Of a stretch of DNA of 64,000 bases, positions 1 through 64,000 are shown in pieces. The stretch covers positions 1-64,000 of the forward strand of contig JABFRU010000011.1 in the NCBI GenBank assembly GCA_013140985.1, written 5' to 3'. The notes beneath the pieces are model-generated. The model was not told the DNA's origin, ran no database searches, and was given only the letters and a program-made list of their open reading frames with translations. The position numbers were made by a program, and so were the translations under genes. This DNA comes from Chitinophagaceae bacterium (GTDB taxonomy: Bacteria > Bacteroidota > Bacteroidia > Chitinophagales > Chitinophagaceae). Every line of letters starts with the position of its first letter. The first letter of the stretch is position 1.

Positions 1-276
1 ATTACCGGGTATGACAATCACCGAAAAGAATTTATTAGTACCTGGATTGACAATATGGGAAGCGGCATTATGGTAATGAAAGGAACCTGGGATGAAGCCA
101 CCAAAACCATTAACATGAAAGGAAGAATGGTTGACCCGGGAACAAAACTAGATACAGATGTACGGGAGACTTTTAAATTCACTGATGACAATACCCAGGA
201 AATGGAAATGTTTGTGATGATGCCGGACGGAAAGGAGTTTAAGACGATGAACATCAAATACACCCGCAAGAAATAA
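1..276 (+). CDS. DUF1579 family protein, C-terminal part (5' end outside window)
   Basis: The frame is open from base 1 and ends at a TAA at 274-276, so only the last 91 residues are present. The segment reads GYDN, then a WIDNMGSGI stretch, then a GTWDE turn and a D/E-rich strand, which matches the C-terminal half of DUF1579 proteins (a small beta-barrel fold of unknown function). The internal ATG at 55 is not taken as the start because the conserved family sequence continues upstream of it. A strong hairpin terminator follows. The biochemical role is not known. Confidence 0.75.
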   Translation: MTGYDNHRKEFISTWIDNMGSGIMVMKGTWDEATKTINMKGRMVDPGTKLDTDVRETFKFTDDNTQEMEMFVMMPDGKEFKTMNIKYTRKK

Positions 277-292
277 AAACTAACAACACAAC

Positions 293-323
293 GCCCGGAA
301 CAATTATCCGGGCTTTTGCTTTT
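293..323 (+). terminator. Rho-independent terminator of the DUF1579 gene
   Basis: A 7-bp GC-rich stem (GCCCGGA at 293-299 with TCCGGGC at 307-313), a 7-nt loop, then a T-rich tail (TTTTGCTTTT). It lies between two convergent genes. Confidence 0.8.
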
Positions 324-331
324 ATAATCGT

Positions 332-1204
332 TTAGTCTTTTTTTACTTTCTCCATTGGCAGCTCTGGTATCCGGCTCCACTCCTGCATACTGCCATCATA
401 CAACTTCATTTTATATCCCAATGAACGGCCAACAAGATAATCTACGCTTGCTGTTTGCCCGATAAAACAATACACCACCACTTCTTTGGTTTTATCAGGA
501 ACTACTGATGTAAAATTTTTTTCCAATACTTCTGTCGGTTTGATGCGGTTGGTAGAGTCTATCATATCAGGATAAGGAATATTTTTCGCTCCTGTTATAT
601 GTCCGTCTCTCGGATTACCGGTGACGTCGCCATCATACCAGCGCTTCAGCCTTGCATCCACCACTTCCGATGATTTTGTTTCCAATGCATTTTGTACATA
701 CTTCTTATCTACAAGCAATCCGTTATCCTTTGCCACAAAATTTCCTTTTTTAAACACAGCCGGTTGGGTTGATACAGTGTAACCAGCTTTTTTCCATGCT
801 TCAATTCCTCCGTTCAAAAATGACACCTGCCCTGTTAGCCCGTAATGCTCCAATGATAAAAACATGCGGGCTGCAATGGTTACATCTCCTCCGCGATGGC
901 AGATCACTATTTTAGAATTTTTGTTGATACCAAGGCCCTGTAAAACCTTAGTAGCTGTTTTGCTATCTGCAGGGATCATATTGGCTTCCGGTGTATTAAA
1001 AGCAAGCCATTCGGGCCATAGAAAACGGGCATTCTCAATATGCTCTTTATCGTAATCAGCTCTTATTACAAAACCGGTGTGAAGGATAACAAGATCAGGG
1101 TCTTTCAGATTATCATTCAGCCATTGCGGAGTAACGAGAACAGGTTGCTGAGCATTAGCAATAAAACAAAGCAGCAGGCAAAGTGGCAGGAATATTTTTT
1201 TCAT
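332..1204 (-). CDS. Secreted sulfurtransferase with two rhodanese domains
   Basis: The 290-residue protein has a signal peptide (about residues 1-18, ending ANA-QQ) and two tandem rhodanese domains (roughly 22-145 and 160-285), the layout of thiosulfate/3-mercaptopyruvate sulfurtransferases (SseA-like). The C-terminal domain has the catalytic loop Cys at about residue 246 (YCFIGQTAS), the expected persulfide-carrying position. The N-terminal domain, usually inactive, also has a loop Cys at about 102 (ICHRGGD), which is worth noting. Export suggests a periplasmic sulfur-transfer or sulfide/cyanide-handling role. It stands at the downstream end of the minus-strand gene run. Confidence 0.87.
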   Translation of the reverse strand: MKKIFLPLCLLLCFIANAQQPVLVTPQWLNDNLKDPDLVILHTGFVIRADYDKEHIENARFLWPEWLAFNTPEANMIPADSKTATKVLQGLGINKNSKIVICHRGGDVTIAARMFLSLEHYGLTGQVSFLNGGIEAWKKAGYTVSTQPAVFKKGNFVAKDNGLLVDKKYVQNALETKSSEVVDARLKRWYDGDVTGNPRDGHITGAKNIPYPDMIDSTNRIKPTEVLEKNFTSVVPDKTKEVVVYCFIGQTASVDYLVGRSLGYKMKLYDGSMQEWSRIPELPMEKVKKD

Positions 1205-1304
1205 GTCTTAACTTTTAGCATAGTAGCTTAAAGTTAAGTTTTAGCTGTACAACACTTATGTCTTATATGATAAACGGCGTGGTTTTGCTGACAAGATGAA
1301 GCTT

Positions 1305-2237
1305 TTATTTTTTTACTTCTACTATAACGGGCGCCTGCTCGTATTTATCGCTATCGGTTAACCTTGTTTCTTTTTTTGTTGTGTAGTCCACCAGGTAGAT
1401 ATCATATCCTTTTTCGTTCGCCGGGGTCTTATCCATCGCCAGCCATTTGCCATCGCTGCTCCAACTATGCCAGCCTGTACCCATTTCCCCAGAGGTGATC
1501 TGCCATTGCTTTTTCCCGTCGGGAGTAATTGCATATACCTGGTGTTGTCTTTTTTGTCTTGATATATAACTGATGAACTGATATTTTTCATTCCATTGCG
1601 GAGGGCCTGCATGGTATTCGAACCATTGAGTGCTTGTATCTGATTTAGGAAATTGTGTTAGCTGCATCTTATTGTTCATTTCAAGATCCATTTTCCACAA
1701 TTCATCAAACACCGTTTTTCTCAGTTTTTTATCCGGCCTGTATGCCAAAACAATTTCTTTACCCCCGGGTAAAAAGATCGGGTCTCTCATTGTTGCCGTG
1801 GTATCATTGGTTAGTTGTTTGTATGAGCCGTTTTCAATATCAATCAAAAACAATTGTGCTCTTAATTTTCCAACCCTTCCTGATACGATCATTTCTGTTC
1901 CTTCGTTTCGGCTTCCCATCCAGCTATCTTCCAACTGCAGGTTGCTGATCTTTCTTTTATTATTTCCTTCTGCATCCATCTCATACAGGAAATAACACCG
2001 GTGACAGGTATCTATATCGCTTATATAATATACTTTATCCTTATAGGCGTAATACACCCATTCAACACCGGGTGTGTTGGTGATATTCTTTTTATCACTG
2101 CCATCCATGTTCATACTGTAGATGTCATAATTATCCTTTTCCCTGTCTTCAAGAACATTGTAAACAATTTTATAGTTGCTCTGCTGAGCAATTGAATAAG
2201 AAGAAATAAATAGGAGCACTACAAGAATTGATCTCAT
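1305..2237 (-). CDS. TolB-like beta-propeller protein, secreted
   Basis: 310 residues with a cleavable signal peptide (about 1-17, SYSIAQQ). The body carries repeated PD40/WD40-like blades of the type DIYSMNMDGSDKK and LWKMDLEMNNKMQLT, as in TolB and the periplasmic propellers attached to S9 peptidases. No peptidase or OmpA domain follows, so it is a stand-alone propeller, probably a periplasmic binding or sensing protein. The partner and ligand cannot be read from the sequence. It is separated from its neighbours by 21 nt upstream and about 100 nt downstream. Confidence 0.75.
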   Translation of the reverse strand: MRSILVVLLFISSYSIAQQSNYKIVYNVLEDREKDNYDIYSMNMDGSDKKNITNTPGVEWVYYAYKDKVYYISDIDTCHRCYFLYEMDAEGNNKRKISNLQLEDSWMGSRNEGTEMIVSGRVGKLRAQLFLIDIENGSYKQLTNDTTATMRDPIFLPGGKEIVLAYRPDKKLRKTVFDELWKMDLEMNNKMQLTQFPKSDTSTQWFEYHAGPPQWNEKYQFISYISRQKRQHQVYAITPDGKKQWQITSGEMGTGWHSWSSDGKWLAMDKTPANEKGYDIYLVDYTTKKETRLTDSDKYEQAPVIVEVKK

Positions 2238-2258
2238 GTTATTTTTTTAATCCTGATA

Positions 2259-2825
2259 TTATCCCGCCTGTTCGTATGCCTGTTTTATCCAGTTAAATAA
2301 TTCTTTATTGATGGCTTTCTCATCTTCAACCCGGATTCTGTGAGTGCACATGGCATTCCACTTCTTACCGTCCTCTACCATGCCGGATGGAGCAACACCT
2401 TTGATATTTAATCCAACATCCAGTCTTTCTTTTGTTGATGGCTGGATCAATGCAAACTGTTTCTTTCTTCGCAAACTTACATAAGCTTTCTTCGGCGCCA
2501 CTTCCACATCTTTTCCAAACTTATTGATCTCTGCCATGATCTTATCATACCAGGGCTTCAGGTTCTCTTTGCCTTTGTATTGTTCAGCAATTAAATCATC
2601 GCTGTTCTCAGCAGCACCGGCGTGGCTTTGTTTTGCGAAATGAACAACCACATTGGCATTACCATGAGTGAACCCATGTTTCTCTTTCAGGAAATTCACC
2701 AATTCGCCATGTTTTGTAAACCCACTTTTATTTACAATGTCAATCCATTGCTTCAACGTTTTACCCGTATTCTTTTCTATATTGGTGATCTGTGTTTGCG
2801 TAGCCTTATCAATTGCTTCACTCAT
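2259..2825 (-). CDS. DUF4287/DUF5655 domain protein
   Basis: The ATG at 2825 (MSEAIDKATQ) is chosen over a TTG further upstream because it begins the conserved part. The N-terminal half (about 1-75) resembles DUF4287 (helical, TGKTLKQWIDIV and KEKHGFTHGNAN motifs). The C-terminal half (about 85-188) resembles DUF5655, ending in a HRIRVEDEKAINKEL segment. Such proteins are small, cytosolic and of unknown function; DUF5655 also occurs next to nucleases and other DNA-linked domains. It is part of a closely packed set of small stand-alone domains that includes DUF1801 and SRPBCC proteins. Confidence 0.75.
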   Translation of the reverse strand: MSEAIDKATQTQITNIEKNTGKTLKQWIDIVNKSGFTKHGELVNFLKEKHGFTHGNANVVVHFAKQSHAGAAENSDDLIAEQYKGKENLKPWYDKIMAEINKFGKDVEVAPKKAYVSLRRKKQFALIQPSTKERLDVGLNIKGVAPSGMVEDGKKWNAMCTHRIRVEDEKAINKELFNWIKQAYEQAG

Positions 2826-2890
2826 AATTTTATTATTTACTGACAATATTATTGAAAACCAGTAAGACTATATTGGAAAAAATTAACCTG

Positions 2891-3715
2891 CTACCTAACA
2901 GGAATATAATTAACATAATCCCCCTTTACTTCCATATAGGCAGAAGGATTGAAGCCGGAAAATCTTTTGAATTCATTGATGAAATGCGCCTGATCGTAAT
3001 AGCCGCAATCCAATGCCAGGCTTGACCAGCTGATATGACCGGGATCTTTTTCAAGCGATAAAACGGCCTGCTGAAATTTTAAAACTTTGATATACTGTTT
3101 GGGGCCAATGCCGGCATACTTGCCAAATAAGCTGATAAGATGTTTATTGGTGTAGCCGGTTTTATGGGTAATGTCTTTTATAGATGTTTGCGAGGGGTTG
3201 CCATTGATCCTTGTAATGCAATAACTGACAGCCGGGTGTATCTCAAAATGATTCTTTATCCTCTTCAGCAAATAATTTTCAGCAATAGCAAATTTTAACC
3301 CGGGTGTTAATGCTTCTAACAATGCTTCACGGAAAGAAAGCAACTCTTTCCCAAAGATCAGCTCTGCATCTACTACTTTGTCTTTTATTTCCAATACGGG
3401 CATGTGTAAAAAAGACCAGGCAGTGCCGGGCCTGAAGCGTATCACCATCATTTCAGATTCATCAGCCCTGGCCTGTATAGAAATATACTCTGTCCGCATA
3501 CCGGATATCCATGCATTTTTACAAACCTGTATCTCCTGCAACGAATCGTTGTCGTAAATATGCTTGGGAGAGCTGGTCAGGTCAATGATAAGGTCTATTC
3601 CGCCATCTGGCAATAGCCTTTCAATAGTATGCGGTGGATTATATCCTTTGTAATAAGTGACGAGCTCAATATAATTGTTGAGAGGAAATGGTGGTATGTG
3701 GAATTGTAATATCAC
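2891..3715 (-). CDS. AraC family transcriptional regulator
   Basis: 274 residues. The C-terminal third (about 165-265) is an AraC/XylS double helix-turn-helix domain, with ITHKTGYTNKHLISLFGKYAGIGPKQYIK and the closing FKRFSGFNPSAY signature. The N-terminal region begins with a cupin-like segment common in DUF6597-type regulators (PPHTIERLLPDGGIDLI). It overlaps the upstream DUF1801 gene by 4 nt (3712-3715), so the two are translationally coupled, and it may regulate this cluster. The effector is unknown. Confidence 0.88.
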   Translation of the reverse strand: MILQFHIPPFPLNNYIELVTYYKGYNPPHTIERLLPDGGIDLIIDLTSSPKHIYDNDSLQEIQVCKNAWISGMRTEYISIQARADESEMMVIRFRPGTAWSFLHMPVLEIKDKVVDAELIFGKELLSFREALLEALTPGLKFAIAENYLLKRIKNHFEIHPAVSYCITRINGNPSQTSIKDITHKTGYTNKHLISLFGKYAGIGPKQYIKVLKFQQAVLSLEKDPGHISWSSLALDCGYYDQAHFINEFKRFSGFNPSAYMEVKGDYVNYIPVR

Positions 3716-4185
3716 TTATTTTTCTTCCTGCTGTCTTTCAAATTGGTTTCGTACATGTCAATCCAGTCTTCCACGGATATTTTGGACGCCAGTTCTCCAA
3801 TTAAATCAAAGGGGATGTCTTCCGGTTTTTTATAACGGATACAGCTTTTGCCCATATCTAATTTTTTGGGCGATGCTTTTGCATGGGCCTCCTGGAACCA
3901 TTTTAATAATTTAGGATTGGCATACACTCCCATGTGATACACCGCAATAAAATGTTTTTGCGAAGCAATACCCATGAAAGGAAGCGGATCCTGGGGATTA
4001 CAATGATATCCGGCTGGATAAATGCTATGCGGCACCGACCATCCCATCATTCCATAGCCCACGCCTTCTTTAAATCCCTTCGGTAAATTCTTTTTGATCA
4101 CAGCCCGCAATTTACTGAATGCGGCTTGTCTTTCTTCCGGTATCTGTGCAATGTAATCTTCTGCACTGTTTGCTTTGTACTGCAT
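3712..4185 (-). CDS. DUF1801 (YdhG-like) domain protein
   Basis: 157 residues matching DUF1801, a small frataxin-like alpha/beta fold: an N-terminal IAQIPEERQAAFSKLRAVI helix, a central GVGYGMMGWSVP strand, and the late CIRYKKPEDIP segment. Function is unknown. Its stop overlaps the AraC regulator start by 4 nt. A second DUF1801 gene lies at 8476-8928, so the family is duplicated in this run. Confidence 0.82.
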   Translation of the reverse strand: MQYKANSAEDYIAQIPEERQAAFSKLRAVIKKNLPKGFKEGVGYGMMGWSVPHSIYPAGYHCNPQDPLPFMGIASQKHFIAVYHMGVYANPKLLKWFQEAHAKASPKKLDMGKSCIRYKKPEDIPFDLIGELASKISVEDWIDMYETNLKDSRKKNK

Positions 4186-4190
4186 TTTTT

Positions 4191-4610
4191 TTACTTAAAG
4201 ATATATGAACCCAGCAAGAAAATAAAGGACACTCCCGTTACAATGATCGGCGGCCAGAAAGTAAAACGTATCTGCGCCAGGAAAACAAGACCATAGACGA
4301 TCACCTGGATCAGCAAGAACCCTTCCCATGCGGCAGGAGAAATGCCTGTTCGGAGGAAATAAAAATTCAGCACGGCTCCCAGTATGTAAATAAATGTAAA
4401 GCAGATGCTCACTCCGATAAACAAGTTGCCAAAGCTGCGTTTGATACCACCGCCCATATCCATTTTATAATTGGTCAGCAGGTCGAGTAACTGCTTCTCT
4501 GTATCATTCCGTGGTTTTGGTTTGGCAATAAAACTTAACGAATGAAACAGAGCCGAAAGCGCCATGGCGATAATGGCTCCCCATATCCAGAATGTAAAAT
4601 TTGAAGACAT
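4191..4610 (-). CDS. Small integral membrane protein of unknown function
   Basis: The ATG at 4610 (MSSNFTFWIWGA) is preferred to the TTG at 4643. The 139-residue product has about four hydrophobic segments: near the N-terminus (FWIWGAIIAMALSALFH), in the middle (NLFIGVSICFTFIYILGAVLN), and two close to the C-terminus (FLLIQVIVYGLVFLA and IIVTGVSFIFLLGSYIF). A charged cytosolic loop contains KPKPRNDTEKQLLDLL. This resembles small Bacteroidota LIC-type membrane proteins, but no function can be assigned. Confidence 0.65.
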   Translation of the reverse strand: MSSNFTFWIWGAIIAMALSALFHSLSFIAKPKPRNDTEKQLLDLLTNYKMDMGGGIKRSFGNLFIGVSICFTFIYILGAVLNFYFLRTGISPAAWEGFLLIQVIVYGLVFLAQIRFTFWPPIIVTGVSFIFLLGSYIFK

Positions 4611-4656
4611 AGTAATAGTATTGGTGGTAAAATCAAAATTCAATTTCCGGAAGAAT

Positions 4657-5811
4657 CTATTCTGTTGCTACGGCAACAACCGCTTTATATATATCCCACT
4701 CGATAACCATCGCAGCTTTTCTTTCGTTTTCTTTTACAAAAGTGATCTTTAGAATTTCTACAGGCTCATTTATTTTTTCTACTTTATATGGAATGCGGAA
4801 AATATCTGCGGCAGGATCATGATCAGTACCCCATGCATTTGCATTTTTATTAATGATCAATTCCCATTTTGCTTCTGTCAAAAAACTCCAGATACCATAA
4901 ATGCCTTTGGATAGTTTTTTATCGCCAATGGTTATATCATTTGACAAACGCAGTTGCGTGGCATTGTTAGCGCCGGTCCGCCATATACGATCCCATGGTA
5001 CTACGCTGCCAAATATTTCCCGGCCCCTTTTATGCGGCCGCCAATAATCAACTTCGATCTTTGTATTGCCTAACATGATCACAGCTGTATCTCTTACTGT
5101 TCTCACCACTTGTGTACCGCTTGCATTTTTTCTTCTTGCATACTCATCTAAAAGAGCAACATCTGTTTTTTCCCTGTCAATTTTTCCGATAATATTCAAA
5201 GAAGACCCAACTCCATCTATGTGTTGCAGTCTTCCTTTTTTATCAATGGTGTTAACAAGATAACCCATCAGGTTACTGCCGATCCTTATTTTGTCTTTGG
5301 CCTCTCTTGCCACCATGTATTTCCTAAAGCCATTAAAACTAAGCTGGCGATGAAAGTTCGTATCAGCAATTTTTTTTGGCGCATAAAACCCCATATAAGG
5401 GAATGTATAAAAACTTGCTATATCCATTCCATTTGCAACAATACCATTGCCGGAAAAACTTCTGCGGGAAACGATAGTGCCTTGTGGATTAATAGCAATA
5501 TAAATACTGGAGTCCCCGTTAAAATTATTTTCACCCCGGCTTGTCAATTCCCAATTACCATTTGCACCGAGCCGGTAATTAAGGGAACTAACCTGCAACA
5601 AGTCACCTTTTTCGTCTAATGTGCCCGTTGCTTCACACTTAGTTATACCGCCGGTAAACATAATAAAAACTGTTTTGTATTTATTATCAGCAAATTCAAA
5701 ATGCTGAATGATGGTGGTATCTTTTCCCAGCGTATAATAGGCGATTGCTTTGTCCTGTGCAAAAGTGACAAATGAAATAAAACTCATTAGCAAAATAAAT
5801 ATCTTTTTCAT
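4657..5811 (-). CDS. Secreted protein with C-terminal DUF2911 domain
   Basis: 384 residues with a signal peptide (about 1-18, SFVTFAQ). Residues about 20-220 form an uncharacterised beta-rich region. From about residue 240 the DUF2911 domain begins, with its hallmarks VDYWRPHKRGREIFG, VPWDRIWRTGANNAT and the GIYGIWSFL strand. DUF2911 is frequent in Bacteroidota, periplasmic, and of unknown function. The start overlaps the upstream TfoX-like gene by 4 nt (5808-5811), so the two are coupled. A second DUF2911 protein is encoded at 8937-10037. Confidence 0.85.
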   Translation of the reverse strand: MKKIFILLMSFISFVTFAQDKAIAYYTLGKDTTIIQHFEFADNKYKTVFIMFTGGITKCEATGTLDEKGDLLQVSSLNYRLGANGNWELTSRGENNFNGDSSIYIAINPQGTIVSRRSFSGNGIVANGMDIASFYTFPYMGFYAPKKIADTNFHRQLSFNGFRKYMVAREAKDKIRIGSNLMGYLVNTIDKKGRLQHIDGVGSSLNIIGKIDREKTDVALLDEYARRKNASGTQVVRTVRDTAVIMLGNTKIEVDYWRPHKRGREIFGSVVPWDRIWRTGANNATQLRLSNDITIGDKKLSKGIYGIWSFLTEAKWELIINKNANAWGTDHDPAADIFRIPYKVEKINEPVEILKITFVKENERKAAMVIEWDIYKAVVAVATE

Positions 5812-6173
5812 TTTTTCTTTTTAGTAACGGAAGGTTTTTTCTTACTTGCCTTTGCAATCTTATTATATTCCAGTGCCAGTTGTACCCAATAATCTAATTT
5901 CTTTTTTGTGGTCAGCACATCTGCATCTACAAATACAAATCCCTTCATCACTTTACCCGTAAAATCCATCGGCTGGCATCCTTCTTTTTCTATTACTTCC
6001 TCATATTTCGCCGGGTCAAGACGAATCATCAACCTGGCTTTCTCTACGCCAACACACATTTTATCATTTATCATAAAACAAAGACCCCCGAACATTCTTT
6101 TCTCCTCAGATATTTTATGTGTTTCGGAGATGATCTCTCTTACCCTGTCAGCTAATTTTTCATCAAAAGCCAT
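5808..6173 (-). CDS. TfoX N-terminal domain family protein
   Basis: 121 residues, cytosolic. The motif KRMFGGLCFMINDKMCVGV followed by MIRLDPAKYEE and the MDFTGKVMKGFVFV strand is the TfoX-N signature. In gammaproteobacteria TfoX-N is fused to a C-terminal domain and regulates competence; here it stands alone, so a competence role should not be assumed. The C-terminus is a lysine-rich tail (about residues 106-121). Coupled to the DUF2911 gene by a 4-nt overlap. Confidence 0.83.
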   Translation of the reverse strand: MAFDEKLADRVREIISETHKISEEKRMFGGLCFMINDKMCVGVEKARLMIRLDPAKYEEVIEKEGCQPMDFTGKVMKGFVFVDADVLTTKKKLDYWVQLALEYNKIAKASKKKPSVTKKKK

Positions 6174-6178
6174 AAAAA

Positions 6179-7006
6179 TTATTTTTTTACAATGATCTCA
6201 AACGGATAATTGCCCGGTTTCCAGCTTGTACCCTTATTGGCATTGATCGTTACAATAGTTTTATTACTGCCGGGGGATTTAGCGGCATCAGTATGTCTCT
6301 CCCATGTTACCCCTTTTTTTATCACTAATAATAAACCATTCTCATCTCCAATAGCTTTGAAGTTTTCATCACCCTGTCTGTACTGACTAAGGTCAAATGA
6401 CGACATGATCTCATCTGAGATACGTTTTGTTTCGTCTGCAATGAATGCGATCTCGCTGGCACAAATGATATCCTTATTACTAAAATCCCCTTCGCTGCTA
6501 TTATCAAGGTCATGCCGGGCAATATACTCAACAAGATTATTAGCTGGGTCCCAGAAAAAAACAGAATGGGCATTCCAATGACTGAAATGTCGTATACCGG
6601 CTGGATATTTTTCATCAACAAGCTGAGGTGGCGTAGCAGACAATGTTGTTCTCTTTAATTGCCACTCCCTTGCCTTTAGAATTTTATTCTCCGGAATATT
6701 GAAAGCAAAATGATAGAATACGGTTGGCGCTGCTTCATCCACCTGCGTAAAAGAAATAGTTGTTTCCCCTGCCTGGAAAGTGAAACGGTCATTTTGTTCT
6801 GACAATAAAGGGAACTCAAGTAAAGAAGTATAAAACTCTTTTAGTTCTTTAAGAGGACTACTGGTTACGAGATCAAGTTGAAGTATTCTTGTCTTTCCTT
6901 TTATCATTGACGCAGGAGCACAACCGGCCAGCAGATCATGTGCACCGAGAAAGGAAGCGCCCAAAGTAGTAATTGTGGTATTCAATATGAATTCCCTTCG
7001 TCGCAT
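6179..7006 (-). CDS. VOC (glyoxalase-like) superfamily protein with Tat-type leader
   Basis: 275 residues. The N-terminus MRRREFILNTTITTLG has a twin-arginine-like leader, followed near residue 29 by LLAGC, which could be a lipobox. After this come two beta-alpha-beta VOC modules, for example LDLVTSSPLKELKEFYTSLLEFPLL and HSVFFWDPANNLVEYIARHD. The EYIAR end of the first module matches the usual metal-ligand strand of this fold, but the substrate cannot be inferred. It lies 5 nt upstream of the TfoX gene. Confidence 0.75.
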   Translation of the reverse strand: MRRREFILNTTITTLGASFLGAHDLLAGCAPASMIKGKTRILQLDLVTSSPLKELKEFYTSLLEFPLLSEQNDRFTFQAGETTISFTQVDEAAPTVFYHFAFNIPENKILKAREWQLKRTTLSATPPQLVDEKYPAGIRHFSHWNAHSVFFWDPANNLVEYIARHDLDNSSEGDFSNKDIICASEIAFIADETKRISDEIMSSFDLSQYRQGDENFKAIGDENGLLLVIKKGVTWERHTDAAKSPGSNKTIVTINANKGTSWKPGNYPFEIIVKK

Positions 7007-7016
7007 TCATGATGCT

Positions 7017-7517
7017 TTAAGAATTGACAACATTTTTCAACGCTTCATTCTTGTTCCGCAGGTCATTTCCTCCTTCCAGCAATGATTTTAAATTCGCCAA
7101 ATAAAATGTCCAGCCTGTTTTACAACCCAGGTGCCAGTAATGCCGGCCCTGGTCATCATCGGGGATCTCGTCCTGCACTAACTCAACAATTGTTTCTCCT
7201 TCTTCTTTTTTAATTGAGACAGCGCAGTTGCCTGCTTTTCCAAAACTGAATTTAAAAAAGTCTTTACCGTTACATTCAAGAATAGTTCCCTCTTCTGTTA
7301 CTTCGTCCGGCCAACCATGCCAACGCCAGCGATAGATATCTCCCGATTGAGCCTTTTCATTATCACTTCTTAATTCTCCGGCAGCGTTTTTATATTCTCC
7401 CATTCTTAAAAACCAATATTCTATTCCTTCACGGGTGCCCCAGCACCAATACAATTTTTCGGCCGGCGCATTTACCGGTATCCTTACAGTAAAAGTTTTC
7501 CAATTAAACTCTGACAT
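7017..7517 (-). CDS. SRPBCC/START-like (AHSA1-type) protein
   Basis: 166 residues. An N-terminal strand (FTVRIPVNAPAEKLYWCWGT) is followed by the long beta-hairpins and final amphipathic helix (GWTFYLANLKSLLEGG) of the helix-grip SRPBCC fold, as in AHSA1-domain proteins. These bind hydrophobic ligands or co-chaperone partners; the ligand is unknown. It is followed by another SRPBCC gene upstream, 5 nt apart, suggesting a shared transcript. Confidence 0.82.
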   Translation of the reverse strand: MSEFNWKTFTVRIPVNAPAEKLYWCWGTREGIEYWFLRMGEYKNAAGELRSDNEKAQSGDIYRWRWHGWPDEVTEEGTILECNGKDFFKFSFGKAGNCAVSIKKEEGETIVELVQDEIPDDDQGRHYWHLGCKTGWTFYLANLKSLLEGGNDLRNKNEALKNVVNS

Positions 7518-7522
7518 AAATT

Positions 7523-8047
7523 TTATTTTTCCATTACAGCCTTTAAATTATTCAACCCGATAGTAAAATCCTTTCCAATCATTTCACTCATATTCATAAA
7601 CAATTTCATTACGTTCATCGGGTAATTCATTTTACTTGTAAATCCCCAGGTAACTTTGGTGGCATTATCGCCTGCCGCTTCTGTTGTCATGGTTGCTTTG
7701 GCAATGGATTTAAAAGGTTTTTCAAACCGAAGTTCTGTGTCCAGTTTTCCATCTGATAAAGCAAGAATTTCCTGTTCACCTTTACCTACTTTTTTATTTC
7801 CTTCCCATGCATTTACAAAGCCCGGCATACCATCGGTGCCACGAAATTCATTTTTCATATTGGGATCCAGTGTGGCCCACTTGCTATAGTTCTGCTGGTT
7901 CTTCAGGTATTTGATATAATTGAAAACATCAGCTTTGGGTTTATTGATAACGATCTCTTTTGTAACAGCAAGATCTTTGCTAACGATCAATCCCGCCAAT
8001 AAGAACAGGACGATAATTCCGACAATTATATAAACTGCGATGAGCAT
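7523..8047 (-). CDS. SRPBCC family protein with N-terminal membrane anchor
   Basis: 174 residues. Residues about 3-24 are a single hydrophobic segment (VYIIVGIIVLFLLAGLIV), probably an anchor. The remainder is a polyketide-cyclase/START-like fold beginning VTKEIVINKPKADVFNYIK and including the VTWGFTSKMNYPMNV strand. The pattern is common in Bacteroidota. Ligand unknown. Encoded between a VOC gene and a second SRPBCC gene in the same direction. Confidence 0.82.
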   Translation of the reverse strand: MLIAVYIIVGIIVLFLLAGLIVSKDLAVTKEIVINKPKADVFNYIKYLKNQQNYSKWATLDPNMKNEFRGTDGMPGFVNAWEGNKKVGKGEQEILALSDGKLDTELRFEKPFKSIAKATMTTEAAGDNATKVTWGFTSKMNYPMNVMKLFMNMSEMIGKDFTIGLNNLKAVMEK

Positions 8048-8059
8048 ATGTTTTGGTTT

Positions 8060-8458
8060 TTATTGTTGTAAATATTTTGCAGGTATATTATGCAAAGCAA
8101 TGCGGTTGCCTTCTGTATCTATAAAAATGCCCATGTCACCATATTCATCTGATATGATTTTTTTAGGGACTAAGATCTGGCCACCGGCTCCCACTACACG
8201 GTCCAGTATGATTTGTAAATCAGGATTACCATTCAGATAGATCAGCGGTCCGTCTGTGGCCGAAGGTTTATGAAACCCGCCTGTGTCAATAATAGTTCCT
8301 CCAATGCCCTTCATTGGGTCATCAATAGGAAACATTCTCATTTTCACTCCCTGGAAATCCATGGGCTGCATTTGAATTTGAAAAATAGTTTCATAAAACT
8401 TTTGCGCCCTGTCAATGTCGGTGGCCGGTATTTCGAACCAGCTGATTGCATTATCCAT
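8060..8458 (-). CDS. VOC family protein
   Basis: 132 residues, cytosolic. It starts AISWFEIPATDIDRAQKFYETIF, the classic first VOC module, and ends GDMGIFIDTEGNRIALH, the second-module strand with the terminal metal-ligand region. Single VOC domains of this size act as dimers and include glyoxalases, dioxygenases and resistance proteins; which one applies is not visible. Confidence 0.85.
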   Translation of the reverse strand: MDNAISWFEIPATDIDRAQKFYETIFQIQMQPMDFQGVKMRMFPIDDPMKGIGGTIIDTGGFHKPSATDGPLIYLNGNPDLQIILDRVVGAGGQILVPKKIISDEYGDMGIFIDTEGNRIALHNIPAKYLQQ

Positions 8459-8475
8459 AATGATTGTTTTATAGT

Positions 8476-8928
8476 TTATTTTTTAAAATGTTTCTCTTTC
8501 ATGTTTTTAAATGACTTTTCGATCATCTCTTTTAGAATCTTAGTATCCACATCCGCCAACTTATTAATATAAAGACAACTGCCACCGCTGACTTTATATT
8601 TCCCCAGCTTTTTTAAAAGATCCGCATAAGCAGCAAATCCGGGTATCATATAAATCGTCAGGTTTTGCTTTCGTGGTGAAAAACCAGCCATGAACCATTC
8701 ACCCCTTCTTCCTGTTTTAGGGGATTCATATATATAGTTCCCGAAACCAATGATACTGGCGCCCCACATTTTGGGTTTCTCCCCCGTTATTTTTTTCATC
8801 ATACCCAGTAGCGCTGCAGCATCTTTTTGCATGGTTTCATCTGCTATGCTTTGCAGGAAACCTTCCACACTGGCGTCATTCTCTTTTGTTTTAAGTACTG
8901 CTAGTTTTTTGGTTGGTGCCTTTGCCAT
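8476..8928 (-). CDS. DUF1801 domain protein
   Basis: 150 residues. Family signatures are DASVEGFLQSIADETMQKDAAALLGMM, the central WGASIIGFGNYIYE strand and the GGSCLYINKLADVDTKILKEM helix. This subtype differs in length and sequence from the DUF1801 protein at 3712-4185, so the two are not recent duplicates. It starts 8 nt downstream of the DUF2911/TPR gene. Function unknown. Confidence 0.83.
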   Translation of the reverse strand: MAKAPTKKLAVLKTKENDASVEGFLQSIADETMQKDAAALLGMMKKITGEKPKMWGASIIGFGNYIYESPKTGRRGEWFMAGFSPRKQNLTIYMIPGFAAYADLLKKLGKYKVSGGSCLYINKLADVDTKILKEMIEKSFKNMKEKHFKK

Positions 8929-8936
8929 AGTTTTTA

Positions 8937-10037
8937 TCAGTTGATGTCTTTCCCTTCTTTTAATTTGACAATATTTCCGTTGATGGCTGTTTTGGTTGCT
9001 TCGTTCGGCGCTTGTGCCAATGCTTTGCTGGCATATTCCAATGCTTTTGCAAAATCGCCTTTAGCAGAATAGTAAGACATGAAACCCGCATTCACGGCAT
9101 ATACATTTCCATTCTTTTTTTCATTGGCATTAAATATTTCCAATGCCCTGTCTGATCTTTTTGCAGTTATCTGTGAACGGCCGGCAGCCATGTATTGATT
9201 AGGTGTAGCAAATATTAATGCTTCATTCATCGTTGAATCTGCCTGTGGCAGCCTGCTCAGTTTTGCATAGTTGTTTGACAGGTTATTCAGCGTAGCAAAT
9301 GTTTTTGTCAATGCAGCCCGCTGGCTCCATCCCAATGCTTCTTCGAGATTGATATTCCTGTTGATCATGTATTGCGCTGCTGCCAGCATATTAAAAGCAT
9401 TAAAGCCTTTCTGGCTGGTCACTTCCTCCCGTAGTTTTGCTAATACGATATTATCTACATCCACATCCACTTTAAAAGGCACTGATAAATTTTCCCATTG
9501 CATAGCGATCACACAATATTTTTCCCGGTGTTCAATGAATTCATACTTGAGCCATTCCACACTTTTATCCTGCTTCACTGGTTTTACAGTTACTCTTAAT
9601 GCATCGAATTGCGGGTCATAATAAAAACTACCCCATGAACCGCTTTGGCTGGAAAAAATAACGATGGCACTATCCGGCCAAAGTGCCATGTGCAATCCAT
9701 AGATTCCCGCTTTGATATTTTTTCCCTCTACTTTCACATCATGTTCAAAAGTGATGATCGTATTCTCATTTGCACCGGCCCGCCAGGGTTGTGTGTTCTT
9801 GTTAGTGTTTAAGTTAGTGGAGGTAAAACCCCATGTCACCAAATTTCCATCACCCCATATTTTTCCTTCCCTTTTGTTTACATCCGGCCTTGAATATTTA
9901 ACAGTAATGGAAGTGATACCTACTTCCTCTGTAACTGTTGCTCTCGGGTTATTCCCGCTGGCAGGCAGGTCCATTTGGGCTATAGACGAATGAGCAAGGA
10001 TAAAAAGGACAATGGCTGAAAAAAAGATCTTTCGCAT
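8937..10037 (-). CDS. Secreted DUF2911 protein with C-terminal TPR-like region
   Basis: 366 residues with a signal peptide (about 1-20, HSSIAQ). DUF2911 spans roughly residues 25-190: VKYSRPDVNKREGKIWG, QPWRAGANENTIITF, and the GIYGLHM strand. The rest is helical with TPR-like spacing, for example NLSNNYAKLSRLPQADSTMNEAL and the final AKALEYASKALAQAPNEA unit. This is a common two-part architecture in Bacteroidota. Likely periplasmic; function unknown. Confidence 0.85.
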   Translation of the reverse strand: MRKIFFSAIVLFILAHSSIAQMDLPASGNNPRATVTEEVGITSITVKYSRPDVNKREGKIWGDGNLVTWGFTSTNLNTNKNTQPWRAGANENTIITFEHDVKVEGKNIKAGIYGLHMALWPDSAIVIFSSQSGSWGSFYYDPQFDALRVTVKPVKQDKSVEWLKYEFIEHREKYCVIAMQWENLSVPFKVDVDVDNIVLAKLREEVTSQKGFNAFNMLAAAQYMINRNINLEEALGWSQRAALTKTFATLNNLSNNYAKLSRLPQADSTMNEALIFATPNQYMAAGRSQITAKRSDRALEIFNANEKKNGNVYAVNAGFMSYYSAKGDFAKALEYASKALAQAPNEATKTAINGNIVKLKEGKDIN

Positions 10038-10062
10038 AAAACTGTTTTATTGATAATTAAAA

Positions 10063-10536
10063 TTAATTCTTTGGCGGGGCATTATCTGTATTCCATATCT
10101 CCCGGAATAACTTCCATTTCCCGTCTTCCTGTTTCCAGATGGCAATGAATTTTCCTTTGTCATAGATCACTCCATCATCACCGGGAAAAGTATAAACACC
10201 TTCCTCGATAACAGCATCGGCGCTACCATAAACACTCGTGGCGGTAATGGATATTTTAAAGTCTTTATTGTTGCCGCCATTATAATTAAAGTGGCGAATA
10301 CTATCCCGGCCATGAATAGCCCCCATTTGCTCAGGCATGATCACTGCGTCCATACAATACCTGGCCGCATAAAAAGCCGTGTCATTGGAGGTAAAGCGTT
10401 CGCCGTAGGTTTTATTGGCATTATCAATATGTGCCCTTACAGGTTCGATATCAAATTTTGCTGAGCCATCATGATCATGCTTATGCTGACTACAGGAAGC
10501 CAGCAGTATGACTGCAGCCAAGAATAACAGTCTCAT
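10063..10536 (-). CDS. Lipoprotein with SnoaL/DUF4440-like (NTF2 fold) domain
   Basis: 157 residues. The leader MRLLFLAAVILLASCSQ carries a lipobox with Cys at residue 15. A His/Asp-rich patch follows (HKHDHDG), then an NTF2-like domain: NKTYGERFTSNDTAFYAARYCMDAVIMPE, a beta-sheet core, and the DGKWKLFREIWN end. Such domains are often ligand-binding or catalytically uncertain. It lies 25 nt upstream of the DUF2911 gene in the same direction. Confidence 0.8.
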   Translation of the reverse strand: MRLLFLAAVILLASCSQHKHDHDGSAKFDIEPVRAHIDNANKTYGERFTSNDTAFYAARYCMDAVIMPEQMGAIHGRDSIRHFNYNGGNNKDFKISITATSVYGSADAVIEEGVYTFPGDDGVIYDKGKFIAIWKQEDGKWKLFREIWNTDNAPPKN

Positions 10537-10614
10537 GTTTTGATGTTTTGGTTAGCTATTAAAGGTCAGGAAATTTTGCCGGATGCGATTGCCATCCATC
10601 AGCCTATTTTGCCT

Positions 10615-11262
10615 TTAATTGTTGACGGTGCACAACGAGTCCATTAGTATTTTGTCTATTTCCAATGCCTTGAATCCTTTATTATATTCTTTCAGGTTTG
10701 TAGCAATACCTGACATGGTAAATAATTTAAAGCGATGTTCCACTTTTAGTACCAGGCCGCCTTCCGCTTTTTCACCATAGAAATCCCAGTTGTATGCTTT
10801 GTGATTTTGGTAAGTGACCGAAGACATGGTATGCTCCCCGCTGAAATAGTATTTTACCCAGGACCGGGATTTTTGTAATTCAATTACCCGGCAGCTATAG
10901 CCTAATATCTTTTCATCTGTGTCATATAATTTGTAAGAGATTATGCTGTCAGTGGCAGTTCCATAATCCTCGCACACAAGTTCCTTTTGCAGGCTATACT
11001 CTGCAACCGCTTTGTTCAGTTTTCCGGAATAATAATACGTATTGGTGTCTGCACCTGTAAACCTGCTTTGATAATCATTTTCATCATATCTGAAAAAACC
11101 TTTTGATGGTCTCGCTTTTATCAATGAATCGGTATTCAATGAATCACTGTTATAAGAATATGCATACTCAATAGTGCCGGAAAAATATTTATTCTCTTTT
11201 TTAGTACTGCATGCTGCAACTATCACTAACAAGAAATAAACAGGTATGTATTTACATTTCAT
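10615..11262 (-). CDS. Lipoprotein of unknown function (DUF4412-like beta-sheet protein)
   Basis: 215 residues with a lipoprotein leader (LLVIVAACSTKKEN; Cys at about 18). The body is beta-rich: FSGTIEYAYSYNSD, then LGYSCRVIELQ, then WVKYYFSGEHTM. This order is seen in GLPGLI/DUF4412-type proteins, but similarity is too weak for a firm call. Its start overlaps the upstream gene by 4 nt, so the two are coupled. Confidence 0.6.
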   Translation of the reverse strand: MKCKYIPVYFLLVIVAACSTKKENKYFSGTIEYAYSYNSDSLNTDSLIKARPSKGFFRYDENDYQSRFTGADTNTYYYSGKLNKAVAEYSLQKELVCEDYGTATDSIISYKLYDTDEKILGYSCRVIELQKSRSWVKYYFSGEHTMSSVTYQNHKAYNWDFYGEKAEGGLVLKVEHRFKLFTMSGIATNLKEYNKGFKALEIDKILMDSLCTVNN

Positions 11263-11771
11263 TTTTTCCTCCTGTATTCGAGATCATATTCTGTTGTCCA
11301 TGATTTTCCATCATCATCACTTCGTTCACCTAATTGACGGACCCTATCATTGCTGAGTTTGGTAAATGTCAGCTTCCGCATAAAATTTCCCTTTGGCCCC
11401 ATCACTTTATCTGCATAGTAAACGATCTTACCATCACTGCCTTCGCCCCTCAAAAATTCTGTTGTATTACCTGTGTTGTCCGTCCATGTTTGCTGCCATT
11501 GTTTTGTTGCAGTATTGTAAGAATTAAAGCTTTTTCCCTTGTATATCAATCCTTGTTGGGCGCCGGCACTCACCCATTCTTCTAAAATTACACAGCTATC
11601 GAGTATAACGCTGATCTTGCTATCGCCACCTTTATTTCCATTCGGGGCAAATGCTTCCCATTCTCCAATCCAAAAATCAAATTGCCGGTATTCAGGTTTA
11701 CTGCAGGGTTTTTGAGAAGATGCAGATAAAACAAAAGAACCGAGGCATAGCAGTAAAAAGATTTTCTTCAT
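11259..11771 (-). CDS. Secreted DUF1579-like protein
   Basis: The ATG at 11771 (MKKIFLLLCLG) is chosen because it opens a clear signal peptide; an upstream ATG at 11819 would place 16 unrelated residues before it. Mature sequence begins QKPCSKPEYRQFDFWIGEWEAFAP and continues with YNTATKQWQQTWTDNTGNTTEF, a layout shared by DUF1579-like proteins of Bacteroidota. Function unknown. The stop overlaps the downstream lipoprotein start. Confidence 0.72.
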   Translation of the reverse strand: MKKIFLLLCLGSFVLSASSQKPCSKPEYRQFDFWIGEWEAFAPNGNKGGDSKISVILDSCVILEEWVSAGAQQGLIYKGKSFNSYNTATKQWQQTWTDNTGNTTEFLRGEGSDGKIVYYADKVMGPKGNFMRKLTFTKLSNDRVRQLGERSDDDGKSWTTEYDLEYRRKK

Positions 11772-11877
11772 AATGCAGTTTTGATAAAGACCATTCAAAT
11801 CAAAGAATGGCTGATTCATTTATCACTCAAGTTACCGTATAAGGGCTAATTATCTATCCGCTTATCATATAAATAAA

Positions 11878-11901
11878 GATCCCCGGCAATTGCCGGGGAT
11901 C
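11878..11901 (-). terminator. Palindromic rho-independent terminator
   Basis: A perfect 24-bp palindrome with core CCCCGGCAATTGCCGGGG, followed on the minus strand by TTTATTT. It terminates the gene starting at 12325 and separates it from the large minus-strand run. The same 16-bp core recurs at 54899-54914. Confidence 0.8.
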
Positions 11902-11926
11902 ATCGTAGGGGCTAACTTGAATTATT

Positions 11927-12325
11927 TTAATTGCCGCCGCCGGGTGGACGTTGCGGACGCATAGAAGGCTGTATTTTTTCTTTCCAGATCGTATATTCTT
12001 CTTCTTTCAAAACCGCTTTCAGGATCTCATCCTGTGCATCACTGTATTTTTTTCTTTCGGCCATCATCGTTTCCCTGTCAACACTTCCGGGGCCACCCGC
12101 CATTAGTTCTTCCATTCTTTTATCCTGTGCTCTGTACAAAACCACTAATGCTGTATCTAGTTTTGTAAAAGTTTCAGCATCTAATTTGAATGCGCTATCC
12201 AATTTTTGATGGATCTGGGCAACTCTTTCTTCGGGGGTGCGGCGGGTAAATCCACCGCCCGGTTGGGCCGAAGTGGTCAATACGATGGCTAAGCTGGCCA
12301 TAAAAGCAAGAAATATTTTCTTCAT
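11927..12325 (-). CDS. Small secreted Spy/CpxP-like helical protein
   Basis: 132 residues with a signal peptide (about 1-20, TTSAQPGGG). The mature protein is almost wholly charged and helical (RTPEERVAQIHQKLDSAF, LYRAQDKRMEELM, then AERKKYSDAQDEILKAVLKEEEY) and ends in a Pro/Gly tail (RPQRPPGGGN). This resembles Bacteroidota periplasmic proteins of the Spy/CpxP or DUF4890 type, which can buffer unfolded proteins or metals. The assignment is by pattern only. Confidence 0.6.
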   Translation of the reverse strand: MKKIFLAFMASLAIVLTTSAQPGGGFTRRTPEERVAQIHQKLDSAFKLDAETFTKLDTALVVLYRAQDKRMEELMAGGPGSVDRETMMAERKKYSDAQDEILKAVLKEEEYTIWKEKIQPSMRPQRPPGGGN

Positions 12326-12467
12326 GAAGTTTAATTTGTGTGAACTAATCAGTTACGGCAAATATGACGGGAAAAACATAGAAACCGTTCGGGCTGTTGC
12401 CCTTATTTTTAAAAATCTTTTTGACAAAACTCAAGTATCTTGCACCCCCTTAATTATCACATTACTT

Positions 12468-12965
12468 ATGGAATACAATAAACTTGTAGCTGTGACCGGG
12501 TTGCCCGGACTTTTTGAATTGATCAATAGTAAAACAGACGGCGCCATTGTTCGTTCCCTGGATGACAAATCCACCCGTTTCATCTCCAGCCGTATCCACA
12601 ACTTTTCTCACCTGGAAAGTATAGAGGTCTATACAACCGGGGATAATGTGAACCTGGTGGATATATTGAATGCGATGGAAAAAGAAGGGGGTAATCTGCC
12701 CGATGATAAAGATGCTGCCGCTATAAAAAAATACTTTGAAAAGGTGTATCCTGAGATGGACTTCGAAAGAGTATATGCCAGCGATATGAAGAAAATGGTG
12801 AAATGGTTTGATGTGCTGAAAAAAAATAATGTTGAAATAAAATTATCTGAGCAACCGGAAGAAGAACCTGCAGAAGAGGTCAAAGAAGAGGAAGAGGTGG
12901 TAGGAGAAGAAAAAAAGACGCCTGCGCCCAGGAAGAAAGCGGCCAAAAAGAAAAAAGACGAATAA
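12468..12965 (+). CDS. DUF5606 family protein
   Basis: The ATG at 12468 (MEYNKLVAVTGLPGLFELI) is the start of the conserved region; the open frame runs upstream into the divergent gene and is not used. The N-terminal 130 residues match DUF5606: TGLPGLFELINSKTDGAIVRSLD, then a DILNAMEKEGG helix. The C-terminal tail (about 125-165) is a Glu-rich then Lys-rich low-complexity region ending AAKKKKDE. Function unknown; broadly conserved in Bacteroidota, cytosolic. Confidence 0.85.
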   Translation: MEYNKLVAVTGLPGLFELINSKTDGAIVRSLDDKSTRFISSRIHNFSHLESIEVYTTGDNVNLVDILNAMEKEGGNLPDDKDAAAIKKYFEKVYPEMDFERVYASDMKKMVKWFDVLKKNNVEIKLSEQPEEEPAEEVKEEEEVVGEEKKTPAPRKKAAKKKKDE

Positions 12966-12985
12966 CTATTAAAGGAATAAGGAAC

Positions 12986-13028
12986 AAGCTACAAGGTTCA
13001 AGGACATACTTGAGTTTGTAGCTTTTTT
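12986..13028 (+). terminator. Terminator hairpin after the DUF5606 gene
   Basis: Imperfect inverted arms beginning AAGCTACAAGG and ending TTTGTAGCTT, followed by a T6 run at 13022-13028. It lies between the DUF5606 and M3 peptidase genes. Confidence 0.6.
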
Positions 13029-13045
13029 ATTGAAAAAGAGTTATT

Positions 13046-14764
13046 ATGAATTACAGAGCTGATATACAAAAATTACCAAGACATTTTTTACCGGAAGATT
13101 TCAGTATCAGGAATTGGGAAGTGCTGGAACCTTATTTTAAAGGCCTTGACGAAAAACAGTTCAATTCCATTGCTGATCTCGAAAAATGGTTGAAAGATGC
13201 CAGTGAACTGGAAGCGGCTATCAGCGAAGATGCCTGCTGGCGCCAGATAAGAATGACCTGCGATACGGAAAACAAAGAACTTGAAAATGCCTTCAACTTT
13301 TTTATGCTGGAGATACAGCCAAAGATCCAGGCCTGGGCTGATAAACTCAACAAAAAATTGCTGGCTTCCCCTTTTACCAAAGACCTCGATCCCAAAAAAT
13401 ATTTTACTTACCTGCGTAATGTGAAAAAGAATATTGAACTCTTTCGGGAGATCAATATCCCCATCAATGCAGAATTAAATGTAATGCAACAGCAATACGG
13501 TGTCATTGCCGGTAAGATGACGGTTGAGGTAAACGGGCAGGAATACACATTACAACAAGCAGCTAAATTTTTGGAAGATCCTGATAGAAATTTACGGGAA
13601 GAAGTATATCGTAAGATCAGCGAAAGAAGGTTGCAGGATAAAAATGAATTGAATAACCTGTTCACTTCTTTATTGAAAAAAAGACACCAGGTAGCTGTCA
13701 ATACAGGCTTTAAAACATATACTGATTTTCGTTTTATTGAATTAGGTCGTTTTGATTATAGCAAAGAAGACTGTTACCAGTTTCATGAAGCGGTAAAGCT
13801 TCATGTAATGCCGTTGGTCAATCAATTGTATGAAGCTAAAAGAAAAAAGCTGGGATTGGATTCATTACGTCCCTGGGATGTTGACGCCGAGCCATTGGGT
13901 GTGCAGCCGCTTCGCCCCTTTAAAACAGGTAATGAGTTAACCGATAAAACGATCGCCTGCTTTGACGAACTCGATCCATTTTTCGGCGATTGCATCCGCA
14001 AGATGAAAGAGATGGGGCATCTTGATCTTGAAAGCAGGAAAGGAAAAGCCCCCGGTGGCTATAATTGTCCATTGGCTGAAAGCGGCGCCCCTTTTATTTT
14101 CATGAATGCGGCAGGTCAGTTGGACGATGTGACAACAATGGTCCATGAAGGTGGTCACGCTATTCATTCTTTTTTAGCACATGAATTAGAATTAAACGGG
14201 TTCAAAGAATATCCAACTGAAATTGCAGAAGTCGCCAGTATGGCTATGGAATTATTCAGTATGGATAAATGGGATGTATTCTTCTCTGCTGCAGAAGAAT
14301 TAAAAAGGGCCAAAGAACAGCAATTAGAAAGAGTGATCACAATTTTTCCATGGATAGCAACGATCGATAAATTTCAACACTGGATATACCAGCATCCTGA
14401 TCATACAGAAAAAGAAAGAAACGATCAATGGCTTGTTATACTGAATGAATTTTCTTCTCCCGTTGTTGATGTTTCTGGATTAGACGAATATCGTTTGTAT
14501 GCCTGGCAAAGGCAACTTCATTTATACGAAGTTCCTTTTTATTATATCGAATACGGTATTGCCCAACTTGGCGCTATTGGTTTATGGCAACAGTATAAAA
14601 AGGATAACGAAACTGCTCTTGGTAATTATACCAAAGCCCTTTCTCTCGGGGCTACTGCTACCTTACCCGAACTTTTCAGGGCTGCCGGTTTACCTTTTGA
14701 TTTTTCACCAGGCTACATCAAAGACCTGATGTTGTTTGTAAAAAGAGAGACGGATAGCCTTTAA
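13046..14764 (+). CDS. M3 family oligoendopeptidase
   Basis: 572 residues, no signal peptide, so a cytosolic zinc oligopeptidase of the PepF/oligoendopeptidase type, which cleaves short peptides. The HEXXH zinc site is at about residues 367-371 (MVHEGGHAIHSF), with the downstream helix glutamate in EIAEVASMAMELF. The N-terminal 200 residues are the usual helical lid, and the C-terminal FRAAGLPFDFSPGYIKDLM is typical. Full length for this family. Confidence 0.92.
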   Translation: MNYRADIQKLPRHFLPEDFSIRNWEVLEPYFKGLDEKQFNSIADLEKWLKDASELEAAISEDACWRQIRMTCDTENKELENAFNFFMLEIQPKIQAWADKLNKKLLASPFTKDLDPKKYFTYLRNVKKNIELFREINIPINAELNVMQQQYGVIAGKMTVEVNGQEYTLQQAAKFLEDPDRNLREEVYRKISERRLQDKNELNNLFTSLLKKRHQVAVNTGFKTYTDFRFIELGRFDYSKEDCYQFHEAVKLHVMPLVNQLYEAKRKKLGLDSLRPWDVDAEPLGVQPLRPFKTGNELTDKTIACFDELDPFFGDCIRKMKEMGHLDLESRKGKAPGGYNCPLAESGAPFIFMNAAGQLDDVTTMVHEGGHAIHSFLAHELELNGFKEYPTEIAEVASMAMELFSMDKWDVFFSAAEELKRAKEQQLERVITIFPWIATIDKFQHWIYQHPDHTEKERNDQWLVILNEFSSPVVDVSGLDEYRLYAWQRQLHLYEVPFYYIEYGIAQLGAIGLWQQYKKDNETALGNYTKALSLGATATLPELFRAAGLPFDFSPGYIKDLMLFVKRETDSL

Positions 14765-14774
14765 TATCAAAAAA

Positions 14775-14790
14775 TACCACGAAAGTGGTA
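14775..14790. other. Perfect hairpin with GAAA tetraloop downstream of the M3 peptidase
   Basis: TACCAC-GAAA-GTGGTA: a 6-bp stem closed by a GNRA tetraloop, 11 nt after the stop codon and followed by GGGGG rather than a T-run. It is not a terminator, so it may be a 3' UTR structure or the 5' end of a small RNA ending at the terminator at 14905-14935. Confidence 0.45.
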
Positions 14791-14904
14791 GGGGGTAAAT
14801 GAGGAAATATCGGGGACAGAACTTATTTTTGGAATCCAGGATAATTATTTAGTGCCTTTAACGCACTTTAAACATAGCTACTAATCAGAGCCTTAACCAA
14901 TAGT

Positions 14905-14935
14905 CCCGCTGTTTCTACAGCGGGGCTTTCTTTTT
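14905..14935 (+). terminator. Strong rho-independent terminator
   Basis: An 8-bp stem (CCCGCTGT with ACAGCGGG), TTCT loop, then GCTTTCTTTTT. It lies 140 nt after the M3 peptidase stop and just before the 3' end of the convergent Fur-family gene. Confidence 0.85.
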
Positions 14936-14942
14936 AGCGTAA

Positions 14943-15353
14943 TTATTTGCAATTTTTACAAACACCTTCTACCACCACTTCCACATGCCCGGCAACATAC
15001 CCTTTTGGAAGATTGATCTGGGGTGTTACTACATCATCCAAACAATAAGTAGTGTGGCAAATGCTGCATTCAAAATGTATATGGTGATCATGATGATGTC
15101 CTTCGGAGCATTCGTCTTTGCATAATGCATAACGAATAGAATTATCGGCACTAGGAATGGTATGGATGATCCCCTTGTCAACAAAAGTTTGCAATGTGCG
15201 ATATACGGTGACCCTGTCAAACTTTTCTCCTGCTTTTTTCTCAATATCTCCATGAGCCAAGGCGCCGGAACCTTCCAGGAAAAGCTGTAATATCTTTTTC
15301 CGGCTTTCCGTTACACTCAATCCATTCCTCTTTAATAAACTATCTGTTTGCAT
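14943..15353 (-). CDS. Fur family metalloregulator (Zur/PerR-like)
   Basis: 136 residues. The N-terminal winged helix has the GLSVTESRKKILQLF and FDRVTVYRTLQTF helices of Fur repressors. The C-terminal dimerisation domain has a His/Asp/Glu-rich metal region (SEGHHHDHHIHFECSICHTTYC) and a second CXXC at the end (CKNC), indicating a structural zinc site. This resembles Zur/PerR-like regulators rather than classical iron Fur, but the metal is not certain. It is the second gene of a SCO-Fur pair, 4 nt apart, and the divergent MerC gene has a palindrome in its leader that may be its operator. Confidence 0.88.
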   Translation of the reverse strand: MQTDSLLKRNGLSVTESRKKILQLFLEGSGALAHGDIEKKAGEKFDRVTVYRTLQTFVDKGIIHTIPSADNSIRYALCKDECSEGHHHDHHIHFECSICHTTYCLDDVVTPQINLPKGYVAGHVEVVVEGVCKNCK

Positions 15354-15357
15354 AGTA

Positions 15358-15975
15358 CTACCTGGCTTTTTGCTTCAATAATTTGCGGGCATCTTTAATC
15401 AACCTGTTTACTTCACTTTCCGTCAGGCCATCATATATTTTTTTTACATCTCCGTTTTTATCAACCAGTGCAAAAAATTGAGAATGTATGAACTGATCAT
15501 CAATGCTTTTCAGGTTGTTAGCCGGGTCATCAATGGTATAGCTTTCTCTCGCCGTTCTGTAAAGACTGTCTTTCCGGCCAGTCAGAAAAATCCATTTATC
15601 AGTGTTCACATTCAACGTTGCTGCGAACTTCTTTAATTGGGCCACAGAATCAACTTCCGGCATGCAGGTATGAGAAAGTATCAGGAAATCATTCTCATCT
15701 TTGAATGCTTCATACACTTTTTTCATGTTGCTGTTCATCTTGGGACAAATGCCAGTACAGGTGGTAAAAAAATATTCCGCCACATATACTTTGCCTTGTA
15801 CATTTTTCTCGGTTATCGTTGCCCCATCCTGGTTGATGAATGAAAAAGGCCTGATATAGCTTACCGGGGGAGTACTCTTCTTTCCAAAATCAGGGATCAC
15901 AATCGTCAATACAAAATAGAAACCAACCGCCAGTACAGCGAAGAAACCCGTATAGAACAATCTCTTTTTAGACAT
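15358..15975 (-). CDS. SCO1/SenC family copper chaperone-like protein
   Basis: The ATG at 15975 (MSKKRLFYTGFF) opens an N-terminal membrane anchor; a start six codons upstream is possible. The thioredoxin-like fold carries the CXXXC copper/redox motif at about residues 73-77 (TTCTGICPKM), followed by the conserved Phe/His segment FIHSQFFALVDKNG. SCO proteins deliver copper to the CuA site of cytochrome oxidase or keep it reduced. It is co-directional with the Fur-family gene 4 nt downstream. Confidence 0.9.
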   Translation of the reverse strand: MSKKRLFYTGFFAVLAVGFYFVLTIVIPDFGKKSTPPVSYIRPFSFINQDGATITEKNVQGKVYVAEYFFTTCTGICPKMNSNMKKVYEAFKDENDFLILSHTCMPEVDSVAQLKKFAATLNVNTDKWIFLTGRKDSLYRTARESYTIDDPANNLKSIDDQFIHSQFFALVDKNGDVKKIYDGLTESEVNRLIKDARKLLKQKAR

Positions 15976-16021
15976 GTTGTAAATATTTTGCAAAGTTATG
16001 TAATATGATGCTTTTTCTTTT

Positions 16022-16034
16022 GCAACAACGTTGC
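16022..16034. promoter_or_regulatory. Candidate metalloregulator operator
   Basis: GCAAC-AAC-GTTGC, a 13-bp inverted repeat 22 nt before the MerC start codon, in the 81-nt divergent region shared with the SCO-Fur pair. The position fits autoregulation by the Fur-family protein. The consensus for this organism is not known, so this is inference. Confidence 0.4.
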
Positions 16035-16056
16035 TTTTTTATATTTTTGCCCCTTT

Positions 16057-16449
16057 ATGAAATTCAGGATCAATTGGGATGCGGTCGGGATTGGGGCTTC
16101 GGCCGCTTGTGCTATCCATTGCGCATTGCTCCCCCTTGTACTCAACAGCCTTCCTTTATTTGGTATTAATATCATTCATAATACGTTGTTTGAAGCCGGC
16201 ATGATCGTTTTGGCTCTCTGCATCGGTTCTTATTCATTATATCATGGCTACAAAAAACATCATCATAGTTTTTTTCCATTGATGATCTTTTTTACCGGTT
16301 TTGTTTTTTTGGTATTGAAACAATTTTTTGTTCACTACGAAACATGGCTGCTGATCCCTGCTGTCGCTTTTATTATAACCGCCCATCTTTTAAATTTTCG
16401 TTTTTGCCGGGTGCACAACCATGCCCATACAGATGACTGTGATCATTGA
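16057..16449 (+). CDS. MerC domain membrane protein
   Basis: 130 residues with about four transmembrane helices and the MerC signature ACAIHCALLPLVLNSLPL early in the protein, where the Cys pair is thought to bind the metal. A His-rich C-terminus (VHNHAHTDDCDH) is typical of stand-alone MerC proteins. In Bacteroidota these often sit beside Fur-family genes, suggesting a role in zinc or other transition-metal traffic rather than mercury resistance; no merA or merR is present here. Confidence 0.85.
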   Translation: MKFRINWDAVGIGASAACAIHCALLPLVLNSLPLFGINIIHNTLFEAGMIVLALCIGSYSLYHGYKKHHHSFFPLMIFFTGFVFLVLKQFFVHYETWLLIPAVAFIITAHLLNFRFCRVHNHAHTDDCDH

Positions 16450-16500
16450 TTGACACAAAGAGTTCTCCATTTTTACGTTAACTTGTTCAAAACATTTGCG

Positions 16501-16923
16501 ATGAAAAATATTTTTGTTTCTCTCCTGTTTCTTTTTTCAATTACTGTTGATGCACAATCAAAGGACGAAGCTGCTATATTGAAAGTATTAGATGATCAAA
16601 ATGCAGCCTGGAACCGTGGCGACATTGATGCTTTCATGAAAGGTTATTGGGAAAATGATTCATTGATGTTTGTTGGCAAAACTGGTGTTACCTATGGTTG
16701 GACCAATACCCTGAACAATTATAAGAAGGGTTATCCCGATACTGCTGCCATGGGAAAATTGACCTTCACCAGCATAAAAGTGCAACGGCTTTCAAAAAAA
16801 TATTATTTCATCGTAGGCAAATGGCATTTGAAGCGAAGCATTGGTGATGTTAGCGGCCACTATAATCTTTTAATGGAAAAAATAGATGGGCGTTGGGTCA
16901 TCACTGCCGACCATAGTAGTTAG
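16501..16923 (+). CDS. Secreted DUF4440/SnoaL-like protein
   Basis: The ATG at 16501 (MKNIFVSLLFLFS) opens a signal peptide (cleavage near VDAQS). The mature domain is an NTF2-like DUF4440: EAAILKVLDDQNAAWNRGDIDAFMKGYW, then beta strands ending in KIDGRWVITADHSS. 140 residues. The WNRGDIDAFM motif is characteristic. Function is unknown; some members act as ketosteroid-isomerase-like enzymes. Its stop overlaps the convergent downstream gene by 4 nt. Confidence 0.85.
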   Translation: MKNIFVSLLFLFSITVDAQSKDEAAILKVLDDQNAAWNRGDIDAFMKGYWENDSLMFVGKTGVTYGWTNTLNNYKKGYPDTAAMGKLTFTSIKVQRLSKKYYFIVGKWHLKRSIGDVSGHYNLLMEKIDGRWVITADHSS

Positions 16924-17174
16924 CCGTTTTCCCCCGAATGAGTCCGTTCGGACCAAACTCTATATAAATACCTGATAAGAATTACCAGGGTGATCAGCAT
17001 ACCGGCATAGAATAATATCGGGTATATGACCGGCTTCCTGTTCAAATAACCCAGCTTGTAATAAAGCCCGAGCATTACGCCGGTCATCATCCACAACAAC
17101 CCCCATGAGAATGACCTGACGATCCTGAGAAAATATTTTTTTACCTGGGGATCCCAACCTCTTTCCTGTTCCAT
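16920..17174 (-). CDS. Small two-helix membrane protein
   Basis: 84 residues. Two hydrophobic segments (SWGLLWMMTGVMLGLYY and PILFYAGMLITLVILIRYLY) are separated by a short polar loop, and the ends are charged. Family not recognised. Convergent with the DUF4440 gene. Confidence 0.65.
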   Translation of the reverse strand: MEQERGWDPQVKKYFLRIVRSFSWGLLWMMTGVMLGLYYKLGYLNRKPVIYPILFYAGMLITLVILIRYLYRVWSERTHSGENG

Positions 17175-17233
17175 GCAAAACAGTTTCAGGCAAACAAGTT
17201 ACAATTTTTTAACCCGATAACTATTGGATGAGA

Positions 17234-18010
17234 TCAACGAAGTAAAAGATTTTCAAAAGCCAATGAGTCGCCATTGAAAACATTAAAATCAACATCGCCT
17301 ATAATGCCATTCACCTTGCCTTTGTCGCTGTGTTGCCAAAATACCCAGCCACGGCTGATCCTTGGTTGTTCCATTTGATAATAATGGGCTATCCATAGCG
17401 GATAAGCATCAAACCCGCTTCCGAGATTGCGATTATAAAAATCAACGTTGGTATAAATGATAGGCTTTACCTTGTAATAGTTCTCTGCAACATCCAGCCA
17501 TTCCTTTGCTTCTTTTTTTATTTCTGCAGAAGTAGCGCCGTTTAGTTGCTCTATATCCAAAACAGGTGGAAGGTCGCCGGGTTTCAAATCTACTTTATCA
17601 ATAAAATTTTCTGCCTGCAGCCTTCCGTCTTTCGAACCAATAAAAAAATGATAGGCGCCCCGAATCATATCATGATCGCCTGCTCTTTTCCAGTTTCGTT
17701 TGAACCAAGGATCAGTATTGCCAATTCCTTCCGTGGCTTTGATAAATGAAAAACCCAACTGGATGTTTTTTACTTTCATCGCTTTCACTTCTTCCCATGC
17801 AATCATGTCCTGGTATTTGGAAACATCAATACCATGAATGGAATAACTCTCAGGAATAACAATGCCGAACTCAGGATAGCGGGCAAATTTTATTTTTTTC
17901 CGATAGCCGATCTTTTCCCATAACATATATCCTCCAATGATTAACAGAATAACTATTACAGCTGACCAGGCAGCTTTGCGAATACGTTTTCTTTGTTTGC
18001 GGGAAAACAT
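17234..18010 (-). CDS. GH25 family lysozyme-type glycoside hydrolase
   Basis: The ATG at 18010 (MFSRKQRKRIRKAAW) is chosen over the TTG at 18031. A cytosolic basic stretch is followed by a transmembrane anchor (about 11-30), then the GH25 domain: GIDVSKYQ (first catalytic Asp), FSFIKATEG, YHFFIG, and PVLDIEQL (Asp/Glu pair), the expected order for N-acetylmuramidases. Probably an anchored periplasmic peptidoglycan hydrolase. Confidence 0.9.
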   Translation of the reverse strand: MFSRKQRKRIRKAAWSAVIVILLIIGGYMLWEKIGYRKKIKFARYPEFGIVIPESYSIHGIDVSKYQDMIAWEEVKAMKVKNIQLGFSFIKATEGIGNTDPWFKRNWKRAGDHDMIRGAYHFFIGSKDGRLQAENFIDKVDLKPGDLPPVLDIEQLNGATSAEIKKEAKEWLDVAENYYKVKPIIYTNVDFYNRNLGSGFDAYPLWIAHYYQMEQPRISRGWVFWQHSDKGKVNGIIGDVDFNVFNGDSLAFENLLLR

Positions 18011-18327
18011 AGAGGTGGTTTGTCGTTGCAATTAACAACATAACAAATATAAAAGCTGGAATTCTTGTAAAATGTTAATTAAACGAATAAGAAAATGCCT
18101 CCGTGTTTTTATCACGGAGGCATTGTATATACCAGAAGTCTACGGATTAAAACTTACTGACGGCTAATAAAAGGCCTCAGTTCTTTAATTACTTTGAATT
18201 ACGGCACTGACCGTATTATGATTTGGTTGATTCGCTGCTGGAATGCTATAAAACAAAGACTGTACCAACTGGTTTAATAGCCCCGATAAATATGAAGGTT
18301 TTTGTGAGAACAAAAAGATGAAGACGT
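18011..18327. other. Intergenic stretch with uvrD terminator, no gene seen
   Basis: Between the GH25 start and the 3' end of uvrD. Apart from the terminator hairpin at 18094-18124, only AT-rich sequence with no long ORF or recognisable RNA was found. Confidence 0.6.
18094..18124 (-). terminator. Terminator of the uvrD transcript
   Basis: A perfect 12-bp stem (AATGCCTCCGTG with CACGGAGGCATT), 7-nt loop, followed on the minus strand by TTCTTATTC. It lies about 200 nt downstream of the uvrD stop. Confidence 0.7.
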
Positions 18328-20691
18328 TTACTCAATGATCCTTAGCTTGGCATAATTCAGCATGATCTTTTTTTCGCCATTATGTTCAAATTTAACCGTA
18401 GCGATCGGGTTATGTGCGGCTCCTTCCATTTTCATTACTTCACCAAAACCAAATTTTTGGTGCTCCACTTTTTGTCCTGCCTGCAAGTTGGAAGTATCAC
18501 TGGCAACAAAATCCGGTGAAGGAATATGTTCTTTTACTTTGGGTGGCTGTCCTTTCGGCGGCAAATAAGAAGGAGCTGACTTTGCAACACCCGGACCTGA
18601 ATTATAATAGGTACCTGATTGTTTATTGGCTGTTCCCGATTCACCATCATCAACCCAGCCTTTCATTTTATGGAAGGCCGAGCTACCGCCCCATTTACTT
18701 TGTCCCTGGTTTTTTATGCCTCCTCCTGCAAAACTCCTGTCCATATATTGTTCGGGTATCTCTTCAATAAAACGGCTTGGGTCATTTTGTACCAACTGCC
18801 CAAAACGATACCTCGTACTTGCATAAGTGATCCACAATCTTTGTTTGGCCCTTGTAACAACCACATAAAACAATCTTCTTTCTTCTTCCAATTCTTCTCT
18901 TGTGTTTATAGCTAATGCATTAGGGAAAAGCATTTCTTCCAAACCTGCAGCAAATACACAGGAAAATTCCAACCCTTTTGCTGCATGGATGGTCATCAAT
19001 TTCACGGTATCTGCATCGGGATCTTTTTCATCGGCATCAGTCAGTAATGTTATCTGTTGTAAATACGATGCAAGACTTTTATCAACCAGTTCACCATCTT
19101 CCGTATCGGGGCTTTCTGTCCATTCTTTTATAGAGTTCAATAATTCCTGAATGTTATCATAACGATTAACGCCTTCAGTACTCTTATCATTAAACAGTTC
19201 TTTGACCAAATTGGTTTGCTTGCCTACATGAACAGCTACTTCATAAGCATTCTGTTTTGTCAGCATGCTGGCAAAACTTTTTATCATGGTCACAAAATCT
19301 TCGAGCAGGTCTTTTGTTCCTGTCTTGAATCCTAACTCCGTGGCTCTTTCCATTACATCCCACATGGAGATATTATTCTCATTGGCAAATAGCAACAGTT
19401 TATCAATGGTCGTTTTCCCGATCCCTCTTGCCGGATAATTGATGATACGCTTTAATGCTTCTTCATCTTTTGGATTAACGATCACCCTCAAATAAGCAAC
19501 GATATCTTTTATCTCTTTCCGCTGGTAAAAACTGATGCCGCCATAAATGGTGTAGGGAATGCCCATTCTCCTCAACGCTTCTTCAAAAGCCCGGCTTTGT
19601 GCATTGGTACGGTAGAGTATCGCAAAATCTTTATTGCTGTAATGATTGCGAAGTTTTTGTTCCTGTATGCTGTCTGCTACAAATTTTCCTTCGTCATTAT
19701 CTGTTGATGTGCGGACCAGTTTTATCTTTTCACCTTCTGCATTCTCAGTAAATAATACTTTTTCTATTTGCCCTTTATTGTTCCTGATCACTTCATTGGC
19801 GACATGCAGGATGCTCTGGGTGCTTCGGTAATTCTGCTCCAGCTTAACTAGCTTCACTTCATCATAATCTTTCTGGAACTGCAAAATGTTTTGAATGGTA
19901 GCGCCGCGAAAACTATAGATACTTTGGGCATCATCACCAACTACACATACATTCTCATGCATAGCGCCTAATAACTTGATGATCTCGTATTGAGCAGGAT
20001 TGGTATCCTGGTACTCATCAATTAAAATATACCTGAACTTATGCTGGTATTTCGATAATGCCTCCGGAACATTCTTCAGCAACTCATAAAATTTCAACAA
20101 AAGATCATCAAAGTCCATTGCTCCATTTTTGAAGCATCGTTTGGTGTACGCATCATATATGTTTGCGATAGCGGGACGATTGGCCCGCATATCTTCCTGC
20201 TGAATGCCATAATCATTCCGGTATTCCGCCGGACCAACTAATGCATTCTTTGCTGACGAGATACGGTTATAAACAATATTGGGTTTGTAATGCTTGTCAT
20301 CAAGATCCAATTCATTCACTACCGTCTTCACTACAGATTTTGCATCATCGGTATCATAAATGGTGAAGTTGCGGGGATAACCGATCTTATCGGCTTCAAA
20401 ACGAAGTATCCTTGCAAAAACAGAATGGAAGGTGCCGATGTATAAATTTCTTGACTCCCCATCGCCAAGTATTTTTTCGACCCTTTCTTTCATTTCTTTC
20501 GCTGCCTTATTGGTAAATGTGAGCGCCAGAATGTTGAAAGCATCCACGTTATTGGCCATCAGGTGCGCCACTCTTGTTGTCAGCACTTTTGTTTTTCCGC
20601 TGCCGGCGCCGGCAATGATCATTATAGGTCCGTCAATATGAAGCACCGCTTCTCTCTGCCTTTCGTTCAACCCCTGCAAGTAATTAATCAT
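18328..20691 (-). CDS. uvrD: ATP-dependent DNA helicase UvrD/PcrA
   Basis: 787 residues, full length. Superfamily 1A motifs in order: Walker A GAGSGKT (about 28-34), FTNKAAKEM (Ia), LIDEYQDTNP (II), VGDDAQSIYSFRGA (III), LEQNYRSTQSIL (IV), the VKLMTIHAAKGLEF region (V) and VVTRAKQRLW (VI). The C-terminus has the Tudor-like PcrA tail (GQKVEHQKFGFGEV). It is a 3'-5' helicase for nucleotide-excision and mismatch repair and replication conflicts. It begins 11 nt after the stop of the TPR-ATPase gene, so it may be co-transcribed with it. The full-length housekeeping architecture argues against it being a defence-specific UvrD. Confidence 0.95.
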   Translation of the reverse strand: MINYLQGLNERQREAVLHIDGPIMIIAGAGSGKTKVLTTRVAHLMANNVDAFNILALTFTNKAAKEMKERVEKILGDGESRNLYIGTFHSVFARILRFEADKIGYPRNFTIYDTDDAKSVVKTVVNELDLDDKHYKPNIVYNRISSAKNALVGPAEYRNDYGIQQEDMRANRPAIANIYDAYTKRCFKNGAMDFDDLLLKFYELLKNVPEALSKYQHKFRYILIDEYQDTNPAQYEIIKLLGAMHENVCVVGDDAQSIYSFRGATIQNILQFQKDYDEVKLVKLEQNYRSTQSILHVANEVIRNNKGQIEKVLFTENAEGEKIKLVRTSTDNDEGKFVADSIQEQKLRNHYSNKDFAILYRTNAQSRAFEEALRRMGIPYTIYGGISFYQRKEIKDIVAYLRVIVNPKDEEALKRIINYPARGIGKTTIDKLLLFANENNISMWDVMERATELGFKTGTKDLLEDFVTMIKSFASMLTKQNAYEVAVHVGKQTNLVKELFNDKSTEGVNRYDNIQELLNSIKEWTESPDTEDGELVDKSLASYLQQITLLTDADEKDPDADTVKLMTIHAAKGLEFSCVFAAGLEEMLFPNALAINTREELEEERRLFYVVVTRAKQRLWITYASTRYRFGQLVQNDPSRFIEEIPEQYMDRSFAGGGIKNQGQSKWGGSSAFHKMKGWVDDGESGTANKQSGTYYNSGPGVAKSAPSYLPPKGQPPKVKEHIPSPDFVASDTSNLQAGQKVEHQKFGFGEVMKMEGAAHNPIATVKFEHNGEKKIMLNYAKLRIIE

Positions 20692-20702
20692 TTGAGTGCA
20701 AT

Positions 20703-23700
20703 TTACTTCCTATAATTCTTCATAATGTTCATTATTATTAACGCTGGCGCCCTTACCTCTGCTGCTATACTGTTAAGGAATAATTCTTCACCTTTATTCG
20801 TTAGGCCCTCGATCGCCACATAAAAAGGCCGCATAATTGTGTCCCAATTATTTTGAACAAATACCTTTAAAAGCGTTTCCCCGAAGCCAAGTCCGATGAT
20901 TACTGCTGCGGACCTGTACCAATCATCTTCTGTATTAGAAGGTAATTTGTCATTTTTGATAACATCAATTGCTTTTTGTACAAAAGGATTGGCGATGCCA
21001 ATATTTTTATCATAAAAAGCAAAAAGGGCCTCATTTAGATAATGACTGTCCCTTATTCCATCATCCGCTTGAATTGAATCAAAAAGCTTCTTGGCTTCCG
21101 TTATTTTCCCCATCTTGTCTCTCCATAAAAAAACAAGATTGTATTTTGCACAGAAAAAGTTTGGTTCTAAGTCTAATGCTTTTCTATAGACTATTTCTGC
21201 TTCAACATATTTGCCTAAATAATCTTGATATAAGTTTCCCAAACCATTCCAAAAAAGAACATTTTTTTCATCCAAACTGATCGCATTTTTATACGCCTCT
21301 TCTGCTTCTACATATTTACTCAAATAATCCTGATATAAATCCCCTAAATTGCTCCATGGGTATGCATTTTTTTCATCTAGACTAATTGCTTTCTTATATG
21401 CCTCTTCTGCTTCTACATATTTACCTAATTTTTCTTGATATAAAACTCCCAAGACATTCCAGAAGGAGGCGTTTGTTTCGTTTAAGCTGATTGCTTTCTT
21501 ATACGCCTCTTCTGCTTCACCAATCTTGTTTAATTTATATTGATATAAATTTCCCAAATTACCCCACACATACGAAAATTTTTCGTCTATGCGGATTGCT
21601 TTTTTATACGCCTCTTCTGCTTCTATAATCTTGTTTAGTTTATATTGATATAAATTTCCTAAACCATTTAAAGGAGAAGCAAATTTTTCGTCTATACTGA
21701 TTGCTTTTTTATACACCTCTTCTGCTTCTATAATCTTGTTTAGTTTATATTGATATAAATTTCCTAAACCATTTAAAGGAGAAGCAAATTTTTCGTCTAT
21801 ACTGATTGCTTTTTTATACGCTTCTTCTGCTTCTATAATTTTGTTTAGTTTATATTGATATAAATTTCCTAACCCATTCCAGGGAAAAGCATATTTTTCA
21901 TCCAAGCTAATAGCTTTCTTATACGCTTCTTCTGCTTCAGTATTCTTATTTAGTTTATATTGGTATAAATCCCCCAAGTCGTTCCATGGATAAGAATATT
22001 TTTCGTCCAAGCTGATGGCTTTCTTATATGCTTCTTCAGCTTCAACATATTTGTTTAATTTATATTGATACAAATTTCCCAAATTACTCCATGGATACAC
22101 ACTTTTTTCCGCTAAGCTGATGGCTTTTTTATACGCCTCCTCTGCTTCTATAATCTTGTTTAGTTTATATTGATATAAATTTCCTAAACCATTCCAAGGA
22201 GAAGCATATTTTTCATTGACACTTATGGCCTTCTTATATGCCTCTTCTGATTCTGTATATTTTTCTAGCTTATATTGGTACAAATTTCCTAAACCATTCC
22301 AAGGAGAAGCATTTTTTTCGTCCAAACTGATAGCTTTCTTGTAAGCATTTTCCGACTCACTATATTTTTCCAGCTTATATTGATATAAATTTCCTAAACC
22401 ATTCCAAGGAGATGCATATTTTTCATCCAAACTGATAGCTTTCTTGTACGCTTCTTCCGCTTCTATATATTTGCCTATATCTTGATACAAATTCCCCAAA
22501 TTACTCCAGGGATAGGTATATTTTTCATTTACGTTGATGGCTTTCTTGTACGCTTCTTCCGCTTCTGCATATTTCCCTAAATGATTTTTATATAAATTCC
22601 CTAAACCATTCCAAGGAGAAGCATTTTTTTCGTTTAGGGCGATGGCTTTTTTATATGCCTTCTCAGCTTCTACATATTCTCCTAGTTGATTCTTGTATAA
22701 ATTTCCAAAACTATTCCAAACTTGGCTGTCTTTTGCTTCTGGACCAAATCCCTTTTCAAAAGCTTCATTTTCCTTTTCTACCTCTTTAAAATAGTGCTTA
22801 TATAATAGCGTCAAAAGCTGCCAAGCGTTTTTATTGTTTTCATCAATCTTTAGTAGTCTTAATAAAGAAGCCTTCGTTTCATCATATTGTTTTTTATCAT
22901 TATAAAGCTTTATCTCATTCCATATGTCGTTTACTTTTTGTGCTTTAACTATATCTGGTATACTAAATTGATTCAATATTTCACCATCATCTATGCTCAT
23001 TTCAAAAAGTGTGTTATAGCTTTTCTCCCTTAAATGACTACTTATTTTATCATCCTTTATAGCATCCGCTAGAGCAAGGTCTAATACTACTTGATTTACA
23101 TTTTCACATTTACTTGTAATTCTTGCCCTGGCTATGTCGTGTAAATCATTTCCATAAAAAGTTTCTAGAAATCTAGTCAAACAATATAACTCTCTTTTTT
23201 GTCTGCGACTACTCCTGCGCATTAGATACCAGATATTAAAAAACCGTTCGCTCAACTCGTAAGAACTACCTTTTGCCTTATATGCATCCCCTTTTTGCAA
23301 CCAACCTACATCAACCAATCTTTTTAATTGAGGGGCAAGGTGTGAATTTTCCAAATGAGTAATATTTCTGAGTTGTTCCAAGGTAATAGGATCCCAGTTC
23401 AGAGCAACAGCATCAAGTACCACCTGTAATTGTGGGGCTAGTTCCTCAAATCTTGCTTTGTAAAGAGGGGTTATTGTATCTAATAGCGCATCCAGATCTG
23501 TTTGTATTTTTTCACTGAATCCTCCTTGTAATAGCGGGAAGAGAATTGCTATTGTACGAGGAGTTCCTCCTGTAAGCTGATATATCGCTACCAATCTGCT
23601 CCGGTATTGATATATTTCGGACTCAAATGCAGTGTTCCCTGTAAGTTTTGCCAAGTTTAGAAGTACGTTCAAACTTTCATCGAAAGATAATTTTTTTAAA

Positions 23701-24353
23701 TAACTGATCTGGAAAGCATCATAGAAAGGAGCCCCATAATCTACCGTTTCTTCAATAGTAATTGCACTGGCTCCAACTAATATAGGTGAACCAGCACTCA
23801 TCAGCGTACCTCTTAAATGGTGCTGCTCTTCTTTATTTATTTTATTAAATATTAAGTTTAGGTTGTCCACCAGTAATACAGGTCTTCTTTTTACCTTCTT
23901 TGTCCATTTTGTAAAAGCCTCATAAATTGTTCCTGCATCATTTGTTTTGTTTTTGGCAAGTTCCTGAATCTCTTTATCCAGAGCTATCAAATATTCTCTA
24001 CTATTTTCTTTATCTAATGCATCGGCCAGTGCATCCAGACAGTTTAACCAGAACTTAAACAACTTGTCCACATTATACTGTTCTTCCGGAAAGCTGAGTG
24101 CAATAAATGAATTACTGTATGGTTTCTTACGAAGTTCTGCTGCTATGCGTACAAGCAAAGACGTTTTGCCCATACCCCGCTGGCCGATAACGAGATAGTG
24201 TTGCGGAATAGAGCCGGGATTTTCATCGATAATTTTTTTAAACAGCAATTCAAAAAAGGGAACCCGGGTAATGAACATCTGTTCTATTTCTTCATCGCTT
24301 AACCTTCCGGGATTAAAGAAGCCGATTTTAGTTAATGGTAATATCTGTTTCAT
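20703..24353 (-). CDS. STAND-like P-loop ATPase with 15 tandem TPR units
   Basis: 1216 residues in three parts. (1) N-terminal AAA/STAND ATPase, about 1-300: Walker A GQRGMGKTS at 57-65 and Walker B PVLLVDNLN near 158-165. (2) A winged-helix and linker region, about 300-540 (ITHLENSHLAPQLKRLVDVGWLQ, then ELSERFFNIWYLMRRSSRR). (3) Fifteen tandem TPR units from about residue 546 to 1069, mostly 35 aa, consensus WNGLGNLYQYKLNK..EAEEAYKKAI, then a helical C-terminus. Protein-sensing STAND NTPases combine these parts; no nuclease, TIR or other effector domain is seen. It overlaps the upstream small ATPase by 4 nt (24350-24353) and precedes uvrD by 11 nt. Function unknown; a sensor/scaffold in a two-component ATPase system is inference. 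Confidence 0.85.
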   Translation of the reverse strand: MKQILPLTKIGFFNPGRLSDEEIEQMFITRVPFFELLFKKIIDENPGSIPQHYLVIGQRGMGKTSLLVRIAAELRKKPYSNSFIALSFPEEQYNVDKLFKFWLNCLDALADALDKENSREYLIALDKEIQELAKNKTNDAGTIYEAFTKWTKKVKRRPVLLVDNLNLIFNKINKEEQHHLRGTLMSAGSPILVGASAITIEETVDYGAPFYDAFQISYLKKLSFDESLNVLLNLAKLTGNTAFESEIYQYRSRLVAIYQLTGGTPRTIAILFPLLQGGFSEKIQTDLDALLDTITPLYKARFEELAPQLQVVLDAVALNWDPITLEQLRNITHLENSHLAPQLKRLVDVGWLQKGDAYKAKGSSYELSERFFNIWYLMRRSSRRQKRELYCLTRFLETFYGNDLHDIARARITSKCENVNQVVLDLALADAIKDDKISSHLREKSYNTLFEMSIDDGEILNQFSIPDIVKAQKVNDIWNEIKLYNDKKQYDETKASLLRLLKIDENNKNAWQLLTLLYKHYFKEVEKENEAFEKGFGPEAKDSQVWNSFGNLYKNQLGEYVEAEKAYKKAIALNEKNASPWNGLGNLYKNHLGKYAEAEEAYKKAINVNEKYTYPWSNLGNLYQDIGKYIEAEEAYKKAISLDEKYASPWNGLGNLYQYKLEKYSESENAYKKAISLDEKNASPWNGLGNLYQYKLEKYTESEEAYKKAISVNEKYASPWNGLGNLYQYKLNKIIEAEEAYKKAISLAEKSVYPWSNLGNLYQYKLNKYVEAEEAYKKAISLDEKYSYPWNDLGDLYQYKLNKNTEAEEAYKKAISLDEKYAFPWNGLGNLYQYKLNKIIEAEEAYKKAISIDEKFASPLNGLGNLYQYKLNKIIEAEEVYKKAISIDEKFASPLNGLGNLYQYKLNKIIEAEEAYKKAIRIDEKFSYVWGNLGNLYQYKLNKIGEAEEAYKKAISLNETNASFWNVLGVLYQEKLGKYVEAEEAYKKAISLDEKNAYPWSNLGDLYQDYLSKYVEAEEAYKNAISLDEKNVLFWNGLGNLYQDYLGKYVEAEIVYRKALDLEPNFFCAKYNLVFLWRDKMGKITEAKKLFDSIQADDGIRDSHYLNEALFAFYDKNIGIANPFVQKAIDVIKNDKLPSNTEDDWYRSAAVIIGLGFGETLLKVFVQNNWDTIMRPFYVAIEGLTNKGEELFLNSIAAEVRAPALIIMNIMKNYRK
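21147..22718. repeat. Coding tandem repeat, 15 units of about 105 bp (TPR)
   Basis: Direct repeats of 105 bp (one unit of 102 bp) encoding TPR helices. Units 9 to 11 (about 21.64-21.86 kb) are nearly identical at DNA level, including synonymous positions, which indicates recent copy-number expansion. Confidence 0.85.
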
Positions 24354-25519
24354 TTTACATGTCTGTTAAACCAGAAATCTCTTAAAAGAGGTGAGCGGAA
24401 CCGGTATATGCCATCTTCTTCCATGATGTAACCATCATTTTTCAGCATATACAACAGTAAGCTTACTATCTCGTCAGTTTTTTCAGGCGGAACTCCTGCT
24501 GCCGCAATGGCATTTATTATCTGTTTTCTTTTGAGGCCTTTTTTTTCCTGGCAAAGTTGCTTCAAAACAGCAAAGGCAAACTGTTTGTTGTGGTTATACT
24601 GTTCTTCTAATCTTTCAACCCAAGTGTTAAAGTGTTTTTCTTCAATAAGTCCCTTGTAGGCCTTATCCACAATTTTAATCTCTAGTGGCTGGTTTTCTAT
24701 CTCTTTTAGGTATTTTATTTTTTCGAAAATAATCTGTAAAAAGTAAGGCAAGCAGTATTCCAGTTTGTCTACAACCGCACTTTGTAAATCTTTTTCCAAC
24801 GGCAAGTTATTATCATGGCCAAGTTTGGCAAGCATTTCCATGCTTTTTCCCTTACTGTACGACTTAAGGAAAAAATCTGGCACATCATTAATAGCATCAC
24901 TAATACCATGTTGGTGAGTAAAATTTTCTATCCCAACTGAGCTACAAAATATCCACCTGATTTTTGAATCTTTTACCTGCCGGAGGGATCTGAGCCAATG
25001 CAGAAAATTGGTTACTTTCTTTTTGCCGTCTGCATCACTTTTCAGGATTTTAGTAAGCAATACTGTAAGCTCATCAAAAAAGATCAGAGTCTTCTCATCA
25101 TGATGCAGCAGGTCTGCAACCTGGCTGTACACCGATTCTCTTTCTCTTTCCCATTCCAATTTTGCTTCTGCACCACCTATCGTGAAAGATGGCCTTAGCT
25201 GACTGATAAAATTAAGCAGGCTATTCCCTTTGGCTTTTATTTTTTCCCAAAAAGAAAGCTCTTGTAGTGTTTTCACAAATGCTTCAAGAAAGTCAATCTC
25301 ATTAGTAGCAGATTTTTCCAGATTAATATCAATTGTATTCCACCCCTCTGATTTTGCTTTATCCAAAAGTTTAAACGCAAAAGATGTTTTTCCAACCCTT
25401 CTTGGTGAAGGGAATACATGGTTGTTCCCATTTACAATTCTGCTCCATACATAATTAAACTCTTCTTCTCTTCCGAAAAAATCATCCCCAACTACCGGAG
25501 GCCCTGTTATATTTCTCAT
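24350..25519 (-). CDS. P-loop ATPase (COG1672-like), partner of the TPR-ATPase
   Basis: 389 residues. It opens GPPVVGDDFFGREEE, the conserved box before the P-loop in archaeal-type ATPases, then Walker A SPRRVGKTS (about 38-46), Walker B LIFFDE (about 145-150) and a sensor-1-like RWIFCSSVGIEN. The C-terminal half is a helical lid and winged helix ending YRFRSPLLRDFWFNRHVK. Typical for ORC/Cdc6-related STAND-like ATPases of unknown function in Bacteroidota. Translationally coupled (4-nt overlap) to the TPR-ATPase; preceded by an inverted-repeat array that may be its operator. Confidence 0.85.
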   Translation of the reverse strand: MRNITGPPVVGDDFFGREEEFNYVWSRIVNGNNHVFPSPRRVGKTSFAFKLLDKAKSEGWNTIDINLEKSATNEIDFLEAFVKTLQELSFWEKIKAKGNSLLNFISQLRPSFTIGGAEAKLEWERERESVYSQVADLLHHDEKTLIFFDELTVLLTKILKSDADGKKKVTNFLHWLRSLRQVKDSKIRWIFCSSVGIENFTHQHGISDAINDVPDFFLKSYSKGKSMEMLAKLGHDNNLPLEKDLQSAVVDKLEYCLPYFLQIIFEKIKYLKEIENQPLEIKIVDKAYKGLIEEKHFNTWVERLEEQYNHNKQFAFAVLKQLCQEKKGLKRKQIINAIAAAGVPPEKTDEIVSLLLYMLKNDGYIMEEDGIYRFRSPLLRDFWFNRHVK

Positions 25520-25520
25520 G

Positions 25521-25600
25521 CTTCAAATTTTGAAGCAAATGTCTATACAAAAATTGTAATATACAAATTTGTATTTATACATATTTGTATATTTTTTGTA
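25521..25600 (-). promoter_or_regulatory. Inverted-repeat array upstream of the ATPase operon
   Basis: Three near-palindromes of type TACAA-n-TTGTA at 25546-25558, 25562-25573 (TACAAATTTGTA, perfect) and 25578-25589 (weaker, TACA/TGTA arms), with centres about 16 nt apart. A lone TTGTA half-site follows at 25596. A separate perfect repeat CTTCAAA-T-TTTGAAG (25521-25535) lies immediately before the start codon. This suggests cooperative repressor binding, but no regulator is identified. Confidence 0.5.
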
Positions 25601-25612
25601 ATTTATTGATAA

Positions 25613-27670
25613 TCAATTTATTTGCTTTATTGGGTGATAACTCCTTTTCGCCGTTCTCAACACTTCTGCCTTATCCAAAGTCATACGCTTCGGTTGCTGC
25701 GCCTGAAATCTCGTCATCTGGTCCTTGAAATGCGGTGAATCCGGGTGCATCGAAGCGCCAAATGTATTCACCGATTCAATAATAGGTAAAGATCCATCTT
25801 TCGGGTAGCGGACAAAACAGATATAGGCATCGCCGCCGGTCACTTTCCGCATTCCGTTCCCATATGGCTCGGAAAAAGTGGGAGTGAGGACATCAGGAAA
25901 ACCCCAGGCCGGGCGGACATCATCACCTCTTACCAGTTTTTGCACATCACCCAATACAAGATCTGTCTTGCCAAAGTTTTTCATCATATGATCATATACA
26001 TATTGAAACGTTTCCACCGCTTCTGCTTTGGTAATTTTTCTTGAAGGAGTTCCTTTCAATTTTTCTGCAAGATGATAATAAAGGAGAATGAAAATAGCAG
26101 CCCCTTTACTATTAGCTGTTGCCTTTTTATCCCATGATTGAAAATTATTGATAACATCTTTTAATACAGGATATTCAGCCGCATTCAAATTGAACATACT
26201 GTCAATACCATAAGTATATTGCAACTGTGTCGGCAATTGCTGATCGAACTTGGTCCGCTTGAATGTATTGTAATCGATCTTGCCGGTATTGTATAATAAT
26301 TCCGTTACTCTTTTGCTGCGGTTATTATGATAGGTTTCCCAGCCATCATTCTTATCAAATTTAATTCTATCAAGATTCACATTGGGATCGGTTGCTAAAA
26401 AAGGAGAATGATTGGTATTGAATAAATAGCCTGACGATGGATTGATGTATTGCGGCAGTTCATCGATCTTTTTGAATTCCGTCCATAATGTCGCTGATGT
26501 ATTGCCCGGTAATGTGCTTTTCCAGTTATAGGCCGGGTCGGAATTTCTTCTCGGCATTTTTCCATTGCTGATATAAAAGATCGTATCATAACGATCGGCA
26601 TACATGATATTGAACATCGGCAGGCTCATCATGCTGACGGCTTTGTAGAATTCGGTAAAATTCTTTGCCTTGTTCATCCTGTACCATTCTTCCAATGCTT
26701 TTATATCCAATGTTGCGGGGAGGCGGATCGCAAAAACTCCTTTCCCTGTTTTCAATGTAGCCCCATATTTACTCCAGTATATTTTTTTACCAATGGTTAT
26801 CGGTATTCCTTTTACATGCAGTTTGGCTTTGTCTTCTTCCAAATTGATCCATTGTCCATCGAATTTATATTGGTTTTTATTCGCCGGGTTCATTTCTAAT
26901 TGATAGATATCCAATTTATCCTGGTAATTATTGGTATGTGCCCAGCCTAAATTCTCATTGGTACCATGAAAGATCAAACAGCCGCCGGGAAATAAACCGC
27001 CGAGCATATTCCATCCCTGTTCGCTTTGCACATGGGCTTCATAAAAAGCAACAGGACCAGTATTGGGCTGATGTGCATTGATGGCTAAAAAAGATTCCCC
27101 TGTTGTTGTCTTTGTTGAGTTCATCGCAAAAGAATTCGACCCCTGCGGATTGAAACCCGGAAGTGTTGCGACTTTACCGCCGAGTATCTGTGGCAATGCA
27201 TCATCCACACCGCAAAAAAGACTGATAGAAAAAACAACAGCGGTGATATATTCTTTATCATTTAATGGAAATGCTTTTTTGTATTTCACTTCTTTGGGGT
27301 GTGCGGAAGCATAAGCATTCAATCCTGCTATATATCCATTGATCAGCGCAATAAAATCAGGGCTTAATGTGCTCCATTGTTCCTCTACTGTTTTACGGAT
27401 GCGCAAAAGATTGATGACATAATCTGCTTCAGCGCCTTTTTTACCAAGACCGGTTCCCACTTTGGCTTTCCCGGACAGCGCAACGAGTTGCAATGTTTCA
27501 AAATCATCTTCTGCATGAGCCCATGCAAGACCGTAGGCAACTTCAGGATCGGTGGGTGCAAAGATGTGAGGGATGCCGAAACTATCTCTTGCGATGGTGA
27601 TGTTGGAGGGATTGATCTGGGCGAAAGACTGTTGACTGATAATTATGAGGAGAATTAGTAGCTTTTTCAT
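25613..27670 (-). CDS. Penicillin acylase family N-terminal-nucleophile hydrolase
   Basis: 685 residues with a signal peptide (about 1-17). The architecture is alpha chain, linker, beta chain: VARDSFGIPHIFAPTDPEVAYGLAWAHAEDDF in the alpha part and the catalytic serine at about residue 180 in GSNSFAMNSTK, which becomes the beta-chain N-terminus after autoproteolysis. HTNNYQDKLDIYQLE and the Arg/Asn-rich C-terminal segments follow the family. A periplasmic amide hydrolase acting on acyl amides (possibly acyl-homoserine lactones or peptides); substrate not visible. Its 3' end abuts the ATPase-operon repeat array. Confidence 0.9.
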   Translation of the reverse strand: MKKLLILLIIISQQSFAQINPSNITIARDSFGIPHIFAPTDPEVAYGLAWAHAEDDFETLQLVALSGKAKVGTGLGKKGAEADYVINLLRIRKTVEEQWSTLSPDFIALINGYIAGLNAYASAHPKEVKYKKAFPLNDKEYITAVVFSISLFCGVDDALPQILGGKVATLPGFNPQGSNSFAMNSTKTTTGESFLAINAHQPNTGPVAFYEAHVQSEQGWNMLGGLFPGGCLIFHGTNENLGWAHTNNYQDKLDIYQLEMNPANKNQYKFDGQWINLEEDKAKLHVKGIPITIGKKIYWSKYGATLKTGKGVFAIRLPATLDIKALEEWYRMNKAKNFTEFYKAVSMMSLPMFNIMYADRYDTIFYISNGKMPRRNSDPAYNWKSTLPGNTSATLWTEFKKIDELPQYINPSSGYLFNTNHSPFLATDPNVNLDRIKFDKNDGWETYHNNRSKRVTELLYNTGKIDYNTFKRTKFDQQLPTQLQYTYGIDSMFNLNAAEYPVLKDVINNFQSWDKKATANSKGAAIFILLYYHLAEKLKGTPSRKITKAEAVETFQYVYDHMMKNFGKTDLVLGDVQKLVRGDDVRPAWGFPDVLTPTFSEPYGNGMRKVTGGDAYICFVRYPKDGSLPIIESVNTFGASMHPDSPHFKDQMTRFQAQQPKRMTLDKAEVLRTAKRSYHPIKQIN

Positions 27671-27738
27671 GTAGGGAAAATAATGAAAAAGAATGTAGCA
27701 ACCTTATGCGAAATCATTGTTTAGTAAGTTTACATTCT

Positions 27739-28197
27739 ATGCCGCCCATCGAACTCCTTCATACCAACTCCAATCACCCTGCCTTCCAGCAACTCGCTGC
27801 AGAAATGGAAAGGGAATTATATACCCGTGATGGTGAATTGGCGGCAATCAATCATGCGTTGAACAAGATCGGTTTTATACAGGATGTAGTAGTAGTGATG
27901 ATGAATAATGAAGCCGTAGCCTGCGGAGCATTCAGGGAATTTGATACGGATAGTGCAGAATTAAAAAGAATGTATGTACAGCCCTCCCATCGCAGCAAAG
28001 GGTTGGCTTCAAAAATTCTTATAGAACTCGAATCAATAGCTAAAGACAAAGGATACGAATATGCCGTACTCGAAACAGGCAAGAACCAACCCGAGGCGGT
28101 TGCTTTTTATTTGAAACATGGCTATGAACAGGTACCTGCTTTCGGGAAATATATTGACAGCGTTAATAGTATTTGTTTCAGAAAGCAAATGGCTTAA
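27739..28197 (+). CDS. GNAT family N-acetyltransferase
   Basis: The ATG at 27739 (MPPIELLHTNSNHPAFQ) is preferred to the one at 27706, which adds 11 unconserved residues. 152 residues. The acetyl-CoA site is RMYVQPSHRSKGLASKILIELE (R/Q-x-x-G/A motif), followed by YAVLETGKNQPEAVAFYLKHGYEQV, as in YpeA/ElaA-like GNATs. Substrate unknown. It is divergent from the acylase gene. Confidence 0.87.
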   Translation: MPPIELLHTNSNHPAFQQLAAEMERELYTRDGELAAINHALNKIGFIQDVVVVMMNNEAVACGAFREFDTDSAELKRMYVQPSHRSKGLASKILIELESIAKDKGYEYAVLETGKNQPEAVAFYLKHGYEQVPAFGKYIDSVNSICFRKQMA

Positions 28198-28252
28198 ACA
28201 GCTTTGGCGCATCAAATTCCAATTATTTATCTTCATAGCTCAATAGATTACT

Positions 28253-28741
28253 ATGGTCATCCGCATTTTTATTACCGGCGGCACTTTCGATAAGGAATAC
28301 AATGAGCTGAACGGGCAATTATATTTCAAAGATTCTCATTTGTCTGACCTGCTGGAGATGGGCCGGAGCAAAGTAACGGTGCAAACAAGAACACTGATGA
28401 TGATCGACAGTTTGGAAATGACGGATCATGACCGGGACCTTATCGCCCATCAATGCAATCAATCTGAAGAAAACCGGATCGTCATTACACATGGCACCGA
28501 TACGATGAGTGAAACAGCCAAAGTGCTGGCAGAAAAAGTAAATGGCAAAACAGTCGTATTGACCGGGGCCATGATACCCATTAAATTCGGAAGCTCGGAT
28601 GGTTTGTTCAATCTCGGAAGTGCATTAGCTTTTGCACAAACATTAGCTCCCGGAATTTATATTGCTATGAATGGCCGTTATTTTACATGGGACAATGTCC
28701 GCAAGAACAAACAAACAGGAATGTTTGAAGAAATAAACTGA
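28253..28741 (+). CDS. Asparaginase N-terminal-domain protein (single domain)
   Basis: 162 residues covering only the N-terminal domain of type I/II L-asparaginases: the ITGGTFDKEY loop (first catalytic Thr), THGTDTM (second Thr and Asp), and TGAMIPIKFGSSDG. The C-terminal domain that completes the usual tetrameric enzyme is missing, so it must act differently or with a partner. It ends 1 nt before the allantoicase start codon, a clear operon link to ureide catabolism. Whether it deamidates a purine-degradation intermediate is inference. Confidence 0.82.
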   Translation: MVIRIFITGGTFDKEYNELNGQLYFKDSHLSDLLEMGRSKVTVQTRTLMMIDSLEMTDHDRDLIAHQCNQSEENRIVITHGTDTMSETAKVLAEKVNGKTVVLTGAMIPIKFGSSDGLFNLGSALAFAQTLAPGIYIAMNGRYFTWDNVRKNKQTGMFEEIN

Positions 28742-28742
28742 T

Positions 28743-29741
28743 ATGTCAGAAACCGTATTTACAAATCTCACAGACCTTGCCGCTGAGCGGCTTGGCGGAA
28801 AAGTTCTTTCCTGCTCCGATGATTTTTTTGCAGAAAAAGAAAATTTGATCAAACCGGGGCGGGGAATTTTTATTGCTGATAAATACACCGACCGTGGCAA
28901 ATGGATGGACGGGTGGGAGTCGAGAAGAAAAAGAACAGCCGGTCATGACTGGTGCATTATCGAATTAGCTACTTCAGGAAAAATCCATGGGGTGGATATA
29001 GATACCAATCATTTTCTCGGCAATCATCCGCCGCATGCTTCCATAGAAGCAGCGAATATTCCTTTAACAGAAAATATCAATTGGGGCGCTGTTCAATGGA
29101 CTGAGATATTAGAAAAGTCGCCACTGCAACCCGGCTCACAGAATTTATATGAAATACAGGACCGGAATATTTATACGCATCTCAAATTGCATATCTATCC
29201 GGATGGCGGTGTGGCAAGATTAAAAGTGTATGGTGAAGTACATAAGGATTGGAGTACGGTAGATGCAAGTGAGCTCATCAATTTGGCTGCAGCTACCAAT
29301 GGCGCCAAATCTGTTTTGTGCAATGATATGTTCTTCTCGCACATGGAAAACCTCATCATGCCCGGAAGAGGAGTGAATATGGGCGATGGCTGGGAAACAA
29401 AAAGAAATCGTACTCCCAATAATAAAGACTGGGTGATCGTTCGGTTAGCACATCGGGGAACAATCGAAAAAATATTAGTTGATACCTGTCATTTCAAAGG
29501 TAATTATCCTGATAGTTGTTTGATAGAAGGATGTGATATTGATCTTAAAAAAGAAAGCAAGCTGGCCGATGATGATAAAGTGGAATGGAAAACGATATTG
29601 CCGCAATCAAAACTCAGCGCCGATCATGAACATTTTTTTGAAGACGAGATAAAAGATAAAGGACCGTTCACTCATGTTCGCTTATCAATCTTTCCCGATG
29701 GAGGAATAAGCAGGATGAGACTATGGGGACGAATGCGTTAA
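28743..29741 (+). CDS. alc: Allantoicase
   Basis: 332 residues, two homologous jelly-roll (galactose-binding-like) domains, each with the family pattern SCSDDFFAEKENLIKPGRG, GWESRRKRTAGHDW and IDTNHFLGNHPPHASIE, repeated in the second half (NDMFFSHMENLIMPGRG, GWETKRNRT, VDTCHFKGNYPDSC). This is diagnostic of allantoicase (EC 3.5.3.4), which hydrolyses allantoate to ureidoglycolate and urea. Preceded by an asparaginase-like gene with a 1-nt gap; its TAA stop lies inside a repeat at the end. Confidence 0.95.
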   Translation: MSETVFTNLTDLAAERLGGKVLSCSDDFFAEKENLIKPGRGIFIADKYTDRGKWMDGWESRRKRTAGHDWCIIELATSGKIHGVDIDTNHFLGNHPPHASIEAANIPLTENINWGAVQWTEILEKSPLQPGSQNLYEIQDRNIYTHLKLHIYPDGGVARLKVYGEVHKDWSTVDASELINLAAATNGAKSVLCNDMFFSHMENLIMPGRGVNMGDGWETKRNRTPNNKDWVIVRLAHRGTIEKILVDTCHFKGNYPDSCLIEGCDIDLKKESKLADDDKVEWKTILPQSKLSADHEHFFEDEIKDKGPFTHVRLSIFPDGGISRMRLWGRMR

Positions 29742-29761
29742 TTGGTTAATTAGTTAATTGG
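29738..29761. repeat. Short repeat at the allantoicase gene end
   Basis: A direct repeat of the type TTAATTGG-TTAATTAG-TTAATTGG that also supplies the allantoicase TAA stop. It lies just before the uraD start codon. Confidence 0.5.
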
Positions 29762-29770
29762 GGATTAGGC

Positions 29771-30274
29771 ATGACATTACATGACTTCAATATATTACCG
29801 AAAGAGAGATTGGTGGAGGAGTTGACGAAATGCTGCGGTTCTTCAGCATGGGTTAAGAAAATGTTACCTTTTATCCCGGCAGATGATATGGTTGAATTGC
29901 TCGAAGATGCCGAAGAGCAATGGTGGAAGTGCAGCGAAGATGATTGGAAAGAGGCTTTTGCTCATCATCCCAGGATCGGTGATACGGAATCACTGGCGAA
30001 AAAATTTGCTTCAACCGCTCAATGGGCATCGGGAGAACAGAGTGGCGTTAACATTGCCAACAAAGAAACGATTGAAGCATTAGCCAAAGGCAATCGCTTG
30101 TATGAAGAAAAATTCGGCTATATCTTTATCGTCTGTGCTACCGGTAGATCTGCTGAAGAAATGCTGGGTCTCTTGCATGAAAGATTACCCAATGAACAGG
30201 GAGAGGAGATTAAGATCGCTGCTGATGAACAGAATAAGATAACCAAACTGCGAATTGAAAAATTATTAGAATGA
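29771..30274 (+). CDS. uraD: 2-oxo-4-hydroxy-4-carboxy-5-ureidoimidazoline (OHCU) decarboxylase
   Basis: 167 residues matching UraD: the conserved catalytic FAHHPRIGD motif (His of HPRIGD), then WASGEQSGVNIANKETIEALAKGNRLYEEKFGYIFIVCATGRSAEEMLG, including the NxxYxxKFGxxFxxCA segment. It decarboxylates OHCU to S-allantoin (EC 4.1.1.97). The ATG at 29771 leaves a 29-nt gap to alc. The stop overlaps the uraH start by 4 nt. Confidence 0.95.
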   Translation: MTLHDFNILPKERLVEELTKCCGSSAWVKKMLPFIPADDMVELLEDAEEQWWKCSEDDWKEAFAHHPRIGDTESLAKKFASTAQWASGEQSGVNIANKETIEALAKGNRLYEEKFGYIFIVCATGRSAEEMLGLLHERLPNEQGEEIKIAADEQNKITKLRIEKLLE

Positions 30275-30609
30275 GCCAGCTCACCACCCATGTATTGGAT
30301 ACTTCAAAAGGACGGCCTGCAGAAGGCGTCAGTGTTTTTTTATACCGTCAGCACAATAGTGAATGGAGTGAGATCACTATCGGCACCACTAATAAAGATG
30401 GGCGCATTCCTAATTTGCTCCGTAATGATATCATTCTTGAACCCGGTGCTTATAAGCTTCTTTTCGAAACCAAAGAATATTTCGATCAACAAGGTGTTCA
30501 TTCTTTTTATCCTTTTATTGAAATAGTGTTTGTCATAACCGGGCCCGAACATTATCATGTGCCTTTACTGCTCAATCCGTTTGGCTATTCTACCTATAGA
30601 GGCTCTTAA
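30271..30609 (+). CDS. uraH: 5-hydroxyisourate hydrolase
   Basis: 112 residues, the usual transthyretin-like size. The N-terminus LTTHVLDTSKGRPAEGV carries the catalytic His, and the C-terminus HYHVPLLLNPFGYSTYRGS is the diagnostic YRGS ending. It hydrolyses 5-hydroxyisourate to OHCU (EC 3.5.2.17), the substrate of uraD, which it overlaps by 4 nt. Confidence 0.96.
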   Translation: MSQLTTHVLDTSKGRPAEGVSVFLYRQHNSEWSEITIGTTNKDGRIPNLLRNDIILEPGAYKLLFETKEYFDQQGVHSFYPFIEIVFVITGPEHYHVPLLLNPFGYSTYRGS

Positions 30610-30610
30610 A

Positions 30611-30632
30611 ATCCTTGCGTCTTTGCGGGAAA
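30611..30632. repeat. Short intergenic repeat between uraH and the HpcH-like gene
   Basis: A TCCTTGCGTCTTTGCGGG motif just after the uraH stop. It resembles a repeat (CTTTGCGTCTTTGCG) that is familiar between genes in Bacteroidota; membership of a dispersed family was not checked. Confidence 0.4.
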
Positions 30633-30647
30633 TAAAAAATATAAATC

Positions 30648-32093
30648 ATGAACTTCTCCATCGCAGATATCGAAAAAGAAATCCTTCTTAATTCGCTGGG
30701 AACAGCTAACCGAAAGTTCCAGCAAATTTATCCGGGTGATAAACCTGACCGGCAACCTGTGCATACGGTGTATGGCGGCGCCAATCTTTTTAAATCGGAC
30801 ACTTGCGTCAAGATCGGAAATATTGCATTGAAAAGTTTGCAGACCTATGCTCCCAATTTCGGTGTATTGGCCGATGTGCTGGAGTTGCCCGGCTTCATCG
30901 AGCTTCCTTCGTCAGAAAAAAAAGTTGACAAGCTTACAAAGGAGCTGGATAAGATGAGTGAGAAAAAAAGAAGAGAACATCCTGCATGGCTTTCTTATAC
31001 GGTGTATAAAAAAATAATCAAGAAACTTAAAACAGAAGCGGTAGAAGATTTCAGAATTGATTTTGAGGATGGTTTTGGTAACCGCCCCGATAAAGAAGAA
31101 GATGAAACAGCCGTAAATGCCGCCAATGAACTGGCAAAAGGAATGAAGGATAAAACTATTTCTCCCTTTATCGGTATCCGCATCAAACCATTTACAGAAG
31201 ATCTTAAAAGCCGTGGGGTAAGAACACTCGATATTTTCCTGAGTACGTTATTGAAAAAAACAAAAGGAAGATTGCCGGATAATTTTGTCGTGATGTTGCC
31301 CAAGGTCACAATACCTGAACAAGTGACAACATTGGTACGACTCTTTGAGATCATTGAAAAGAAACATGCCCTTATTCCCGGTACATTGAAAATGGAAACC
31401 ATGGTGGAAGCCACGCAGATCATCATGGATGATGAAGGTCGCAATCCATTAATGAAAATTATCCGTGCCGGCGAAGGAAGATTGATCGCAGCGCATTTTG
31501 GCACCTATGATTATACTGCTTCCTGTGGTATCACTGCCAAATACCAAACGATGGCTCATCCTGTTTGCGATTTTGCACATCACATGACCAAAGTGGCTTT
31601 GGGAGGCACTGGAATATTTTTATCTGATGGCGCCACGAATGTAATGCCCGTTGCACCTAACCGTGGAGAAAAACTCTCCAAAGAACAATTAAAAGAAAAT
31701 CTTCAGTCGGTACATAATGCATGGCGTATCGGTTACAGTCATACTATGCATTCACTTATCAATGGGTTTTACCAGGGTTGGGACCTGAACCCTGCACAAT
31801 TACCCATGCGCTATGCGGCTACCTATACTTTTTTCTTAAGCAGTATTGAAGATGCCACTCATCGTTTAAAAACTTTTGTTGAAAGAGCTGCTATCTCCAC
31901 GTTGACCGGTGATATTTTTGATGATGCTGCAACCGGGCAAGGTTTATTGAATTTCTTTTTAAAAGCAATGAACTGCGGCGCTATTACTGAAAAAGAAGCC
32001 ACGGCAACCGGACTGACCGTCGAAGAGATAAGAAGCCGGAGCTTTTATAAGATACTGCAGGGTAGAAGAAAGAAATTAAATAATAAGAAATAA
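30648..32093 (+). CDS. HpcH/HpaI aldolase-fold protein of a purine-catabolism cluster (DUF6986-like)
   Basis: 481 residues. The sequence has the (beta/alpha)8 features of HpcH/HpaI aldolase, citrate lyase and malate synthase-fold proteins: RIDFEDGFGNRPD, an IGIRIKPF segment, VVMLPKVT, TMVEATQIIM (Glu), and RLIAAHFGTYDYTASCG near the active site, then HPVCDFAHHMTKVA. The pattern resembles DUF6986 proteins. It directly follows uraH (39 nt) and alc/uraD, so a role in processing glyoxylate or ureidoglycolate, the end products of this pathway, is a plausible inference; the reaction is not known from sequence. Confidence 0.7.
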   Translation: MNFSIADIEKEILLNSLGTANRKFQQIYPGDKPDRQPVHTVYGGANLFKSDTCVKIGNIALKSLQTYAPNFGVLADVLELPGFIELPSSEKKVDKLTKELDKMSEKKRREHPAWLSYTVYKKIIKKLKTEAVEDFRIDFEDGFGNRPDKEEDETAVNAANELAKGMKDKTISPFIGIRIKPFTEDLKSRGVRTLDIFLSTLLKKTKGRLPDNFVVMLPKVTIPEQVTTLVRLFEIIEKKHALIPGTLKMETMVEATQIIMDDEGRNPLMKIIRAGEGRLIAAHFGTYDYTASCGITAKYQTMAHPVCDFAHHMTKVALGGTGIFLSDGATNVMPVAPNRGEKLSKEQLKENLQSVHNAWRIGYSHTMHSLINGFYQGWDLNPAQLPMRYAATYTFFLSSIEDATHRLKTFVERAAISTLTGDIFDDAATGQGLLNFFLKAMNCGAITEKEATATGLTVEEIRSRSFYKILQGRRKKLNNKK

Positions 32094-32110
32094 GGAATTA
32101 AAAATTAATA

Positions 32111-32147
32111 AGTGCGCAGTGTCCTTAGTTTGAAGACGCTGCGCACT
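32111..32147. terminator. Bidirectional terminator between convergent genes
   Basis: A 13-bp near-perfect stem (AGTGCGCAGTGTC with GACGCTGCGCACT, one G-T pair) and an 11-nt loop, flanked by AT-rich sequence on both sides. Confidence 0.7.
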
Positions 32148-32184
32148 TTCTCATTCCTTATTATTAATTTCTAATTTTTTATTC

Positions 32185-34428
32185 TCAAAACCCTTTCTTC
32201 GCTCCACTCGCCGCTTTCACTTCTTCTTCTGTTCTTCCTCCCGGGGGACAATGCTCCTTCAAAAATTTTGTATAAAGTGCTCCGAGATGCTGGAATGTTC
32301 CTTCGCCTTCGCTGATATTATGCGTACGGTTAGGATAGCTCATCATCTGGAATGATTTTCCATTTTTTACCAGTTCATTGATCAATGCTTCTGCATTCTG
32401 GTAATGCACATTATCATCTCCTGTGCCATGAATGAACAATAAGTCGCCTTTCAGGTTCTTTGCATGGGTCAATGCGGCGCCCTTTTTATAATCTTCCATA
32501 TTCTCCTGCGGCAATCCCATATACCGTTCCGTATAAATATTATCATAGTATAAAGAACTTGTTACCGGTGCAATGGAAATACCTGTTTGGTATTCGTCGG
32601 GGTACTGGAACATTAAGTTCAATGTAGAAGAACCGCCGCCACTCCATCCCCATACAGCCACACGGGTAGTATCCAGAAAATTCCATTTTTTCAATACCTG
32701 TTTTGCACCTAATGCCTGGTCACGGATATTCAGTTGACCGATTTTTTGATAGATCGCTTTTCTCCATTCTCGTCCTTTAGGAGAGGGTGTGCCCCTGTTA
32801 TCCAATGATACTTGTATATATCCATCTGCGGTCATATCGCCGTTATACAAGAAATTAGTGCCGGCACCCCAGCCATCATTTACCGTAGTAGAAGCAGGCT
32901 CACCATACACATAAAAAACAACAGGATATTTTTTAGTGCTGTCGAAATTCTTTGGTTTGGTGATCCAGCCATCCATGGTTACTCCTTCCTCGGTTGTCAC
33001 CTGGAAAAAGCTGGTTAGACTTTTCGCTTTATCTTCTGGCTTTATTTTTTTACTGATATCATCTTCTGCTTTGAATGGCTTATGGTCAGGCAGTGTTACC
33101 CATTCATTTTTCGGGCTTGTATAATAATTGGAAAAGCTATGTCTTGCAAATATGCCATTGGGTGATATTTCATAGTTATGTGACCCTTCCTGGGCTGCGG
33201 GGGAAACCCTGACAGGACCTCCGCTGCCATCCAGTTTTGTTTTATATAAATATTGCTGTGTAGCATTTACGGGTGATGCATAAAAATATACATAGCCTGT
33301 TTTTTCATCTATATTCAGCATATCTATCACATCATAATCGCCATTAGTGATCTTTGTTTCTTTTCCGTCGCGGCCGATGCGGTATAAATGGCGCCATCCA
33401 TCCTTTTCACTGAACCAGATGAATTCTTTACCTGATGCTATCCAATCCCATCCTTTTACATCCTGTCTCCATTCATTCAATGTGGCCACCCATGCTTTAT
33501 CGCTTTCAGAAAAAACTGTTTTTGTACTTCCGTTAGCGGCATTGCACATAATGACCTTGCTTTCATTTTGTTTGCGGTTCAATTGCTGCAAAATAATTTC
33601 ACCGGGGCCCGCCCATTCCATCCGCATGATATAATGTTCATCCGGTGCGCCGGGCACATTCATCCATTTTGTCTGTGCTGTAATAATATTCACTACGCCG
33701 ATCCGGGCAGGGGAAGGTTTCTCGCCAACTTTTGGATATTCTACAGGGACCACTTTGCTATACACCGAATCAGTTGTATTCAGCATATAGTAATCCCTGA
33801 TCTTGTTAGCATCAATTTGCCAGTAGGCGATGCTTTTGCTGTCAGGGCCCCATCGAAAACCATCACGGCAGAAAAATTCTTCTTCATACACCCAATCAAA
33901 TGTGCCATTGATGAGTTTTTTGGTGTTATTATCGCTGGTAATTTTTTTGATCTTACCGGTGGACAATTCTTCTGTATAAATATTATGCTCACTTACATAC
34001 GCAATATATTTTCCATCAGGAGAAAATTTCGCAAACTGCAAAGAAGCTTCCGGTCTTCCTTTTCCCATTTGCTTCAATTCACCGGTTGAAATATTGAGCA
34101 ACCAATAATCACCACGGGTAGGATAACGCCATACTTTTTTTGCATTCGTATAAAATAATGCTTTGCTTCCATCGGTTGATAATTGAAAACTTCTTGGAAC
34201 GATCGTCTTCCCGTCTTTTGTGGTCAATTGTTTTTTGGTGATAGCAGTATCCTTTTTTTGAGAGGGCAAAGATATCTTAACGATCTCTCCTTTTTCTACC
34301 TGGTAATAAGCACTGCCGTCGTTTGTCCATTTGGTAAATGGAACGCCGGGCTGAGCTGCTGCTGCAATAACTATAAATTGAACGACTGCAATGAATGCGA
34401 TCTTTCGTAGTGTGTTTAGAAAAGCCAT
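32185..34428 (-). CDS. S9 family prolyl oligopeptidase (DPP IV-type)
   Basis: 747 residues, signal peptide (about 1-25, AAAQPG). N-terminal eight-bladed beta-propeller region with the DPP-type RWGPDSKSIAYWQID segment, then a C-terminal alpha/beta hydrolase with the nucleophile elbow GWSGGGSS, Asp in HGTGDDNVH and His in NRTHNISEG. A DPP IV-like EE pair (DWVYEEEFF) lies in the propeller, which supports dipeptidyl aminopeptidase activity on N-terminal Xaa-Pro/Ala peptides. Periplasmic or exported. Full length. Confidence 0.92.
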   Translation of the reverse strand: MAFLNTLRKIAFIAVVQFIVIAAAAQPGVPFTKWTNDGSAYYQVEKGEIVKISLPSQKKDTAITKKQLTTKDGKTIVPRSFQLSTDGSKALFYTNAKKVWRYPTRGDYWLLNISTGELKQMGKGRPEASLQFAKFSPDGKYIAYVSEHNIYTEELSTGKIKKITSDNNTKKLINGTFDWVYEEEFFCRDGFRWGPDSKSIAYWQIDANKIRDYYMLNTTDSVYSKVVPVEYPKVGEKPSPARIGVVNIITAQTKWMNVPGAPDEHYIMRMEWAGPGEIILQQLNRKQNESKVIMCNAANGSTKTVFSESDKAWVATLNEWRQDVKGWDWIASGKEFIWFSEKDGWRHLYRIGRDGKETKITNGDYDVIDMLNIDEKTGYVYFYASPVNATQQYLYKTKLDGSGGPVRVSPAAQEGSHNYEISPNGIFARHSFSNYYTSPKNEWVTLPDHKPFKAEDDISKKIKPEDKAKSLTSFFQVTTEEGVTMDGWITKPKNFDSTKKYPVVFYVYGEPASTTVNDGWGAGTNFLYNGDMTADGYIQVSLDNRGTPSPKGREWRKAIYQKIGQLNIRDQALGAKQVLKKWNFLDTTRVAVWGWSGGGSSTLNLMFQYPDEYQTGISIAPVTSSLYYDNIYTERYMGLPQENMEDYKKGAALTHAKNLKGDLLFIHGTGDDNVHYQNAEALINELVKNGKSFQMMSYPNRTHNISEGEGTFQHLGALYTKFLKEHCPPGGRTEEEVKAASGAKKGF

Positions 34429-34509
34429 GATTGAAAATTTAAGGATGGCAAAATACGGAAAGCCGCTAATAAAGAGCTGTTAATTGGATAAACGGCGGCA
34501 GAAATAAGG

Positions 34510-34587
34510 AATAAAGAATGAGAAACCAGGAAGTAACAGGGTCGTTATACTTTCTTATTTGTAATTTTTTATTTCTTATTCTTTATT
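34510..34587. repeat. Inverted-repeat pair upstream of the saccharopine dehydrogenase-family gene
   Basis: Arms AATAAAGAATGAGAAA (34510-34525) and TTTCTTATTCTTTATT (34572-34587) match at 15 of 16 positions. The intervening loop is AT-rich with no gene. It probably belongs to a short intergenic repeat family. Confidence 0.5.
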
Positions 34588-34623
34588 TATTCGGGCAGTA
34601 TTTTTGCTGCCAAAATCCCACTT

Positions 34624-35736
34624 ATGACAATTGCAGTATTAGGCGCAGGAATGGTAGGACAGGCTATTGCATTGGACCTGGCAAAGGATTTTTCGGTTAC
34701 CGCTTTCGACCTGAATGCACGCAACCTGGAAGAATTAAAAAAAAGAAATACTGCTGTACAAACAGTGTTGGCTGATCTTTCTGTATTTGCAGAATATCCC
34801 AACTGGTTATCTCCCTTTGATATTGTTGTAACGGCTGTTCCCGGTTTTATGGGGTATAAAACATTGGAAGCCGTAATTAACGCTGGCAAAAATGTAGTGG
34901 ATATTTCTTTTTTTCCTGAAGATGCATTGCAACTGGATAAATTGGCAAAGAGCAAAAATGTAACTGTCATTACCGATTGTGGTGTGGCTCCCGGTGTAAG
35001 CAATTTCATCATTGGTCGATATAGTGAAGAAATGAAAATTGACTCTTTTGAATGTTATGTTGGCGGATTGCCCGCCGATCCAAAACCACCATTTTATTAT
35101 AAAGCGCCATTCTCTCCTGTTGATGTGATACAGGAATACATAAGACCTGCAAGATTGATGGAAAATGGAAAGATCGTAACCAAACCGGCATTGAGTGAAA
35201 GAGAGATGATATCATTTGATGAGATAGGAGAACTCGAAGCATTCAATACTGATGGGCTTCGGTCATTGATCTTTACGATGGGTCATATCCCGGACATGAA
35301 AGAAAAAACGCTTCGTTATCCCGGTCACATTGATGTGATCATTGCATTACAGCAGGCAGGATTCTTTGATGCTGCCACAAAACTCCGTTTCCGGGAAGTG
35401 GATATCACACCGCTTGAATTCACTTCCCGTTTATTGGTCGCTGACTGGAAGTTGAACCCGGGTGAGGAAGAGTTTACCATAATGAAAGTTATTGTAAAAG
35501 GAGAAGGGAAAACAATTGAGTATAATTTGCTGGATCGCTATGATGCCGCTACGCAAACATCTTCGATGGCAAGAACGACGGGCTATACCTGTACAGCTGC
35601 TGTGAACCTGATCACCCAAAAGATGTTTACCGAAAAAGGTGTGTTTCCCCCGGAGTTAGTTGGAAAAGACAAGCAATGCTTTGATTTTGTAATGAATTAT
35701 CTCGCAGCAAGAAATGTGACCTGGACAAAAAAATAA
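34624..35736 (+). CDS. Saccharopine dehydrogenase family protein
   Basis: 370 residues, a Rossmann start GAGMVGQAIALDLA with the GxGxxG loop (about 7-12), then VVTAVPGFMGYKTLEAVINAGKNVVDISFFPED and DCGVAPGVSNFIIG, all typical of the family. The C-terminal domain resembles LYS9-like (saccharopine reductase) proteins. In Bacteroidota such proteins are often annotated as lysine-biosynthesis saccharopine reductases or as carboxynorspermidine dehydrogenase-like; the substrate is uncertain. Confidence 0.85.
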   Translation: MTIAVLGAGMVGQAIALDLAKDFSVTAFDLNARNLEELKKRNTAVQTVLADLSVFAEYPNWLSPFDIVVTAVPGFMGYKTLEAVINAGKNVVDISFFPEDALQLDKLAKSKNVTVITDCGVAPGVSNFIIGRYSEEMKIDSFECYVGGLPADPKPPFYYKAPFSPVDVIQEYIRPARLMENGKIVTKPALSEREMISFDEIGELEAFNTDGLRSLIFTMGHIPDMKEKTLRYPGHIDVIIALQQAGFFDAATKLRFREVDITPLEFTSRLLVADWKLNPGEEEFTIMKVIVKGEGKTIEYNLLDRYDAATQTSSMARTTGYTCTAAVNLITQKMFTEKGVFPPELVGKDKQCFDFVMNYLAARNVTWTKK

Positions 35737-35797
35737 AAAGCGACCTCACGCCGCTTTCCTAAAAATCTTTTATAATCAAACAAATCCTGGTTCTGAC

Positions 35798-36394
35798 TTA
35801 TTCGGCTTCCGCAACCACTTCTTTTACTTCCGGTATCATCCGCTTCATCATTCCTTCTATTCCTGCTTTTAATGTGATCATGGATGAAGGGCAACCACTG
35901 CAACTTCCCTGCAACATTAAATTCACTACTCCATCATCATAACTTTTAAACTGGATAGCGCCGCCATCCATTTCTACAGCAGGCTTTACATAATTCTCTA
36001 ATAATTCTTTGATGCGTTTTACCACATCATCATCGTCAGCCAATATTTCATTACTGCTTTCTTTTTTGATCGTTATCACTTCGTCTTCATTCACCACGGC
36101 TTTGCCTTCTTCCAGGTATTCTTTCAGGAACTGGCGCACAGAGGGAATCACATCCTGCCAATCGGTTTCCGCCGTTTTTGTCAGCGTTACAAAATTGCTG
36201 GCGATGAATACAGCTTTGATAAAAGGAAAACCAAACAATTCTGTAGCCAGTGGTGAGGGTTTTGCACTTTCAGCATCCGGAAAATCAATGCTCTTGCCGG
36301 GATATAAAAGCTTGTTGGCCACAAACTTCATCGTCTCCGGGTTGGGTGTCATCTCCGTATAGATGCTTATCATCGGATTGCCTGTCTTGATCAT
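35798..36394 (-). CDS. NifU family Fe-S scaffold/carrier protein
   Basis: 198 residues: Nfu_N domain (about 5-95, with EMTPNPETMKFVANKLL) followed by a NifU C-terminal domain (about 115-195) carrying the cluster-binding CXXC in GSCSGCPSS. The acidic linker carries EEGKAVVNEDEVITIKKESS. Full NfuA-like architecture; it transfers 4Fe-4S clusters to apo-proteins in the cytosol. The ATG at 36373 (MISIYTEMTPNP) is an equally possible start. Confidence 0.92.
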   Translation of the reverse strand: MIKTGNPMISIYTEMTPNPETMKFVANKLLYPGKSIDFPDAESAKPSPLATELFGFPFIKAVFIASNFVTLTKTAETDWQDVIPSVRQFLKEYLEEGKAVVNEDEVITIKKESSNEILADDDDVVKRIKELLENYVKPAVEMDGGAIQFKSYDDGVVNLMLQGSCSGCPSSMITLKAGIEGMMKRMIPEVKEVVAEAE

Positions 36395-36486
36395 ATCTCA
36401 CAATTTGAGCTGTAAAAATAACAACAAATCGGAGTGATTGTTTACGAAGGCGGGAAGAACCATTGATTGCGTTGATTAGTATGATA

Positions 36487-37209
36487 TTACTCTGTAAACC
36501 GGCCCGTCTTTTTAAGATAGCGAACAAAGGCATAAATAAGAACGAGAAAGCCGCATAGGATACCGATCAGTAAATTTCTCATTTGTTTGTCGTAACCGGT
36601 AAGTTCGGGGTATCTTAATAAAAGCAATAACACAATACCATTGAGCCAAATGAATTGTGTTGTATGCTCTTTCAGTATCCACCTTCTCCAGTTGAATTGC
36701 ATGCTTCGGAATGTTTTCCCGATACCAGTCAATTGAGGAAACCAGCGGCTCACTTTTTTACAATACTCAATAAAATCAGCGCCAAATTTCTTTTGCAGAA
36801 AATCTTCTTCCGCTGATACGATCGCCTGGTAGATGAATAAAAAAACAGGGATCACAATGACAACATATACCAATGAATTGGCGAGGATGCCAAGACCTAA
36901 TAACATGAAAATATTTCCGAGATACAACGGGTTGCGGCAATGATTAAAGATCCCCCCGGTAACTAACCCTTCCGCATAAGGCCTGCCTTCTTTTCCGCCC
37001 CGAACGATATAAGCAAGACCGATGGTCAATCCCCGGATCAGTTGCCCAAAAAATGTAATGAACAAACCGATGCCGACAGGCCACCAATAATAATCTTTAC
37101 CAAACTTTTCCTTAGAAAATAATGGCCATGAAGGAATAAGTAATGCGCCATAAAAGAATATGAACAACCAGTTACGGTGTTTAAACAAAAAATTACCTAT
37201 GGCTATCAT
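36487..37209 (-). CDS. ICMT/PEMT-like membrane methyltransferase family protein
   Basis: The ATG at 37209 (MIAIGNFLFKHRNWL) is chosen because the eight codons upstream (to 37233) fall inside an inverted repeat that lies at the gene start. 240 residues, six or so hydrophobic segments, with the isoprenylcysteine carboxyl methyltransferase/PEMT core GGIFNHCRNPLYLGNIFMLLGLGI and the following EEDFLQKKFGADFIEYCKKVSRW motif. Such proteins methylate lipids or membrane-associated thiols with SAM; the substrate is unknown. Confidence 0.83.
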   Translation of the reverse strand: MIAIGNFLFKHRNWLFIFFYGALLIPSWPLFSKEKFGKDYYWWPVGIGLFITFFGQLIRGLTIGLAYIVRGGKEGRPYAEGLVTGGIFNHCRNPLYLGNIFMLLGLGILANSLVYVVIVIPVFLFIYQAIVSAEEDFLQKKFGADFIEYCKKVSRWFPQLTGIGKTFRSMQFNWRRWILKEHTTQFIWLNGIVLLLLLRYPELTGYDKQMRNLLIGILCGFLVLIYAFVRYLKKTGRFTE

Positions 37210-37210
37210 A

Positions 37211-37287
37211 AAATTCCAAAAGACAAATCCCAAACTCCAAAAAAAATCTCCTGGCCGGGATTTGGAATTTATTATTTGGGACTTTTG
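37211..37287. repeat. Inverted-repeat pair before the ICMT-like gene
   Basis: A perfect 10-bp inverted repeat (AAATTCCAAA at 37211-37220 with TTTGGAATTT at 37261-37270), extended by weaker matching TTTGGGACTTTT/AAAGACAAATCCCAAA arms. Confidence 0.5.
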
Positions 37288-37292
37288 TTTAT

Positions 37293-38021
37293 TTACTTTT
37301 TAACAGCAACAAATCCTGCAAAATTATACCACTTGAAAAATACTTCGCAATGCGCAAATCCTTTATCCCTGATAAGTGCAATGTTTTCGCTGAGCTTATA
37401 AGGTATCAATACATTTTCCAGTGCTTCCCTTTTTTGAGAGATCTCCAGTTCACTGTAATGATTGCGGCGCTTAAGATCATAATAGTATTCGATAAAATCC
37501 CTGTTGAAGCGGCTGTCTTCTGCCAGTATCTTTTCTACTACGATCAGCACACCGCCGTTATTCAATCCATCATAAATGGTTTTCAGCAATTTTTCCCTGT
37601 GCAGTGGGCGAATGAATTGCATGGTAAGGCATAATACTACCACCGACGCATTCTGGATCTTTACTCCTTTATTCAGGTCGGCACAACGTAATTCACAACG
37701 ACGCATAATATTCAGTTCATTTAATTTGGAACGGCATTTATCCAGCATCTCCATAGAATCATCCACCCCAACGAACTGTACATCCTTACTCACCAGTGCA
37801 TCCATTCCTATTAATGTAGTACCGGTTGAGCAACCAAGATCATATACATCAGTGCCTTCTTTGGCATAAGTAGCAGCCAGTTCAGCCACCATCCTTTGCA
37901 TTTCACCATAAAAAGGGACGGAACGGCTTACCATGTCGTCAAATACGCCGGCTACGTTAGAGCCAAACTTAAAGTCGCTGACCTTTTCTATTTCTTTCTT
38001 AAATACTTCGTCCTTACCCAT
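37293..38021 (-). CDS. cmoA: Carboxy-S-adenosyl-L-methionine synthase CmoA
   Basis: The ATG at 38021 (MGKDEVFKKEIEKVS) is chosen; an upstream start adds 11 unrelated residues. 242 residues. The class I SAM fold has YDLGCSTGTTLIGMDALV (motif I), VGVDDSMEMLDKCR (motif II), and the CmoA-specific FDDMVSRSVPFYGEMQRM near the N-terminus. CmoA converts SAM and prephenate to carboxy-SAM for wobble-uridine (cmo5U34) tRNA modification. The partner CmoB is not in this window. Confidence 0.9.
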   Translation of the reverse strand: MGKDEVFKKEIEKVSDFKFGSNVAGVFDDMVSRSVPFYGEMQRMVAELAATYAKEGTDVYDLGCSTGTTLIGMDALVSKDVQFVGVDDSMEMLDKCRSKLNELNIMRRCELRCADLNKGVKIQNASVVVLCLTMQFIRPLHREKLLKTIYDGLNNGGVLIVVEKILAEDSRFNRDFIEYYYDLKRRNHYSELEISQKREALENVLIPYKLSENIALIRDKGFAHCEVFFKWYNFAGFVAVKK

Positions 38022-38154
38022 GTAATTTCCATTGTTATCTGCAAAAGTAAGCATATTGTAAAAACTGTTTATATAACTTTAATCGTTAAAAAAAGGCAAC
38101 CTTCATGCCGTCTTATCATTATAATAGTGGTTGTTTTATTAAATATTTACCTGA

Positions 38155-38508
38155 ATGAAAAAAATGTATCACCTCGCTAAATGCACCAATTGCCAGGCCA
38201 TCATTAAAGAAACGAAGATTGATAAAAAAGGGGTTGCCATGCAGGATATCCGCACAGAAAAAATAACACCGGCCCAACTGGATGAAATGAAGAAAATAGC
38301 CGGCAGCTATGAAGCCCTGTTCAGCCGCAGGGCTATCATGTATAAAGAGTTGGGATTAAAGCATAAAAAGCTGGAAGAAAAAGATTACCGCAACTACATT
38401 CTTCAACAAGATACTTTCCTGAAACGTCCCGTCGTCATTATGGATGATAAGATATTCATTGGCAGCGAAAAGAAAAATGTAGAAGCGCTGAAAAAAGCTT
38501 TGAAATAA
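38155..38508 (+). CDS. ArsC/Spx-family thioredoxin-like protein
   Basis: 117 residues. The N-terminal CTNCQAII is the CXXC redox motif of the ArsC/Spx/YffB family. The C-terminal FLKRPVVIMDDKIFIGSEKK is typical, with the conserved KRP segment. It has no obvious second Cys of arsenate reductase at the expected C-terminal position, so it is closer to Spx/YffB-type proteins. Function uncertain. Confidence 0.82.
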   Translation: MKKMYHLAKCTNCQAIIKETKIDKKGVAMQDIRTEKITPAQLDEMKKIAGSYEALFSRRAIMYKELGLKHKKLEEKDYRNYILQQDTFLKRPVVIMDDKIFIGSEKKNVEALKKALK

Positions 38509-38603
38509 AAATTGTTAAAAAACCAATATTGGCTGTTGTTATTTGGGTTTACAGGAAACCGGGTGACATCAAAATTCGTTAGTATAAGGACTAAAATAAT
38601 TAT

Positions 38604-39146
38604 ATGAACCGTTCCATCTTTTCACTGTTTATTGCGATAGTGTTTTTGAATGTTAGTTGTAAGGGGCAAACAACTACTGCAAAAAAAAAATATCCCGATC
38701 CGCCCATTGCTACGCATAAAACCGTTTACCCGGTGAAGTTCACTGATTCGGCTTGGAAAGCAAGGCTGACCAAAGAACAATATTATATTCTTCGCCAGGA
38801 TGGAACGGAAAGAGCTTTCACCGGCAAGTATTGGGATCATCATGAAAAAGGAACTTATTATTCTGCCGGATCGTTGCAGCCGGTATTTAGTTCCGAAACA
38901 AAATTCGATTCAGGCACAGGCTGGCCGAGTTTCTATGCCCCTGTTAGCGCCGATGCATTGAAGTTGATAAAAGATACAAGTTATAATACTGTTCGCTGGG
39001 CGGTGGTAGATAGCAAGAGTGGTTCTCATCTCGGTCATGTGTTTGATGATGGACCAGAGCCTACCGGCAAACGTTATTGCATCAATTCTGCCGCATTGAT
39101 ATTTGTTCCCGCAGGTGGTAAAGCTCCTACCAGTTCAAAACAATGA
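38604..39146 (+). CDS. msrB: Lipoprotein peptide-methionine (R)-S-oxide reductase MsrB
   Basis: 180 residues, with a lipoprotein leader (LNVSCKGQ, Cys at about 19), so it faces the periplasm. The MsrB fold is clear: ERAFTGKYWDHHEKGTYYSAGS, SGTGWPSFYAPV and the catalytic Cys in GKRYCINSAALIF. It lacks the two zinc CXXC pairs present in some MsrBs. It overlaps the following msrA by 4 nt. Confidence 0.93.
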   Translation: MNRSIFSLFIAIVFLNVSCKGQTTTAKKKYPDPPIATHKTVYPVKFTDSAWKARLTKEQYYILRQDGTERAFTGKYWDHHEKGTYYSAGSLQPVFSSETKFDSGTGWPSFYAPVSADALKLIKDTSYNTVRWAVVDSKSGSHLGHVFDDGPEPTGKRYCINSAALIFVPAGGKAPTSSKQ

Positions 39147-39823
39147 TCATGAAATTAATTTTTGCCGTTGTTGTTGTTGCATCATTAGTTGGTTGTACCT
39201 CATCGAAGGATAACAAACCGGAACAGGTCGATGGGCAAAAGCAATCAAATGAAAACAAAATACCTGTTGGCGATCCGATCAAGCCATCAACAATAGAAGC
39301 AGTAGCTTATTTTTCTGAAGGATGTTTCTGGCATACTGAAATAGTTTTTCAAAGTTTGGATGGAGTTCGGGATGCTATATCGGGTTATGCCGGCGGAACA
39401 ACGGCTGATCCCGATTATGAAAAAATAAGCGGTGGCAACACCGGCCATGCGGAAACAGTGCAGGTCTTTTATGACCCTGCTAAAATTTCTTTTGAAACAC
39501 TGGTCAAAGCATTTTTTGCAAGCCATGATCCAACACAACTGAACCGGCAGGGCAATGATGTGGGAACACAATATCGTTCCATCGCCTTTTATAGTAATGA
39601 TGAAGAGAAGCAGATCATAGAAAAGGAAATAAAAGCTGTTGCCGGTTCAAAAATATATCCGGGGAAAATTGTTACCGAAATAAAATTATTCAGTCATTTT
39701 TATCCTGCAGAAGATTATCACCAGGAGTATATCATTCATCATCCGGAGAACAGGTATGTGCAAAATATTTCTATTCCCGATTATTTGAAATTCAGGAAAG
39801 AGTTCAAAGGGAAATTCAAATAG
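39143..39823 (+). CDS. msrA: Lipoprotein peptide-methionine (S)-S-oxide reductase MsrA
   Basis: 226 residues. Leader with lipobox (SLVGCTSSK), then MsrA core: FSEGCFWHTEIVFQSLDGV (catalytic Cys; the usual GCFWG is GCFWH here), YAGGTTADPDYEKISGGNTGHAETVQVFYDPAKI, and FYSNDEEKQIIEKEIK. With msrB (4-nt overlap) it forms a periplasmic methionine sulfoxide repair pair. An ATG two codons downstream is also possible. Confidence 0.93.
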   Translation: MIMKLIFAVVVVASLVGCTSSKDNKPEQVDGQKQSNENKIPVGDPIKPSTIEAVAYFSEGCFWHTEIVFQSLDGVRDAISGYAGGTTADPDYEKISGGNTGHAETVQVFYDPAKISFETLVKAFFASHDPTQLNRQGNDVGTQYRSIAFYSNDEEKQIIEKEIKAVAGSKIYPGKIVTEIKLFSHFYPAEDYHQEYIIHHPENRYVQNISIPDYLKFRKEFKGKFK

Positions 39824-39829
39824 TGAATG

Positions 39830-40319
39830 GTGAATCGTCAATCGTGAATGTGCGGGTTATCGCATAAGACCGCTTAAAATCTGAAAACATCTTATTATCG
39901 CTTTGCCCAGGTCTGAAATGTCTTCTTTCCTGATATAATTTAAGGAGTTAGCAACATCCAAAGAGGCGTCTAATTCGACTATTGAGCCTCTTGCTATTTC
40001 ATAATAGCGTTTCCTCTCGGTTTGAGATTTTCTCGAAGCCCCTTCAGAGATATTTAAATGTATTGATAAAGCAGCACGTCTTACTTGGCTAATCATTCCA
40101 AACCTTTCTTCAGGAGGCAAACTCTTACATAACTTATAACATTCGAATACAAGCCTCTGCGATGCATCATACACATCTAGCTTTTGGTGGTTTAGCTTCA
40201 AAAACATAAAATTATTTTTGAAAAAAGTACCAGAAGTTAAACACTCGACCAAGGTGAATTCAACATTTTAAAAGGGAATTTCCCCATTCATGATTAACGA
40301 TTCACGATTGACGATTCAC
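39830..40319. mobile_element. Candidate IVS-like element: four-helix-bundle gene between 20-bp inverted repeats
   Basis: A 20-bp sequence at 39830-39849 is an exact inverted copy of the one at 40300-40319 (core GATTCACGATTGACG, in inverse orientation). Between them lies one gene for a four-helix-bundle protein of the type encoded by 23S rRNA intervening sequences. The right copy supplies the last six codons and stop of the MFS gene. This is a small element unit; mobility itself is inference. Confidence 0.5.
39857..40207 (-). CDS. Four-helix bundle protein (23S rRNA intervening-sequence/S23 type)
   Basis: The ATG at 40207 (MFLKLNHQKLDVYDASQ) is chosen over the upstream 40252 one. 116 residues with the family signatures LVFECYKLCKSLPPEERFGMISQVRRAALSIHLNISEGASRKSQTERKRYYEIARGSIVELDASLDVAN. 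These proteins are encoded in rRNA intervening sequences and beside diversity-generating retroelements (Avd-like); their role is RNA- or complex-related and not fully understood. Here it is bracketed by exact inverted repeats in an intergenic region, not in rRNA. Confidence 0.88.
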   Translation of the reverse strand: MFLKLNHQKLDVYDASQRLVFECYKLCKSLPPEERFGMISQVRRAALSIHLNISEGASRKSQTERKRYYEIARGSIVELDASLDVANSLNYIRKEDISDLGKAIIRCFQILSGLMR

Positions 40320-41537
40320 AATTGACGCTTTCTCTTTTTGAAAAACTCTTCTAACAACAAACAATGCCAGCAACATAAGGAAAGCTCCTAAAATGAATGG
40401 CATTCCTGCAAAATGGAATGGGGCTTTATCCGTCGTAAAATATTCGAACAGGTTATTCATAATAATAGGGCCGAAAATAGTTGTGATGCTCATCAGGCTT
40501 GAAAGCGATCCCTGTAAAGCTCCCTGTTCATTAGGCGCTACATGTGTCGTTAAAGTTGACTGCAATGCTGGCCCTGCCAATCCACCCATGCAATAAGGAA
40601 TAATAAAAACCATCATCATCCATGTATCAGCAGCAAAGGCAAATAATATCAGCCCGATAACATATAATGACAAGCCGAGGTAAACACTTTTTTCATTGCC
40701 CAGTCTTGGATTAACGATCCTTGTTAATCCTGCCTGTACAATACCAACAACCAATCCTACTACTCCCAGCGATATTCCCACCATTTTCTCTTTCCAGCCA
40801 AACTGGTACATTGTAAAATAGCTCCAGTTAGCCATCACCGATTGTGCACCGAGATAAAGAAGGAAATAACAGGCAGCCAGGCCAATGATCTTCGGGTGTC
40901 TCTTCAGGAAAGCAAATCCCCCGAATGGGTTTATTTTTTTCCAATGGAAATGGCGGCGGTTCTCTACGCTTAACGATTCCGGCAAAACAAAATAACCATA
41001 TACCGCATTTAATAAACACAGCACTGCAGCCGCATAAAAAGGAGCTCTTAGTCCAAAGCCTGCTAATAATCCTCCCAATGCAGGGCCTGCCATAAAACCA
41101 ATACCAAAAGCTGCACCGATCATTCCAAAATTCTTTGCCCGGTTTTCTTTGGTGCTGATATCTGCTATATAAGCAGCGGCAGTCGTTACACTGGCGCCGG
41201 TGATGCCGGAAATGATACGTCCAAAAAAAAGTAACCCGTAGGTGGGAGCTAATGCCATAAATACATAATCAATGGCAAAAGCAAAAAGAGAGGCCAACAA
41301 TACAGGTCTTCTCCCATATTTATCACTGAGATTACCAATGATAGGTCCGAAAAAAAATTGTGTGATAGCATAGGCTGCTACCAGCCATGCACCATAGGGA
41401 CTCGCTTCATTAACAGGAATTCCTTTTAACTCTGAGATAAGGGCAGGCATCACGGGGATGATAAGTCCCCATCCCATGATATCAATTAAAAGTGTGATGA
41501 AGATAAAACCAACTGCTGCTTTGCGTGAAGAAGCCAT
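40302..41537 (-). CDS. MFS transporter (TetA-like drug/metabolite exporter)
   Basis: 411 residues, about 12 transmembrane segments. Motif A between TM2 and TM3 is present (GNLSDKYGRRPVLLASLF), and the TM4-5 GISGITGASVTTAAAYIAD and GFMAGPALGGLL motifs are those of drug:H+ antiporters of the TetA(P)/Tet subgroup. The substrate cannot be read. The last codons (IVNRQS, stop) are part of the inverted repeat at 40300-40319, so the original C-terminus was likely replaced or extended. Confidence 0.87.
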   Translation of the reverse strand: MASSRKAAVGFIFITLLIDIMGWGLIIPVMPALISELKGIPVNEASPYGAWLVAAYAITQFFFGPIIGNLSDKYGRRPVLLASLFAFAIDYVFMALAPTYGLLFFGRIISGITGASVTTAAAYIADISTKENRAKNFGMIGAAFGIGFMAGPALGGLLAGFGLRAPFYAAAVLCLLNAVYGYFVLPESLSVENRRHFHWKKINPFGGFAFLKRHPKIIGLAACYFLLYLGAQSVMANWSYFTMYQFGWKEKMVGISLGVVGLVVGIVQAGLTRIVNPRLGNEKSVYLGLSLYVIGLILFAFAADTWMMMVFIIPYCMGGLAGPALQSTLTTHVAPNEQGALQGSLSSLMSITTIFGPIIMNNLFEYFTTDKAPFHFAGMPFILGAFLMLLALFVVRRVFQKEKASIVNRQS

Positions 41538-41594
41538 AGAGGCAAAGTTGTTGGTTTTTTATTTCTGCAATACATTTCTACAGAAAATAAAAAC

Positions 41595-41613
41595 CGGGGC
41601 TATAGCAGCCCCG
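41595..41613 (-). terminator. Terminator of the cytochrome c transcript
   Basis: A 7-bp stem (CGGGGCT with AGCCCCG), 5-nt loop, followed on the minus strand by GTTTTTATTTTC. It lies 28 nt after the cytochrome c stop codon. Confidence 0.75.
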
Positions 41614-41640
41614 ACATACTCATTGTGCATGAACCAGTGA

Positions 41641-42045
41641 TCATTTCAATGTGCGGATATAATTTACAATAGCCCAAATGCCATTTGTTTCTGTGATTTT
41701 GGTTTTAAAAGAAGGCATGTCTTTTCTGCCTTTTTCAGTTTTATAGTATATCGACCCGTCTGTTTGCGATTTAAAGCCTGCTTTGGTAAAATCACCGCAT
41801 TCGGTATCCAACTGAGCTGCCTTGGGACCGTCGCCTTTTCCTTTTGTACCGTGGCAGGATTTACAATGGGTGTTATACAAGGATTTTCCTGTAATGATGG
41901 ACTCAGCATCTCCTACTATTGGATTGATCTTGTTTTTATAATTTTCAGGAACAGGCCAGGGCTCCTGATTTGATGTCTTTGAAACAAACGCAAACAAAGC
42001 AAAAGTGAATATGCTTGCCGTTATTACTAGCGCTTTCTTTTTCAT
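41641..42045 (-). CDS. Secreted monohaem cytochrome c
   Basis: 134 residues with a signal peptide (about 1-23). The haem site is CKSCHGTKGKGDGPKAA (CXXCH with the following GKGDG loop), and the Met ligand is probably in KDMPSFKTKI. This is a small class I cytochrome, acting as electron carrier in the periplasm. It ends the minus-strand run that includes NrfD and the FeS protein, and likely accepts or donates electrons for it. Confidence 0.92.
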   Translation of the reverse strand: MKKKALVITASIFTFALFAFVSKTSNQEPWPVPENYKNKINPIVGDAESIITGKSLYNTHCKSCHGTKGKGDGPKAAQLDTECGDFTKAGFKSQTDGSIYYKTEKGRKDMPSFKTKITETNGIWAIVNYIRTLK

Positions 42046-42126
42046 GTTTTACTGTTTTTTACTTAATAATAGGATTATTCGTTTCGATAATTCGTTGCAT
42101 TAATAAATAATATCACCAGCGACTTT

Positions 42127-43020
42127 TCATCTTGTAGTATGGATCTTTCCAAGTTTTTTTATTTTGAAAAATTGTATTATCAGATATATCAGGGTTCCCC
42201 ATACACTCAGAACGATACCATAGGCCATAAATAATAACCAGAATGGTGTTTTAAAACGGGTGGACCATAATGTACGTTGGGAAAAAAAATCTTTCCCTGT
42301 TTTTACTGCCACACCCCATGGAACTAATTGTTCAACTTCCAGGTTACCAAGCTGGTCATTATTTTCTACCCTGGCTGCAATTAAAAAATTTCCATTTGTA
42401 TCTCCGGGTAAACTGTCTTTGGTTACTTCAACAGTTATAGTTCCGCTTGAGTCTGTTGTATAGGTTCCCTCATCCCCTGCCGGAAGGATACCACCCAGGC
42501 GTAAAACCCCTACTTTCATTTCTACTTCATTGGCAGGTATCCATTCACCATTTTCATATTTACTCACAGTTACTGTGATACTCCTTACTCCATCTGACGT
42601 GGTGGTATCAAGATGGATTTTTGCCTTTGTTATTTCAATTGCTGCTGCAGGTTCTGCTTCTTTCCCGGCGGCAATTGCAATGAATTTATGAGTGGCGCTT
42701 GCCTCCCAAACATTTTTCAGGTTTATAGGCAAAAAGCTTTTTGCTTTCCCTGTATTGTTTGTAGTTATTGCAGCAATTAGGGTTTCAGGTTGTATGCTAT
42801 CCAGGTACAATTGAAATTTTTTATTTACCAGCGGCTCTGATTTTTTCCTGGTCCTTTGATAATTTTCCAGTATAAGAAATTGCATACTGTTTTTACTGTT
42901 ATAGTATTTTAGTTTAACTATTTCCTCTGCAACAATTGAATCATCTTGTGCTATTACCTTATTGTTTATTAAAATACCTGAGAAAAGCAGGAACAACAGC
43001 AGGTATTTATTTTCCTTCAT
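42127..43020 (-). CDS. Secreted, C-terminally membrane-anchored protein of the respiratory cluster
   Basis: The ATG at 43020 (MKENKYLLLFLLFSG) is used; the upstream one at 43029 is an alternative and both overlap the NrfD stop (43007). 297 residues: signal peptide (about 1-24), a beta-rich region including IHLDTTTSDGVRSITVTVSKYENGEW and a GTYTTDSSGTITVEV strand (bacterial Ig-like), then a single C-terminal transmembrane helix (about 260-285, FWLLFMAYGIVLSVWGTLIYLIIQF) with a basic tail. Family not recognised. Co-encoded with the FeS and NrfD subunits, so it may be a stabilising subunit. Confidence 0.65.
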   Translation of the reverse strand: MKENKYLLLFLLFSGILINNKVIAQDDSIVAEEIVKLKYYNSKNSMQFLILENYQRTRKKSEPLVNKKFQLYLDSIQPETLIAAITTNNTGKAKSFLPINLKNVWEASATHKFIAIAAGKEAEPAAAIEITKAKIHLDTTTSDGVRSITVTVSKYENGEWIPANEVEMKVGVLRLGGILPAGDEGTYTTDSSGTITVEVTKDSLPGDTNGNFLIAARVENNDQLGNLEVEQLVPWGVAVKTGKDFFSQRTLWSTRFKTPFWLLFMAYGIVLSVWGTLIYLIIQFFKIKKLGKIHTTR

Positions 43021-44326
43021 TTTTTTCATTTTGTTCCGTTATTGTTTCTTGAATAGGTATGATGGGAAAAAGTCGTACAAAAATGGTGATGATAAGCAAG
43101 GCGCCAGCCAACGTTCCTATGGCAATAGCCCATTCTTCCCAGCTGGGGAAATAATGCTTATAGGATTGCGGCACATCCTGCATTGGCAAGAATGGATGTA
43201 ATAAGGTGGGTGTAACTATCAGGTACCTCTTGAACCAGGCACCTACTACTACCATTATTCCAATTACAAACATAGGGAGAGGTTTCCTGCCTTTTTTAAA
43301 AAGAAGGACAATTACAGGTATTACCATCCCTACTATTATTGCAAACCAAAATAATGGCGCAAACTCCCCCGCAAACAACTGTGTCAAATGGGCTTCTTCT
43401 GGCTTTTTCATTTTGAAAGCCGGAACGAGGTATTCATTTATATTAAAATACAAATACAAAAAAGCTAGTAGCACCAGCGCTTTGCCCATCCTGTCAAAAT
43501 GCTTTTCAGTAATGTATTTTTCCAGGTGATAGTATTTGCGAAAAACATACATAGCAATGATAACAGCTCCGGCACCCACCAGGAAAGCGCCGGAAACGAA
43601 ATAAGCCCCAAAATTGGTGCTATCCCAGCCCGGCCGGTAAGTTGTGGCAAACAACCAGGAAGTAACTGTGTGAATGCAAAATGCCACTGGTATGATCATT
43701 ATACTAAGTATGATGATTGATCTGCGGCTTATTTTGGATTGTTCTTTTGTGCCTTTCCAAAACCCTCCCCAAAATTTATATCCTCTCTTTATCCAGCCGG
43801 GTTTGATATTTTTCTGCTCATTTAATATTTTAAGGTCGGGAAGCATAGGAATATAAAGAAGTAGGAGGCTGATGAAGAAATAAGTGCCGATTACTATTAC
43901 ATCCCATGTAATAGGAGATTGTAAGCGGCCATGTGCAACAAGGTTTACAAGCCTCTCAGGCCGGCCCATATCAACAATAATTATAATGGAAGCGAACGTA
44001 ATTGCAGAAACAGCTATGATCTCAGCAATTCTTGTAAGTGGGGTGCTCCAATGAATATTGGCAAGCCGGAATATTGCAGTTATTAAAGACCCTACCAGGC
44101 TGATGGCAACAAAAAAAACAAAATTAGATATATAAATACCCCAGGATACATAGTCTCTCATATTCGTTACCACAAGTCCTTTGCTTAATTGCCGGTAATA
44201 GGCATAAACTCCGATCAGACAAAATAGTATCAGGATACCTGTCCAGATCATACCCCGTTTGCCGAATTTTTGTGGCAGGAGGTCCCGGGTTATTTGCTGA
44301 CTGGATAAAGAAGTTAAGTTTTCCAC
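43007..44326 (-). CDS. NrfD/polysulfide reductase-type membrane subunit
   Basis: 439 residues with about ten transmembrane helices. The N-terminal NMRDYVSWGIYISNFVFFVAISLVGSLITAIF and VDMGRPERLVNLV segments are characteristic of the NrfD family, quinol-interacting subunits of complexes such as ACIII (ActC/ActF), polysulfide and DMSO reductases. It overlaps the downstream gene by 14 nt and lies 12 nt after the FeS gene. No molybdopterin catalytic subunit is seen here. Confidence 0.9.
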   Translation of the reverse strand: MENLTSLSSQQITRDLLPQKFGKRGMIWTGILILFCLIGVYAYYRQLSKGLVVTNMRDYVSWGIYISNFVFFVAISLVGSLITAIFRLANIHWSTPLTRIAEIIAVSAITFASIIIIVDMGRPERLVNLVAHGRLQSPITWDVIVIGTYFFISLLLLYIPMLPDLKILNEQKNIKPGWIKRGYKFWGGFWKGTKEQSKISRRSIIILSIMIIPVAFCIHTVTSWLFATTYRPGWDSTNFGAYFVSGAFLVGAGAVIIAMYVFRKYYHLEKYITEKHFDRMGKALVLLAFLYLYFNINEYLVPAFKMKKPEEAHLTQLFAGEFAPLFWFAIIVGMVIPVIVLLFKKGRKPLPMFVIGIMVVVGAWFKRYLIVTPTLLHPFLPMQDVPQSYKHYFPSWEEWAIAIGTLAGALLIITIFVRLFPIIPIQETITEQNEKNEGK

Positions 44327-44338
44327 GAGTAAAATAAT

Positions 44339-45295
44339 TTAATGATGGTGCAGATCCTGGGGTTGTTGGTTTTCTATTCCTGATTCATAAGGAAAATTTC
44401 TGTGTACCGGGGGGAGATAGTAAACGCTTGGCTTGGTTCCCAGATCTTCCATCAGCCTGTATCCGGATTTATCTTTTATCAATTCACTAAAGCGGAATGT
44501 TTCTGCTCCGTTGGTTACAGAGTCTTCATTCATATCTCCAAACATAAAAACACCATTGGGACAGGCAGATACGCAATGTGGTAATTCTCCTTTCCTTACC
44601 ATATCAGGACAAAAATCACATTTACCCACGGTCCCCTTTTTTTGTGGTATGCTTGTTTCACAAGAATAATGCTGGTCGGCAATTTCCTCTGGTAATTCGG
44701 GTTCTTCCCAGTTAAATACTCTTGTCGAATAAGGACAGGCTGCCATGCAAAAGCGACAGCCTATACAACGATTACTGTCAATAGATACAATACCGTCCTG
44801 TCTTTTAAATGTAGCATCTACCGGGCATACCTTCACACAAGGAGGTTCATCACAATGCATGCAGGTAGTAGGTTGCCAGTAAGGAGCAGAATGTTCAGAA
44901 TCCTTCATTGAATAAACCTTGATCCAGCTTTGCCCGGGGTGTACATAATGCATGTGGTTACAGGCGCTCTGGCATTTTTTTAAATTCTTACAACGGGCCA
45001 GGTCTATGACCATTACAAATTTTTTTCCGGCTATGCCCTTTCTTTCTTCGCTATTACTGAGCGTTGGCAAATCTGGAACTGGTTTCAGATAGGCCCTGTC
45101 CACTTCTATTACTTCTCCGTCAACAGAAAGTAGTTTTACCTTCTCACCTGTGAGAGCCACATCCCCTTCTGTTTTAAACGGGGTTTTCTTATCGCCACAT
45201 CCTGCAAGAGCTATCCCGGCCATTAAGCCTGTCAAAAGAAATTCTCTTCTGGAGTTACCCCCATTACATTCTCCTTTATTACAATTACAACTCAT
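44339..45295 (-). CDS. Tat-exported 4Fe-4S ferredoxin-type protein (DmsB/HybA-like)
   Basis: 318 residues. The N-terminus has a Cys-rich start followed by a twin-arginine leader (NSRREFLLTGLMAGIALAGC; lipobox-like Cys). It contains four 4Fe-4S motifs: CKNLKKCQSACNHMH, CMHCDEPPCVKVCP, CIGCRFCMAACPYS and CDFCPDMVRKGELPHCVSACP. This is the electron-transfer subunit of NrfD-type complexes, periplasmic. The segment GEKVKLLSVDGEVIEVD (about 50-66) is mirrored in the small gene upstream. It overlaps that gene by 11 nt. Confidence 0.92.
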   Translation of the reverse strand: MSCNCNKGECNGGNSRREFLLTGLMAGIALAGCGDKKTPFKTEGDVALTGEKVKLLSVDGEVIEVDRAYLKPVPDLPTLSNSEERKGIAGKKFVMVIDLARCKNLKKCQSACNHMHYVHPGQSWIKVYSMKDSEHSAPYWQPTTCMHCDEPPCVKVCPVDATFKRQDGIVSIDSNRCIGCRFCMAACPYSTRVFNWEEPELPEEIADQHYSCETSIPQKKGTVGKCDFCPDMVRKGELPHCVSACPNGVFMFGDMNEDSVTNGAETFRFSELIKDKSGYRLMEDLGTKPSVYYLPPVHRNFPYESGIENQQPQDLHHH

Positions 45296-45569
45296 TGTTA
45301 GCAGGTTTTGTGTTTATTGACTCCTTTTTTATCCATTGCTGCAGTTCCCGGTTACTTATTTTTTTTCCGGGAGAGATCACCATGTTTTTATCAATTTCAA
45401 CCAGGCTGCCATCCTGCGTAAGCATTTTTATCGAAGGCTTACTACCACAACCAATAGCAATATTTTTTTGGGTGCCCTTAAAATATTTTGAAAATGTAAT
45501 TGCAGATACGAGTGCGGCACCCCAAAGAAGGAATTTTTTGCGGTTGGATGGGTTTTGTAATTGATCCAT
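45285..45569 (-). CDS. Small leader-plus-domain protein related to the N-terminus of the FeS subunit
   Basis: The ATG at 45569 (MDQLQNPSNRKKFLLWG) is chosen; the longer ORF from 45662 is not needed. 94 residues. It consists of a twin-basic Tat-like leader (SNRKKFLLWGAALVSAIT) and a segment IKMLTQDGSLVEIDKNMV that aligns with VKLLSVDGEVIEVDRAYL in the FeS subunit downstream (the K-L-x-DG-x-V-E-D pattern is shared). It seems a truncated or duplicated N-terminus that lost the FeS part, or a small accessory subunit. It overlaps the FeS gene by 11 nt, suggesting coupling. Confidence 0.6.
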   Translation of the reverse strand: MDQLQNPSNRKKFLLWGAALVSAITFSKYFKGTQKNIAIGCGSKPSIKMLTQDGSLVEIDKNMVISPGKKISNRELQQWIKKESINTKPANNEL

Positions 45570-45918
45570 GGTTATTTTATTAATTGATTGTGCTGCACAA
45601 AGTAGTTTGGGCAAAAGAAGGAGATAATCACATGGGTCAAGAAGCAACATGATTTTAGTCATATGAAACTGCAGGGGCCATGCCTGAATAATATGATACC
45701 ATAGTTTAATCAGAAAATATATTCCGAGTTATTGCTTATGACAATTTGCTGCGCAGCCCGCTATCCGGGTCAATATATTAATGTGTATGATTAAAGTCAT
45801 ATTGAAGACAATCTACGGTCATGAAAATGTAAAACGGGTCCTGATATTTTTGAAAAGATGATTTTTAACAGGAGTGAAGTGAGTAATAGATATTTCAAAA
45901 AAGTAAACTAAAATCAGT
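45570..45918. promoter_or_regulatory. Divergent intergenic region of the respiratory cluster
   Basis: 349 bases between the small leader-type gene (minus) and the first CX4CH gene (plus). No gene is seen. The sequence GTCATAT followed by GAAA/TGAA occurs at 45658 and again near 45797, a weak direct repeat that could be a regulatory site. Promoters for both directions are expected here. Confidence 0.35.
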
Positions 45919-47109
45919 ATGAAAAAGTTTTCATTATTAAAAACGGTCACACTTTTTCTGGGTGTTTTCTTTTTGACTGCCACTGTTTTTCAATGCAAAA
46001 AAACAGGTGATATAATAAAGAACCTTGACAGATCTTTTAAAGGCAATGCTGATAGCACAATTTATGCTTCGTTCTATGATACGGCAAGGATAAACCCATC
46101 AGATGTTACAGCCGATGTGAATGACATCATCCGGTTCAGGGGAGTAAAAACTATCATTCATGAATATTGCGCTACTTCTAACTGTCATGGAGGGCCATTA
46201 AATCCAAAACTTGATACATATACAGATATAATGAAGCTGGTTACCCCGGGCAATCCTGATGGAAGCAAGTTATGGGTGTTTTTAACTACCAATGATTTTG
46301 ATAAAGCGATGCCACCCGTAAATTCCAATCATGAAATGACAACCACCGACAAGAGTATTATTTTCAACTGGATCATAAATGGTGCGAAAGAAAAACCTGA
46401 TTTTAAAGACTTCAGGCCGGCGGCCGTTGCGCTTATCATGAATGGATGTGGCTCTGCTAACTGTCACAACCAGGCTACAGCTACCGGGGGATGGGCAAGA
46501 AAAGGATTACTGGGCCCATTGACAACAAGCGACACAACCCAATATACTTACATAAACCCCCAAACCGGCGCTGCAACTGTTTATTGCCAGCTTTCCAACG
46601 TTACATTACGCAGCCAGGTTTGGACAGCTTATAAAGACAGTGTAAAGAAATTCTATTCAGATACGTTGGCGAATGCCAGCTTCAGGCCATATAAAACCTT
46701 TTCAACACCTGTTTCTGCATTAAGTACCCGGGGCCCATTAAATACATATGATGACATCCTTATGGATATTATGTACCCAAAAAGCGCAAGGAGTAATTCC
46801 AGTGTTCAATACACTGACCCTGTAACGTTGAAACAATACTATGCCAAAGGAAATTATCTGAATGTGACAAGTGCTGTGGTCACAAGAATTGATTCCACTC
46901 TTTTATTGGCCAATCCCTTCACCGGTGTATTTGCTACCGCACACCAGGGAGATATGGCTTACGGCGATGGAGGGTTAAAGCCGCATGAAATAGCCCTTAT
47001 CAAAGCCTGGTATTTTGCTGATCCCAATGTTCCAAATGTATGGAAATACGGAATTAACAATGCAGGCATATTCAAATACAGGAAAACCGGAAATATTATC
47101 AGGCATTAA
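45919..47109 (+). CDS. Lipoprotein with two CX4CH haem-type motifs
   Basis: 396 residues, lipoprotein leader (ATVFQCKKTG, Cys about 26). Two motifs of the form CX4CH are present: CATSNCHGG (84-90) and CGSANCHNQ (177-183). After the first comes a KAMPPVNSNHEMTTTDKSIIFNWIINGA segment, which is the usual class I cytochrome c pattern (Met ligand, then a W-I-x-G-A end), so this is probably a cytochrome with an expanded haem motif. Compare CX4CH hemes in tetrahaem cytochrome c3. Not biochemically proven here. Confidence 0.65.
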   Translation: MKKFSLLKTVTLFLGVFFLTATVFQCKKTGDIIKNLDRSFKGNADSTIYASFYDTARINPSDVTADVNDIIRFRGVKTIIHEYCATSNCHGGPLNPKLDTYTDIMKLVTPGNPDGSKLWVFLTTNDFDKAMPPVNSNHEMTTTDKSIIFNWIINGAKEKPDFKDFRPAAVALIMNGCGSANCHNQATATGGWARKGLLGPLTTSDTTQYTYINPQTGAATVYCQLSNVTLRSQVWTAYKDSVKKFYSDTLANASFRPYKTFSTPVSALSTRGPLNTYDDILMDIMYPKSARSNSSVQYTDPVTLKQYYAKGNYLNVTSAVVTRIDSTLLLANPFTGVFATAHQGDMAYGDGGLKPHEIALIKAWYFADPNVPNVWKYGINNAGIFKYRKTGNIIRH

Positions 47110-47149
47110 AAAAATATCAACTCATCATATCATCATAAAATCAGGGTTT

Positions 47150-47764
47150 ATGAAAAAAAGAATAATAACGGCGGCAATGGTAACCTCCATGATGGTTTAC
47201 TTGTTGTCTTCCTGCTACAGGAATAAAGAAGACATTCTTGCTTTACCCAAAGTTTCTTTCCGTGGGGATGTAGTACCTATTGTAACGGCTGGAGGTTGTG
47301 GTTGCCATAATAATGGCATAGGTACAAGAGCTGTTCAATTTTCACATTACGACACTGTTTTTTACGATGCCATTCTTGCAAGAGCATTTGTAATGGATAC
47401 AATGGCAAGATTTGATCGTCACCCCGGCGGAGGTGTAATTTCTTTTACAGATTTTCAGAAAAAAATTATCACAAAATGGGTACAGGAAGGTGCTAAAGAT
47501 GATGGCGGTGGATGTACCGTTACCGGAACCATTAAATATAGCACCAATATATTTCCAATTTATAGCACTACCTGCAAAGGCTCCACCTGCCATGGCGGTC
47601 TTGCTGTTACACTTGATTATAATAAAATGGTTGCTAAAAAAAGCGTATTACAGGCGATGATGAACAGCGGCGGAAATAATGGACACCCGGGTGGTACAAT
47701 CAGTTTAAGCTCCTGCACATCAAACACATTCTTAGAATGGATTGCACAGGGACAACCACAATGA
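47150..47764 (+). CDS. Lipoprotein with CX4CH motif, cytochrome c-like
   Basis: The ATG at 47150 (MKKRIITAAMVTSMMV) opens a lipoprotein leader (LLSSCYRNKED); the longer ORF upstream runs into the previous gene and is rejected. 204 residues. A first GCGCHNNG motif (about 45-49) and a second CKGSTCHGG (CX4CH) motif are followed by hydrophobic segments ending WVQEGA and WIAQGQ, the same end pattern as in the neighbour and in cytochrome c folds. Possibly a haem protein of the same system. Confidence 0.6.
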   Translation: MKKRIITAAMVTSMMVYLLSSCYRNKEDILALPKVSFRGDVVPIVTAGGCGCHNNGIGTRAVQFSHYDTVFYDAILARAFVMDTMARFDRHPGGGVISFTDFQKKIITKWVQEGAKDDGGGCTVTGTIKYSTNIFPIYSTTCKGSTCHGGLAVTLDYNKMVAKKSVLQAMMNSGGNNGHPGGTISLSSCTSNTFLEWIAQGQPQ

Positions 47765-47814
47765 ACCAAAAAAATGAAACCCGAAAATGCTACCAATCAA
47801 ATAAATCAAGCATT

Positions 47815-48759
47815 ATGAAAAAGATATTATTGCTTCTTGTTTTTGGATTTGGCCCCTGGGTTATTTCCCGGGCACAGGACAGTACAGAAGTGAAAGAAGA
47901 AGAGCAAACACAAAAATTTACCCGTGCTACATTTAACTCCACCCGTATTATCAATATGCAGAGCATAGAGATAGGAAGCCCGGGCGGATTACAGTTCATG
48001 ATCTCACATCACTTTGGATATTTCTGGAATAAAGATCTTGCACCAAAAGGTTCGGGAAAAAGATTGCAGCAAAACCTGGCTCATTTATTCGGTTTTAATG
48101 CCGGCATTGCACATACCTATCTTTCATTCGATTATTCTCCCACCACATGGTCAAATGTCGGTATAGCAGCTACCGGGAGGGCCGTTTTTGAAGGCTGGGC
48201 AAAACTTAAGATCATCCGCCAGCAAACCGGGGCAAAAAATATTCCGGTTAGCATAGGTTGGTACTCCCTTGCCAATATCTATACTGGTTTAAATGAAGAT
48301 GATGAGTTTGTAAACAACAGGTGGTCTTTTATGCACCAGTTATTGATTGCAAGGAAATTTTCAAAAAAATTCTCTCTTCAGCTCATGCCTACACTGATTC
48401 ACTTTAATGTGGTTCCATATGGGATCAACAATTCAAATATGGTGTGGTCGCTTGGCCTGGGTGCTAAATATAAAGCCACCAGCAAAATCAACATCACCAT
48501 GGAATATGCCCGGCAATTTAATATGTATGAAAACCTGGTCAGCAAAAACGGCTCCATTATTAATTATAGCCCGAACCTGCTTTCGGCCGGTGTAGAAATA
48601 AATACAGGGGGACACCAGTTCCAGTTTTATATTGGAAGCACAACTGATGCATCCAACATTGACCAGCTGGCCCGCAATAATAGTTGGATCAAAGACGGAC
48701 ATTTTGCTTTAGGCTTTACTCTAAACAGGAGCTTGAGTTTAAAAAAAGATAAAGAGTAG
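47815..48759 (+). CDS. DUF5777 family outer-membrane beta-barrel-like protein
   Basis: The ATG at 47815 (MKKILLLLVFGFG) follows a stretch of non-homologous codons, so it is chosen. 314 residues with a signal peptide (cleavage near SRAQD). The DUF5777 pattern is TFNSTRIINMQSIEIGSPGGLQFMISHHFGYF, then paired amphipathic beta-strands to the end (HFALGFTLNRSLSL). Such barrels sit beside cytochrome and YceI genes in Bacteroidota and may anchor or export them. Third gene of the plus-strand set. Confidence 0.82.
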   Translation: MKKILLLLVFGFGPWVISRAQDSTEVKEEEQTQKFTRATFNSTRIINMQSIEIGSPGGLQFMISHHFGYFWNKDLAPKGSGKRLQQNLAHLFGFNAGIAHTYLSFDYSPTTWSNVGIAATGRAVFEGWAKLKIIRQQTGAKNIPVSIGWYSLANIYTGLNEDDEFVNNRWSFMHQLLIARKFSKKFSLQLMPTLIHFNVVPYGINNSNMVWSLGLGAKYKATSKINITMEYARQFNMYENLVSKNGSIINYSPNLLSAGVEINTGGHQFQFYIGSTTDASNIDQLARNNSWIKDGHFALGFTLNRSLSLKKDKE

Positions 48760-48775
48760 TCCGGCAATTGCTTGT

Positions 48776-48806
48776 AAAAAGGGTGGCATCAAGCCGCCCT
48801 TTTTTA
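48776..48806. terminator. Bidirectional terminator between DUF5777 and allantoinase genes
   Basis: A 10-bp stem (AAAGGGTGGC with GCCGCCCTTT, one T-G pair), loop ATCAA, then TTTTATTT. It separates two convergent genes. Confidence 0.75.
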
Positions 48807-48824
48807 TTTCAGTTTCCGGTAGAA

Positions 48825-50174
48825 TCAGTTCGATCGTTTAACCCGTAAAATTTTCCCTTTACTCAACTTCAAAAATTTTCCGCTGTCAAAGACTTTTTCT
48901 CCCGCCAGCCATGTTTGATGCACCACTCCTGATAATTCTTCCCCGAGGTAGGGAGTTATTTTATGACGGTGATGAATGATGTTCTCTGTCACGGTAAATT
49001 TTTCTTCCGGGTCCCAAACAACAAGATCGGCATCATATCCTTTTTCAATTCTTCCCTTTGTTTTTAGTTGTGGCAATGCAGCTGATCTTTCACACAACCA
49101 TCTTGCCATATCAGTTAAACCGCAATCATGTTTTTTGGCAGCCGTCCATAAAACCGGTAACGCAAATTGAATGGAAGAGATGCCACCCCATGCTTTCATA
49201 AGATCGCCTGATTCCAGTTGTTTCATTTCCGGTGGTGCCGGCGAATGATCGGTTGCCACAAAATCAATGGTACCATCCTTCAATGCATCCCAGAGCTGTT
49301 CATTATTTTCTTTTTCTCTTATCGGCGGCGCACATTTGAATTCGGTTCTTCCATCCGGTATATCTTCTGCAGTAAAATATAAATAATGCTGGCAGGTTTC
49401 CACTGTCAGCGGTAATCCTTTTTCTTTTGCATGGATTATTTGTTCTATCGAATCAGCAGAAGATAAATGAACGATATGAGTACGGCAATCGAACTCTTCG
49501 CATAAATGTATCATCAATGCGATCGCATCGTCCTCCCAGTTTTTAGGTCTTGATGCGAGGTAATCCTTATACTGGCGGGTAGACGATTTTTGATTTTTGG
49601 TTTTTGATTTTTGGTTTTCCAGTTCGCAGTGAACTAAAAGAGGAAGACCATGCTTTGCAATGATGGGCATTACTTTTCTCAGGTCATCTTCCGTTGCATT
49701 GGGAAATTCATCAATGCCTGAATGAGTAAGAAATGCTTTAAATCCTAACACACCTCTTTCAATCAGCGGTTCAATATCTTTTTCATTGCCGGGAATGATG
49801 CCACCCCAGAATCCGCAGTTGGTATGAAGCTTTCCTTCAGTTGATCTTAATTTCTTTTCAAATGCCTCTACTGTTGTTGTCACCGGCGAAGCATTCAATG
49901 GCATTTCTACCAGCGAAGTGATACCTCCTGCAATAGCAGCTTTGGTGGCTGTATCAAATCCTTCCCATTCTGTTCGTCCCGGTTCATTGATATGTACATG
50001 CGGATCAACAATACCCGGCATCAGTACATCATTACCCACATCTTCAGTTTGAAAATCTCCTTCCGGTAATTCACTCACTACATCTGTGATCTTTCCGTCT
50101 TTTATCAATACAAAACCCTTTTTAATACCGTCGGGGGTGATGATGCGGTTGCTTATTATGGCGATATTGTTCAT
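48825..50174 (-). CDS. allB: Allantoinase
   Basis: The ATG at 50174 (MNNIAIISNRIITPDG) is chosen over an unconserved upstream start. 449 residues of the amidohydrolase (dihydroorotase-like) fold: metal site DPHVHINEPGRTEWEGFDT, Lys in LGFKAFLTHSG (carbamylated), VHCE, HIVHLSSAD and ATDHSPAPP. The residues fit allantoinase (AllB), converting allantoin to allantoate. An unusual in-frame low-complexity insert (NQKSKTKNQKSS) lies after VHCELE, within a DNA repeat at 49585-49618. Confidence 0.9.
   Translation of the reverse strand: MNNIAIISNRIITPDGIKKGFVLIKDGKITDVVSELPEGDFQTEDVGNDVLMPGIVDPHVHINEPGRTEWEGFDTATKAAIAGGITSLVEMPLNASPVTTTVEAFEKKLRSTEGKLHTNCGFWGGIIPGNEKDIEPLIERGVLGFKAFLTHSGIDEFPNATEDDLRKVMPIIAKHGLPLLVHCELENQKSKTKNQKSSTRQYKDYLASRPKNWEDDAIALMIHLCEEFDCRTHIVHLSSADSIEQIIHAKEKGLPLTVETCQHYLYFTAEDIPDGRTEFKCAPPIREKENNEQLWDALKDGTIDFVATDHSPAPPEMKQLESGDLMKAWGGISSIQFALPVLWTAAKKHDCGLTDMARWLCERSAALPQLKTKGRIEKGYDADLVVWDPEEKFTVTENIIHHRHKITPYLGEELSGVVHQTWLAGEKVFDSGKFLKLSKGKILRVKRSN
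49585..49618. repeat. In-frame AT-rich tandem repeat inside allB
   Basis: Four repeats of the form GATTTTTGGTTTT are read on the minus strand as NQKSKTKNQKS. The sequence looks like an intergenic repeat moved into the coding region without breaking the frame. Confidence 0.55.
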
Positions 50175-50195
50175 AGTAGCTATAAAAATACTAAA

Positions 50196-50339
50196 ATGGC
50201 ACACGGATAACGCAGATGAGACAGATATAAGCGGATAATTATTCGCTATTTAAAATCCGTCAAAAATCATTTACATTGCTATATATGATCAGGATAAGAT
50301 CCGTTTAAATCTGTCTTGTCCGTGTCATCTGTGTTCCAT
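50196..50339. repeat. Inverted-repeat pair flanking the allB-puuD intergenic region
   Basis: Two 31-nt arms (50196-50226 and 50309-50339) match in inverse orientation at 24 of 31 positions and contain the repeat-type motif CACGGATAACGCAGATGAGACAGAT. The right arm ends one base before the puuD start codon, replacing any Shine-Dalgarno region. The spacer is about 80 nt, AT-rich. Confidence 0.65.
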
Positions 50340-50340
50340 C

Positions 50341-51729
50341 ATGGTTACCATACTGCTTATATTATTCGCCTGCATCCTCGTCATGCTCATCATCCTGACC
50401 TATCGCATCCATGCCATTGAGAAAAAACAAACCAATGAAGACAATAAAGAAAAAGTGGGGCTGATGCAGGGCCGGGCCTACGCAGCTATTGTTTTTATCA
50501 TCATCGCTATTATCACTTGTATTTACTGGATGGTGAAGGGAACGCCCAATGAAGGTCATTTGACCGAATGGCTGAACATAGCTGTAAGGGTAATGCATAT
50601 CACATTCGGTATCGCCTGGATCGGCGCCTCTTTCTATTTTGTTTTTTTAGAGAATGCATTGAACAGAACGGATAATGTAAGAGATGAACTGGCCGGTAAT
50701 TTATGGGCCGTACATGGCGGCGGCTTTTATTATTTGGAAAAATATAAAGGAGCGCCAAAGACCTTACCTAAAAATTTGCATTGGTTCAAGTATGAAGCAT
50801 ACTTCACCTGGATATCGGGTTTTGCATTGCTTTTCATCATTTATTATTTCAATGCCTCGGCCATGCTGGTTGATACCAATGTGATGAAGCTGACAGCTAC
50901 GCAGGCAATTGCTATCAGCATTGGTTCATTCATTGCAGGCTGGTTGATCTATGATCTTCTTTGCAGATCGCCATTGAGGAAAAAGCCAGCGCTGTTTGCA
51001 TTGGCGGGTATAATTGTATTGACAGGCTTTGCCTGGTTTTACAGTCATGTGTTCAATGGAAGGGCTGCCTTTATTCATTTCGGAGCAATGATCGGCACCA
51101 TCATGGCGGCGAATGTATTCTTTGTGATCATTCCCTCACAAAAAGCAATGGTGGCCGCAGCGAAGAAAGGAATGATGCCCGACCCGCAAAAGGGTAAGAA
51201 TGCATTGTTCCGTTCTATTCACAACAATTATTTTACGCTGCCTGTTTTGTTTGTAATGGTGAGCAATCATTTCCCCGGCACATTTGGTAATAAATATCAA
51301 TGGATAGTGTTAGCAGCAATAAGCATCGGCGCTGCTGGTATCAAGCATTGGCTGAATTTAAGGGAGCAGGGAAGATTGAGTGTATGGATACTGCCCGCCT
51401 CTGTTCTGTTATTATTAGGAGTGGCTTATGCAACAGCGCCGCAGGTTTCTACGGCAAAGTGTAAGGAAATAAGTTTTGCTGAAGTGAATGCTATCTTCCA
51501 GGAACGCTGTGTCAGTTGTCATTCTTCCAAACCAACAGATAATGTATATACAGCTCCGCCGAATGGAGTGAAATATGATACCCCGCAGGAGATCCTTGTC
51601 AAAAAAGACCTTATCATGCAAAGAGTGGTGACAACGAAGACCATGCCGCTGAATAATAAAACGAATATGACGCCTGAAGAACGGGATATCATACGTTGCT
51701 GGCTGGAACAAGGAGCTGCTATAAAATAA
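50341..51729 (+). CDS. puuD: Urate hydroxylase PuuD (membrane urate oxidase)
   Basis: 462 residues. The N-terminal part has about eight transmembrane helices with the PuuD signatures HITFGIAWIGASFYFVFLENAL, LWAVHGGGFYYLEKY and HWFKYEAYFTWISGF. The C-terminal domain is a cytochrome c with CVSCH at about residues 390-394 and a Met ligand in TKTMPLNNK. It oxidises urate to 5-hydroxyisourate, passing electrons to a terminal oxidase, and feeds UraH. It is divergent from allB. Confidence 0.95.
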   Translation: MVTILLILFACILVMLIILTYRIHAIEKKQTNEDNKEKVGLMQGRAYAAIVFIIIAIITCIYWMVKGTPNEGHLTEWLNIAVRVMHITFGIAWIGASFYFVFLENALNRTDNVRDELAGNLWAVHGGGFYYLEKYKGAPKTLPKNLHWFKYEAYFTWISGFALLFIIYYFNASAMLVDTNVMKLTATQAIAISIGSFIAGWLIYDLLCRSPLRKKPALFALAGIIVLTGFAWFYSHVFNGRAAFIHFGAMIGTIMAANVFFVIIPSQKAMVAAAKKGMMPDPQKGKNALFRSIHNNYFTLPVLFVMVSNHFPGTFGNKYQWIVLAAISIGAAGIKHWLNLREQGRLSVWILPASVLLLLGVAYATAPQVSTAKCKEISFAEVNAIFQERCVSCHSSKPTDNVYTAPPNGVKYDTPQEILVKKDLIMQRVVTTKTMPLNNKTNMTPEERDIIRCWLEQGAAIK

Positions 51730-51772
51730 GGAGTGAGAAAATATGTCCCCTTTTCTCACTCCTTTATTCTTT
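51728..51772. terminator. Bidirectional terminator after puuD
   Basis: A 14-bp stem (AAGGAGTGAGAAAA with TTTTCTCACTCCTT), loop of 9 nt, and a T-rich tail TATTCTTTT. It lies between convergent puuD and the T9SS protein gene. Confidence 0.85.
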
Positions 51773-51774
51773 TC

Positions 51775-54759
51775 CTAGAATTTATTTATTAATTGCGAGC
51801 TGCTTTTTCCGCCAAGTATCATTTTCAAAATATATGTGCCGTTCCCAAGCCGGCTCATATCCAGTGATAAACTTTGCTTTCCCGCCATGATATTGTAATA
51901 CTGTCCTGTCATTCTTCTGCCATTCAGATCATACAATTCAACCATTGTCTTTTCTGCAGCAACCGAGGATACATTGATCGTTAAAATATTTTTTACCGGG
52001 TTGGGATACACTGTATAATACGTAACCGGTATAGCACTCCTGTCCACCACTTTGATGTCTGTGAAATTAACAGCGCCATCCCTGCTGCGTTGTATCAACC
52101 GGTAATATATTATGCCTGCATACGGATGCAGATCAGTTAAGGAATACGTTTCTATTTTCGACAATGAACCCCTGCCGGCCAGTTGTCCCAGCGAAGTATA
52201 GGTTCTTCCTTCATCAAGGGAACGCTGTACTTCAAACTCCTGGTCATACGCTTCATTCTCTGTTGTCCATTTCAGTATCACCCTGTCGGGTTCATTGATG
52301 GTAAAGAATGAAGTAACCTCCGGCGCTGTATAACGGGCCGCATCATTGCGGGTGTACCAGACAGGAGCCGTAACAATTCTGGAGCCATCAGCTTCGGTAA
52401 TATCAAGATAATAGTATCGCTGACTGCCATTGGCCAGTGCGTTATCTGTATAAGTAAAATTGCCGGATGCAATGCTGGTAAGTTGTGTTGCAGCAGTTCC
52501 GCTTCCGGGTACACCAAACATAATGGCAACAGAACTAATAGCCGAAGCTGTTCCGGTACTGCTTACATTGATCACCGGTGCACCTGCCTGTGTGATGATG
52601 CTGCCCAGTGGTTGTGTGTTCACCGTATAAGTGATCCTTGCGCCACAATCCTGCGAAGCATAGAAACGCATTTGCCGCATACCACTCAGCAAACTATTTT
52701 CAGTTAAGGATGGAGCCATGATCACCAGTCTTGTTTTGGCAGTATGGCCAAAGGTCATGTTGTGATTATCATGATCTATTGTAGGGCCAAGATGATAACC
52801 TTTCGCCAGCATATTTCTGTAATAGCTGAGATAACTCATGGATGTGCCGGGATTGGTATAAGTAGTGTTGGTAGAAAAGGCAGGACCGCTTTCAACAGCA
52901 GAACCTACAATTGCATTGTCGGCGCTTACATCATAAATACTGTTAAGAATATTATTGTAATCGGTATTGTTGGGATGAGCAAGATAAGCAAGCGCATTGC
53001 CGCCATGAATATTCAAACGGTTAAACAATCCACTTGATCCTGTATAAACATTTTTTGTAACAAAAATATCATAGTTGCCCGCTTCCCATCCTATCAATGA
53101 ATCCATTCCATATACAATAACATGACCGCCGCCGCTGATCACACCCCATTCCATTCCATACATACCTACAAAAGATGAGGTGGTGGCTGCTGCAGCCTGG
53201 CTTCTTCCGGGTTGCCAGTTAGTAATACTCATACCGGCCGTAGCATGGTTATGTTCACTGATACCGAGAAAATCCATGCACAATGCTGTTTTTGCATAAG
53301 CATAATCATCCGCAGGAATTTTTGTCGTGTTATCAGCATTACCATCTGAATAACTGCTGTGTGCATGCATATTTCCGAAATAATGATTAAGTGTTGTGCC
53401 GGTATTGCTGTTACCATCAAGGTTTACTTTATTATCATTTAGTCCGGTGCTTGTAAAATTGATAAGGCCGTTGTAATTGGTATTGGCTACCGTGGGGGTA
53501 AAGCGTACCTGTACTGTCTGGCCTGCCTGTGCTTCTGTTTGTGTGTAAACCACCGATCCGGAAAAACTGCTTCCATCTCTTGAAATTTCAAATCCCGCAG
53601 GACTGGTAAGTGTGAGTGATGATGAAATATTGGTGGTAGTATAAGCAAATGTTTGTACAGCAGATGATGACCCTGCTGCCACAAAACCAAACGACAATGA
53701 TGTTGGATTTACAGTAACAGTAGCAGCCGGTGGCGCTAATGTAGTAAATGCCCAGGCAGCAGTGCTGCTGATCCCCGCATAATTGTTTCCTGCAAGATCT
53801 CTGAAAGCCCCTGCATCAATGTTCACATAATAAGACACACTGTTTGCCAGGCCGCTGAAAGGAATAGTGGCTGTTGCACTGCTGACCGTAACCGATGCAG
53901 AAGTAACAGCCGTTGTTTGTACAGCCACATTATCACTTGTTCTTTTAATAATGATATTCCCTGCTGTTCCTTTCTGAATGTTCTCACTGAATGTAATAAC
54001 AAGGTTGCCGCTGAGGGCAACACCTGTAGCTCCGTTGGTGGGATTAAATGCAGTGGTTGTTGGCGGCGTAACATCGCTTCCGTTCAGCTGGATGGAAAAA
54101 TCATCCACACTCAATCCATCATCAGCGCCGCTTGCTCCAAAATCATTCCAGCGGATCCAGAAAGTTGCATTGTTGGCAATGCTGAGCCCTGTTATCACAG
54201 ATGATCTTACTGTTCTGTTTGCAGCCGCATTTCCATCTTTGGCGCCTGTTGTTGCCGTGGAAGGAGAAACAAAATCCAATGCATTAAAATCTGTCCATGT
54301 GCCGGTGGAAAGTGAAGTAGCCGTAAGGCTGTACTGAAAATCCAGCTGATCTGTTCGGCCGGCTGTACCACAACGCCATTGTTCGCCGGTATAACTAATG
54401 GTCAGTGAGGTGATTGTTGAGCCGGTACTGTTTCTTATTTGTACACCAATGGTGGGAAGCAATGAGCCGGATTGCAGGCCACCAAAAGCCCGGTCGGTAT
54501 TGGTGCCGGTACCATAACTATATGTATTACCCGTTGTGCCGCTGCCCGCATCTGCTGCCAGTGTAGTATTGGCATTGGTACCTGTCTCCAGCAAACGCCA
54601 TCCTGTAGGCAATGTGGATGAAGTGCCGGAGGTAATAAGTGTATTAAAATTTTGTGTGTAAGGTGTAGCGGTAGATGTAACTACCACCTGTGCATGAAGT
54701 GTTGCAGTAACCAGCAGAAAGATCAGCATAGCCGGAATGACTGCGAAGTATTTTCTCAT
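51775..54759 (-). CDS. Large secreted protein: Ig-like, PHP-like metallohydrolase, T9SS sorting domain
   Basis: The ATG at 54759 (MRKYFAVIPAMLIFLL) starts a signal peptide (cleavage near LHAQ); a longer start lacks one. About 994 residues. Order: N-terminal beta region (about 25-230), a Big_5/SbsA-type Ig-like domain (FNPTNGATGVALSGNLVITFSE), a second beta-sandwich (TVNPTSLSFGFVAAGSSS), a PHP-like region (NMHAHSSYSDG, LGISEHNH, and AHPNNTDY), fibronectin-like strands, and a C-terminal T9SS type A sorting domain (YPNPVKNILTINV, GTYILKM). Probably an exported phosphoesterase-like or degradative enzyme; substrate unknown. Confidence 0.83.
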   Translation of the reverse strand: MRKYFAVIPAMLIFLLVTATLHAQVVVTSTATPYTQNFNTLITSGTSSTLPTGWRLLETGTNANTTLAADAGSGTTGNTYSYGTGTNTDRAFGGLQSGSLLPTIGVQIRNSTGSTITSLTISYTGEQWRCGTAGRTDQLDFQYSLTATSLSTGTWTDFNALDFVSPSTATTGAKDGNAAANRTVRSSVITGLSIANNATFWIRWNDFGASGADDGLSVDDFSIQLNGSDVTPPTTTAFNPTNGATGVALSGNLVITFSENIQKGTAGNIIIKRTSDNVAVQTTAVTSASVTVSSATATIPFSGLANSVSYYVNIDAGAFRDLAGNNYAGISSTAAWAFTTLAPPAATVTVNPTSLSFGFVAAGSSSAVQTFAYTTTNISSSLTLTSPAGFEISRDGSSFSGSVVYTQTEAQAGQTVQVRFTPTVANTNYNGLINFTSTGLNDNKVNLDGNSNTGTTLNHYFGNMHAHSSYSDGNADNTTKIPADDYAYAKTALCMDFLGISEHNHATAGMSITNWQPGRSQAAAATTSSFVGMYGMEWGVISGGGHVIVYGMDSLIGWEAGNYDIFVTKNVYTGSSGLFNRLNIHGGNALAYLAHPNNTDYNNILNSIYDVSADNAIVGSAVESGPAFSTNTTYTNPGTSMSYLSYYRNMLAKGYHLGPTIDHDNHNMTFGHTAKTRLVIMAPSLTENSLLSGMRQMRFYASQDCGARITYTVNTQPLGSIITQAGAPVINVSSTGTASAISSVAIMFGVPGSGTAATQLTSIASGNFTYTDNALANGSQRYYYLDITEADGSRIVTAPVWYTRNDAARYTAPEVTSFFTINEPDRVILKWTTENEAYDQEFEVQRSLDEGRTYTSLGQLAGRGSLSKIETYSLTDLHPYAGIIYYRLIQRSRDGAVNFTDIKVVDRSAIPVTYYTVYPNPVKNILTINVSSVAAEKTMVELYDLNGRRMTGQYYNIMAGKQSLSLDMSRLGNGTYILKMILGGKSSSQLINKF

Positions 54760-54896
54760 ATAGCTTTTGATGTTGGTACGATGTAATATGGAAAATATAA
54801 TCAGAAAGAACAAAGAATTTACAACAGGTAATATCCACAGTTGTTAGTATGTGGCCGGGATTACCGGCTTCATCTAAGTATGAATACTTATAAAAT

Positions 54897-54916
54897 AGCC
54901 CGGCAATTGCCGGGCT
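54897..54916 (-). terminator. Palindromic terminator of the VWA gene
   Basis: A perfect 20-bp palindrome AGCCCGGCAATTGCCGGGCT with a T/A-rich tail ATTTTATAAG on the minus strand. It shares the CCCGGCAATTGCCGGG core with the terminator at 11878-11901. Confidence 0.8.
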
Positions 54917-54941
54917 GCAAGATCATAATGATAATTTAATC

Positions 54942-56087
54942 TTACTGGATCACCATATTACACCTCTTCACCTGCTCTCTCAGTATTTTATTCACCGCTG
55001 ATTCAAGTGTAGGTTCATTGGAAGCTGTTCTCATTTCTGCTTTTTTCTGCTCAATGTATTTATTACGCTGAACGCTGATAGTATTGATCTGGTTTTGTAC
55101 TTCTGTTCTTTCTTTTGTTTTTTCCCAAACTAATGTTTTCAACTCCTGGGTTGATCTGTTTTTTAAACTGTCGGGTAATGTTTTCTTATCTAATTTTTTA
55201 AAATAATTGCTGCTGTCGGCATTGTAAGCATCTATCATATCCCATGTCCCGTTCCAGTAGGCATTACTTTGCGCTTTTGCGGCGATCCTCTTCGCCTGCA
55301 TTTCTGATCCCGCATCGAAATTCATCTGGTCTGCCGCCGCTTGTTTAGCCATACCTCCCGAAGCCAGCGCACCAAATCCAACATAAGTGGTGTTGAGCTT
55401 TCCGTTCAATACGATCAGCGTACTATCATAAGGAGTAGGGATGATTATCTCTTTTGCATCCTTATTGATATTGGTATAGCTGCCATTGCCGCATTCGCCT
55501 AAGAGGTTCCAGTGTTCCCGGATACCCTGCTCATAACTGCCGCAATAAATAGTGTTGACGATAACGCCTTTATTCTTTGCCTTATCACAACTCTTTGTAT
55601 AATGCAATGAGCCTTGCAAAAAATCTTCATTACCCGCAATAAATACCACTTTATAATTATCGGGTGAGCTGTCCCATTTCAGTTCATCAATAGAATTAAA
55701 GATCACCTGCCCGCAATATTCATCGCCGCCGTTGGTAACAAGACCAAACAATAATTTGGAAACGCTGTCAAGATCGTTGGTAAAAGGGCTGAGCTGTTTT
55801 ACAAATCCTTTGTCTGCTCCGTTGGCAGGGCGGCCATATTCATATAAGGCCACTTCCACATTCGGGATGGTCTTATCATCGCATTGGGCTTTGCCAAGGG
55901 TGATCACCATATCCCAAAGCTGGGCCTTGGCCTGTTCTATCAACCCATCCATACTATTGCTTACATCCAGCAGGATGGCGACCTGTATCTTTCTTTGGGC
56001 GGGTTTAGATGTTGAGGGTTTGGGGTTTGAAAAACTAAAGGCTGTAAGTAGTGCGATGGCTGCACAACCGGAGAAGAATAGCTTCAT
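54942..56087 (-). CDS. Secreted von Willebrand factor A domain protein
   Basis: The ATG at 56087 (MKLFFSGCAAIALLTA) follows the signal-peptide pattern. 381 residues. The VWA MIDAS site is VAILLDVSNSMDGLIEQA (DxSxS), with a threonine-like FNSIDELKWD region and an aspartate further on (VVFIAGNEDFLQG). A C-terminal coiled-coil-like helix (EKTKERTEVQNQINTISVQ) follows. Probably a periplasmic metal-dependent binding or scaffolding protein. Confidence 0.83.
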   Translation of the reverse strand: MKLFFSGCAAIALLTAFSFSNPKPSTSKPAQRKIQVAILLDVSNSMDGLIEQAKAQLWDMVITLGKAQCDDKTIPNVEVALYEYGRPANGADKGFVKQLSPFTNDLDSVSKLLFGLVTNGGDEYCGQVIFNSIDELKWDSSPDNYKVVFIAGNEDFLQGSLHYTKSCDKAKNKGVIVNTIYCGSYEQGIREHWNLLGECGNGSYTNINKDAKEIIIPTPYDSTLIVLNGKLNTTYVGFGALASGGMAKQAAADQMNFDAGSEMQAKRIAAKAQSNAYWNGTWDMIDAYNADSSNYFKKLDKKTLPDSLKNRSTQELKTLVWEKTKERTEVQNQINTISVQRNKYIEQKKAEMRTASNEPTLESAVNKILREQVKRCNMVIQ

Positions 56088-56195
56088 AAAACAATAATTT
56101 GAAACAGGAAGATGCTGAATGCCGGGGGTTTTCACAAGGTGGCGGGAGGATTTTGGGGTTAGTTTAACGGTGTGAGGCGGATGTGCCGGGCTTTT

Positions 56196-56758
56196 TTAAT
56201 TACGGATGAGATTAACCACCAGTTTTATCATTATCTCTTTATCATCCGGATTGCTTTGTGCCACTAATAATGCTAATGCCACCAGTGCATTATCGTTGAT
56301 CTTCAGTTCGCCGGATTTTTTAAAGCGGTGTTTGTTTTTTTCCAGGAACCATACAAATAAAAATGCACCGATACGTTTATTACCATCGGTGAAAGGATGG
56401 TTCTTAATAACGAAGTATAATAAATGTGTCGCTTGCTATTCTATACTCTTGTACAAATATTCGCCTCCGAATGTTTGTACAACAGAATTTAATATCCCTC
56501 CAAAGGCCCCGTCCCTTTCATTCCCAAACAAGGCAGAAGCTTCCTTCTTTTTTATTAATTGTTTCTTCAGCTCTGTAATTGCCTTTACCGCCTCGCTGTA
56601 TTCAATTTCATAAGTGATGTTTTTATTCAGCTTTGCTTCCGGCAGGTTGTTGCTGTCAAACTGGTTTAATAAAATAAAACTCTGTGTGTAATTGGTGATG
56701 ATCTCCAGTAAGCCTTTGGCTTCTTCTTGAGTACTGATGGAGCTGAAATTGAAAAATT
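56196..56758 (-). pseudogene. Fic/DOC domain remnant of a RhuM-Fic family gene
   Basis: Read in one frame, the strand encodes QEEAKGLLEIITNYTQSF, YEIEYSEAVKAITELKK, VVQTFGGEYLYKSIE, then a TAG stop (56436-56438) where the family has a Glu, then QATHLLYFVIKNHPFTDGNKRIGAFLFVWFLEKN, the Fic catalytic motif HPFxDGNKR intact, ending NLIRN at 56196. A single base change (GAG to TAG) would explain the internal stop. The N-terminal RhuM-like DNA-binding half is missing: upstream of about 56758 the sequence turns into the methyltransferase gene. The gene is therefore broken twice. Confidence 0.8.
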
Positions 56759-57247
56759 TTTTCTTGTGCCAATTAGAATTAAACGCTGTCTGCGTTGGGG
56801 CAACCAGTTTGCTGCATCAACCGGACAAAAAACATTCACATAATAATCTGGAAGTTTTGTCATTGCCTCCATTACAACTTTGAATTTTCGCATTCCCGGA
56901 ACATTCTCGACAATATACATTTCAGGTTTTTCAATTGCTATATGCCGGAAGAAATGAAGAAATAAATCATCCCCAGTACGAGTGCCATGAATATCAGCAA
57001 TCGGAGAATATTTTGTGCAAGGATAAGTGCCAACAATAATGTCTGTCCTCGGTTGTTCTAAAACTGTTTTATCCTTAATATCTGTAGTTAAAATTGTATG
57101 GCTGAAATAATGGCCATTCCGTTTCATGCAATCAGTTGCTTCTTTGTCAAGATCGAGGGATTGAACTAATTCTACTCCGGCTAATAACAATCCGAGTTCC
57201 ATTCCTCCGCAACCTGAGAAATATCCTTTTGCAGTAGGCTTATACAT
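56666..57247 (-). pseudogene. C-terminally truncated C5-cytosine DNA methyltransferase
   Basis: The 193-codon ORF has methyltransferase motifs up to about residue 163: motif I YFSGCGGMELGLLLAG, motif IV TYPCTKYSP (PC-T, versus the usual PCQ), motif VI IVENVPGM, and motif VIII QRRQRLILIGTRK. The target-recognition region and motifs IX-X are absent; the frame instead passes into Fic-derived sequence in a different frame (after about 56758) and ends at 56666. It follows the HNH nuclease gene by 5 nt, so it was the modification partner of a restriction system. Activity is doubtful. Confidence 0.8.
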
Positions 57248-57252
57248 TTTTT

Positions 57253-58029
57253 CTATCCTTTAAAGATTTCATCAAGGTGATAATCCAAAAACTCTTTGTT
57301 AGGAGGGTATTTTTGAGGCATCTTAATTTTCATTCCTGCTATTTCTCCAAAACATTTTGAATAATAGGCTTGCTTCACTTTTTTCTTGACTTCTGATGAT
57401 AAAATAATTTCAAATTTTTTTGTGACGCTGATATATCCTTTATCAAAAGCGCAATCATATAGGGCAGAGAAACATATCCCATTTTCGGGGTTCAATCTTT
57501 CCTGTTCATTTTTTGACCATGGGATAATGTGACTTGCTTTTAATAAAGGAACTATATCTATTCCAGTAATTGCACATTTGCCGTTATAATTTGCTAAGAC
57601 AATATCACGAAACACATCCTGATTAACCCTTGTTTTAACTTCTCTTATTTTATCTACCCCTTTTAATTTTTCCGTTCCTTTTAAGGCTTCAGCATGTTTG
57701 TTTTCAAGAGAAACATTTTCTTTTAGTGCAAGAATTTTTTCGCTTTCAAAAATCAATTCTTCTTTGTTATATATAAATTCATTCCAAATCGGCTGTACTT
57801 GTTTAACACCTCCCGGCAAACCCCTTATCCCTCTTTGTTGATGAAAGGGATCAACACTTGCAAAGTTGTTCAATCTCATTGAAACAGCTCCCTTGGTTCT
57901 TCCAATGATATTTGCCAAATGAATTACTTCTGGCGTTCTTGCATCGAGCTTACCAAAAGGAAGTTTTAAATATAAATTCAATACAAGAATTAATTCTTCC
58001 CTTGTCCAAAGACGTTGTCCTTCTTTCAT
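57253..58029 (-). CDS. HNH endonuclease, probable type II restriction enzyme
   Basis: 258 residues. The N-terminus has a helical region (LWTREELILVLNLYLKLPFGKL, then IIGRTKGAVSMRLNNF) as found in stand-alone HNH restriction nucleases. The nuclease core is CAITGIDIVPLLKASHIIPWSKNEQERLNPENGICFSALYDCAFDKGYI (Cys about 152, His about 167, Asn about 183), an HNH core with HIIPW and NPENG. It lies 5 nt upstream of the truncated C5 methyltransferase. The reading frame is intact, whereas its partner is broken. Specificity cannot be read. Confidence 0.82.
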   Translation of the reverse strand: MKEGQRLWTREELILVLNLYLKLPFGKLDARTPEVIHLANIIGRTKGAVSMRLNNFASVDPFHQQRGIRGLPGGVKQVQPIWNEFIYNKEELIFESEKILALKENVSLENKHAEALKGTEKLKGVDKIREVKTRVNQDVFRDIVLANYNGKCAITGIDIVPLLKASHIIPWSKNEQERLNPENGICFSALYDCAFDKGYISVTKKFEIILSSEVKKKVKQAYYSKCFGEIAGMKIKMPQKYPPNKEFLDYHLDEIFKG

Positions 58030-58492
58030 AATTTGTTGTTGTTTGCATGGTTAATATACTACTTCGGCAAGACTGTTTTGTGGCTTTTAAGACACGTTGG
58101 ATAATTAGTGTAAAAAAATTGGGCATCTCCGGCTTGGTATTCCCGCTTCATATGCGACTCATATTATAACTGCGGGTCTTGTTATCATGCACATCGGCCA
58201 TGCTACAAAGTTACCGGGTGCGGGCATCAGCCCTGCCGGCTCACTATCAGGCCCCTATCTGCGCCCTACCAGGTTCCCCCGGCTTCCCCTTTTTTCTGCA
58301 TTATGTTAAGTCAGTACAAGGCAGGGCATAGATCAGGCATACATTAAGCATAGATAATGTATAGATAGTGCATATAGATTGCAGGGGTGGTGTATCACTA
58401 TGTTCCCCGAAGGTTCTTATCCGGTACCTTTTGCTTGCTGTTCGGGAATCAGCGATTGTTGTACAGGTCTTTTTTATAGTTTAAATTTGAGC
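58030..58492. other. Non-coding stretch in the accessory island
   Basis: No gene is found. The sequence is visibly more GC-rich and mixed than its neighbours in 58130-58300, then holds an array of 11-bp repeats at 58326-58380. It separates the HNH gene (minus) from the small gene/nucleotidyltransferase pair (plus). Confidence 0.55.
58326..58380. repeat. Five direct repeats with exact 11-bp period
   Basis: Units at 58326, 58337, 58348, 58359 and 58370: GCATAGATcag, GCATACATtaa, GCATAGATaat, GTATAGATagt, GCATATAGATT. The period equals one helical turn, so protein binding on one face or bending is possible; it may also be an iteron-like relic. Confidence 0.7.
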
Positions 58493-58678
58493 ATGCAAAG
58501 AGATATCCGCATATTTAAATCGGTGGCAGAACTTGAAAAATTTCATCGGCAGTTAATGTTGCGGTCAACCCCCGCTCAACGATTCAGGCGGCTATACCAA
58601 ATGCAGGAGTTCAACAAGCTGCTTCATCCCGTTGCTGATAAATCCCGAAAAATACATATAGGCAAATGGACATCCTGA
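58493..58678 (+). CDS. Small partner protein of the nucleotidyltransferase gene
   Basis: 61 residues from the ATG at 58493 (MQRDIRIFKSVAELEKF). It is basic and mostly helical: FHRQLMLRSTPAQRFRRLYQMQEFNKLLHP, then KSRKIHIGK. The ORF overlaps the following gene by 13 nt. Small genes of this type lie directly upstream of nucleotidyltransferase genes in Bacteroidota, as in toxin-antitoxin-like pairs; that role is inference. Confidence 0.62.
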   Translation: MQRDIRIFKSVAELEKFHRQLMLRSTPAQRFRRLYQMQEFNKLLHPVADKSRKIHIGKWTS

Positions 58679-59142
58679 ACAAGGAATTTCTTTCTTTTCT
58701 GGCCTGTGCAGAAAAAAATAAACTACGGTATTTATTGATCGGTGGCTATGCGGTCAATTTCTATGGTTATAACCGGCATACCGCCGATATGGATATTTGG
58801 CTGGCTCCATATAATGAAAACAGGGATGCTTTCATGAATACACTTCTCTGCATGAGCTATACTGATGAAGAAGTTGCCCCTTTACAAAAAGAAGATTTTA
58901 CAATTCCTTTTGTTGCTGCTATTGGCTCTGGTGATGCTATAGTGGATGTACTGACTTTTGTTCATCGTTCTATTTCATTTGATGAAGCAGAAAAAGAAAA
59001 GCAGGTATTTGAACTTCAGCCCGGAATATTCCTGCCAATTGTACCCTACCCGGTATTAAAAGAAATGAAATTGCTTTCTCATAGGGAAAAAGATATGTTT
59101 GATGTTGCAAGGTTAGAAGAAATAAGAAATACCGGAAAGTAG
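58666..59142 (+). CDS. Nucleotidyltransferase-fold protein (MNT/DUF6036-like)
   Basis: 158 residues. The active-site pattern LIGGYAVNFYGYNRHTADMDIWL (GG, then D-x-D) is that of the Pol-beta/MNT nucleotidyltransferases found in toxin-antitoxin and abortive infection systems. The C-terminal helices follow PYPVLKEMKLLSHREKDMFDVARLEEI, as in DUF6036/AbiEii-type proteins. Coupled to the small upstream gene (13-nt overlap). Confidence 0.8.
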   Translation: MDILNKEFLSFLACAEKNKLRYLLIGGYAVNFYGYNRHTADMDIWLAPYNENRDAFMNTLLCMSYTDEEVAPLQKEDFTIPFVAAIGSGDAIVDVLTFVHRSISFDEAEKEKQVFELQPGIFLPIVPYPVLKEMKLLSHREKDMFDVARLEEIRNTGK

Positions 59143-59146
59143 TTCT

Positions 59147-59599
59147 TCACACAATACTGTTTATACTATTTGTGATCAAACAGTCTGGGACAAAATAATC
59201 CTGCACCCCTTTTACCAATCCCTCCCTCACTATCAGCAATACATTTTCCTTACTTCTCCTCACTACTTCTTTCAACACATCATGAAACCCTTCCCCCCTT
59301 AGTTCCAGCGGGCCGATCTCATCAATGACTAACCAGCCTTTTTTATCAATGGCATCACGGATGATGGAAGTTGCTTTTTCAAACCCTTTAATGCTGAATG
59401 CAAAACGCCCAACGCTTAATGCAGTCTCATTATCCGTGGCTTCCATCGGGAATTGTTCCTTTGTAGCTGCATTCATGAAAACCCTTTTGCCTTCAATAAC
59501 CGGCGTCAATATCCCTTGCACATCATCCCGTTGCTCCGACCATTTCATCAATGATGTTGTTTTGCCGGACCGTACCGGTGCAGTAAGAATGAATATCAT
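59147..59599 (-). CDS. THEP1-type nucleoside-triphosphatase
   Basis: The ATG at 59599 (MIFILTAPVRSGKTTS) is chosen because it overlaps the upstream stop (59596) as in an operon; a longer ORF from 59656 is not supported. 150 residues. Walker A is TAPVRSGKTTSL and Walker B GWLVIDEIGPLELRGEGF, the NTPase_1 (PF03266) signature. The family includes archaeal THEP1 and human NTPCR. The neighbouring xanthine dehydrogenase hints at a role in cofactor or nucleotide metabolism, by context only. Confidence 0.85.
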   Translation of the reverse strand: MIFILTAPVRSGKTTSLMKWSEQRDDVQGILTPVIEGKRVFMNAATKEQFPMEATDNETALSVGRFAFSIKGFEKATSIIRDAIDKKGWLVIDEIGPLELRGEGFHDVLKEVVRRSKENVLLIVREGLVKGVQDYFVPDCLITNSINSIV

Positions 59600-60618
59600 C
59601 GGCTGTAAAATGTGTTGGCCAGTATTATTTTGCAGAAGAAGGATATCCTTTTCCATCCTTTATGTATTGCGGCCAGTTGCCAGCTCCGGCTGATCAGCCC
59701 CTGCGTGGAAGGCAATAGGTTCAATACCTGCTGCACCTGCGCTGCCGATCGTTGCTTTTTCCGTTGCAGCCATTTGTGCAATAATTGTTTTAGTACAGGA
59801 CTGATAAGGAAATACCAGGTGAGGATAACGATCACAGAACGTATCAATATTCTTAATGCATCTGCCGTAGGCAGCAGTGGCGTTCCTATTTTAAAGAATG
59901 ATTGTATATATATTCCAAGCAACAAGATCCAAATGACAAATAACAGGAGGTGCATCTTTTTTTTCCGCTTTCGTTGCGGCATCGTTAGTTCGGTTGCTGT
60001 TGATTCAACATGATATTGTTCGCCGAAACTTTTCATATTCGCAATACGCTTTGGCAAAAAACCCGCCCACACACCTACTACTATTCCCATTACCAAATGA
60101 AGCATCACATACCAGAAAATTATGAAGTAACTGTAATTGGTGATTGTTGAGCTGCCGGTTATTTTACTGATGAATGCATTTACTGCTGTCCAGATGTCTT
60201 CGCTGTATATTATGGTAAGCGAAATGATACGCTGTAATGCAGACTCCAGCATGGCTACTACTGCCAGCACTACACACATGACCCGGAAATACCTCCTGTT
60301 CCAGAATAACAGTTCACCCATCAACCCCTGGAAAAATACAGCGATATAAGCTGGTGCCGGCGCCTGCGGGCTCAGCATCATTTTAAAGATGGCAACAATG
60401 ATGGTGGCTTTGAGTATCGCACCTTTTACCGGGACATACCATGCCATCAATGTTATGCAAACAATAGCGCAACTGCCGATCACCAAACCAGAGGCGGGTA
60501 TCCTGAATGTAAAGATGATGGCGCCGAGCATGGCTTCGCATAATGCCCAGAGAGCAATGAGGCGGTAATAAATAACACCCCCGGAAGGAGAGACCGTTTT
60601 ATGATCCAAATCGTTCAC
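59596..60618 (-). CDS. Multi-pass membrane protein of unknown family
   Basis: 340 residues with about eight hydrophobic segments, for example LIALWALCEAMLGAIIF, ASGLVIGSCAIVCITLMAW and FIIFWYVMLHLVMGIVVGVWAGFL, an extended charged loop near residue 195-220 (QRKRKKKMH), and helices in the C-terminal part (IRSVIVILTWYFLISPVLKQLL). The first half has a loose resemblance to ECF-transporter S components, but no firm family is assigned. It overlaps the THEP1 gene (59596-59599) and is divergent from xdhA, suggesting a shared function with it. Confidence 0.6.
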   Translation of the reverse strand: MNDLDHKTVSPSGGVIYYRLIALWALCEAMLGAIIFTFRIPASGLVIGSCAIVCITLMAWYVPVKGAILKATIIVAIFKMMLSPQAPAPAYIAVFFQGLMGELLFWNRRYFRVMCVVLAVVAMLESALQRIISLTIIYSEDIWTAVNAFISKITGSSTITNYSYFIIFWYVMLHLVMGIVVGVWAGFLPKRIANMKSFGEQYHVESTATELTMPQRKRKKKMHLLLFVIWILLLGIYIQSFFKIGTPLLPTADALRILIRSVIVILTWYFLISPVLKQLLHKWLQRKKQRSAAQVQQVLNLLPSTQGLISRSWQLAAIHKGWKRISFFCKIILANTFYSR

Positions 60619-60670
60619 TGCTATTAATCAGTCTGTTTGTTTAACTTTAATCCATAACGAAGATACTTAC

Positions 60671-62065
60671 TTGATACAGTTTATTCTTAATGATAAAACG
60701 ATCGCAACCGACCTTCCTGCGGGCATGGTGCTGCTTGACTTTATTCGTTATCATCAGCATTTGACGGGAACCAAGATCGGCTGCCGGGAAGGTGATTGCG
60801 GCGCCTGTACTATACTCGTTGGCGAAATTACCGGTGGAGAACTGCAGTATGAATCCATGACGAGTTGTTTGCTGCCATTGGGAAATGTGCAGGGCAAACA
60901 TATTGTTACCATTGAAGGGATCAATTTTCCTGGTCAGTTGAATCCCATTCAGCAGGCGATGGCTGATTGCGGCGCTACACAATGCGGATTCTGCACACCG
61001 GGCTTTGTGATGTCGCTGGCAGGTTTTTGTCTGAGTGATAAAAAACCGACCTATGAAAATGCTATTGCAGCCATTGATGGTAATATCTGCCGCTGTACCG
61101 GTTATAAATCTATTGAAAAAGCGGCCAAAAAAACTACGGAGATAGTGGAATACAGAGGGGGTGGAGATCCTGCCATTGCTGCCGCAAAGAGTAAAATACT
61201 TCCGGAATACTTTGCACAAATAAAAACACAGTTGTCTCAACTTGAAACCGCCCCACCCGCTACTCGCTACCCGCCACTCGCCGTAGGTGGCGGCACTGAT
61301 CTCTATGTGCAGAAGCATGATGAGATGACGCATGCGGACATTCAATTCATGTTTGACAAGATGAACAGCATTATTGAAGAAGATGGTAAATGCATACTAG
61401 GCCCTTCTGTTACGGTCACTGATCTGAAGAACTCGCCATTGATCAATAGAATATTCCCGGATTTTCAGCGCTATGCCAAATTGGTTTCTTCCACACCGAT
61501 AAGAAATATGGCAACCATAGCAGGGAATTTTGTGAATGCATCTCCCATTGGTGACTTTACCATTTTCTTTTTGGCGTTGGATGCAAGCCTCTCCCTAACC
61601 CTCTCCGAAGGAGAGGGGACAAGAACGGTCTCATTACGAAATTTTTATAAGGGTTATAAACAATTGGACAAAAAACCCAATGAGATCATCAGTAAGATAT
61701 GGTTTGAGATACCCGGTAAGGATTTCTATTTCAATTTTGAGAAAGTAAGCAAGCGGACACATCTGGATATTGCCAGTGTGAACTCTGCCTGTTTGTTAAC
61801 AATGAATGGCGATACGATTGAGAAAGCATCTGTCTCTGCCGGTGGTGTTGGACCTGTGCCGGTGTATCTGCAAAAAACATCTGCGTATTTGAAAGGAAAG
61901 ACCCTTCGAGAGCCTCAGGGTGACAAAATAATTGATGCTGCTATTGAAATAATGAAGACAGAAATATCGCCGATCAGTGATGCAAGAGGAAGTAAAGAAT
62001 ACAAGACATTATTGTTAGGGCAATTGATAAAAGCTCATTTAGGGCCACCAATTAACACGAAATGA
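60671..62065 (+). CDS. xdhA: Xanthine dehydrogenase small subunit (2Fe-2S and FAD domains)
   Basis: 464 residues, TTG start at 60671. The [2Fe-2S] domain has GCREGDCGACTIL (Cys about 38, 43, 46), then CGFCTPGFVMS and CRCTGY of the second cluster. The FAD domain follows (LAVGGGTDLYVQKH; TPIRNMATIAGNFVNASPIGD). It transfers electrons from the molybdenum site to FAD/NAD. Two unusual repeat-derived stretches lie in the coding region: in the linker (61255-61282) and in the FAD domain (61588-61620). XdhB follows after a 49-nt gap. Confidence 0.93.
   Translation: MIQFILNDKTIATDLPAGMVLLDFIRYHQHLTGTKIGCREGDCGACTILVGEITGGELQYESMTSCLLPLGNVQGKHIVTIEGINFPGQLNPIQQAMADCGATQCGFCTPGFVMSLAGFCLSDKKPTYENAIAAIDGNICRCTGYKSIEKAAKKTTEIVEYRGGGDPAIAAAKSKILPEYFAQIKTQLSQLETAPPATRYPPLAVGGGTDLYVQKHDEMTHADIQFMFDKMNSIIEEDGKCILGPSVTVTDLKNSPLINRIFPDFQRYAKLVSSTPIRNMATIAGNFVNASPIGDFTIFFLALDASLSLTLSEGEGTRTVSLRNFYKGYKQLDKKPNEIISKIWFEIPGKDFYFNFEKVSKRTHLDIASVNSACLLTMNGDTIEKASVSAGGVGPVPVYLQKTSAYLKGKTLREPQGDKIIDAAIEIMKTEISPISDARGSKEYKTLLLGQLIKAHLGPPINTK
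61588..61620. repeat. In-frame palindromic element in xdhA
   Basis: The stem CCCTCTCC (61599-61606), loop GAA, and GGAGAGGG (61610-61617) form a perfect 8-bp hairpin, read in frame as LSLTLSEGEGT in the FAD domain. This matches the look of repeats usually found between genes. Confidence 0.65.
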
Positions 62066-62114
62066 CACGAAATCTTTTCGTGAAATTTTGTGTGTGTTCG
62101 TGGCAAAACCAAAA
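62051..62114. repeat. Palindromic repeat between xdhA and xdhB
   Basis: A perfect hairpin CACGAAA-tct-TTTCGTG (62066-62082) within CACGAAAT/TTCGTG repeats. The repeat also supplies the last XdhA codons (INTK and TGA stop). Confidence 0.6.
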
Positions 62115-64000
62115 ATGAAGAACATAGATTCATATACACATGTCCGCGGCGAATCGGTTTACCTTGATGATATTCCATTACAGGCAGGGACTTTATTTGC
62201 CGCAGCTTTTGATTCTCCTATTGCGCATGGTAAGATAAAGTCGTTGGATACAACAGAGGCAGAAAAGTCTGAAGGAGTGGTGAGAATATTTACAGCTAAC
62301 GATATTCCCGGCGAGAACCAGATCGGCGGTATCATTCCGGATGAAGAGTTGCTTGCATCAACCCATGTTCACTTTTGCGGGATGCCTATTGCATTGGTCA
62401 TTGCTCATTCAGAAGAACAGGCGAGAGCGGCAGTAAAAAAGGTTACCGTTGAGATTGAGAAGTTAGAAATAATTACTGATCCAAGGTTCGCTAAAGAAAA
62501 AGGAGAGCTGATCATTCCCCCAAGAACATTTCAAATTGGTGATACTTCCTCTGCATGGAAAGATTGCGAATACATATTTGAAGGAAGCACCGAAACCAAC
62601 GGGCAGGAACATTTATATATCGAAACACAAGGCGCTTATGCAGTGCCGCAGGAAAATGGGGCAATAAGAATTTATTCTTCCACACAAGGACCAACAGCCG
62701 TACAAAGAACAGCAGCAAGGGTATTGAATGTGGCCATGAATAAAATAGAAGTGGACACCACAAGACTGGGTGGCGGCTTTGGCGGCAAAGAAGACCAGGC
62801 CACCACATGGGGTGTGCTGTGTGCACTCGCAGCCTATCATTTAAAGAAACCGGTAAAATATTGTTTGCACCGCATGGAAGATATGCGGATGACAGGCAAG
62901 CGGCATCCTTATTCTTCCGATTTTAAAATTGGCCTGGATAAGAATCATAAGATCATTGCTTACGAAGCAACATTTTACCAGAATGCAGGAGCAGCAGCTG
63001 ATCTTTCTCCCGCCGTAATGGAAAGGACTTTGTTCCATTGCAACAATTCTTATTTTATTCCGAATGTAAAAGCAACGGCTTATAGTTGCAGGACACATTT
63101 GCCTCCCAATACAGCGTTCCGTGGTTTTGGTGGCCCGCAGGGAATGTTTGTGATCGAAGCAGCGATTGATAAAGCCGCGGCGGCATTGAATGTTCCGGCA
63201 TCTCTTATTCAGCAAAAGAATTTATTGAAGACCGGCGATGAATTCCCTTATGGCCAAAAAGCAGAAAGCGAAGCCAATGAATGCTGGAACAAGACCAATG
63301 AGGTTTTTAATATTCAGCAATTACAAAAAGAAGTAGCTGATTTCAATGCTACTAATAAATTATATAAAAAAGGAATGGCGATGATGCCGATCTGTTTTGG
63401 CATCTCATTTACCAAAACATTGATGAACCAGGCAAGATCATTAGTACATGTATATACCGACGGCAGTGTAGGCATCAGTACCGGCGCCGTGGAAATGGGA
63501 CAGGGGGTGAATACAAAAATGCTACAGGTAGCTGCAAAGATCTTTTCTATCAGTCCTGATAAAATAAAAGTAAATACGACCAATACGTATCGCATTGCCA
63601 ATACATCACCCACAGCGGCGAGTGCAGCTGCTGACCTGAATGGAAGAGCAACAGAAATTGCCTGTGCAGCAATATTGAAACGTTTGCAACAGGCGGCGGC
63701 TGAAGAATTAAAAATTTCTCCGGATCGCATTGAGATAAAAGATGAATGGATATATGCAAATGGAAAGAAAACGGAATGGGACTGGAAAAAATTAGTACTG
63801 GCGACCTATGTAAAGAGGATCAGCTTATCAGAACTGGCACATTATACTCCGCCCGGCATTCATTTCGATCCTTCTAAAGAAAAAGGTCATCCGTTTGCTT
63901 ATCATGTATATGGCACTTCTATTACTACTGTAACCGTTGATTGTCTCCGTGGCGTTTATGAAATTGATTCGGTGAAAGTGGTGCATGATTTCGGACAGAG
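62115..64000 (+). CDS. xdhB: Xanthine dehydrogenase large (molybdopterin) subunit, incomplete at window end
   Basis: ATG at 62115, frame open to the last base, so only about 628 residues are present. The Mo-cofactor subunit signatures are HVRGESVYLDDIP at the N-terminus, GGGFGGKEDQ in the substrate-channel region, and later FRGFGGPQGMFV. It is the catalytic subunit that hydroxylates hypoxanthine/xanthine to urate, feeding PuuD. Confidence 0.92.
   Translation, partial: MKNIDSYTHVRGESVYLDDIPLQAGTLFAAAFDSPIAHGKIKSLDTTEAEKSEGVVRIFTANDIPGENQIGGIIPDEELLASTHVHFCGMPIALVIAHSEEQARAAVKKVTVEIEKLEIITDPRFAKEKGELIIPPRTFQIGDTSSAWKDCEYIFEGSTETNGQEHLYIETQGAYAVPQENGAIRIYSSTQGPTAVQRTAARVLNVAMNKIEVDTTRLGGGFGGKEDQATTWGVLCALAAYHLKKPVKYCLHRMEDMRMTGKRHPYSSDFKIGLDKNHKIIAYEATFYQNAGAAADLSPAVMERTLFHCNNSYFIPNVKATAYSCRTHLPPNTAFRGFGGPQGMFVIEAAIDKAAAALNVPASLIQQKNLLKTGDEFPYGQKAESEANECWNKTNEVFNIQQLQKEVADFNATNKLYKKGMAMMPICFGISFTKTLMNQARSLVHVYTDGSVGISTGAVEMGQGVNTKMLQVAAKIFSISPDKIKVNTTNTYRIANTSPTAASAAADLNGRATEIACAAILKRLQQAAAEELKISPDRIEIKDEWIYANGKKTEWDWKKLVLATYVKRISLSELAHYTPPGIHFDPSKEKGHPFAYHVYGTSITTVTVDCLRGVYEIDSVKVVHDFGQ

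Follow-up and report, generated by a model that had tools for sequence, protein, structure and literature searches.

A restriction nuclease that has lost its methylase is expected to kill its host, and restriction-modification (R-M) systems should therefore lose the nuclease first. How, then, can an HNH nuclease gene stay whole beside a C5 methyltransferase (MTase) gene that has lost its end? We addressed this question in the window, i.e., the whole analysed stretch of 64,000 nt on contig JABFRU010000011.1 of the Chitinophagaceae bacterium GCA_013140985.1, a draft assembly of 83 contigs. The earlier note on this DNA had held that an active nuclease without a modification enzyme would be lethal, and had therefore considered an inactive nuclease, a compensating C5 MTase elsewhere, or a truncated MTase working with a missing partner. 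We find it fairly probable, though well short of certain, that the locus is the remnant of an R-M operon with a dead MTase, whose HNH nuclease would be tolerated as a conditional or silent enzyme.

The broken operon and its joint with a RhuM-Fic gene

All parts of the locus lie on the minus strand, in the order vsr 5' remnant, HNH gene, C5 MTase 5' part and RhuM-Fic 3' half. The vsr remnant (58124..58201) consists of 17 codons, a TGA at 58150-58148 and then 8 recognisable codons, while the HNH restriction-type nuclease (57253..58029) is followed after 5 bp by the MTase part (56740..57247). Because a vsr remnant stands upstream of the HNH gene, the locus is, judged by its sequence, a decayed vsr-HNH-C5 MTase R-M operon in a defence-gene neighbourhood, and the HNH gene is the sole whole gene left of it.

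The MTase part encodes about 170 of 295-299 aa with motifs I-VIII. Its ORF (56666-57247, 193 aa) matches PF00145 with E=2e-23 over profile positions 7-169 of 324 only, and has FSGCGG, PCTKYS, ENVPG and QRRQR at residues 10, 76, 114 and 151, which we take to be C5 MTase motifs I, IV, VI and VIII, respectively. Both the profile and the comparison with full-length relatives agree with the earlier note that the protein ends after motif VIII and lacks the recognition region and motifs IX-X; since these relatives (in G048, G039, G035 and L070) have 295-299 aa, about 40% of the window MTase is missing. The DNA homology to the MTase genes of G039 and G035 stops at 56739, that to L070 reaches 56748 and that to L098 continues to 56716, and homology to the RhuM-Fic genes of G024, G030, G008, L070, L074 and others starts at 56721-56725 and ends at about 56203. 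MTase homology thus gives way to RhuM-Fic homology within about 15 bp, which places the breakpoint at 56724..56739, and the MTase ORF ends in foreign DNA, its tail (56666..56723; the terminal 18-23 codons) being RhuM-Fic DNA read out of frame. These DNA alignments show the truncation to be a novel joint, in which the last 40% of the MTase gene is replaced by the 3' half of a RhuM-Fic gene. From the relatives we infer that the MTase fragment is dead.

The RhuM-Fic/Doc piece (56199..56723) contains an in-frame TAG at 56438-56436. The full gene in G024 carries PF13310 and PF02661, and there, too, it is followed by a homologue of the window gene 51775-54813, so the RhuM-Fic piece probably is a resident of the site. 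Among the best 80 of 519 HNH relatives, a RhuM-Fic gene occurs within four genes of the HNH gene at six loci. A search of the own assembly for the RhuM-Fic 5' half, run without a positive control, gave no match, an outcome that carries no weight by itself. The missing C-terminal half of the MTase was not found in the own assembly either; at E <= 0.001 it matched nothing but the motif IX-X termini of the two other, full MTases, and it drew two weak matches besides (E 0.08 and 0.09).

Complete copies, for which the earlier note had pointed to relatives, do exist. An HNH gene with a full MTase of 295-299 aa is present in L070, L073, L075, L076, L086/G048, L095, L097 and L098. L070, from the MAG SZAS-50, is the closest HNH relative (81%) among the best 80 of 519, and a quick tree groups it with the window HNH at 99% SH-aLRT. 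It gives a 78.5% alignment with window positions 56748-58115 and one of 78.7% with the RhuM-Fic piece, and it contains an intact 295-aa MTase, a shortened vsr ORF of its own, and a RhuM-Fic gene at most 350 bp from the HNH gene on the opposite strand. The joint may have arisen by deletion, if the two genes once had the L074 arrangement, with HNH before RhuM-Fic on the same strand, or by inversion and loss, if they had the opposite orientation seen in L070. The HNH-RhuM-Fic interval of L074 has no significant blastx match to the MTase (best E 0.89). Around the breakpoints, the L070 MTase and RhuM-Fic genes have no word of at least 8 bp in common, which points to an illegitimate joint. A repeat-mediated origin was considered and rejected; one 7-mer near the breakpoints is common to the two L070 genes, and it need not lie at the joint.

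The joint could instead be an assembly chimera, or a complete MTase could have stayed unassembled. The draft state of the assembly would allow for this, and in a search of 97 genomes the joint was absent outside the window's own genome. We nevertheless regard an assembly error as very unlikely, because the ends of the 136-kb contig are 56 kb and 79 kb away from the joint, the L070 genes have no common word of at least 8 bp around the breakpoints, neither missing half was found elsewhere in the assembly, and the 51775-54813 homologue follows RhuM-Fic in G024 as well. Moreover, the nonsense codon in RhuM-Fic and the vsr remnant indicate that the locus is decaying anyway. Still harder to believe is that the MTase is split in the manner of M.AquI, its second half being encoded at another place. 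M.AquI divides near the truncation point of the window MTase, and inactive M.SssI fragments complement each other, according to PMC3404938. The missing partner considered by the earlier note did not turn up in the assembly, however, and a fragment that ends in out-of-frame foreign DNA argues against such a division of labour. In the history that we find likeliest, a small Type II-like operon decayed, the MTase being destroyed by fusion to RhuM-Fic and vsr being reduced as well, and the HNH gene alone survived whole.

Integrity and predicted fold of the HNH nuclease

The HNH protein has 258 aa, with a helical N-terminal domain and a C-terminal HNH_2 domain. It is not shortened, given a median of 257 aa among 84 HNHs with lengths from 239 (cut by a contig end) to 284 aa, and the PADLOC HNH model matches it with E=3e-82; the wholeness and the coordinates given in the earlier note were thus right. 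The catalytic set H167, N183, D192 and D196 is kept. Compared with 83 relatives, V16, V125 and V160 are the only departures from columns conserved above 85%, and none of them is catalytic. Decay at C193 was also considered, as this position holds K in 54 and R in 24 of the 84 HNHs, and was rejected because L070, with its intact MTase, also has C. The inactive nuclease considered before is thus not indicated by the residues of the protein.

In the AlphaFold model (pLDDT 93.8), residues 1-120 are predicted to be all-helical and no strand occurs in residues 1-160. PUA-type domains are beta-rich, and the model contains no beta-rich reader domain of the PUA superfamily. Foldseek gave no match to the N-terminal domain at E <= 0.001. 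A second structural look for a modification reader there returned homeodomains and Myb-like domains with Z of at most 5.8 over about 60 residues, which is too weak, and this candidate was dropped. Structurally, the HNH domain is most similar to two modification-dependent enzymes, VcaM4I (Z 13.4 over 128 residues) and TagI (Z 12.1 over 108 residues). The residues H224, N241, D250 and D254, described as the VcaM4I active site in PMC7897488, align with the window residues H167, N183, D192 and D196.

These matches, together with the shared active site of H-N-D plus D, raise the possibility that the HNH protein is a modification-dependent, Type IV-like nuclease, which would spare the unmodified host and for which neighbouring MTases would not be protectors. 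A weak NCBIfam match to a phosphorothioate-dependent nuclease (56.6 bits, far under the 180-bit cut-off) and the presence of HNH genes in genomes without a C5 MTase match point in the same direction. On the other hand, specificity does not follow from similarity of the nuclease domain, the model has no beta-rich reader, and the linkage with C5 MTase and Vsr at many loci resembles a protected Type II system. We therefore consider modification dependence rather unlikely as the full account of this protein.

A recent mobile origin of the HNH gene was rejected, as its relatives in 144 plasmid records and 9 phage records all have less than 60% identity to it. Among the plasmid relatives, the HNH of Hymenobacter yonginensis NZ_CP115397.1 (L155, 4001-4786; 38% identical) has no annotated MTase within 4 kb in a plasmid gene table that is incomplete.

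HNH genes with and without methyltransferases

We compared the loci of the best 80 of 519 HNH relatives, which are not a random sample and whose E-values refer to the candidate stretches. A full C5 MTase is present in 32 cases and a broken one in 5, while 40 loci are without one and 3 are cut by a contig end. Short flanks mark 20 of the 40 MTase-less loci; counting only loci with at least 5.5 kb on either side gives 22 full, 20 none and 3 broken. The broken MTases are stubs with differing ends in L099, L104, L127 and L129 and an internal deletion in L140; L097, counted as full, has a second, partial C5 MTase as well. On the HNH tree, full and lacking states at long-flank loci amount to 19 changes, and the six rows with broken MTase, window included, to 6 changes, of which at least 5 are forced by starred branches; these counts do not separate gain of the MTase from its loss. 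Each of the 45 MTase-lacking HNHs in this set of 80 retains H, N, D and D, and the more distant MTase-lacking HNHs L051 and L053 have E at position 196. Vsr occurs within four genes of the HNH gene at 12 of the 80 loci; at 6 of these 12 the locus is without a C5 MTase, and there Vsr looks like a trace of lost 5mC systems.

The four stubs stand directly upstream of a whole HNH gene (L099, 5692-6768; L104, 5726-6774; L127, 777-1793; L129, 5780-6771), and their motif X end is still recognisable in L099 and L104. In L050 (1449-8039) and also in L104, a four-gene set encoding an 886-aa protein that matches PF12128 (DUF3584) lies downstream of the HNH gene; related loci have a 112-aa gene adjoining HNH in its place, so the set looks inserted. 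Seven loci represent a single chromosomal site of Flavobacterium adjoining an S30AE-domain gene (PF02482), which is occupied by a solo HNH gene in L121, L128 and L131 and by HNH with a C5 MTase in L107, L112, L114 and L134, and which thus offers a useful natural comparison of solo and MTase-linked copies.

PF00145 was sought in 26 genomes, which were mostly picked for an MTase-less HNH locus (G088 is the same as G114; the L073 genome is outside the set) and of which three, G049, G077 and G088, have a stated completeness. In 19 of them the HNH locus has no MTase. Seven of the 19 had no PF00145 match anywhere, which favours our main reading, and the other 12 had at least one, which speaks against it. 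The seven are Segetibacter koreensis (L091), two Flavobacterium (L121 and L131), Sunxiuqinia (L109), two MAGs (L126 and L074) and G049, the last being the only one among them with a stated completeness (99%). Further observations in these seven also count against it: PF01555 matches occur in six (G098 has none) and PF02384 matches in all three genomes tested, a probable N6/N4 MTase with PF01555 just below the cut-off adjoins the HNH gene in L109, and the HNH of G049 (L051) has E for D at 196 and is only 46% identical. As relatives often keep the HNH gene without an intact MTase adjacent, the orphan HNH is not the deadly paradox that it seems, and the lethality assumed in the earlier note is not supported as a rule, given the genomes without any match. 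A less usual feature of this HNH family is the frequency with which its loci are without an MTase.

Could another MTase of the own genome protect the HNH sites? Full-length C5 MTases, at least one per genome, were found elsewhere in all four searched genomes with a broken HNH-locus MTase (L099, L104, L127 and L129), so that protection from elsewhere is possible there; it may be so too for the 12 genomes with a C5 match and for the window's genome, which has two other C5 MTases, on contigs C29 and C37, and two PF01555 matches. Against this, the C29 and C37 MTases align to the missing half only from query residues 65 and 77 onwards, past the recognition region, for which the own genome gave no match. 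Each of the two is also accompanied by its own nuclease gene, an HNH (PF01844) at C29 and a MvaI/BcnI-family gene (PF15515) at C37, and both therefore resemble complete systems more than MTases free to protect other sites. A compensating C5 MTase is thus not supported; either of the two may have the specificity of the lost one, but protection by another enzyme of this genome appears improbable. The C29 locus (L048, 7653-9192) encodes a 327-aa full C5 MTase overlapping the HNH gene, probably a complete R-M system; at C37 (L049, 8202-11791), a 799-aa C5 MTase ORF contains a PF17293 integrase-type arm DNA-binding domain in its N-terminal extension.

Selection was estimated as dN/dS by the Nei-Gojobori method, with many dS values near saturation. 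The solo Flavobacterium HNHs L121, L128 and L131 gave 0.077-0.111, and three MTase-linked Flavobacterium sets 0.042-0.148 (14 of 15 pairs; one was saturated and several had dS >2). Because L128 and L131 are both solo, the HNH gene probably has been kept without an adjacent MTase for a period equal to some 0.8 in synonymous distance. A possible exception to full MTase absence is found in the genome of L128, with a 606-aa C5 MTase-like ORF with weak matches (60 and 35 bits). The window and L070 HNHs have a dN/dS of 0.08, and values inside the broken-MTase group mostly reflect the time before the breaks.

These values also bear on the possibility that the window HNH, as a classical Type II enzyme, is not expressed or not active here, the MTase having died after or because of that, and is thus a recent leftover. 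Such general decay would fit with vsr, MTase and RhuM-Fic all being broken at one place, and non-expression is what Ershova et al. 2012 propose for solitary nucleases, in PMC3488263. However, the HNH gene itself is without decay, with its three non-catalytic departures and low window-L070 dN/dS; it is the whole gene nearest the 5' end of the operon, the stretch upstream of it is homologous to that in L070, and solo copies elsewhere are constrained. We regard a silenced Type II enzyme as possible, and as the first of four rivals, followed by modification dependence, protection by another MTase and assembly error, in that order.

In the operon remnant that we prefer, the HNH would be tolerated because enzymes of its family would spare host DNA without the MTase, as their relatives' genomes suggest. 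Family members would do little or nothing to host DNA when their MTase is absent, either because cutting is conditional, requiring a partner, a signal or modified DNA, or because the gene is silent. The orphan HNH would then be a leftover on its way out or could still be useful alone, as the constrained solo copies in Flavobacterium suggest. A bolder view, which we offer only tentatively, is that the nucleases of the helical-domain HNH family, rather than being ordinary Type II enzymes restrained by their MTase, act autonomously or conditionally and spare the host, lose their C5 MTase (and Vsr) time and again, and are maintained alone by selection. If true, this would turn round the familiar course of R-M decay, which begins with loss of the nuclease. 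A family so often without an intact methylase provides a testable set of proteins for the question of how an orphan nuclease spares its host.

Comparison with known systems

VcaM4I, the modification-dependent EVE-HNH nuclease (PMC7897488), is like the window HNH in its HNH domain and active-site residues and unlike it in its EVE reader domain, as the N-terminus of the window HNH is all-helical in the model. R-M loci that combine a C5 MTase, a GHKL protein and a response-regulator-like protein with HNH_2 and Vsr, as described in PMC8011034, are akin to loci of the family HNHs in Flavobacterium, where we read the genes beside C5 MTase and HNH as GHKL-type from their sequences. Those loci carry an ATPase and a regulator, whereas the window carries a compact two-gene HNH-MTase form with neither.

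An independent parallel comes from Neisseria gonorrhoeae. The plasmid search for HNH relatives gave two gonococcal records, NZ_CP119140.1 and NZ_CP119142.1, which are in the plasmid collection as gonococcal plasmids and, at about 2.17 Mb, are evidently chromosomes. In NZ_CP119140.1 (L154, 2950-4741), Vsr (PF03852), MTase and HNH follow in sequence between the phenylalanyl-tRNA synthetase alpha and beta genes; the MTase is cut to 133 aa (PF00145 positions 1-67), and the HNH is whole, with 249 aa, PF13391 and 37% identity to the window HNH. Because its MTase length and Vsr neighbour agree with those of NgoAXIII, we infer that this locus is NgoAXIII, which PMC6789123 describes as VSR and then an MTase of 112 or 133 aa (362 aa in N. 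lactamica) that is inactive and no more than a remnant in its 25 strains. The main text of that paper does not mention an HNH. The gonococcus thus lives with this arrangement, although the paper gives it 13 to 15 complete R-M systems, so other MTases are at hand there. NgoAXIII thus resembles the window in its truncated C5 MTase, whole HNH and Vsr, and differs in that its Vsr is whole and the order is Vsr-MTase-HNH.

Ershova et al. 2012 list 74 solitary nuclease genes with a corrupted MTase nearby, of which 11, in 10 orthologous groups, are Type II, and discuss non-expression, activity that needs the MTase, and absence of sites (PMC3488263). The window locus shares with these a full-length nuclease, a truncated MTase within 4 kb and an intact orthologous pair in other species, and we count it as a further case of this class. 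It stands apart from the class in that its break is resolved as a fusion to RhuM-Fic, and in that roughly half of the examined loci of its HNH family have no full MTase.
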